From a virus: a DNA stretch of 29,785 nt. Positions 1 to 29,785 of the stretch are shown here, in pieces. Numbering within the stretch: the first letter of the stretch is position 1; each line of letters begins with the position of its first letter. Below the pieces are notes generated by a model. It was not told where the DNA came from, did not search any database, and saw only the letters and a list, made by a program, of their open reading frames with translations. Location: positions 1-29,785 of the IMG/VR virus record IMGVR_UViG_3300042691_027865. One strand, 5' to 3'. A program made the translations under genes and the position numbers.

Positions 1-172
1 CATCCCAAAATACAACAACCTTATCAAAGTTTTGTTCTTGAACGAATTTTCTGATTGTATTTAAGAAATGATATATCCCACCAACGTGTTCTCCCTTATG
101 GTAGAACTCCTTAACTCCGTGAAATCCAATCTTTAATAAATTATTACCGTCAACTAAAAGTGTTTTAATCAC
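1..172 (-). CDS. 5'-3' exonuclease (PIN/FEN-type, T4 RNase H-like), N-terminal part
   Basis: Only the first 57 codons lie in the window; the gene runs off the left edge. The N-terminus reads VIKTLLVDGNNLLKIGFHGV and continues to DKVVVFWD. This is the opening beta-strand and first metal-binding aspartate (LxVDGNN) of PIN/FEN-type 5'-3' nucleases, followed by the second strand that leads to the next acidic residues. In T4-like phages the corresponding enzyme (rnh) removes RNA primers and trims flaps during lagging-strand synthesis, which fits its place beside ssb- and uvsX-like genes. The start is GTG at 170-172: the nearby ATG and the first GTG run quickly into stops, and a purine-rich AAAGGA lies just upstream. 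The class is clear, but the exact subfamily cannot be fixed from 57 residues. Confidence 0.75.
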   Translation of the reverse strand, partial: MIKTLLVDGNNLLKIGFHGVKEFYHKGEHVGGIYHFLNTIRKFVQEQNFDKVVVFWD

Positions 173-208
173 ACATCCTTTTTAAAGGGTTAGGAAATTT
201 TGTTTTTT

Positions 209-240
209 AAAATATAGTATATAAAATGTCGTATTTCAAG
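209..240 (-). promoter_or_regulatory. candidate Bacteroidota-type promoter of the exonuclease gene
   Basis: On the minus strand CTTG (237-240) is followed by 20 nt and then TATATTTT (209-216). Each box has one mismatch to the Bacteroidota consensus TTTG / TAnnTTTG. The gap from the -7 box to the start codon (36 nt) almost equals that of the exact-consensus promoter of the ssb-like gene (35 nt). This is by-eye matching in AT-rich DNA. Confidence 0.35.
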
Positions 241-251
241 TATCTAAAAAA

Positions 252-602
252 TTAAATATTTGATTTTACCTTCGGTAAGGTTGTATCTATTTGACATACC
301 GCCAACTGGTAAATTCTAAAATCCCATTCACCACCATAATTCGAATCTTCCAAACTAAACATTGCATTAATAGAATTTACAATACTTTGTTCTAATTTAT
401 AAAGTTGTTGTTTAGTCATTTCGTTATTTGAGTTATTGATTACTACATTAATAATAGTTTGTTCAATAACAGGTCTTCCTTTTGTTGACCCCAACATAAT
501 ACTTTTAGTTGTAAAAAATACATCTGAAACATCAGGGAAACTTTTTAGAGCGAACCTCTTGATGAGATCATTAATTTTACTTTCAGTTAATAGGTATTTC
601 AT
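252..602 (-). CDS. small protein of unknown function with LTE leader (copy 3)
   Basis: A 116-aa protein with no family I recognise. It begins MKYLLTESKINDLIKRF; the first eight residues are identical to those of the next gene upstream (605-883) and close to the one before it (896-1267), while the bodies do not align by eye. The rest looks like a small soluble alpha/beta protein, with a hydrophobic strand TIINVVINN near residues 50-58 and an amphipathic helix at about 63-80. There is no membrane segment. It starts 2 nt after the neighbour's stop codon, so the two are probably co-transcribed and translationally coupled. The LTE|S junction matches the (L/I)-x-E pattern cut by T4-type prohead proteases, so it may be a capsid-targeted internal protein. 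That role is inference. Confidence 0.7.
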   Translation of the reverse strand: MKYLLTESKINDLIKRFALKSFPDVSDVFFTTKSIMLGSTKGRPVIEQTIINVVINNSNNEMTKQQLYKLEQSIVNSINAMFSLEDSNYGGEWDFRIYQLAVCQIDTTLPKVKSNI

Positions 603-604
603 AA

Positions 605-883
605 TTATTTTTCTATGTGATAATAAAAACTAAATTTTAATCCGGAAAAAAAACCATTTAAATCTTCTGTTAATTCTCTAATTTGATTTTTCAAAAGAAG
701 ATCGAATAATGGTCCCTCTTCTTTAGCCGCCTCCCAATCATAAAAAAGGTTAATATTGTAAGCATTCATTATCTCATCATAATCCACCCATATCCTTTTC
801 ATTACAGGATATTGTCCTTCATACTTATCTAAGTATTTTTGAATAATGTTCTCTAATCTACTTTCCGTTAATAGATATTTCAT
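605..883 (-). CDS. small protein of unknown function with LTE leader (copy 2)
   Basis: A 92-aa protein beginning MKYLLTESRLENIIQKYLDK. The first eight residues equal those of the 252-602 product, but the codons differ at synonymous third positions (TAT against TAC, ACG against ACT). This suggests selection on the peptide and not a recent DNA copy. The body is acidic and aromatic, with two predicted helices around residues 50-75 and no cysteines or membrane segments. ATATTTAT lies 5 nt before the ATG. I do not recognise the family; a packaged internal protein is a guess based on the leader alone. Confidence 0.7.
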   Translation of the reverse strand: MKYLLTESRLENIIQKYLDKYEGQYPVMKRIWVDYDEIMNAYNINLFYDWEAAKEEGPLFDLLLKNQIRELTEDLNGFFSGLKFSFYYHIEK

Positions 884-888
884 AACTT

Positions 889-896
889 ATAAATAT
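889..896 (-). promoter_or_regulatory. ATATTTAT octamer 5 nt before a start codon
   Basis: Reads ATATTTAT on the minus strand, just upstream of the ATG at 881-883. It is one of ten copies placed upstream of gene starts in this window; the promoter role is inferred. Confidence 0.35.
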
Positions 897-1267
897 TAAC
901 TAAAAAACCAATCATTTTCTTTTCCGTATTTATCAAGAATATTCACACCAAAAAACTTGTTAATAAATTTAACAAAAATATCTTCACCAACTAAATTAAA
1001 AAAACTTTCTAACTCCGGATTCAACCACCAAGCTGTATCTGAAGATGGTACACCATCAGATTCTAACCAAATCACTTGTTCGTTATCCATATATTTTTCA
1101 CTCGAATATCTATATTCACCATAGTCATTTCGAGCATTACCCCAACTCGTTTTCATTCTTAAACCACCTTCTAAAGATGGATAAAAACTAAAAAAAGTCG
1201 GTAAAAGTTTATTGAATAATCTTTCAAAATTTTTATCAACTTGTTCTTCTGTTAAAATGTATTTCAC
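896..1267 (-). CDS. small protein of unknown function with LTE leader (copy 1)
   Basis: A 123-aa protein beginning (G/M)KYILTEEQVDKNFERLFNK, from a GTG start at 1265-1267. The start is fixed by alignment with the two downstream genes, which start ATG-AAA-TAY at the same point. The body is rich in aromatic residues (GEYRYSSEKYMD, DTAWWLNPELESFFN) and ends NDWFFS. It is the first gene after the uvsX terminator, and ATATTTAT sits 4 nt before the GTG, so it may head its own transcription unit with the two genes below it. Function unknown; the leader suggests the same fate as its neighbours. Confidence 0.7.
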   Translation of the reverse strand: MKYILTEEQVDKNFERLFNKLLPTFFSFYPSLEGGLRMKTSWGNARNDYGEYRYSSEKYMDNEQVIWLESDGVPSSDTAWWLNPELESFFNLVGEDIFVKFINKFFGVNILDKYGKENDWFFS

Positions 1268-1271
1268 ATCT

Positions 1272-1279
1272 ATAAATAT
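1272..1279 (-). promoter_or_regulatory. ATATTTAT octamer 4 nt before a GTG start
   Basis: Minus-strand ATATTTAT between the uvsX terminator and the first LTE-leader gene. If it is a promoter element, the three small genes form a unit separate from uvsX, and the transcript would be nearly leaderless. Confidence 0.35.
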
Positions 1280-1290
1280 AATGTAAAATA

Positions 1291-1316
1291 AAAAACCCCT
1301 CTTTTAGGGAGGGGTT
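1291..1316 (-). terminator. intrinsic terminator after the uvsX-like gene
   Basis: Perfect 8-bp stem AACCCCTC/GAGGGGTT (1294-1301 with 1309-1316) with a 7-nt loop. On the minus strand it is followed directly by a T-rich tract. It starts 5 nt after the stop codon of the recombinase gene. Confidence 0.85.
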
Positions 1317-1320
1317 AATT

Positions 1321-2316
1321 TTATTCTGACATTTCAACTTCTTCCGTTTCGTCAAGTTTTATTTCACCATCACCGGAAAGTATTGCATTCCAATACTGAG
1401 AATATTCTTTTTTATACTTTTCAAGCGCATCTTTATCGTCCGCGATATATCCTTGTGGAACCGCAATGATCTTTCCATCTTTATACCCAAGCCCATTTAC
1501 GTGGTTTTTTAGAATAGATACTTTGGTTCTGATTGCATAAGATACAGTTCTTCCGTTCTTTGTTGCGGTAATATGATTGATACCCGCATTTTTTTGATTA
1601 CCAAACAAGAACACAAGTGATGACGCTAACCATAATGCTTCTCCACCTTTCGCTTTGATCGTTGGTTGTCCAAATGGATTATCCGGAAGTTCAACCCAAG
1701 GTTGGTTAATCACGACCATAGTATTATAGTAGGGATAATCCTCTTTCTTGGACTTTGTTATTCGTGCGTGAATTCCCATACCAATTTTATCAGCCAGAGT
1801 GGAGGCATTGTGTTGTTTGCCGCCCTTGCCGTCAAATGTCATTTTACAAGGAATTGAACCCACAGAATCCCAACAAATTAATAGGTTATATGGAACTTCA
1901 CCTTTTTCTTGAGCATCTAATAACTCATTTATAAAGTCAGTAGCTTGTTCAATATAATCAAATGAATCGTTGAATATGAAGTCACCATCCCATTCTCCGT
2001 TTTCGTTTTTGGTTGCTTGTAATCCCAATTCAACAGCATGTTCCCAACTCCATTTGCGTTCGGTAATTATGAACACAGGAAGATGTCCTTTTCTTTGAGC
2101 GTCTGCCGCCGCAAGAATCATCGCAGTTGTTTTACTACTATTGGTATGTCCCAAGAACATATTAATCCCACCCATTACAGGGCCGGGAATACCACAAGCG
2201 TTATGAAACGCTTCACCACAATTGTAGTAGTTTGTTTCTTTATATTTTGTTTTGGTTGAGAATTTGTCTTTTATATTACCAATTCCACCAATATCTTTTT
2301 TCTTAATTCCTGCCAT
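1321..2316 (-). CDS. uvsX: UvsX/RecA-like recombinase
   Basis: A 331-aa RecA-fold ATPase of the phage UvsX group, which forms filaments on ssDNA and promotes strand exchange in recombination-dependent replication. Visible motifs: Walker A GHTNSSKTT at residues 56-64, a strand VFIITERKW at 81-89, Walker B LLICWDSVGSIP at 145-156 with the aspartate at 150, and the region FGQPTIKAKGGEALWLASS that corresponds to the RecA L2/core segment before the last strands. It is shorter than T4 UvsX (391 aa), and its P-loop departs from the bacterial GPESSGKT form, as is usual in T4-like phages. It lies downstream of the ssb-like gene, its normal functional partner, but a terminator separates the two. The ATG at 2314-2316 has only A/T-rich sequence before it and no Shine-Dalgarno. 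Confidence 0.9.
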   Translation of the reverse strand: MAGIKKKDIGGIGNIKDKFSTKTKYKETNYYNCGEAFHNACGIPGPVMGGINMFLGHTNSSKTTAMILAAADAQRKGHLPVFIITERKWSWEHAVELGLQATKNENGEWDGDFIFNDSFDYIEQATDFINELLDAQEKGEVPYNLLICWDSVGSIPCKMTFDGKGGKQHNASTLADKIGMGIHARITKSKKEDYPYYNTMVVINQPWVELPDNPFGQPTIKAKGGEALWLASSLVFLFGNQKNAGINHITATKNGRTVSYAIRTKVSILKNHVNGLGYKDGKIIAVPQGYIADDKDALEKYKKEYSQYWNAILSGDGEIKLDETEEVEMSE

Positions 2317-2343
2317 AGTTATATTTTTTCAAAATAAAAATTG

Positions 2344-2373
2344 AAAAAAGGGTGAGAGATTATCTCACCCTTT
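2344..2373 (-). terminator. intrinsic terminator after the ssDNA-binding protein gene
   Basis: Perfect 11-bp stem (2347-2357 with 2363-2373; core AAAGGGTGAGA) with a 5-nt loop and a T tract on the minus strand. It lies between the ssb-like stop (2391) and the uvsX-like start (2316), so uvsX needs readthrough or a promoter I could not identify. Confidence 0.85.
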
Positions 2374-2390
2374 GAGTTTAAATTCATAGA

Positions 2391-3245
2391 TTAGAACGGC
2401 ATCTCATCATCAGGATCAGCATCTGCCTGTGGGTCAACATAACTTGATTTTGGTTTTGATCCACCAAATGTTACTTCACCTTGTTCATCATTTCCATATA
2501 CATAACCACCTTTGTCAGAATCCCATCTTGGTGTTTGTCCGTTAGCAATCGCTTCCAAATACTCAGTTGGTTTTTTGGAATAAACATCTCTCCAAGAGAG
2601 TTCATCCGCCAACCAAAGTTTAGCGGTTTCTTTATCTTCAGACACCGGAGATGGATCATCATACATTACTGTTTGGATTGTAGTGTAATCCTTACCTTTT
2701 GGTGTTTTTGCTTTGGTAAGTTCAATAATGAGATCTCTTCCTTTTTCAGGATCGGTAATATCACCTTTCGCCTTCCAAATAGGAATGATTTTATCTAAAA
2801 CACCTTCGTTCTTATAATTGTGTTTGAATCTCCAAAACTTAACACCATCCTCAGGTTTGTCTCTGTCAATAACCTTAACGATGTAGAACTTTTTCGCTTT
2901 GTATTGTTTGGCAAGTTCTTTATCAGAATCTTTACCGGTTGAACTCAACTCCTCATAAACTTCGTTTAATGGAGATTTTTCGTTGTCGTTCTTTGCGGGA
3001 TCGTAGAGTTTATTCCACTGACCACCGACTTGAACTTCGTGAAACCACGCTTCAACAAATGGAGAACTACCGTCTTTTGTGGGGAGAATTCTAATTCTTT
3101 TTTGTGCGGATTTTTCGTTTTGAGTAAGTATTGCCGCAAAATACTTTTTCATTCTTTCCTCTTGAGTCATCTTACTTGACCCGGAAGAACCTGACTGTTT
3201 TGACTTTTCGTACTGAGCTAAGACAGAATCTAATGTAGACATCAT
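2391..3245 (-). CDS. gp32-like single-stranded DNA-binding protein
   Basis: A 284-aa protein with the T4 gp32 plan: a polar, Ser/Gly-rich N-terminal arm (about residues 1-25), an OB-fold core that begins around KRIRILPTKDGSSPFVEAWF (about 49-68), and a low-complexity acidic tail that ends DPDDEMPF. In T4 this protein coats ssDNA, and its acidic tail recruits replication and recombination partners. Two things differ from T4 gp32: there is no cysteine at all, so the CxC-type zinc site is missing, and the last residues resemble the DDDIPF tip of bacterial SSB. The start could be either of two adjacent ATGs (3245 or 3242). A strong promoter lies 35 nt upstream and a terminator follows, so it can be expressed alone. 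Confidence 0.8.
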   Translation of the reverse strand: MMSTLDSVLAQYEKSKQSGSSGSSKMTQEERMKKYFAAILTQNEKSAQKRIRILPTKDGSSPFVEAWFHEVQVGGQWNKLYDPAKNDNEKSPLNEVYEELSSTGKDSDKELAKQYKAKKFYIVKVIDRDKPEDGVKFWRFKHNYKNEGVLDKIIPIWKAKGDITDPEKGRDLIIELTKAKTPKGKDYTTIQTVMYDDPSPVSEDKETAKLWLADELSWRDVYSKKPTEYLEAIANGQTPRWDSDKGGYVYGNDEQGEVTFGGSKPKSSYVDPQADADPDDEMPF

Positions 3246-3280
3246 AAAATTTAATTTTAAATAAAAATTTAATTACTTTA

Positions 3281-3311
3281 CAAATATAAGTAAAATAAAT
3301 CTTTTGTCAAA
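3281..3311 (-). promoter_or_regulatory. Bacteroidota-type promoter of the ssb-like gene
   Basis: On the minus strand TTTG (3308-3311) is followed by exactly 19 nt and then TATATTTG (3281-3288). This is an exact match to the Bacteroidota -33 TTTG / -7 TAnnTTTG consensus with allowed spacing. It sits between the stop of the 227-aa gene (3312) and the ssb-like start (3245) and predicts a 5' leader of about 30 nt. It is the best single clue to the host phylum. Confidence 0.75.
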
Positions 3312-3995
3312 TTAAACTCCAAAATTTCTATCCATATCTACATCAAAAGTACCTTTGATTTCTGAATCATTAAAATTTTCCGCCTCATCTGATGTTAAAA
3401 CATACTCATTTTTTCCGGATCTTTGAATGTCTTGTTGTTTGTCATCAAAAAAATCTGTAAGTTTTTGATTGAATGGTCCGGAATCTAAACTTCTTAATTC
3501 AAGTTTTTCTTGTGGTGTTTTTGGTCTATATTTTTCTACCGCTTGTTCTAAAGAATTAATTTGGTTAACTAATTTATCCATCTCACCTAACTTAGATTCT
3601 AATTGTGATAATTGTTGAAATAACTGCTCAAAATAAGAATCTTGTTTTTCTTTCATATCCTTTTGTGAAGTGACGAGTTCTGTTACGTCAAGTTCTTCGG
3701 TTCCTTCTTCTCCGCCTTCTTTATTTTCTTCAGTTTCTCCTTCAGCATCAACTTTTTCAACATCAGGATCGTTCTCAACGTCAACAGTTTCGGTTCCTCC
3801 TGTTGTAGACCCTTCTGCAGGTGCCCCTGCAGGTGGTGGAACATCTCCACCGGGGGCCGGTGGTGGAACATCTCCACCAGGTGGGGGTGGTGCCGCTAAA
3901 GGATCTGCCGGTGGTGGAGCATCCTGCTCATTAATATAGTTATTAATCCTTTTATATCTTTCTATTTCTTCTATAATTTTTCTATCTATTGCCAT
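3312..3995 (-). CDS. Pro-rich, acidic, coiled-coil protein of unknown function
   Basis: A 227-aa protein with clear segments: a charged N-terminal helix (MAIDRKIIEEIERYKRINNY), a Pro/Gly/Ala-rich stretch at about residues 25-65 with the repeat GGDVPPPA twice, a very acidic stretch (about 70-105), a heptad-like coiled coil (about 110-155, QLFQQLSQLESKLGEMDKLV) and a C-terminal region that ends DVDMDRNFGV. There is no catalytic motif. The layout suggests an elongated scaffold-like or virion-associated protein. It follows the 74-aa gene by 2 nt and lies at the distal end of the baseplate block, so a structural or assembly role is plausible but unproven. The INE|Q at residues 21-24 is a weak match to prohead-protease sites. 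Confidence 0.7.
   Translation of the reverse strand: MAIDRKIIEEIERYKRINNYINEQDAPPPADPLAAPPPPGGDVPPPAPGGDVPPPAGAPAEGSTTGGTETVDVENDPDVEKVDAEGETEENKEGGEEGTEELDVTELVTSQKDMKEKQDSYFEQLFQQLSQLESKLGEMDKLVNQINSLEQAVEKYRPKTPQEKLELRSLDSGPFNQKLTDFFDDKQQDIQRSGKNEYVLTSDEAENFNDSEIKGTFDVDMDRNFGV
3832..3878 (-). repeat. tandem 20-nt repeat, 27-nt period, coding for GGDVPPPA
   Basis: The plus-strand string GGTGGTGGAACATCTCCACC occurs at 3832-3851 and again at 3859-3878. It encodes two 9-residue units in the Pro-rich part of the 227-aa protein. Each unit is also partly self-complementary (GTGGA/TCCAC). Likely a slippage-generated linker repeat. Confidence 0.85.
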
Positions 3996-3997
3996 TT

Positions 3998-4222
3998 TTA
4001 ACCATTTAAAAGTTGTTTAACTCCAGTGAGTGTCTCTACCTGTACCTTTCTGTTTTTAGAAACCATGTCGTCGACTCTTTCAATAAGACCATCCTTCATT
4101 CTTACAACATAACAATCACCACTATCTAAATCGCAGACTTGTTTTGTTCCATCTCCCAAATCTTTTTCAGTAGTCCTTGTGTTTTTACCAAGATAACTAT
4201 CCAATATTAATTTTGCATTCAT
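3998..4222 (-). CDS. small protein of unknown function (DLDSGDCYVV)
   Basis: A 74-aa protein, MNAKLILDSYLGKNTRTTEK at the start, with a compact central beta region QVCDLDSGDCYVVRMKDGLI (about residues 28-47) that holds two cysteines seven residues apart, and a charged C-terminal segment. I cannot name the family; the Cys pair could form a disulfide or half of a metal site. It sits directly after the 2089-aa hub-like gene and 2 nt before the 227-aa gene, so it probably belongs to the tail/virion transcript. ATATTTAT lies 15 nt before the ATG. Confidence 0.65.
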   Translation of the reverse strand: MNAKLILDSYLGKNTRTTEKDLGDGTKQVCDLDSGDCYVVRMKDGLIERVDDMVSKNRKVQVETLTGVKQLLNG

Positions 4223-4237
4223 AAAATATATTTACAT

Positions 4238-4245
4238 ATAAATAT
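4238..4245 (-). promoter_or_regulatory. ATATTTAT octamer 15 nt before a start codon
   Basis: Minus-strand ATATTTAT in the 39-nt gap between the hub-like gene and the 74-aa gene. Promoter role inferred only from recurrence. Confidence 0.3.
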
Positions 4246-4261
4246 ATTAAAAAAGTGAAAT

Positions 4262-7200
4262 TTACAACAAATTTAGAGTTTTAGCCAAATTTAAAGCTTG
4301 GGTAATTTTATTTTTTAAATTTGTAATGGTTTGTGGAGAATTTTTAACTAAATTATCGTAATACCGTTCTAGTCGTGGATCAGTATTCCAAAAAAGTACA
4401 TATACTTTACTCATAGAATCTACTCTTGTTTGATCACTTGTTTCATCTATCAAACTCTTGAAATTAAACAATCTACTTTTTGTGAAATTAACCATACTAA
4501 TTTTGTCTTTGAATATTGCGAATGGTAAATTGTTGTTATTATTTGTTAAACACAAGTATTCTTTATTAAGTAATGCGGTTGGTGTATCACCCCAATTCAA
4601 AGTTAAATTAGCACCACAGAAGTTATTATTAAATGATGTGAATTGATTGTTTGAATAAGAATATAAATAAATAGTTGTGAAAACTGCAAATATGAGTTTG
4701 GTGTCTGTTATATCCTGTTTCAACAGTTTAGCCAACTCATTAGGTGTCATACTAGTTTGTTTTTGAATTACAGGAATAAAAGTTTGATACCTTTGTTTTA
4801 AAGATGTTTTACAACCATCTTTATTGTCAACTTGACTGTTTACTGATTGTTCTTCCACAACAACCAAGGTAAAATCCGTACTTGCTGTAAGTTTATTTTG
4901 TTTTTGTTGTATTTTATCCTTAAGTGTTTTAAATAACTCTTTTATTATGTTTTGTAAAAAATTATCAATTTCCGGATAAGTAAACATTTGCTGCCTTGTT
5001 CCTTTGAATTTAGTTTCAAAGGTTCCTGGTCTTATATTATGAGTGACTTGAGTTATTAAATAAGGACCTGTGAACATCGGAATATGTCTAAGATTGAAAT
5101 ACATATCGGGTTGTATCATCGCATTCCCCATAGATGTAACTTCACAATTATAAGATCTATAATTATAATAATCCCATAATGATATATTTTGACTTGCAAA
5201 CTGATTTCCTGCCTTTCCTTCAACTTGACTCCTATTAGCCATCAAAGCCTCTATTGTTTGTTTTGCTGCATCTTGTCCTACAGAAATATTTTTGAATATA
5301 TTTTGATTCCTGATTCCCGCATCTACATTAAACGCCACAACTTTGTTAGATATTGCCCAATCTTTCTTATCAATCAAATCATCCAAAATAGGTAATTCAG
5401 AAACTCTTTTGAACTCCCAAGCGTCTGACTTAAATTTCACGTCCGGAGCTTTATCTGAAGTCAAATGAGTACTACCATTATACCTCATTATAAAAACTAA
5501 TTTAGGCCCTGTCTTTCTTGTGTCAACATTTTCAAAAACACCAAATATTTCATTACCAAATTCTAAAGTGCCTTCAGTTTTTGGGGTTGCGTTTTTATCC
5601 GGTTCGTACACCCCATAAAAATTTGAATAAGAAGATCTCAATGAACAATTAAAATTATGGTCATGCGCCAATTGAAAAAGTAGTTCATATACATTATTAA
5701 ACCCACTTGAAACAAAATCTGTAAGTGTTTTTTTTACTTTGAGTGGATCAAAATAATGTTTATCTCCGACATTTCTACTTCCTCTATCAATAATTAAAAC
5801 ATCATCCATCAAACATTTTTGATTAAAGTCAAACCCAGCAATCCACTGATCATTAAATGCCTTAAAGGAATCCCATAACTGTAGAGGTAAAACTTCGCTT
5901 TGAACCGCCGACTTTTTTGTGGATTCTTGTTTAGATTCTGTTATATTCGGTAGTTCTTTCCTTAGAGCGGTAAAAATAAAATTCAAAGTTGTATCAATAT
6001 ATGTTTGATTATCATTCAAAAATTGATTTAAATCTGTTATAAATCTTGACCAATTATAATTAGGTGTATTAAACTTCTTTGTAGCATAAATTTTAATTAA
6101 GGGTGCTAAATAAGGAATACTATTTTCATTAAAAATGATATTACCATCTATGAAAAAATCTGTAATATATGAACCATTATCAGAATATCTTAACTTAGGT
6201 ATTGTAGAAAATCCAACATAAGTCTCTAAAAGTTTCCACGTCTCCGGATAAGCAGATCTTGATTGAGCTAATGTTGTTCCACCTGGTGTTGGTAAAGATC
6301 CTGATACATAATTTCCTAAAGTTGGGGCATCCTCAACCACATTAACCGTTGAGAAACTGTCAAAAAGAACTCTATCATATCCAGATGGATTTCCAAATTT
6401 TATTATTTCATCATACTCCAAAAATGATTGAATATTTTTTTTGAGTTTTTTGAATTGCTCTTCTTGAATTGATTTAACATAGTTTTTTGAATCATTTTGT
6501 AATGGTATTTCAATTTTCAATAAATCAACCATCATTAATTGGAAATTTTTCTCTTTTTTGTTAGGATCTATTTTTAATTTTGTTATATCTATAACACTTA
6601 TTGTTGTGTCTCCTGATTTTACTATTTGTATATCATACATCGATCTACTATAATTCAAGAACTCAACTTCCATTTTATCCAAAGCTTGTCTATCAAATAC
6701 AGAAAATATTTCTTCAATAGATGAATAATCTGATAATACATTAAGTGAAAATGATTCTTGTTGTTGTTCTTTAGTATATATTGTTTTTGGGTACATTTCC
6801 GGCGTGAACTTATCAAGTTGTGTGTTGTCAAAATATCCATAATGTGGTAATCCCCACATACCTCTTACAGATCCATTGAAAACCGCAGAATTGTTATATA
6901 CTGGTATTTTCAATTTGCCATTATCATCGAAGCATTCAAATTCTACTTGATTAACATTACTACCAAAAGATGGAACGATAAATCTTTCATTATTTTTTTT
7001 ATCGTTCAATGAACAACTCCACGTTCTAAACCTTAATAATTCAAATATATTTGATTTATTATATCTTTTATTTTTATTAAAAGATGAATTATCTGTATAT
7101 AAAATATCAATAGAATCACCGCTAGAATTAATTATATTTTGTATTTCATTACTATCGTAATTTGAAAATAAACCAAACCCTCTACAAAAAATATTGAAAT

Positions 7201-10200
7201 CATTAATCACTTTAGGATAGAATCCAACATTTATTTCAACAACATCATCTCCAGCAATCGGTGTTGTCTTCTGTAAAACAATATTTTCACTTATACCATT
7301 TAGATTTAAGTTATACTCTTTAGAATCAGATTTTGTTATTGGGTCGTAATTTTCTTTAGCATCAAAATTTTTCCAACAATTATCCAAAATATCAACACCA
7401 GTTTGTTTCCATACTTTATATCTATGCCATATGCTTCCATATTTTAATATCCACGCATATGGGACTTTATGTACACCACCAAATTTTTTCAAACTAGCAA
7501 ATATATAATCTAATTCTGTTGTTGTATTATTTTCATAGGTTTTGTATTTTTCTCTTAAAGTCGCCGTTGGTAAACTATTCAAAAATAAATAAGCCGCGGA
7601 AACATATGGAAATTCATTTCCGGATGTAAACCTATCAACACCTTCTAAAATAGCGTTTGTAAAATACGGAGTATTGATAAAAGAAGTTGTTTGGTTTTCA
7701 GTCAAGTTACCTTTATATATTTTATAAAAAACTCCACCTTCTGTTGGTAGTTGTTTCTTTATTCCTTCACTTTCTATTCTGTTTTTATAAAAAGTATTAA
7801 AATTTTTTCCATCAAAGGTGTCTTCGGTAGGTTCTGGTAATTTCAAATTAGGATCCAAATAATTAAAATTTGTTATTGGTCTGATTTGTGTTACTGACGT
7901 AGTAGTATTGAAATTAGATATAACTTTCTTATCATCATTCAACATTAAAGTTTTAGTCGTGTTAAAAGTATTCAAATAGTCAGTATTGTTTTTTCCGTTC
8001 GCAAGTCCGTCTTTAAACCATTCAGGAATCGCAAATGGATAGGTGTCGACAAATTCAAAAAAATTAGAATTTGATTTAGTTAAATAATCTGATAGTTCTC
8101 TTAATTTTGTTGGTTGTGGATTAACTTTACCCTTATTTGGATCTATTGAAGATTGATCTAAAATTTCAAAATTTTTGAAAACACCATTATCAATGTAGTT
8201 TGTTACAAATATGTCTCTTATATATTTTTGCCAACTATCCCCCAAACCTCTGTTTGATATGTTCGCCAAGTAATTGATATAATTACTTGAAGTTAAATCA
8301 AATTGTTTCAACTTTTGAATCAAATAGGGTGTATCTAACCCAACCGCATTTTTAATATTTAAAGTTTCATTCTCAGCAATAATTTGTGGTAACAAACTTT
8401 GTATCTGTTTTTTTCCAAATCTTTGATAAAAAGATGAAATGAACACTCTCTCCCATATCTCATAAAGAAATTTAACCTCTTGTTTGTTTGAGAAAAAAGT
8501 ATTGGTTGTTGGAAAGTCCAAAGAATTTAATGAAATTCTATCTATATTTTGGTTCGGATTACTAAATTCAGGAGCATCAAAATTTATACTATTGTCACTT
8601 CTTTTTGCGGTCGCTCTCATATATTCTTCAACAAACTCAACTTCCGGCCATATTTCTGTTAAGTAAGATTTAGTTCTTGAAGAATGTTTAGGGTCACCTA
8701 TATATTGTAAAATGTATTTTTCACCATTTGGTGTGTTTGATTCCACAAAAAATAAAGGCCACGGATAAACAGGTATTAAATTTTCACCACCAATATCAAC
8801 ATAATCTTTTAGATCGGGACTCGTTACTGTTTTGTTTTTATCTTGGATTACACCCATCCTAATTTGATCATTCCTTTTTGCCCAAGCTAATTCATGAGTA
8901 TCACACATCAATCTAAGAAAAGCTTCGGTATTCGCCATCAAAATTGTAAATAAATTCTTCAAAGTGGGCTCAAACCCTAATCCATTATCAGTGCTTTTGA
9001 GTAAATTAGTCAATTTATCCTGATAATCACTCTCAATCTTTTGAAATTTTGTATTCAACTCTTTAGTCATATTTTCAGTGATAGTCATAAATGACTTATC
9101 ATCCTCATCAAATCTGAACCAATATGATTCGTTAGTTTGTGAATTTTTTGATAAAAATATTTGACCTGACTGTTGCTTAAATTTTTTGAAAGCATCCGGA
9201 TCATCTGTTGGTTTTTTAGAAAATCTTTTTTTAAATGTTTCTTCGTAGTTAATTATCGGATTTACTATATTAATTATCTCGTAAGTAATTGGATTATTAA
9301 TTGAGTTTGAACCACCAAAACCAAATGTTTTATTTTCTTTCAATTTTTTATTGAATTCATCAATTGATGCTTTGAGTTCTGTTATTGCCTTTTGAGAATT
9401 TTTAGATTCAACCGTCTCTTTTTTGAAAGTATATATATTTTGTTTATTTCCATCTAAAACATAGAAATTATTTATGTCCAAATAATTGTTAAAAAATGAA
9501 TTTTGTCCTGTGAATACCCTCCTTTGATAGTTTTCTAAATAGAAAAGATAATTACTATAATCGTCTATTGGTGATAAATCTTGTTGTTTAATCCAATTTA
9601 ATAAATTTTTTTCTAAAGTATTTAACTTAGCTATGAACTGAGAGATTGTAATCTCGGGAAAATTGTCGGACAATAGACCTTTAGATTTATATTCGGTATA
9701 AACTTGTCTTATTTTTTGTAACCCTCTTGTAACAGGTACTGTTTTTACCTGCACATCTTGTGTGGCATTGTTTGCTGGTGGTGTAATATTAATTTTACTT
9801 TCAAACATATAAGGTAAAACCATCATATGTTGTATAGGAAGATTTTGTAAACAAGAATATTGATAAGTTTGAAACTTGGTTGTTATTTTGAAGTTTCCAC
9901 TTTCCGGGGAATAGTTAGCACTGAATGTTTTCAAATGTAAGGAGTGTTTAACTGCCTTTCCATAATAACCCTTCACTGTTAAATAAAATATCGGATACGG
10001 ATATGTAAAGAAACAAGCATAAGGTGACTCTTCTCCTTTTTCAAATAACGCCCTACCATGATAGTCCTCCATCATAATTGTTATTTCAAAAAAACCATTA
10101 ACTCTAGTGTCAATACTGATGTCGGTAATTCCTAACAATCCGGTGTCAGTATTTTTACTTACTTGTCTTACAAATGATGTTTTATTTTCAGTGGATACTT

Positions 10201-10531
10201 CTTTAACTTGATTTGTACCACCGCCTTTAATCGAGTCTAATCCTGTGATTTCATTATAAAATTCATCATTTAGAAAACCATCTTTACTAGGATTTAAAAA
10301 ATTAACTGTTGCAACCGAAACTAAGTTTCTACTAACATTATTATCAATACCAAGAGCCAATCTTGTTCTTGGTAAAAGGGAACATTCTAAGTTCGCATAC
10401 ATTATCAAATTTTCATTTTTGACCGCCCTTTCTTTAATATTACCCAAAGAATCTATAACTTTGTTAGGGTCAATTAATACACAGTTTTGATAATCAAATT
10501 CTACATATATATTTTCATCGTTACCTACCAT
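4262..10531 (-). CDS. giant baseplate hub-like protein (2089 aa)
   Basis: The largest gene in the window. The clearest part is residues about 1800-1854: GNAMIQPDMYFNLRHIPMF, then GPYLITQVTHNIRPGTFETK. This is the strand pattern at the end of gp27/gpD-type hub proteins (basal position on the tube axis). A hub-like segment LFQLAHDHNFNCSLRSSY lies near 1617-1634. The N-terminal 300 residues form a separate beta-rich domain (FFEITIMMEDYHGRALF, PIFYLTVKGYYGKAVKHSLH). The last ~190 residues form another domain with FAVFTTIYLYSYSNNQFTS, perhaps a degenerate wall-hydrolase fold. Length far exceeds T4 gp27 (391 aa), so it may combine hub and wedge functions. It overlaps the gp53-like gene by 11 nt, which implies coupled translation. 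The hub call is moderately supported; the other domains are unassigned. Confidence 0.6.
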   Translation of the reverse strand: MVGNDENIYVEFDYQNCVLIDPNKVIDSLGNIKERAVKNENLIMYANLECSLLPRTRLALGIDNNVSRNLVSVATVNFLNPSKDGFLNDEFYNEITGLDSIKGGGTNQVKEVSTENKTSFVRQVSKNTDTGLLGITDISIDTRVNGFFEITIMMEDYHGRALFEKGEESPYACFFTYPYPIFYLTVKGYYGKAVKHSLHLKTFSANYSPESGNFKITTKFQTYQYSCLQNLPIQHMMVLPYMFESKINITPPANNATQDVQVKTVPVTRGLQKIRQVYTEYKSKGLLSDNFPEITISQFIAKLNTLEKNLLNWIKQQDLSPIDDYSNYLFYLENYQRRVFTGQNSFFNNYLDINNFYVLDGNKQNIYTFKKETVESKNSQKAITELKASIDEFNKKLKENKTFGFGGSNSINNPITYEIINIVNPIINYEETFKKRFSKKPTDDPDAFKKFKQQSGQIFLSKNSQTNESYWFRFDEDDKSFMTITENMTKELNTKFQKIESDYQDKLTNLLKSTDNGLGFEPTLKNLFTILMANTEAFLRLMCDTHELAWAKRNDQIRMGVIQDKNKTVTSPDLKDYVDIGGENLIPVYPWPLFFVESNTPNGEKYILQYIGDPKHSSRTKSYLTEIWPEVEFVEEYMRATAKRSDNSINFDAPEFSNPNQNIDRISLNSLDFPTTNTFFSNKQEVKFLYEIWERVFISSFYQRFGKKQIQSLLPQIIAENETLNIKNAVGLDTPYLIQKLKQFDLTSSNYINYLANISNRGLGDSWQKYIRDIFVTNYIDNGVFKNFEILDQSSIDPNKGKVNPQPTKLRELSDYLTKSNSNFFEFVDTYPFAIPEWFKDGLANGKNNTDYLNTFNTTKTLMLNDDKKVISNFNTTTSVTQIRPITNFNYLDPNLKLPEPTEDTFDGKNFNTFYKNRIESEGIKKQLPTEGGVFYKIYKGNLTENQTTSFINTPYFTNAILEGVDRFTSGNEFPYVSAAYLFLNSLPTATLREKYKTYENNTTTELDYIFASLKKFGGVHKVPYAWILKYGSIWHRYKVWKQTGVDILDNCWKNFDAKENYDPITKSDSKEYNLNLNGISENIVLQKTTPIAGDDVVEINVGFYPKVINDFNIFCRGFGLFSNYDSNEIQNIINSSGDSIDILYTDNSSFNKNKRYNKSNIFELLRFRTWSCSLNDKKNNERFIVPSFGSNVNQVEFECFDDNGKLKIPVYNNSAVFNGSVRGMWGLPHYGYFDNTQLDKFTPEMYPKTIYTKEQQQESFSLNVLSDYSSIEEIFSVFDRQALDKMEVEFLNYSRSMYDIQIVKSGDTTISVIDITKLKIDPNKKEKNFQLMMVDLLKIEIPLQNDSKNYVKSIQEEQFKKLKKNIQSFLEYDEIIKFGNPSGYDRVLFDSFSTVNVVEDAPTLGNYVSGSLPTPGGTTLAQSRSAYPETWKLLETYVGFSTIPKLRYSDNGSYITDFFIDGNIIFNENSIPYLAPLIKIYATKKFNTPNYNWSRFITDLNQFLNDNQTYIDTTLNFIFTALRKELPNITESKQESTKKSAVQSEVLPLQLWDSFKAFNDQWIAGFDFNQKCLMDDVLIIDRGSRNVGDKHYFDPLKVKKTLTDFVSSGFNNVYELLFQLAHDHNFNCSLRSSYSNFYGVYEPDKNATPKTEGTLEFGNEIFGVFENVDTRKTGPKLVFIMRYNGSTHLTSDKAPDVKFKSDAWEFKRVSELPILDDLIDKKDWAISNKVVAFNVDAGIRNQNIFKNISVGQDAAKQTIEALMANRSQVEGKAGNQFASQNISLWDYYNYRSYNCEVTSMGNAMIQPDMYFNLRHIPMFTGPYLITQVTHNIRPGTFETKFKGTRQQMFTYPEIDNFLQNIIKELFKTLKDKIQQKQNKLTASTDFTLVVVEEQSVNSQVDNKDGCKTSLKQRYQTFIPVIQKQTSMTPNELAKLLKQDITDTKLIFAVFTTIYLYSYSNNQFTSFNNNFCGANLTLNWGDTPTALLNKEYLCLTNNNNNLPFAIFKDKISMVNFTKSRLFNFKSLIDETSDQTRVDSMSKVYVLFWNTDPRLERYYDNLVKNSPQTITNLKNKITQALNLAKTLNLL

Positions 10532-10847
10532 AATAAAAAAAGTAATTATTAAGTTCCGCCTCGTAATCTTGTATAGATGTAATCAAGGGAAATGGTACAA
10601 CCAACAAAGCCTTGTCCGGTATATTCCATTCCAATCCACCATACTGAGGATTTGCAGCTAAAATTAACCATCCAAAAAAAGGAGAACCATAAAGTTCTTG
10701 ACTTATTTTGTCCAATCTCGAGACATTTATTTTGTAAATATAATTCTTATCTGAAGTTTTTGAAGGTAATTTTACAAATGGCACAACAGTTTGTTTTCCG
10801 TTGATGAGAAAATTTTTATATCTATTAAAATATGAATTTGACATCAT
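10521..10847 (-). CDS. gp53-like baseplate wedge protein with LysM-type domain
   Basis: A 108-aa protein whose centre (about residues 38-90) reads INVSRLDKISQELYGSPFFG and then WLILAANPQYGGLEW...PDKALLVVP. This is a LysM-like fold: a start rule (LDKISQ), YG, a W/aromatic helix with the N of LysM, and a closing IPxxxxLxVP strand. T4 gp53 and related wedge proteins carry such a domain and join wedge sectors in the baseplate. The start codons overlap its neighbours: 4 nt with the 1599-aa gene's stop and 11 nt into the 2089-aa gene, so all three are probably translated as a coupled set. Two adjacent ATGs at 10847 and 10844 are possible starts. Confidence 0.7.
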   Translation of the reverse strand: MMSNSYFNRYKNFLINGKQTVVPFVKLPSKTSDKNYIYKINVSRLDKISQELYGSPFFGWLILAANPQYGGLEWNIPDKALLVVPFPLITSIQDYEAELNNYFFYYGR

Positions 10848-13800
10848 AACAAAACATTTTTACCGTTGAAGATTTTCTTATCACTATTCGAATTACCTTC
10901 TTTATATATATTTTTCAATCTATTTTCATCAGTGTTATTACCTTTTTCATTTTCATTATACGTTAATTTTCTTTCTTTTCCTTTAGTGTAGGGTTCCCAC
11001 TTCTTGAATGGTTCTAATTTAACTTTAAGAGCATCAAATGTAACCTTCTGTGTATCTTTAAATTTTTTTGAATCAGCTTTGAATTGGTTCATTTGTTCTT
11101 TTATAATTTCATTGACTTTATATCCATTTTCTATAACATCCGGGGTCAGGGAAATCTCATTGATCATTCGATTATATTCGTTGTCGTCCAAAAATATTCT
11201 TGACATTATAATCCAAAATTTTGCATCTCCGTTGGAAGTGTTTGTCGGTTTTATAATAGATGGAGCGGATGCGAAGTCACCCGTTAATATATCATAACTT
11301 ATTTTATATTCAAGAATTTTTTCATTTTTAAGAATATCATAATAATCTAATAATTTATCAGATCCTTTTTTATAATCTTGTTTCAATTCTGCTAAAGTAT
11401 CTCCACTAGTTGTAATTGTTTTTGTTTTATATACAAAAACTTCTTGATTAGATTTTATGTAACCATCTCTCTCAGTAACTACAAAATCTAATTTAGCAAA
11501 ATCTTTAATTATTTTTTGTTCTGTTTCAACAATTTTCTGAGTAACTAAGTTTAATTCTGTCAATATATTTTGATATTCTCGATTAACCACCGAAATCAAT
11601 TTATCAGAAACTTTATTTATTGTTTTATTAGTAAAAGATAAATCTTTTAACCTAATGGTTAAAAAGTTTTCATTGTTATTTATTGATTTTTCAACATCCT
11701 CTTTAATATCTTTTAACCTTATTTCAAAATCATAAGGTTTACCTATAATTTTTGTTTTAGTTGGATTACTGAAAGGTTGTGTTTCACCCTCTATATAGTT
11801 TGACTTTTCAGTGTAAACTTGTAAAAGTTGTAAGTTATACCTGTTAAAAATTTCATCCAATTTATTTGTTGTTGTATCCAAATAAGATTGTCCATCATCG
11901 TATAAAGCGTCCATAATCTTGGTATATGACGTTTCTCCCGTAGATCCAGACGCAACTCCTCCACCAACTTGTGTTCTAGTGATAATTGTCCCTATAGGTT
12001 CTCCACCGGCATTTTGATTTTTTGGTGGTTCCGGTTTAGGAGGTTGGGTATTATCAAAAAGAGCTTTCTTAAGTTCTTCATCAATTTGTTTAAATGAATC
12101 ATCTGTCCATTCCGCTCTTTCATCATACACCTCAGTATTCGCATAGTAATTAAACGATAAAGCATTTTGCAATTTTTGTACCGGTTCTTTTAAACCCATA
12201 CCACCGACAATGTTGAAGGTTAATGTTATTTTAACAATCATAGGTTGAACTCCAATACCTTCCGGATTTATATCTAATAATGGTTCATACGCGAATTGAA
12301 TATCGTTAGGTATAATCTTAGTATTGAAAAAATCACCTATTCTTAAAATAAGAACCGGAGGAGCTCCGAAAGCGGTGTTTACAGCGTTATTGTATTTTGG
12401 TTTTCCGTTAATATCAATCACAGGTATTGTATCTCCGGGTCTAGTACATTGTTGTAAAAAAGTTAATCTTGAATTTAATCCCTCTGGTGTTATAGCGTGA
12501 AACGCTGGACTGAAATACTTAATTTTTCTTTTCATTGAATCATAAAAGAATGGATCGCTTTCTTTAAGTAATTCAAAATAGTTACATTCTGTAAGTAAAC
12601 TTCTCAAAATAGCCTTTCCAATCCCTTCTTTGAATTTTTCCTCCACAGTAACAGTCGCCGGTTTTGGCGGTAACGCCCTCCTTTCTGTTGGACTGAAAAG
12701 TGCAACATCTTCAGTCTTCTTTGGGTCGGTCAATGGTTTTTCTTTTGTTGTTGTATCTGGTTTTGTGAAATTTATCGTCTTAATTGAGACCCTTCTACAA
12801 GCCATAGCAGGGATGGAATATTTTCTATCTGTTAAATAACTAGGATTTTCATTTTTACAATCGATATTACCTGACATATTTTGATTGTTAGTCCTAACAT
12901 TTATATTCGATATTTCTTCCCCTTTAGGGGTTAATGTTACAACAATCTGATCTTTAAAGTCCGGAAGAAGTCCATCTAAATAAGTTTTAACAGATTGAGC
13001 TCTTCTTTCTGATAGTTTATAATTATAATCAATACTTGCAGGTGCTGATGCCGATGCAACTAATTCCAAAGTTAATTTTGGTTTAACCGCATTATCTTTG
13101 GGATAATTTTGAAAATATTGTTTAATTCTTTCCCCCAGTTCTTTGTTAATTTTGTCAAAATTAACTTTTACCGTATCATTTAAAAATCGATTAGAGACAT
13201 CTCTACTTGTATAATTTGTATTTGCAATATATTGATTATATATATTCAAAAAACTTTCGGACCCACTTGCGGGAATATCATTGTCGAAATAAAAAGCATA
13301 ATCAATCAAATCAGAAAAATCGGGTGGAGTGTAAATAGATACTGTTTCTTGGGTTGTTCCGGGTATTTCGGAGTTAACCTTTAACCCATTTGAGTTAACA
13401 ATTTCTTCATATTCATCTGACTTAGCCATGACAACTTTCTTTTGTAAATCCACCAATTGATCTCTTCTTAATGTATTCCATCTTTTTGCCAATTCATATA
13501 TGTCAAATTTCAAACAACCCGCTATAAATGAATCAACAATCTGATTTACGGTACTATCCTGTTGATTAGATAATTCTTTATTAACAATCAAATTTAATAT
13601 GGATGGGTGATCTACAACAATCTTCCAACTTAATGACCCAGATCTTGAAGTATCTTTGTAAGTATAAATTGGTTCTGGTCTTCCTAAAAAGTTTACAGGT
13701 GTAAAACTTGGTTTAGAACTTTCACTAAACTGTAAGTCATATGGAGGAAACCACATAACTCTACCTCCGTTTGGTCCTTTTTCACATTCAGGTAAATCTT

Positions 13801-15643
13801 CATAGGTTAATCCAGCTCTATTTGAAGTTCTCCACGCTAAATTTTCTATTGAAAACATATACTTTTTAACTTTACCATCAACAATGTTGGTTGATCCCGG
13901 ATTTTTTAAAGGTGCTATGTTCAAGTTATAAGTGTTATCCAACACAGAATAACTAAACTTCCTTATATTACCATCAGTTTTTTGAAGGTTCGCAAAAGTA
14001 TAATATGGTTTATCCTTTGTAAAAATTCTACAATATATATTATCATTTTTATATACCCCTTTTGCAGTATTTGACCACTTTTGTATTTGTGATCCTTTAG
14101 TGATTTGTTTATAACCATCATTGAATATCGTGCTTACTTGGTTAATTGCATTACCAACATGAGAAAATCTGTTAGGTCCTCCCAAATCATCGGCTGATGT
14201 AACAATTCTTTGGGTATAATCTAAAATTGAAGTTTCTTTAAAATCAAATGAAGTAGAATTAAACGGTGGTTTAATTAGATCGCTGGTATATTTAGGGGAA
14301 CTCCAAACAAATCCACCCGTCAAATCACCACCATTATCTGTTATAGATTTACCATTTAATCCAAAATCAAATCTTTTATCAGGACCTTCATATTGTTTTC
14401 CCAATTTATCAGGTCCATACATAGGAGCAATAATCTGTCTTCCAAATGGATCATTAGCCAAAGCATCCGCCGGTGAATCTATTCTTGACGCCTCCAATTG
14501 TTTGTTACCAACATAATATCCACCCCTATTTGGTTTATCTAAAATAGCATTAATCCCCTTTCTTGCTGTGTCAATAATTTCACCAACAATTGATCTTTCA
14601 TAATCCGGTGAATACCTATTAAGGTTAAGATTGAAATATAGTTGTGATTTCTGACCTCCCCCTGTATTGTTTATAAAAATTTGAGAAGGTGAATCTTGTG
14701 TGAAAAATCTCCCAAAAAGTTTACCCACACCAGTCGCTCTTTGATTACCTTGGTCGTCTGTTTTAACTCTTGGGTCATTTCCACCATTAAAAGCTTGAGC
14801 AATTTGTCCAAATAAACTTAAATTATTTTGTGGTTGGGTGAAATAATCACCAGGTATAACAGAACCCGGAAAATAAAACCCTCCTAACCTCGCCGCGAAA
14901 TCTACCGCAGCCAAAGCTATGTTACTTGGTCTTGTAATAACCCAATCTCTTTCAACTAAAGGTCTCTTACCTTGTAGTATTTGTATCGCTTGAACAGGAT
15001 CACCTACGGCGTTTGGTAAATTTATACGTCCAACCGTATTTTGAATTAGTTCTCTACCTATTCTTTCCTGAAATTCTTTCTTCAAAACTTTTGACCCCAA
15101 TTGAGCTATAAAAGAATCTTGAGATAAAGATCCATTATCCCCTGTTGGGTTATCTTGTAAAAGTATTTGATATGGAGAATAACTTGATGGAACAAAACTC
15201 AATGGATCTGTGTATTGTTGAAATGTTGGCACAGATTGAATGTTTCCTATTGTTATTAACTGAATAGTTTGTTGTGGGGCGTATTTGTTTTTTGTGGGAA
15301 TTTCCCTTTGAATGGGTTCACTTATTATTGGTAATTTGTTGTCAGAATAATCATAAGGCCCTAAATTTGATTTTGTTTGGGCCAACCCGCCAGCGTCAAC
15401 AATTTTTAAAAACCCACCTTCAGGTCCATAAGCATTTAACGGATATAACTTATCCGCAAATGGATCTTCCGATATAAATTCATCCGGAGAATCAATTACA
15501 GAATAATCACTTAATACCGTTTCATAATTTACATCATTAACAGGAGGTGTATAAGCACCTGGCACTGTATAAGGTTTTAGATTTCTTGTCATCAACTTAT
15601 TTCTAAAACCTGATGTTGAGCTAAAGTCTAATGTTGTTGGCAT
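10844..15643 (-). CDS. large baseplate protein with OmpA-like domain (1599 aa)
   Basis: A very long virion protein. Residues about 850-955 look like an OmpA C-terminal (peptidoglycan-binding) domain: LTLELVASASAPAS, then YNYKLSERRAQSVKTYLDGL and a closing CRRVSIKTI strand, which is the ...YN..LS..RA..V..YL helix pattern of that fold. The N-terminal 300 residues are Pro/Gly/Asn-rich and look extended (PYTVPGAYTPPV); the region around 640-720 is beta-rich and may attach to the tube or hub. The C-terminal ~400 residues are charged and helical. Its position between the tape measure and the gp53-like wedge gene argues for a baseplate component. An OmpA-like module could hold the baseplate to the cell wall during infection. 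No T4 counterpart is recognisable. Confidence 0.6.
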   Translation of the reverse strand: MPTTLDFSSTSGFRNKLMTRNLKPYTVPGAYTPPVNDVNYETVLSDYSVIDSPDEFISEDPFADKLYPLNAYGPEGGFLKIVDAGGLAQTKSNLGPYDYSDNKLPIISEPIQREIPTKNKYAPQQTIQLITIGNIQSVPTFQQYTDPLSFVPSSYSPYQILLQDNPTGDNGSLSQDSFIAQLGSKVLKKEFQERIGRELIQNTVGRINLPNAVGDPVQAIQILQGKRPLVERDWVITRPSNIALAAVDFAARLGGFYFPGSVIPGDYFTQPQNNLSLFGQIAQAFNGGNDPRVKTDDQGNQRATGVGKLFGRFFTQDSPSQIFINNTGGGQKSQLYFNLNLNRYSPDYERSIVGEIIDTARKGINAILDKPNRGGYYVGNKQLEASRIDSPADALANDPFGRQIIAPMYGPDKLGKQYEGPDKRFDFGLNGKSITDNGGDLTGGFVWSSPKYTSDLIKPPFNSTSFDFKETSILDYTQRIVTSADDLGGPNRFSHVGNAINQVSTIFNDGYKQITKGSQIQKWSNTAKGVYKNDNIYCRIFTKDKPYYTFANLQKTDGNIRKFSYSVLDNTYNLNIAPLKNPGSTNIVDGKVKKYMFSIENLAWRTSNRAGLTYEDLPECEKGPNGGRVMWFPPYDLQFSESSKPSFTPVNFLGRPEPIYTYKDTSRSGSLSWKIVVDHPSILNLIVNKELSNQQDSTVNQIVDSFIAGCLKFDIYELAKRWNTLRRDQLVDLQKKVVMAKSDEYEEIVNSNGLKVNSEIPGTTQETVSIYTPPDFSDLIDYAFYFDNDIPASGSESFLNIYNQYIANTNYTSRDVSNRFLNDTVKVNFDKINKELGERIKQYFQNYPKDNAVKPKLTLELVASASAPASIDYNYKLSERRAQSVKTYLDGLLPDFKDQIVVTLTPKGEEISNINVRTNNQNMSGNIDCKNENPSYLTDRKYSIPAMACRRVSIKTINFTKPDTTTKEKPLTDPKKTEDVALFSPTERRALPPKPATVTVEEKFKEGIGKAILRSLLTECNYFELLKESDPFFYDSMKRKIKYFSPAFHAITPEGLNSRLTFLQQCTRPGDTIPVIDINGKPKYNNAVNTAFGAPPVLILRIGDFFNTKIIPNDIQFAYEPLLDINPEGIGVQPMIVKITLTFNIVGGMGLKEPVQKLQNALSFNYYANTEVYDERAEWTDDSFKQIDEELKKALFDNTQPPKPEPPKNQNAGGEPIGTIITRTQVGGGVASGSTGETSYTKIMDALYDDGQSYLDTTTNKLDEIFNRYNLQLLQVYTEKSNYIEGETQPFSNPTKTKIIGKPYDFEIRLKDIKEDVEKSINNNENFLTIRLKDLSFTNKTINKVSDKLISVVNREYQNILTELNLVTQKIVETEQKIIKDFAKLDFVVTERDGYIKSNQEVFVYKTKTITTSGDTLAELKQDYKKGSDKLLDYYDILKNEKILEYKISYDILTGDFASAPSIIKPTNTSNGDAKFWIIMSRIFLDDNEYNRMINEISLTPDVIENGYKVNEIIKEQMNQFKADSKKFKDTQKVTFDALKVKLEPFKKWEPYTKGKERKLTYNENEKGNNTDENRLKNIYKEGNSNSDKKIFNGKNVLL

Positions 15644-15657
15644 TAATTATTTTAATA

Positions 15658-15665
15658 ATAAATAT
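15658..15665 (-). promoter_or_regulatory. ATATTTAT octamer 14 nt before the 1599-aa gene
   Basis: Minus-strand ATATTTAT in the 35-nt gap after the tape-measure gene. Same 14-nt spacing as the copy before the plus-strand neck gene. Confidence 0.3.
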
Positions 15666-15678
15666 GGAAAAAAAATTT

Positions 15679-17613
15679 TTATTTAAAATCAAGCATCCAA
15701 AGTCTTCCTCTTTTTTTAATTCCTTCTTGCACGTTGTCTAATAATTCACCCATATTGTTATTTACAACATCGATGATTCTCCTATCCAAGTCGCTAGGAG
15801 CATTGAAATTATGATCAACAATCAATTTAAGTGGTTCGGGTTGGATAATACTCAAAATATTAGTATTAGAGTTTAAATTACTTGAAGGTATAGCACTTGA
15901 AGATGAGGTATTAGAAGTATTAGTATTGACATTAACATTTGAATTAGCGTTTTGTGGTATTAGCGTACCTAAATTTCCAAATAATCCTGTGACAGCATTA
16001 AATATTTCAGTAGTATTAATTTCAGGCATCGATTCCAATAATGGTTTGTAAAGTGTTTCTTTTAATATTTCATTTATTTTGTTAGGGTCTCCTAAAATAG
16101 TTGGATCTGCCGCGATTTTTGCCGCTAAAGTCGTCACTGTATTAGACATACTCCCAATAAAAAGGTCAGACATTTTGTTTGTCATATCATAAGCTCCGGT
16201 TACATCATACCTTTCACCACCTTTACCTTCTCTCTGTTTTGCCTTTACTCCCATTGTTTCGAAAAGACCTCCTGATTTTTTATTAAATTCATTTAGATTT
16301 TTACCTAAACCCATTAAAGCATCATTAACCTTACTATTACTAGCAAGTAAGCTAGGATAAAAACTATGAAGTGCTGTTAGTGTGTTATTTAACTTCATTA
16401 TCTCATGTTGGGAACTTCTTTGAGCTTCAATAATATCTTGATTTGGTTGTTTTTGTTCTTGAATTTGAGTTTTTAATTTTTCTGATTCCTCTTTTGTCAA
16501 TGTAGAAATATCTCTAGCAACACCATCTATGTTAATAACATACCTTCCTTCCATTTCGGTTCCCTTTTCCCCTAATTGAGCTTGTCTGTAAATCAAATCT
16601 TTTGACGCTTGGTCAGAAGCCCAATCAGGTAATTCAATCTTTTTCACTTTGTCATTAAATTCCGCCATTGCTAAACCGGCATTCATTATATAGTCAGTAC
16701 TAAGTCCCGGTATTTCTTTTGACAAAACTCTAATTACTTCCTGACCCATCGCATTTATAGTTCTTTCACCCGTCTTTTCATCTATTGTAACAAACCTTTG
16801 AAACTCCTTACCCAGCATTTCCTGTAATTTACCGGGATCGTTCCTTGCAATGTCTTGTAATTCATAAACATTTGTTAAAGAACCCATTCCAAATCTTTGG
16901 AATGCACTTGCCATTTCCACCGCCTTTTCGGGATCAAATAAAGAATCCGCAATTTTTAGAGTATCATCCATAGATATTCTAAGCTTTTGAGACTCTGAAG
17001 CCATTTTCGCCATACCTTCCACACCGTTTTTAAAATTGAATAAGTTTAACTTACCCATATTTTTTTCTATTTCATCAAAAACTAATTTCGCATTAGCACC
17101 ACTTTCTTTCGCAACATTCATTATCTTATTTACTTCTGTACCGATATTATATATCGACATACCCGCCTTTGTGAAATTTTCAATTAGTGACTTTGCGTTT
17201 TCTTTACTAACCTTAAGACCCCCCTCAACCATTGAAACCGAAGCATAAATTTGTTTCATACCCTCAGATGTAATCATTGCCGTACCACCCATTGACTCAT
17301 TAGCAGCTTCTTGGATATCAACCATATCCTCGAAAGTTCCACCCATACTTTTGACATCAAACTCAGCCTTAGCAAAAGAAGCCCTCATAGTCTCGGCAAA
17401 TTCTCTACCACCACCAAACTGTGTTGATAGTTTCATTATTGCATCTTCATACTCACTAACTCTTTGGGCAAACCCTGTAAGTTGTGTAGTGGCAATTTTC
17501 GAATAATTGTCCAAGAAACTTGTAAATAACTCTTTGGGAAAGCTTAAACTAGGTTCATTAGGGGTTGTCATTTCCGGAGTAACCCCTGTATTTTTATTTG
17601 ATGGAGGCATCAT
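15679..17613 (-). CDS. tail tape measure protein
   Basis: A 644-aa, largely alpha-helical protein with heptad-like stretches (FAETMRASFAKAEFDVKSMG; GVEGMAKMASESQKLRISMD), little cysteine, and an Asn/Ser-rich linker at about residues 553-585 before a short C-terminal domain that ends RGRLWMLDFK. Location fits a tape measure: downstream of tube and tail-chaperone-like genes and upstream of the baseplate module. T4 gp29 has 590 aa. With the usual ~0.15 nm per residue rule, 644 residues suggest a tail near 95 nm (inference). Start: two adjacent ATGs at 17613/17610, with ATATTTAT 5 nt upstream. Confidence 0.75.
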   Translation of the reverse strand: MMPPSNKNTGVTPEMTTPNEPSLSFPKELFTSFLDNYSKIATTQLTGFAQRVSEYEDAIMKLSTQFGGGREFAETMRASFAKAEFDVKSMGGTFEDMVDIQEAANESMGGTAMITSEGMKQIYASVSMVEGGLKVSKENAKSLIENFTKAGMSIYNIGTEVNKIMNVAKESGANAKLVFDEIEKNMGKLNLFNFKNGVEGMAKMASESQKLRISMDDTLKIADSLFDPEKAVEMASAFQRFGMGSLTNVYELQDIARNDPGKLQEMLGKEFQRFVTIDEKTGERTINAMGQEVIRVLSKEIPGLSTDYIMNAGLAMAEFNDKVKKIELPDWASDQASKDLIYRQAQLGEKGTEMEGRYVINIDGVARDISTLTKEESEKLKTQIQEQKQPNQDIIEAQRSSQHEIMKLNNTLTALHSFYPSLLASNSKVNDALMGLGKNLNEFNKKSGGLFETMGVKAKQREGKGGERYDVTGAYDMTNKMSDLFIGSMSNTVTTLAAKIAADPTILGDPNKINEILKETLYKPLLESMPEINTTEIFNAVTGLFGNLGTLIPQNANSNVNVNTNTSNTSSSSAIPSSNLNSNTNILSIIQPEPLKLIVDHNFNAPSDLDRRIIDVVNNNMGELLDNVQEGIKKRGRLWMLDFK

Positions 17614-17618
17614 ATTTT

Positions 17619-17626
17619 ATAAATAT
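17619..17626 (-). promoter_or_regulatory. ATATTTAT octamer 5 nt before the tape-measure start
   Basis: Minus-strand ATATTTAT in the 15-nt gap between the 60-aa ORF and the tape-measure gene. Confidence 0.3.
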
Positions 17627-17628
17627 AT

Positions 17629-17811
17629 TTAATCCGGATTTTTTTCTTTGATTAATTGTTCAATCAAGAATTTTCGTAAATAAACAGGTAGGATAAGGAA
17701 ATCCGAATATGAAATTTTAAGATGTCTTGTACAAATATAATATTCTAAAGATTGCACCGCTCTATAATCAATAGAAAGGCCGAAAAAATTCAACCCCGAA
17801 AGATATCTCAA
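17629..17811 (-). CDS. 60-aa ORF overlapping the T4_baseplate gene in +1 frame, possible frameshift extension
   Basis: It overlaps the end of the 250-aa gene by 44 nt, in the +1 frame. The only start available as an independent gene is TTG at 17811; upstream the frame stays open only for eight codons to a TAG. The core, NFFGLSIDYRAVQSLEYYIC to LPVYLRKFLIEQLIKEKNPD, is a compact helical domain with no obvious pore or enzyme motif. It lies between a T4_baseplate-type protein and the tape measure, where tail-assembly chaperone pairs of other phages use a programmed frameshift (G/GT arrangement). A run TTTTTTC at 17782-17788 (minus strand) would allow a +1 or -2 slip and give ...VEFFGLSIDY. Either a separately started protein or a frameshift extension is possible. 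Confidence 0.6.
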   Translation of the reverse strand: MRYLSGLNFFGLSIDYRAVQSLEYYICTRHLKISYSDFLILPVYLRKFLIEQLIKEKNPD

Positions 17812-18520
17812 ACGGTATCTCTCTTCCTGATGGGGCTATAATTGTTTTTTTTAGGTCTAATCCGGGTTCGTTTTCATTAATGAATGTACGTATATATTTC
17901 GAATCGGCAATTGGTAGTGTTTCTATAGTTTGCGATATCATTCCTCTATCTTTACTCCCGTCTATTTCCACAATAATTTTGTTCAATCTCCACGTCTGAG
18001 TTGGGGGTATCCTTCCTGAAGGATAAGTAGACGCCATTTTATCAATCTCAGTTATATCATAAAAAGATAAAGGCTTTATTTTAATATTTAAACCTGACTT
18101 AGGTAGTTTTAAAGTGAATAACCCTTCTTCATCAGGGGGTGTTTTAAAAATTTTAAAAGATAACTCATCTAACATTAATGTAGATTCGAACTCTTTATTC
18201 GTTTCCGGATCTCTGAGAGTAAAATTATACTCAGGTCCAAAAGCGGTATTTCTTAAAAAGATTAATATCGCTTGTATATCTCCTTCAATAAGTTCTTCAG
18301 GTCTAATTTCAGGTTCATAAATTTTATTTCTTAATAAACTCATTATGACACCTTCCTTTACGTTTATACCTCCTAGTAGAATATTTTCATCAGCGGCGGT
18401 TAAGTAACCAACTTTCAAAGATTTCTTTTTTGATTTGTAATATAACCCCCCACTTGGTAATTTTACCACATCGTGTGGTAGAGTAAAGTTTTCCTGTCCG
18501 TATTTAATTGAATCTTCCAT
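17768..18520 (-). CDS. T4_baseplate-family protein (gp26/gp51-like), putative tail assembly chaperone
   Basis: A 250-aa protein with the family's usual cues: PHDVVKLPSGGLYYKSKKKS at residues 15-34, a DENILLGG segment near 44-51, an LRNTAFGPEYNFTLRDPETN segment at about 89-108, and an aromatic end SFGVEFFRPFY. T4 gp26 and gp51 take part in hub assembly, and this family in other myoviruses occupies the tail-assembly-chaperone place before the tape measure. Here it lies between tube and tape measure, which fits that role. Its last 44 nt overlap the 60-aa ORF, and the aromatic FF near the end sits on a T6C run. A terminator separates it from the tube gene just upstream, and no clear Shine-Dalgarno is seen. 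Confidence 0.65.
   Translation of the reverse strand: MEDSIKYGQENFTLPHDVVKLPSGGLYYKSKKKSLKVGYLTAADENILLGGINVKEGVIMSLLRNKIYEPEIRPEELIEGDIQAILIFLRNTAFGPEYNFTLRDPETNKEFESTLMLDELSFKIFKTPPDEEGLFTLKLPKSGLNIKIKPLSFYDITEIDKMASTYPSGRIPPTQTWRLNKIIVEIDGSKDRGMISQTIETLPIADSKYIRTFINENEPGLDLKKTIIAPSGREIPFEISFGVEFFRPFY
17782..17788 (-). promoter_or_regulatory. possible frameshift site TTTTTTC
   Basis: Zero frame reads GAA-TTT-TTT-CGG. A peptidyl tRNA-Phe could re-pair from TTT to TTC with a +1 slip (or -2) and continue GGC-CTT into the 60-aa frame. The zero-frame stop is only four sense codons downstream. No downstream stem-loop was evaluated. Confidence 0.4.
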
Positions 18521-18524
18521 AAAT

Positions 18525-18551
18525 AAAAACGTAGGGTTTTGTCCCTACGTT
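18525..18551 (-). terminator. intrinsic terminator after the tail tube gene
   Basis: Perfect 9-bp stem AACGTAGGG/CCCTACGTT (18528-18536 with 18543-18551), 6-nt loop, then a T tract on the minus strand. It lies about 40 nt beyond the tube stop codon and directly before the 250-aa gene, so tube transcripts can end independently. Confidence 0.85.
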
Positions 18552-18589
18552 AAATATATTTAATTAATTTTTTATGTAAATAAAAAAAA

Positions 18590-19078
18590 TTAGTAAACTA
18601 AAATACATCTATCCATACGAAGATTTGCCTTGATTTCTACTAATTTATCATCAGAGTAAGATAAAGTACCATAATCAACACTTGTTAAAAAAGTTCCTTC
18701 TAAAATCCATTTTTCAACTACCACTCCAGTTGGGTCTAACATTTCCAAATCGACATTTCTTTTATACCCAACGGCATAACCCATACGTCCCGTTACAGAT
18801 TCCGCACATAAACGAACCCATTCCTGTAAAGCCTGAGCGGCTGAAGGTCCGATAGGGTCTCTAAAGGTTACACTAATCTCTTCCCAAGTAAACCTACCTG
18901 CAACATAGGTTGAAGTATTTAAAAATTGAATTTCCACAGCAGGAATTTTAATTTTTGGTCTGGCAGCAGAAGTGACATACCATTCATTAATACCAAGAGG
19001 ACTTGGAAATCTCAAAATAAATCGGTTATTCCTTTTCGGTTCATAAGGAATGGGCATTTTCATTAACAAATCAGCCAT
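18590..19078 (-). CDS. tail tube protein (gp19-like)
   Basis: A 162-aa protein, nearly the length of T4 gp19 (163 aa). It begins MADLLMKMPIPYEPKRNNRF, with the strand NRFILRFPSP that opens tube-protein beta-barrels, then WEEISVTFRDPIGPSAAQAL and QEWVRLC, and a closing SYSDDKLVEIKANLRMDRCI strand. It polymerises as the inner conduit of the contractile tail. It has its own terminator below and a 90-nt AT-rich upstream gap with the octamer ATATTTAT 31 nt before the ATG, the same spacing as the sheath gene. This suggests dedicated high-level expression of the two most abundant tail proteins. Family call is firm. Confidence 0.9.
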   Translation of the reverse strand: MADLLMKMPIPYEPKRNNRFILRFPSPLGINEWYVTSAARPKIKIPAVEIQFLNTSTYVAGRFTWEEISVTFRDPIGPSAAQALQEWVRLCAESVTGRMGYAVGYKRNVDLEMLDPTGVVVEKWILEGTFLTSVDYGTLSYSDDKLVEIKANLRMDRCILVY

Positions 19079-19109
19079 AATATTTAGTTTTAATTATTTT
19101 TAGTTTATT

Positions 19110-19117
19110 ATAAATAT
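19110..19117 (-). promoter_or_regulatory. ATATTTAT octamer 31 nt before the tail tube gene
   Basis: Minus-strand ATATTTAT within the 90-nt gap 19079-19168. The spacing to the start codon (31 nt) is identical to that of the sheath gene. Confidence 0.4.
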
Positions 19118-19168
19118 ATCCAAACACAAAAATTTTTCTATTTACTTTATTTTTTAAAAAATTTATTA

Positions 19169-19966
19169 TTAATTATCTCCAGTATACTTAAATTTAACAC
19201 GCTTACTTAAAAATTCATCTTCACTAGTTTTTTCAATATTCTTTCTATCATCATCTGAAAATCCAATAAATGGTAAAAAGAAATTCTTAACATCATTTTT
19301 AATGTACGCCTTTTTATTTAATTCGTGAGCCAAATTTGTTACGTAGTTTACAAACTTTTTTAACGCTTTAACTTTTTCTTGTTCAGGGTTCGCCTCACTA
19401 CCCTTTCCAAAACTTACAGGATAAAATTGACACAAATCTAAATATGAATTTATAAGTTCCATCTTTGAAAGATTTTCTTGATCCATAAATTCTCTATACT
19501 TTTTTAGATTTTTAGTCAACTCCTCATTATTTATACCGTTCGTATTTGAAACAATATAATTATATACCGCCTCTTTAATTACAGTTGGGGTGTGTCCTCT
19601 CGCAGTTATTATCGAAAAAATTGATCCGTTGTTTATACATTCCACGAAATCATTCCACGAAGGTCCGGGTTCTGCTAACATGGCATCGATAATAAATCTT
19701 TTATCTCCTTCAGTTCTGAAATGTTTAAATGGATTTTCGGCGTAACCAACAATTCTTTCACCTTCATAATTAAAGTCATCAACACCAATCAAAGATCTAT
19801 ATTTGGCAAAATCTTCAGTAGACATTCCCATTTCCTGACCTTTGTCGTTTTTAACCATAATTTTTGTTGGCATATAAACAATATTATCATCCCAATCAAA
19901 GGCGTAATATCTTAGATCTGGCGTGTTATCTTTAAATCCTTCAAAAAGTTTTCTTTTCATAATCAT
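19169..19966 (-). CDS. HAD-superfamily hydrolase with LxE-type N-terminus
   Basis: A 263-265-aa protein. HAD motif I is FDWDDNIVYMP (nucleophile D24, second acid D26), motif II is SIITARGHT at about residues 118-126 (Thr121), and a late acidic motif GFSDDDRKNIE at about 235-245 supplies the metal-binding aspartates. A lysine-rich stretch between them (EKVKALKKF) likely contains motif III. This fold hydrolyses phosphoesters; a substrate cannot be named. The ATG at 19960 (giving MKRKLFEGF) is preferred over 19966, since MKRKLFE|G resembles the MKYLLTE|S leaders of the small proteins here. It lies directly under the sheath terminator, between sheath and tube, a place where T4 has no gene. The T tract of the terminator abuts the start. 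Confidence 0.75.
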   Translation of the reverse strand: MIMKRKLFEGFKDNTPDLRYYAFDWDDNIVYMPTKIMVKNDKGQEMGMSTEDFAKYRSLIGVDDFNYEGERIVGYAENPFKHFRTEGDKRFIIDAMLAEPGPSWNDFVECINNGSIFSIITARGHTPTVIKEAVYNYIVSNTNGINNEELTKNLKKYREFMDQENLSKMELINSYLDLCQFYPVSFGKGSEANPEQEKVKALKKFVNYVTNLAHELNKKAYIKNDVKNFFLPFIGFSDDDRKNIEKTSEDEFLSKRVKFKYTGDN

Positions 19967-20031
19967 AAAAAAGTGGGGTTTTTAAATTATTACAAAGTTA
20001 ATGATTTTTGTAATAATATTAACCCCACTTT
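19967..20031 (-). terminator. long nested terminator hairpin after the sheath gene
   Basis: Outer stem AAAGTGGGGTT/AACCCCACTTT (19970-19980 with 20021-20031) encloses a second perfect 11-bp stem (19986-19996 with 20007-20017). On the minus strand it is followed by TTTTTT directly before the HAD start codon. A two-tier hairpin could both stop transcription and protect the abundant sheath mRNA 3' end. Confidence 0.8.
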
Positions 20032-20042
20032 GGTTTAAAATA

Positions 20043-23000
20043 TTAGATATTTTCAAATGATGCCCCTGTTGGAGTGATCAAAAATTCAATATCTATAAAT
20101 TCAAGAGCTTTGGTAGGTTTAATGTAAATCTTTCCGACCAATTGATTTCTATCTAAATCTTCAGGAGAAGAAGAAACTGTCACACGGAAATCGTATAAAC
20201 CTCTGTCTCTTCTAATACCATCTAATATTGGATTAACCGCATCTAAGAAATCTTGTCTCACTCTTTCGTCGTTTTGTTCAAACAATAATCTTACAGACAC
20301 TGCGGAAATCAACTTACGAGCCTGAAGAAGAAGTCTTCTTACATTGATTCTATCAAGAGCGGATTCTCTAATCTGAAGAGTTTTATTACCCCAAATTACT
20401 GTTCCTACATCAGAGAAGGTCGCAATTGGGTTAATTCTTCCTTGATAAAGAGTATCTCTATCTTCTTGAGTCAATTTTCTTCTTGCTTTGATTGAATTTA
20501 CAAGACCTCTTGTATAACCAGCCGCTGCGAACCAAGGGAATGCGATATTATCTGTTAACGCCAAGTTTCTTGTTACTTCAGCAGTTGCTGGTATATAAAC
20601 CTGTGTATTATTAACAGTATCTCTTGTTAAAACCCAAGGGTAATAAGTTGCGGTATAGTTTGAATCGATACCTGTTTGTTCTAAGTTATCTACAGCTTCT
20701 TGAGGATAAATGAAATCTAAATTGTCAGATGAAGATGGGACTAACAAATTATAATCAGGTGTTGTTGTAATATAAATTGAATCGGCTCTATTAAACTCAA
20801 TAAGTTCAATTGCATCTTCAACCAGATTACTATTATTAACATAGTCAATACCCGGAGTAACGAATACGTTTATATTAACCGCTTCCGGATTTACATATGT
20901 TCTTTGACCTAACAAATATGCGTAGTAGTCAGTGTTGGCCCAATCACCGGTATTATCACCAACCGTAATTCTTCTAAATAAACCAGCACCAGTTGCATTT
21001 GGATATCTATCACTAACACAAGCACCTCTTAAGTATCCGGTTTTACCCAACACAAATTGATCCGAGTTAGTTCTATATTCTCTGTAAATATCCCAACCGT
21101 CAAATCCACCTGCAACGAAAAGTGTGAACTTTCTTGCGAAGATTCTATAGTATGGATTTTCAGTATCATCCGGATCTTCACGGAATGTAGCATCTCCACA
21201 CACAAATTGTGGTGTACCTGATGTTGAGAAATTATTAGGTATAGTAATTACAGATGCACCTTCATCCATATGGAAACCGGCTGTCTTATATGGCCAATCT
21301 TGTAAAACAGGTTCACAAGTAGTTCCTAAATTTTGTTTACCTATATATTGGAAGAAATCAAGATCATACCCAACTGAAGAAGAAAGACCTAAATAAGTTC
21401 TTCTAACATTATCTCCCACAGTTACAACAGCATTATCAGCACCCGTTGTAAATCCAAAAGGAGGATTGAAAACAACTTCACCAGGAAAATCATATTTGGT
21501 TTTATAAATTGGGAATGGTGATCTTACCCCATCATAAACTCTAAAGGTATATCCCTCAAACCCGCAAGGTAGAGAATCAACAGGTGCATCTTCATTAAGT
21601 TCCAACATAACGAATTTTGAATTCAAAGAGAACTCACCATTAGAAGATCCTATTTTTTTACCAACATAGTTATTTTGTCCTATATCCATAGAACAATTTG
21701 TAAATTTCTCTAAAACCACGGGGGATGCATCCGTATCAAAAAAGTCTCTAATAATTACATCAAAAGTTAAATTATTAAATGACATATTAGCAATAGAAAT
21801 CTTCAATTGTTCATTTGCACTATTACCGTCGGCAATAGATACAAATTTAAACAATCTATATACATTACTACCCCTCAATTCAGAAACAACCCAAGGACTT
21901 GCTGGAGATTGATATCTTTCAGCATAGTATGCTATATTGTCAAGTTTATTCGATCTTGCACTATCAAGTTCTATTAACTTTTCTCTAAGACCACGAATAT
22001 AACCTTTATTATATGCCCATTGTAATAATGAATCGAATCTTTCTTCAACCATTAAAGGAACTTCTTTTCTATCTTTACCAAAATTTGAAACACCGAATAC
22101 TTTAGGTAGATAAGTAGCATCCGAAATAGACATTGAGGTTTTAAACGTAAATAATTGATTATCTTTATTTATTACGTTAATACCGAAAGACGCGAAAGGG
22201 TTTTTCTTAACTGATTCATAACTACCTGTGAAATCTAATGTTACTTTAGTACAATCATCAACTTCATAAACAGGTCCATCATCATCAGAGTCATAGATAC
22301 TTAATCCTCTTGATCTTAATGTAGCAACAACCACATTATTATAATTTGAATAACTATCACCTGTATAATAATAAATAACACCATATAAAGTACCTGAGAA
22401 ACAGGTAGGTGGAACAACTTGTGTTGCTGTTGGTGTTACTGTAGGTGTTGGAGTGTCATCACAAGGATTAACGGGTGGTAGAGTTGTTGGAGGTAATGTT
22501 GTTGTTGGTGTAATATTATTAGGGAATTGATATAAGTTACCAATTGCGGTCCAAAATGAATATCCGGAATAAGAATCACCAGCATAATTATCAAACAATG
22601 AATAATACCAAGCGTCATTTTTATATGATGTTAAATCGGCGACTTCAGAATCAACATTTGATACATCTAACACGTTTGTTCCTGCAGTGAATTGAGATGA
22701 TAAAGTTAAATAATCATCGCCTTCTATTGTACCATAATAATAAATGGAACTTGCACTTTTTGATGGATTCTCAAAAATACTAGATAATTGTGACTTTATG
22801 TCACTATCTAATGTAGATGTAGAACCATTATTTGTGGTGTAAGAATTTAATAACAAATCTTTAATTTCATCAGGGAAATCGGTTAAAAACTCAATCGATG
22901 ATGTTGAACCGCCGCAACCTGAAAAATTAACTTGGAAAGGTTTGGTAACTCCAGTACAAGATATATCACAAGTTTGAGCCGTAAAATTAGGTATTTTAGT

Positions 23001-23381
23001 ACATATTTTATTAAATCCTACTGTTGAGCTATCAACATTAGCGATTGTTGTTATAGACCAAGAAGGGCCCGCATCATATCCTGACAATCCTAAAATCCTA
23101 GTCATAAACATTTGATTAGATTGTTGTAGGTATGCCTTTGCAATATATGATGCCTCATATTTAGGAATTTGTGTGTTAACAAACTTCTCAGGAGAAGTCC
23201 CACCAAAATAAGTTTCAAATTCACTGTAAGAAGTTATAAAAATCGGTTCAAACGCCGGACCTTTTAATGCTTCACCTACAATACCCAAAGTAGTGACACC
23301 CACACTTTGAGAAACGAAACTAAGATCTCTTTCGGATGTATACACACCAGGAGATACGAATACTTTACTATTTGTTGCCAT
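20043..23381 (-). CDS. tail sheath protein (gp18-like), oversized
   Basis: A 1112-aa protein. The N-terminus VFVSPGVYTSERDLSFVSQS and the C-terminal domain (about residues 998-1112, with LDRINVRRLLLQARKLISAV and LDGIRRDRGLYDF) are standard for contractile tail sheaths, which form the outer cylinder that shortens during injection. T4 gp18 is 659 aa; the excess here is in the middle. A Thr/Pro-rich linker at about residues 290-326 (TPTTTLPPTT, TPTPTVTPTA) lies between domains and is flanked by cysteines at 307 and 327. Several Cys/Gly-rich segments (CDISCTGV, NFSGCGGST) precede it. The extra domains are probably outward-facing decorations of the sheath (inference). It has its own upstream octamer and a strong terminator. 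Confidence 0.9.
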   Translation of the reverse strand: MATNSKVFVSPGVYTSERDLSFVSQSVGVTTLGIVGEALKGPAFEPIFITSYSEFETYFGGTSPEKFVNTQIPKYEASYIAKAYLQQSNQMFMTRILGLSGYDAGPSWSITTIANVDSSTVGFNKICTKIPNFTAQTCDISCTGVTKPFQVNFSGCGGSTSSIEFLTDFPDEIKDLLLNSYTTNNGSTSTLDSDIKSQLSSIFENPSKSASSIYYYGTIEGDDYLTLSSQFTAGTNVLDVSNVDSEVADLTSYKNDAWYYSLFDNYAGDSYSGYSFWTAIGNLYQFPNNITPTTTLPPTTLPPVNPCDDTPTPTVTPTATQVVPPTCFSGTLYGVIYYYTGDSYSNYNNVVVATLRSRGLSIYDSDDDGPVYEVDDCTKVTLDFTGSYESVKKNPFASFGINVINKDNQLFTFKTSMSISDATYLPKVFGVSNFGKDRKEVPLMVEERFDSLLQWAYNKGYIRGLREKLIELDSARSNKLDNIAYYAERYQSPASPWVVSELRGSNVYRLFKFVSIADGNSANEQLKISIANMSFNNLTFDVIIRDFFDTDASPVVLEKFTNCSMDIGQNNYVGKKIGSSNGEFSLNSKFVMLELNEDAPVDSLPCGFEGYTFRVYDGVRSPFPIYKTKYDFPGEVVFNPPFGFTTGADNAVVTVGDNVRRTYLGLSSSVGYDLDFFQYIGKQNLGTTCEPVLQDWPYKTAGFHMDEGASVITIPNNFSTSGTPQFVCGDATFREDPDDTENPYYRIFARKFTLFVAGGFDGWDIYREYRTNSDQFVLGKTGYLRGACVSDRYPNATGAGLFRRITVGDNTGDWANTDYYAYLLGQRTYVNPEAVNINVFVTPGIDYVNNSNLVEDAIELIEFNRADSIYITTTPDYNLLVPSSSDNLDFIYPQEAVDNLEQTGIDSNYTATYYPWVLTRDTVNNTQVYIPATAEVTRNLALTDNIAFPWFAAAGYTRGLVNSIKARRKLTQEDRDTLYQGRINPIATFSDVGTVIWGNKTLQIRESALDRINVRRLLLQARKLISAVSVRLLFEQNDERVRQDFLDAVNPILDGIRRDRGLYDFRVTVSSSPEDLDRNQLVGKIYIKPTKALEFIDIEFLITPTGASFENI
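22404..22514 (-). repeat. Thr/Pro-rich low-complexity linker in the sheath gene
   Basis: Encodes about 37 residues dominated by Thr, Pro and Val with short repeats such as TTLPP and PTPTVTPT. It probably forms a flexible linker between sheath insertion domains. Confidence 0.75.
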
Positions 23382-23412
23382 CTAAGAAAAAATTTAAATA
23401 ATTTATTTAATC

Positions 23413-23420
23413 ATAAATAT
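23413..23420 (-). promoter_or_regulatory. ATATTTAT octamer 31 nt before the sheath gene
   Basis: Minus-strand ATATTTAT followed by GATTAAA. The copy before the plus-strand neck gene has the related extension ATATTTATGATAAA in gene orientation. Spacing to the sheath ATG is 31 nt. Confidence 0.4.
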
Positions 23421-23455
23421 TTCTTTTTTTAGCAAAAAACTTTACTTTATAAAAG

Positions 23456-23463
23456 ATATTTAT
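23456..23463 (+). promoter_or_regulatory. ATATTTAT octamer before the small plus-strand leader ORF
   Basis: Plus-strand ATATTTAT ends 3 nt before the ATG of a 13-codon ORF and 41 nt before the ribbon-helix-helix gene. Here the motif has switched strand along with the gene. Confidence 0.35.
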
Positions 23464-23466
23464 ATT

Positions 23467-23508
23467 ATGGCAGATTATTTTCTTCCTTTTTTCTGCCTTC
23501 GTTTATGA
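23467..23508 (+). CDS. possible 13-codon leader ORF
   Basis: Reads MADYFLPFFCLRL and stops at TGA. The stop overlaps the ATG of the next ORF (ATGA at 23505-23508). The following gene has no Shine-Dalgarno, so this mini-ORF could feed it by translational coupling. It may also be chance. Confidence 0.3.
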   Translation: MADYFLPFFCLRL

Positions 23509-23669
23509 CCTCAGAAAAGAAAAAAATAAAGAATCTTAAGATATCAGTAGAATCTCACGAGATATTAAAAAAATATTGTGATAAAAAAGGTATTAAAATT
23601 TACAAGTTTTTGGAAAACTTAATTATAGAAAAATGTAAAGAAAAGAAGGATATTTACGGAGAATCTTAA
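23505..23669 (+). CDS. small ribbon-helix-helix (Arc/CopG-like) DNA-binding protein
   Basis: A 54-aa ORF. Residues 8-44 read IKNLKISVESHEILKKYCDK then KGIKIYKFLENLIIEKC. This is the RHH plan: one beta strand with alternating exposed residues (KNLKISV), helix A (SHEILKKYCDKKG) and helix B (KIYKFLENLIIEKC). Such proteins act as dimers or tetramers that put the strand pair in the major groove and usually repress promoters. It is the only plus-strand gene within the long minus-strand tail block and converges on the 346-aa gene; the two stop codons overlap within TTAA (23666-23669). It could regulate late phage genes or the divergent sheath side. The candidate operator near 27816 is a guess. Confidence 0.65.
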   Translation: MTSEKKKIKNLKISVESHEILKKYCDKKGIKIYKFLENLIIEKCKEKKDIYGES

Positions 23670-24706
23670 ACTATGTTAGCGATAAACTTTAATTTAGACT
23701 CATCACTATCCACAAGTTTTATAATTTCAAACCTTAGTAAGTCTTCACTATTTACTTGAATTTTTGATAAGTTAGTTCCATAAAAGTCATCATTTATATA
23801 CACATCATAAGATTTAGAATTCACACTTTCAATAAAATTTAAATCGACTTTATCAAAAAATCTTTTATTTGATATGCTACTACTTTCAGAAAAATTAACA
23901 TCAACAGAATAAGAAGATGGATTTATGTCCATTCTATTTTTCCTCTGTCTTTTTTTTGAATCCGTGACCTCATTTAATTGTAAAACTCTTGAAACTGCGG
24001 GTTTAACTTCAAATTCATCTTCATCAATTAAAAATCCCATCATAGTGAAATCATAACTTTGTATGTAATATTTTCTTTTTTCTAAATCCATAACAGACTC
24101 ATCCGAAATATTATCCCACACAATTGGAATATAGTGACCTTTTATTACCACATAGGCCTGACGAGAAGAAAATTTTTGTAAAACAATTTTATTAAATTGA
24201 TTAATCTCTCTTATTCTATTACAAATAATTTTAACTGAATATTTTATATCTACCGGAACAGGTTGTGGTATTTTATAAACATCAACATTAAGACGATTCC
24301 CATCATAACTTGGAACTGATGCATAATAAAATTGTTTTCTTACCGGAATTGTATATTGGAGTGATGGGGTTGATCCATATTTCAATTCCGGATTCCTTAC
24401 AACACTTATAAACGGAGGAGATATGTTTTTATCTAAATCCTGAAAGTTCCAAGTTTCAGTAAATTGAGCCCAGTTTTGAGTGGTTATGATTATGTCAACA
24501 TTAGGAACACTTTTTCCGTCTACAATTAGTTTAAGATCTTCTTTAACAAAATCCAAAAAACCTCTATCTAAATCGGCGTGAAGAATTGATTTTGGAAGAA
24601 ACGTTCCTTTCTCATTAATTTTCTCCAAAAGTTCAACTCTCCTAGGATAAAGGGTCCTATAATTAGTTAACTCAATATCTTTTTTTATTTTTTTAGGAAA
24701 TGCCAT
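23666..24706 (-). CDS. probable tail terminator/sheath stabiliser (gp15-like)
   Basis: A 346-aa protein. Residues about 150-240 carry the part that resembles T4 gp15: PQPVPVDIKYSVKIICNRIR, then INQFNKIVLQKFSSRQAYVV and SYDFTMMGFLIDEDEFEVKP. In gp15 a similar run leads from a beta-strand through a helix over the terminator ring to a final strand. It would cap the tail after sheath and tube assembly and join the neck. The first ~100 residues and the Ser-rich C-terminal 100 (PSSYSVDVNFSESSSISNKR) are extra compared with T4 gp15 (272 aa). The gene lies between the sheath and a neck-like gene and is 2 nt from the M15 peptidase gene. Similarity is weak, so the call is tentative. Confidence 0.45.
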   Translation of the reverse strand: MAFPKKIKKDIELTNYRTLYPRRVELLEKINEKGTFLPKSILHADLDRGFLDFVKEDLKLIVDGKSVPNVDIIITTQNWAQFTETWNFQDLDKNISPPFISVVRNPELKYGSTPSLQYTIPVRKQFYYASVPSYDGNRLNVDVYKIPQPVPVDIKYSVKIICNRIREINQFNKIVLQKFSSRQAYVVIKGHYIPIVWDNISDESVMDLEKRKYYIQSYDFTMMGFLIDEDEFEVKPAVSRVLQLNEVTDSKKRQRKNRMDINPSSYSVDVNFSESSSISNKRFFDKVDLNFIESVNSKSYDVYINDDFYGTNLSKIQVNSEDLLRFEIIKLVDSDESKLKFIANIV

Positions 24707-24708
24707 TT

Positions 24709-25245
24709 TTATAATTTAACGTATGTTGTTCCGGGAATGAAATCCTTTGCCTGATGTTTTGGTAATAAAGTTCTCCAACTATTACCGAATGTTTTTTCAA
24801 AATGTGGAGCATCTTTAAATGATTTCCAATCTCCACCCCAAGTCCATCCATTTCTTTTTAAAATTTCAACAATTTCCATCCAATCTGATTTACCATCTTT
24901 ATCAAAATCTACATTTGTTTCCCAAGATGCCGTATCAACTTTACCATCTCCATTGGTATCTTTTATTAATACAATATCCAAAGCTAACCCATAATTATGA
25001 ATTGACTGGCCACCTTTAGCCTTTGTAACCACACCTAATCTTTTCCCTTGATTATCAAATAATTTAGTTCTACCTTGGGCATATAAAGAATCCTGCTCCA
25101 AGAATGTTCTTAATGTGTATGCAAATCTACATATCGCCCTTCCTGTTAAAGCGGGAACGATTTGAGCTCTGTAAATGTAATTTACCTCCTCTCTAACTGC
25201 GGGATGTAAAAGTTGAATTCTGTCAAGTGTTAATTTGTCTTCCAT
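24709..25245 (-). CDS. M15 (VanY-type) peptidase, endolysin-like, with two Ca-binding loops
   Basis: A 178-aa L-alanyl-D-glutamate/D-Ala-D-Ala peptidase-type enzyme that cuts peptidoglycan stem peptides. Zinc ligands are H83 and D90 in SIHNYGLALDIV, and H148 in DAPHFE, with D145 as the likely catalytic acid. Phage T5 endolysin uses the same H-D-H set plus an Asp three residues before the last His. Between the ligands are two calcium-loop sequences, DTNGDGKVD (96-104) and DFDKDGKSD (113-121). T5 endolysin activity depends on Ca2+ through a similar loop, so this enzyme may be calcium-dependent too (inference). No signal peptide or holin is visible nearby. It lies in an operon with neck/terminator genes, so it may be either a lysis enzyme or virion-borne. 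Confidence 0.8.
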   Translation of the reverse strand: MEDKLTLDRIQLLHPAVREEVNYIYRAQIVPALTGRAICRFAYTLRTFLEQDSLYAQGRTKLFDNQGKRLGVVTKAKGGQSIHNYGLALDIVLIKDTNGDGKVDTASWETNVDFDKDGKSDWMEIVEILKRNGWTWGGDWKSFKDAPHFEKTFGNSWRTLLPKHQAKDFIPGTTYVKL

Positions 25246-25248
25246 ATA

Positions 25249-25491
25249 TTAATTTTTAATTTTGGCTTGAGCAATTAATGTGTCATTACCATATTGAAAT
25301 CTAAAGGTAAGATCCGGATATTTGTTCTGTAAGTATTCCAACCATTTCTTAACACTTTTTTTAGACATAAAAGAAGATTTGATTTTATCTTCTTCATAAT
25401 CAAACGTATCAAGTTGTTCTTGTGGAGTTTTAGTTAAGCCTTCTTCCTTAAGAATTCTATAATATTGACTTTCTGTTAATTTTATTCTCAT
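25249..25491 (-). CDS. 80-aa protein with LTE leader, unknown function
   Basis: Begins MRIKLTESQYYRILKEEG, the same plan as the MKYLLTES leaders 24 kb to the left: M, basic residue, hydrophobics, LTE, Ser, then an amphipathic helix. The body (about residues 20-80) is charged, with SKKSVKKWLEYLQNKYPDLT and a short beta end FRFQYGNDTLIAQAKIKN, and no enzyme motif. Its ATG overlaps the stop of the neck-like gene by 4 nt (ATGA), and it precedes the M15 peptidase by 3 nt, so it is part of a structural-gene operon. If the leader directs it into the prohead, this would be a packaged internal protein. Function unknown. Confidence 0.65.
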   Translation of the reverse strand: MRIKLTESQYYRILKEEGLTKTPQEQLDTFDYEEDKIKSSFMSKKSVKKWLEYLQNKYPDLTFRFQYGNDTLIAQAKIKN

Positions 25492-26003
25492 AATCCTCTA
25501 AATTCGTTTTGACTTACAGGTGCTGCCTGTATAGTTCTATAAAAAGGTTTATACCCAGCGTATGTATGTTTATTATCTGAAACAATCCTACCATCATTTG
25601 AAACTACATAATATCTAACTCTTGTTTCAGTTTCATAATATCCAATATAATCACCAAGTTCAATATCGATACCTAGTTCATCCAAGTGTTTTTGATATAC
25701 CGATATTCTAACATTTCCCGGTTCCATTTGACCAAGATTAGTTTTATTTCCCAACATTTTATTTTCTGGTTGTGAAACCTGAATAAATGCCTTAAACTCA
25801 ACAGGGGGTAAATATTTAATACCATCTGTTAAAGTTTCACCATATACGTCATCAGTTTTGGTCTTATATCTGTCAACCTTATATAAAACACAAGTGAAGT
25901 TCATATCTCCGTGAAGCCACTCTTCACCCATCTCAATATCCAACGCATAATCTTCGGAACCGAAGAACTTACCAAGTCGTGTTATGGGAACTTTTTTATC
26001 CAT
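25488..26003 (-). CDS. probable neck/head-completion protein
   Basis: A 172-aa protein beginning MDKKVPITRLGKFFGSEDYA. An upstream extension to 26120 is open but would run antisense into the helicase gene and has no coding look, so the ATG at 26003 is preferred. The middle reads like a virion beta protein (KYLPPVEFKAFIQVSQPENK, QMEPGNVRISVYQKHLDELG), followed by GDYIGYYETETRVRYYVVSN and GYKPFYRTIQAAPVSQNEF. The GDYIxYY...RYYVV segment with a PFYRTIxAAP end occurs in head-closure/neck proteins of T4-like phages as I remember them (gp14 has a similar GDLIYFP...FEI strand). The role is inferred from this and from the gp15-like neighbour. It heads a four-gene operon (overlap or gaps of 4 nt or less). 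Confidence 0.5.
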   Translation of the reverse strand: MDKKVPITRLGKFFGSEDYALDIEMGEEWLHGDMNFTCVLYKVDRYKTKTDDVYGETLTDGIKYLPPVEFKAFIQVSQPENKMLGNKTNLGQMEPGNVRISVYQKHLDELGIDIELGDYIGYYETETRVRYYVVSNDGRIVSDNKHTYAGYKPFYRTIQAAPVSQNEFRGL

Positions 26004-26007
26004 ATTG

Positions 26008-26015
26008 ATAAATAT
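26008..26015 (-). promoter_or_regulatory. ATATTTAT octamer 4 nt before the neck-like gene
   Basis: Minus-strand ATATTTAT in the 46-nt divergent gap 26004-26049 that separates the minus operon from the plus-strand helicase gene. Confidence 0.35.
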
Positions 26016-26049
26016 CTTTATTTGCGTTATCTTTATATAAAAAGTTTTT

Positions 26050-27813
26050 TTGGAAAATGGAATACATCTTATAGAACGAAAAGCACTTGATACACTTGAT
26101 GTGTATTCAGGATCAAACAACTATATCCTTAAATTAAAAGTTCAAAAAGAAAATAACCCTAAATTCTATCCCACACGAGCACAATCAGAATATATTTTAA
26201 ATTTTGGTGAGGTTGTTCCAAAAGTTGCAAAGAAGTGGGTTGAACTTGACCCCTACTTCGCAAATAAAATTTCAGAAGAAAAATTATATACAAAAGTTCC
26301 CGATCAGGTTTGGGTCGAAAAGTTATTGGTCGAAAAAGATAAAGCTTATCACATTTGGGGTAGGTTTTTCACCGGTGAAACAATCCACGATTTTTGGTTA
26401 CCAAAGTCGGCAATTATTAAAACCCATACGGTTGAGAAGGTAGATATTGACTATTCAAAGTATAATCATAGACCCCCATTATCACATCAAAAAGAAGCTA
26501 TCGAAAAGTTGGTTGGTAGTAAAAGATTTATATTGGCAGACGATATGGGTCTTGGTAAGACCACATCAACAATAATTGCGGCTCTTGAAACCGGTGCCAA
26601 AAAAATTCTAATCATTTGTCCGGCGTCTCTGAAAATTAATTGGCAAAGAGAAATCTCAAATTATAGTGATAGAAGTGTTTATATCTGTGAAGGAAAAAAC
26701 TTTTCACTTGAACACGACTTTGTTATTACAAACTACGACATCATCAAAAACTTTTATGATATAAAAGACAAAGAAAATTCACCGATATACAAAGCAAACT
26801 TTGATTTAATCATTATTGATGAAGCTCATTACTTACAAAACACTCAAGCGCAAAGAACAAAACTTGTTAATAGTTTTGCAAAAAAAGCCAACAGATTGTG
26901 GTTATTAACCGGAACTCCGATGACCTCCCGTCCGATCAATTATTTTAATTTATTAAATCTAATTGAGAGTCCAGTGGCGTTAAATTGGATGGCATATGTT
27001 ATTAGGTATTGTGAAGGTTATCAATTCCGAGTTGGTGGAAACAGAAAAATTTGGAATACAAATGGTGCGTCTAACTTGGAAGAATTAAGAGATAGAACAT
27101 CAAAACAAGTTTTAAGGAGATTAAAAGAAGATGTGTTAGATCTTCCTGATAAAATCATTACCCCCGTTTATTTAAGGTTAAGATCAAAACTTTACGAAGA
27201 ATTGATGGGTGATTACTATAATTGGTATGAAAAAAACCCGGAGGAGTCATCTTCTCTCACACTTCAGTTTTCAAAATTGATGAAAGTAAGACAAGTAATT
27301 GCCGAAGAAAAGATATTGTCCACAATAGAACTTGCCGAAAATATTATTGAACAAGGTAAGAAAGTTATTATTTTCACAAATTTTACAAACACCTTGAAAA
27401 GATTGTTGGAACACTTTGGAAAAAAAGCGGTGGGTCTTGATGGATCTACTTCCAAACCGGAAAGACAATTTGCTGTAGATCAGTTTCAAGATAATGATAA
27501 GATTAGAGTGTTTGTTGGAAACATTAAGGCTGCAGGTGTTGGTATTACATTAACTTCGGCGGAGGCGGTTATAATGAATGACTTATCATTTGTTCCTTCT
27601 GATCATAGTCAGGCAGAAGACCGAGCATATAGATACGGACAAAAGTCAAATGTTTCAGTTTATTATCCAATATTTGAAAACTCAATTGAAGGTGTTATCT
27701 ACGATATGCTATCCAAGAAGAAGAACATCTTTGAAACTGTAATGGGTGATAATATTGACAAGTCCGATTTTGTTGAAGAGGTAATGAACATAATTAACAA
27801 TCAAAAATATTAA
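26050..27813 (+). CDS. SNF2-family helicase/translocase (SMARCAL1-like)
   Basis: A 587-aa SF2 ATPase with all main motifs: HQKEAIEKL (Q-like, 146-154), LADDMGLGKT Walker A (162-171), CPASLKINWQREI Ia (190-202), DEAH (257-260), LLTGTP (285-290), AAGVGITLTSAEAVI (V) and QAEDRAYRYGQ (VI, 521-531). The DDMGLGKT and QAEDRAYRYGQ forms put it in the SNF2 class, near the annealing helicase SMARCAL1; in a phage such an enzyme could remodel or reverse forks, as UvsW does in T4. The N-terminal 130 residues are a separate domain. No ATG is in frame: TTG at 26050 is the earliest start after an upstream stop, and GTG at 26098 is an alternative. Its transcription diverges from the neck operon. Confidence 0.85.
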   Translation: MENGIHLIERKALDTLDVYSGSNNYILKLKVQKENNPKFYPTRAQSEYILNFGEVVPKVAKKWVELDPYFANKISEEKLYTKVPDQVWVEKLLVEKDKAYHIWGRFFTGETIHDFWLPKSAIIKTHTVEKVDIDYSKYNHRPPLSHQKEAIEKLVGSKRFILADDMGLGKTTSTIIAALETGAKKILIICPASLKINWQREISNYSDRSVYICEGKNFSLEHDFVITNYDIIKNFYDIKDKENSPIYKANFDLIIIDEAHYLQNTQAQRTKLVNSFAKKANRLWLLTGTPMTSRPINYFNLLNLIESPVALNWMAYVIRYCEGYQFRVGGNRKIWNTNGASNLEELRDRTSKQVLRRLKEDVLDLPDKIITPVYLRLRSKLYEELMGDYYNWYEKNPEESSSLTLQFSKLMKVRQVIAEEKILSTIELAENIIEQGKKVIIFTNFTNTLKRLLEHFGKKAVGLDGSTSKPERQFAVDQFQDNDKIRVFVGNIKAAGVGITLTSAEAVIMNDLSFVPSDHSQAEDRAYRYGQKSNVSVYYPIFENSIEGVIYDMLSKKKNIFETVMGDNIDKSDFVEEVMNIINNQKY

Positions 27814-27815
27814 TT

Positions 27816-27840
27816 TATCATAATTATGATATTTATGATA
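27816..27840. repeat. 16-bp palindrome plus a third half-site, possible operator
   Basis: TATCATAATTATGATA (27816-27831) is a perfect palindrome. Its right half TATGATA recurs 9 nt on (27834-27840). The array spans the gap between the helicase stop and the neck gene start and overlaps an ATATTTAT octamer (27829-27836). Tandem half-sites are typical targets of ribbon-helix-helix repressors; the link is speculative. Confidence 0.5.
27829..27836 (+). promoter_or_regulatory. ATATTTAT octamer 14 nt before the neck gene
   Basis: Plus-strand ATATTTAT, continuing GATAAAAAGGGACT to the ATG. AAAAGGG before this start is one of few purine-rich, SD-like sequences in the window. Confidence 0.35.
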
Positions 27841-27850
27841 AAAAGGGACT

Positions 27851-28963
27851 ATGGCAATTATAGCGGAACCACAAAGAACAAAACTCTATACGAGAGTTAG
27901 ACATCTTCTTGGAGCACCTTTAAGAAGTGTTGAATTAGAAGATGAGATGTTAGATTCTTTATTAGAACTCGCAATTGGAGACTACTCTCAATATATTCAA
28001 GATTGGTTAATTGAATCTCAGTGGGCCGCATTACAAAATTTAAATTTGGATGAACAATCCCTAACAAGGGCATTCGTAACTAGAAGTATTGATTACGAAA
28101 CAAGATACACTTACGCATATTCAAAAATTGTGGGGTTACAAACAGGTGGTGATTATGTTTTGAAAAAAGATTTTATTGAACTACAAAAGGGTCAACAATT
28201 ATATGAAATTCCGGCAGGTAGAGAACTTAATGAATTAATGTGGTTTACTCCTCCGGAACTTACTAATATATTATTCGATCCTTGGTCATTCGGTGTAATG
28301 GGTGGTCCCGGACTTGGTGGACCTGGTGGATATTCCCAACTTGGTTATAGTGGGTCTTACTTTTTGATGCCAGCGTTTGATATGTTATTGAGAATGCAAG
28401 AGATCAATATTCAAAGAAGAATAATTGCATCTGAATTAACATATAGAGTCACTGCACTTCCTGATGGTAAAAAATTAGTTCATCTAATGAATACCCCCGG
28501 TGGTAAGTTTGACTTCGGAAATGCTAACTTTCACAAAGGAAAAGTTTGGTACTGGTACTATGATGTTGAAGGAAAAGACAGAGATGATTGTTTGAAAAAG
28601 AATCCTGATATTGTTAAATTACCTTCGGACGTTCCAATAGATGAATTAGCTTGGGATGATTTAAACAACCCCTCTCAACAATGGGTTAGAAGATGGTTCA
28701 TAGGTCTTTGTAAAGAAACTTTAGGTAGAGTAAGAGGAAAATATAGTGGTAATCTTAAAACCCCGGATAGTGAATTGACTATGGACTATACAAGTTTATT
28801 AACTGAGGGTAAAGATGAAAGAGCTAAACTTGAAGAAGAATTAAAACAAAGATTAGAAAGAATGAGGCCTGAAAAGATGATGGAAAAACAAGCATTAACC
28901 GCTGAAAACTTGAATAAATCTCTTAAGTATAGAGCGTTACCAAGACAAATATATGTAATTTAA
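27851..28963 (+). CDS. neck protein (gp13-like)
   Basis: A 370-aa virion protein. N-terminal helices run LRSVELEDEMLDSLLELAIG then DYSQYIQDWLIESQW. The C-terminal half has the segment WVRRWFIGLCKETLGRVRGK followed by YSGNLKTPDSELTMDYTSLL, EGKDERAKLEEEL. This A-L-G-R-x-R-G-K-(F/Y)-S-G...L-x-x-D-x-x-x-L-x-x-E-G pattern is one I associate with T4-like neck (gp13-type) proteins, which join the portal to the tail. A Gly/Pro-rich loop (VMGGPGLGGPGGYSQLGYSG) lies at about residues 154-173. It is co-directional with the helicase gene 37 nt upstream and the 111-aa gene 3 nt downstream. Identity rests on remembered family patterns, so it is moderate. Confidence 0.6.
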   Translation: MAIIAEPQRTKLYTRVRHLLGAPLRSVELEDEMLDSLLELAIGDYSQYIQDWLIESQWAALQNLNLDEQSLTRAFVTRSIDYETRYTYAYSKIVGLQTGGDYVLKKDFIELQKGQQLYEIPAGRELNELMWFTPPELTNILFDPWSFGVMGGPGLGGPGGYSQLGYSGSYFLMPAFDMLLRMQEINIQRRIIASELTYRVTALPDGKKLVHLMNTPGGKFDFGNANFHKGKVWYWYYDVEGKDRDDCLKKNPDIVKLPSDVPIDELAWDDLNNPSQQWVRRWFIGLCKETLGRVRGKYSGNLKTPDSELTMDYTSLLTEGKDERAKLEEELKQRLERMRPEKMMEKQALTAENLNKSLKYRALPRQIYVI

Positions 28964-28966
28964 TTT

Positions 28967-29302
28967 ATGCCGGTAATAAGAAACACACCCTCACAAAGAG
29001 TGGTTAATGGTAATATAGTTAATTCATCTGAAATTGCAATTGTTTCTGATTCTGATTTCAGAACTAAAGGAGAAGGTATCATTGTTGTAAAAAATATAGA
29101 TTTCTGTAAAATATCTTTAGATCAATCTACAACAGATCACATAACAATTAAAGCTCTAACCAAGGTACTAATCCAACCAATGATGGGTTTAATTGACGAC
29201 GAATATCAAGAAATGGAAATTGATAAGGGTGCGTGTGTTGAAATGGCGTATTGTGCTGGAGGTTGGTATATCTTAAGTTCAGATGGACTTAAGTTTAGTT
29301 AA
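28967..29302 (+). CDS. 111-aa protein, putative small beta-sandwich virion protein
   Basis: Begins MPVIRNTPSQRVVNGNIVNS and ends CVEMAYCAGGWYILSSDGLK-FS. The strand-rich body (EGIIVVKNIDFCKISLDQ, ITIKALTKVLIQP) and the ending WYILSSDGLK are reminiscent of small phage surface or fibre-type barrels, but I cannot name the family. It follows the neck gene by 3 nt and is likely on the same transcript. Its 3' end overlaps the convergent 162-aa gene by 8 nt. No SD is visible before the ATG at 28967. Confidence 0.65.
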   Translation: MPVIRNTPSQRVVNGNIVNSSEIAIVSDSDFRTKGEGIIVVKNIDFCKISLDQSTTDHITIKALTKVLIQPMMGLIDDEYQEMEIDKGACVEMAYCAGGWYILSSDGLKFS

Positions 29303-29783
29303 CATATTGTTCCCACCCCTTCTCAGCTAACTCATACATATAATCCGGTTTCAAACCGCGTCTATCCCAATACGCAACCTCGGCTTCAGACATATTCAGA
29401 ACTTCTTCCAAACTATCTTGGTCTTTCTCATCAAATGGATGTCCGTTAATAAGTTCACATTGTGATGATGTAAATAATCCTCTTTCTTGTGGGTTCTCAA
29501 CCAACAATGAATTTCTGATCTCATCTTTAAAAACAACTAATAAAGGTTCAATTCTTTTGTTGAAAACAGATATAGCCCTTGCCACATTATAATCTCCGGT
29601 CATATTTGGGTTTTCTTCAATCGTTTTTTGATCCAACATATAACAATTTATCTGAACAAACCCATCAGGCATTTCTTTTCCGTGTTCAAGAAGATATTCT
29701 TCTTTTTGTTTTTTGGTTGGTTTTGAAATCTTTTGAACATCTCCGTGAGAAGCCTTTATACCATTATTAACATAATAGATCAC
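29295..29783 (-). CDS. 162-aa protein of unknown function, 5' end uncertain
   Basis: The frame is open to the right edge of the window. If it starts inside, the start is GTG at 29781-29783 (product MIYYVNNGIKASHGDVQKIS); it could extend further beyond. The middle GDYNVARAISVFNKRIEPLL and acidic C-terminal half (DEKDQDSLEEVLNMSEAEVA, ending KGWEQYVN) show a soluble, charged protein without a motif I recognise. It converges on the plus-strand 111-aa gene. I make no functional claim. Confidence 0.6.
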   Translation of the reverse strand: MIYYVNNGIKASHGDVQKISKPTKKQKEEYLLEHGKEMPDGFVQINCYMLDQKTIEENPNMTGDYNVARAISVFNKRIEPLLVVFKDEIRNSLLVENPQERGLFTSSQCELINGHPFDEKDQDSLEEVLNMSEAEVAYWDRRGLKPDYMYELAEKGWEQYVN

Positions 29784-29785
29784 AT

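What the first reader, a model, noticed from the sequence alone, without database searches (positions are those of the whole stretch)
252..1267. Shared N-terminal LTE leader on otherwise unrelated small proteins: candidate capsid-targeting tag
Three tandem genes (252-602, 605-883, 896-1267) begin MKYLLTES, MKYLLTES and (G)KYILTEE, but the bodies after residue ~17 do not align by eye. Codons for the leader differ at silent positions, so the peptide is under selection. In T4, internal proteins carry a short N-terminal capsid-targeting sequence that is removed by the gp21 protease after (L/I)-x-E. LTE|S fits that rule. An 80-aa gene in the neck operon (25249-25491, MRIKLTES) and the HAD gene (MKRKLFE|G) share the plan. 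The window may therefore reveal a set of packaged, injected proteins. The protease is not in the window.
Basis: partly seen in the sequence, partly recalled or inferred. Interest (0 to 1): 0.82.

Follow-up and report, generated by a model that had tools for sequence, protein, structure and literature searches.

The report
Capsid-targeting-like leaders on phage proteins
Three small neighbouring genes of an uncultured T4-like phage carry the same short N-terminal tag, which turns out to be one of several interchangeable tags found on many unrelated late proteins of related phages; the tags most likely direct proteins into the phage head to be trimmed by the head protease and injected into the host, as with the internal proteins of phage T4.

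Summary
The leader is real, and larger than described. Related phages carry it on many unrelated proteins (classes A, B, C, E and G), 8-13% of called genes in the five richest records. Homologous bodies occur with different leaders, and in many families a (L/I)xE site sits at the leader/body boundary; in class G, conservation stops exactly there (E in 48 of 48 body clusters). Leader genes carry the promoter-like element of head and tail genes. All 13 records holding the Gp23 capsid gene also hold a gp21-type protease, and their capsid propeptides end in LINE|A, fitting the T4 rule. The same DHH and HAD bodies carry T4-like leaders in 635-642 kb phages.

Two corrections. In most leaders the supported cut site is a second (L/I)xE, typically 8-14 residues after LTE. 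The window trio (class B) lacks it; its only candidate is LTE|S, which lies just where the predicted fold begins and parallels T4 Alt (ITE-6). Second, the trio's bodies are not wholly unrelated: two share a predicted alpha-beta-beta-alpha-beta order. The trio is a 1.04-kb cassette absent from a relative with an identical UvsX.

Packaging, cleavage and injection are inferred; no virion data exist. New variant of a known kind.

The parts
252..602 (-). Leader gene 1, 116 aa, MKYLLTE|SKINDLIKRF...; class B leader; predicted alpha-beta-beta-alpha-beta body
   Evidence: AlphaFold2 (pLDDT 78; residues 1-4 below 50, residues 1-6 coil, helix 7-21); body homologs L084, L091, L291, L197, L168, L108, L172
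582..602 (-). Leader MKYLLTE of gene 1, candidate cut LTE|S
   Evidence: sequence; T4 gp21 rule L/I-X-E (PMC9026906); inferred
605..883 (-). Leader gene 2, 92 aa, MKYLLTE|SRLENIIQKYL...; class B; same predicted order of elements as gene 1
   Evidence: AlphaFold2 (pLDDT 86; residues 1-6 coil; helix 7-20)
863..883 (-). Leader MKYLLTE of gene 2
   Evidence: sequence
889..895 (-). TATTTAT late-promoter-like element just upstream of gene 2
   Evidence: element enriched upstream of structural and leader genes
896..1267 (-). Leader gene 3, 123 aa, GTG start, MKYILTE|EQVDKNFERL...
   Evidence: body homologs L301/7327-7710, L293/5990-6355, L115/14183-14506
1247..1267 (-). Leader MKYILTE of gene 3
   Evidence: sequence
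1272..1278 (-). TATTTAT late-promoter-like element just upstream of gene 3
242..1284 (.). Three-gene cassette between uvsX and the exonuclease gene, absent from relative L001 (the two flanks are contiguous there; 95% DNA identity over uvsX)
25249..25491 (-). 80-aa gene, class A leader MRIKLTESQYYRILKE|EGL with a second (L/I)xE site
19169..19966 (-). HAD-like gene, MIMKRKLFE|G; most homologs keep an xE site at this boundary behind dissimilar leaders
3312..3995 (-). Gene beside gp32/uvsX, MAIDRKIIEEIERYKRINNYINE|QDAPPP: all 45 full-length relatives have [IL]xE|Q with P2 free

Best explanation
The leader is one dialect of a capsid-targeting propeptide system in T4-like phages, probably of Bacteroidota. 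Model: proteins carrying a 7-25-residue leader are made late, bind the prohead core through the leader, and are trapped inside. The gp21-type prohead protease then cuts after (L/I)xE and frees the body, which enters the host with the DNA. Shown here: the shared and swapped leaders, the conserved (L/I)xE at the boundary in many families, the late-type promoter element, the protease, and the matching site in the capsid protein. Inferred: binding to the core, cleavage, packaging and injection. The window trio is a mobile cassette of small alpha/beta proteins with the shortest form of leader (MKYLLTE|), most likely cut at LTE|S as T4 Alt is at ITE-6. A likely job, by analogy with T4 IPI-III, is to block host defences at entry.
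For: (1) The same leader types sit on many unrelated bodies: 94 class A, 19 B, 15 C and 48 class G body clusters. (2) Class G (MKKIIRLTESDLTRIVKRVIKE|): E is 48/48, P3 is I/L/V in 47/48, P2 is variable, and conservation falls to background after the E. (3) A second [LI]xE site lies 5-24 residues after the leader TE in 69/94 class A and 13/15 class C clusters, against 12-29% and 7-15% in downstream windows. (4) 36 body families occur with dissimilar leaders; candidate sites align exactly in 14 (shuffled mean 2.5, maximum 9 in 1000). Example: DHH bodies behind MKIIITETQYKRLINE|SGIR, MKSLIKKVLQEEVKGILTE|SGIR and MLRKYGQFINE|EVGF. (5) T4-like leaders (MKHLESYKIFE|S and others) on many proteins, including the DHH and HAD bodies, in 635-642 kb phages. 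(6) TATTTAT upstream: leaders 82/141, other genes 319/1481, p=6e-19; structural genes 28/49. (7) gp21 (PF03420) found in all 13 records with Gp23; capsid propeptide LINE|A and scaffold sites LVEE|A, LVKE|S. (8) T4 precedents: PMC9026906, PMC5694885, PMC12373910.
Against: No virion proteomics was found for any carrier. Class B, which includes the window trio, shows no enrichment of a second site (6/19), so cleavage of exactly these proteins rests on LTE|S alone. In 14 of 36 swapped-leader families the candidate sites differ by 3 or more positions or are missing. Some HAD homologs (L119) keep no clear site. Cargo includes HNH or homing nucleases and sigma factors, which are not obviously packaged. 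Four leader-bearing records above 110 kb (G023, G032, G033, G034) gave no protease hit; they also lack Gp23 and are read as fragments, which is an inference.
Confidence: 0.75

Rival explanations
1. Class B (the window trio) is simply a diverged paralogous family whose N-terminus is its most conserved part; the leader is not a tag and is not cut.
For: Two trio members share a predicted alpha-beta-beta-alpha-beta order. Profiles started from each member pull in the other class B proteins. No second (L/I)xE enrichment in class B.
Against: Residues 1-6 are coil outside the predicted fold. The same MK[YFI][LI][LI]TE heptad starts class A proteins with other bodies. Related bodies occur without it (L172/8434) or with a different leader (L108, MKKLIKNILKE|E). 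Class B genes carry the late-type element in 14/20.
Confidence: 0.2
2. The leaders are assembly tags for another virion part (tail or baseplate) or for a replication compartment rather than for the head.
For: Cargo includes lysozyme, SLT and peptidoglycan-binding domains that can also be tail or baseplate parts.
Against: The boundary motif equals the capsid propeptide and scaffold sites of the same phages and the T4 gp21 rule; the leaders are replaced by T4-like capsid-targeting leaders on the same cargo.
Confidence: 0.12
3. The leader sequence is a translation or expression element (ribosome binding or a degron), not a targeting signal.
For: It lies at the very N-terminus and is shared by small genes with a late-type promoter element.
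Against: Conservation is at the peptide level with silent differences, extends up to about 22 codons, and ends at an aligned (L/I)xE rather than at a fixed distance from the start.
Confidence: 0.04

Closest known systems
T4 internal proteins IPI, IPII, IPIII and their capsid targeting sequence
   Same: Unrelated small bodies behind one short N-terminal leader, variable loci, (L/I)-x-E boundary; Ip1-3 share only the leader (PMC12373910); the first 10 residues of IPIII suffice for packaging (PMC9026906)
   Different: Different leader sequences in several dialects; 20-32 leader genes in the richest records rather than a few; packaging not demonstrated
T4 Alt (packaged ADP-ribosyltransferase)
   Same: Very short leader cut at ITE-6 (PMC5694885), like MKYLLTE| and MKIIITE|
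   Different: Window bodies are small alpha/beta proteins, not transferases; C-terminal cutting as in Alt was not looked for here
phiKZ / SPN3US inner-head proteins cut by gp175 / gp245
   Same: Many head proteins with propeptides cut after x-E; a leader with two candidate sites (MANFVKSKLARESVE, PMC5694885)
   Different: Those proteases use S/A-x-E or A-x-E and many propeptides are long; here (L/I)-x-E and short leaders
Flavobacterium phage immuto (NC_055915)
   Same: Cultured relative with the gp20-21-22-23 module and its own repeated leader MKKQILSEQFKRMQ.LAGIITE|S on two proteins
   Different: Other leader dialect; the MKIIITESQ and MKYLLTES types were not found in the 149 kb read

Membership tests
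T4-type capsid-targeting-sequence proteins | Short N-terminal leader shared by proteins with unrelated bodies | tested here: met
T4-type capsid-targeting-sequence proteins | Leader ends in (L/I)-x-E at the body boundary | tested here: met
   met for classes A, C, G and for many swapped-leader families
T4-type capsid-targeting-sequence proteins (window trio) | (L/I)-x-E at the leader/body boundary in the three window genes | tested here: inconclusive
   LTE|S fits and lies at the start of the predicted fold, but no second site and no family-level enrichment
T4-type capsid-targeting-sequence proteins | gp21-type (S77) prohead protease in the same phage | tested here: met
   met in 13 of 13 records that hold Gp23; the window itself lacks the head module, so its own protease is inferred from relatives
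T4-type capsid-targeting-sequence proteins | The capsid protein of these phages has a matching site | tested here: met
   LINE|A in five Gp23 homologs; position inferred by motif
T4-type capsid-targeting-sequence proteins | Late expression | tested here: inconclusive
   promoter-like element shared with structural genes; no expression data
T4-type capsid-targeting-sequence proteins | Protein found in virions and cut there | not testable with these tools
   no proteomics held; needs mass spectrometry
T4 internal proteins IPI-III | Sequence homology of the body to a described internal-protein family | tested here: not met
   no Pfam match at E<=1 and only weak matches to PHROGs of unknown function for the trio; no direct comparison with IPI-III was made

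The most novel reading that the evidence does not exclude
A whole group of abundant uncultured phages, from about 150 to over 600 kb, devotes up to about a tenth of its genes to injected proteins marked by a few interchangeable, readable address tags. The cargo includes sigma factors, DHH phosphoesterases and cell-wall enzymes, so that these phages would enter the cell with a ready-made takeover kit, including transcription factors.
Probability: 0.45. Interest if true: 0.85.

Novelty: new variant of a known kind. Interest (0 to 1): 0.66.

Why it matters
If the leaders work as proposed, the injected proteins of uncultured T4-like phages can be listed from sequence alone, by leader and (L/I)xE boundary. 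In T4 this class holds specific inhibitors of host restriction enzymes (PMC12373910), so the lists would be a rich source of candidate anti-defence proteins. The several dialects on one cargo protein also make targeting specificity testable: does each leader co-vary with its own prohead core?

Tried and rejected
A 20-aa leader as tblastn query gave nothing, but by my estimate so short a query can hardly reach E 10 in that collection, so this is not evidence of absence. The protein of gene 1 found no relatives by the back-translated scan of viral contigs; relatives came from leader patterns and profile searches instead. Microcystis phage Mel-JY01 has the head module but no such leader was seen. 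Pfam and PHROGs gave no usable family for the window trio. An ADP-ribosyltransferase-like cargo (L107) was suspected from LYHG-type motifs, but support is weak (PARP E=0.019), so it is not claimed. Fold searches of genes 1 and 2 gave only weak general alpha/beta matches. The library holds no phage paper with the leader sequences, and the paper on Baltic Sea Flavobacterium phages that I took for the source of immuto does not mention it and holds no virion proteome.

Full report
Observation. The three genes, their coordinates and their leaders are confirmed; all are on the minus strand and the third starts with GTG. The leader codons of genes 1 and 2 differ at two silent sites. The window is a 29.8 kb virus record in which no prohead protease was found; by my reading of its ORFs it holds uvsX, a gp32-like gene, sheath, tube, baseplate and neck genes. 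Sheath, tube, hub and a gp14-like gene match Flavobacterium phage immuto.

Scale. Reading these loci and seven longer records showed several leader classes: A, MKIIITESQYKxLLxE; B, MK[YFI][LI][LI]TE[NS][KR]L; C, KxFIITExEKxRIxxLY; E, MKxLIRKILKE; G, MKKIIRLTESDLTRIVKRVIKE. Class D (ILNEIxRIxxLMG) is small. Under the regular expressions used, the five leader-rich records hold 20-32 such genes each, 8-13% of called genes; G002 and G024 hold 2-3%.

Where the cut is likely to be. In class G the E of I-x-E at +13 is invariant in 48 body clusters, P3 is I/L/V in 47, P2 is free, and conservation then falls to background. In classes A and C a second [LI]xE lies 5-24 residues after the leader TE in 73% and 87% of clusters, against 12-29% and 7-15% in downstream windows; class B shows no clear excess (32% against 16-29%). 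The conserved block in class A runs past LTE|S, with L/I at +6. So LTES is, in my reading, the N-cap of a targeting helix in classes A and G, and the end of that helix carries the main cut site. Cuts at both places are possible: propeptides with several sites are described for phiKZ and SPN3US.

Leader swapping. Homologous bodies occur with dissimilar leaders in 36 families; candidate sites line up exactly in 14 and within one residue in 18, against a shuffled mean of 2.5 exact and a maximum of 9 in 1000. The clearest case is a DHH protein: MKIIITETQYKRLINE|SGIRDI, MKSLIKKVLQEEVKGILTE|SGIRNI, MDNMRKLIKE|SGIRDI and, in a 642 kb phage, MLRKYGQFINE|EVGFKN. In an alignment of seven, I14 and E16 are invariant. 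Sigma-factor bodies likewise follow ISE|GFNFD, LTE|GINFD, LTE|NVNFD and LIE|HNFN. The HAD gene of the window belongs to a family with many different N-termini, most ending in LxE|G or similar. The gene at 3312-3995 belongs to a family in which all 45 full-length members have [IL]xE|Q.

Head machinery. gp21-type protease (PF03420) and Gp23 go together: of the 30 records searched for Gp23, all 13 that have it also have PF03420, and of the 17 without it the 15 that were searched for PF03420 have none. The records without them are read as fragments. Capsid proteins have a conserved N-terminal region ending LINE|A, the scaffold has LVEE|A and LVKE|S, and a core-type protein between portal and protease begins MKFGILKSKIENVLLE|S. 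T4 gp21 cuts after L/I-X-E (PMC9026906).

Timing. The element TATTTAT lies within 45 bases upstream of 28/49 structural genes, 82/141 leader genes and 319/1481 others; the host-type TAnnTTTG lies upstream of 0/49, 6/141 and 180/1481. This is a proxy for late transcription, not expression data. Genes 2 and 3 of the trio each have the element.

The trio itself. Body homologs of gene 1 exist with class A, B and other starts and without a leader. AlphaFold2 gives genes 1 and 2 the same order of elements (H-E-E-H-E, with one extra short helix in gene 2), residues 1-6 as coil and the first helix beginning at residue 7. LTE|S is thus at the start of the fold, and MKYLLTE would be a detachable tail. 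T4 Alt loses six residues after ITE (PMC5694885). I rate packaging of the trio at about 0.7 and a cut at LTE|S at about 0.5. The cassette (242-1284) is missing from L001, whose UvsX is identical and where the flanks are contiguous. In other relatives the same junction is empty (most), or holds HNH nucleases, methyltransferases, or class G leader genes (L002, L005, L006; names by my reading of the ORFs). This resembles the variable internal-protein loci of T-even phages.

Cargo. Among 96 leader proteins Pfam and PHROGs found sigma factors, endolysin and lysozyme domains, SLT, YkuD, HD, DHH, GDSL lipase, OST-HTH and HNH or homing nucleases; most matches are single. PADLOC gave only weak single hits.

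Verdict. The system is a new variant of the T4 capsid-targeting scheme; the cut-site claim and 'unrelated bodies' needed revision. Packaging, cleavage and injection remain inferred.

Noticed in passing
G025, G029, G031, G023, G002 and others (upstream regions): Two promoter-like elements separate gene sets: TATTTAT before structural and leader genes, TAnnTTTG (Bacteroidota-like -7 element) before other genes. TATTTATA is the reverse complement of the T4 late element TATAAATA.
   Followed up: partly
L306, L307 (LR745206, LR756502; 635-642 kb uncultured phages): Many ORFs begin with T4-like capsid-targeting leaders such as MKHLESYKIFE|S, MKYIKSYKIFE|S, MRHIKSYKIFE|S.
   Followed up: partly
L290:676-1140 and L308:25061-25456 (Flavobacterium phage immuto): Two proteins share a 22-aa leader MKKQILSEQFKRMQ.LAGIITE|S: a cultured test case.
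   Followed up: partly
L137:8108-8668, L147, L154, L184, L179: ECF-like sigma factors with class A leaders and an aligned xE site; if packaged, these phages would inject a sigma factor.
   Followed up: partly
window 172-1321 and loci L001-L080: The uvsX/exonuclease junction is an insertion hotspot: empty in most relatives, otherwise HNH-like nucleases, methyltransferase-like genes or leader genes.
   Followed up: yes
window 3312-3995 and about 50 homologs: Proline/alanine/acid-rich protein beside gp32/uvsX, common to the relatives, with conserved YIxE|Q: possibly a head-core protein.
   Followed up: partly
G027 (L118 record, 268,739 b): Holds two gp21-type proteases (31 kb and 233 kb) and two Gp23 genes: two head modules or a chimeric assembly.
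   Followed up: no
window 24709-25245: M15-type D-Ala-D-Ala carboxypeptidase (PF13539, E=1e-17), probable endolysin, directly next to the 80-aa class A leader gene.
   Followed up: no
window 23505-23669: Small plus-strand ORF (54 aa) that looks like a ribbon-helix-helix regulator, opposite to the tail operon.
   Followed up: no
G025:243519-244268, G029:87933-88646, G002:103824-104528: Core-type protein between portal and protease begins MK[FI]G.[LI]KSK[IV]E..L[LV]E|S, resembling the class B leader.
   Followed up: no
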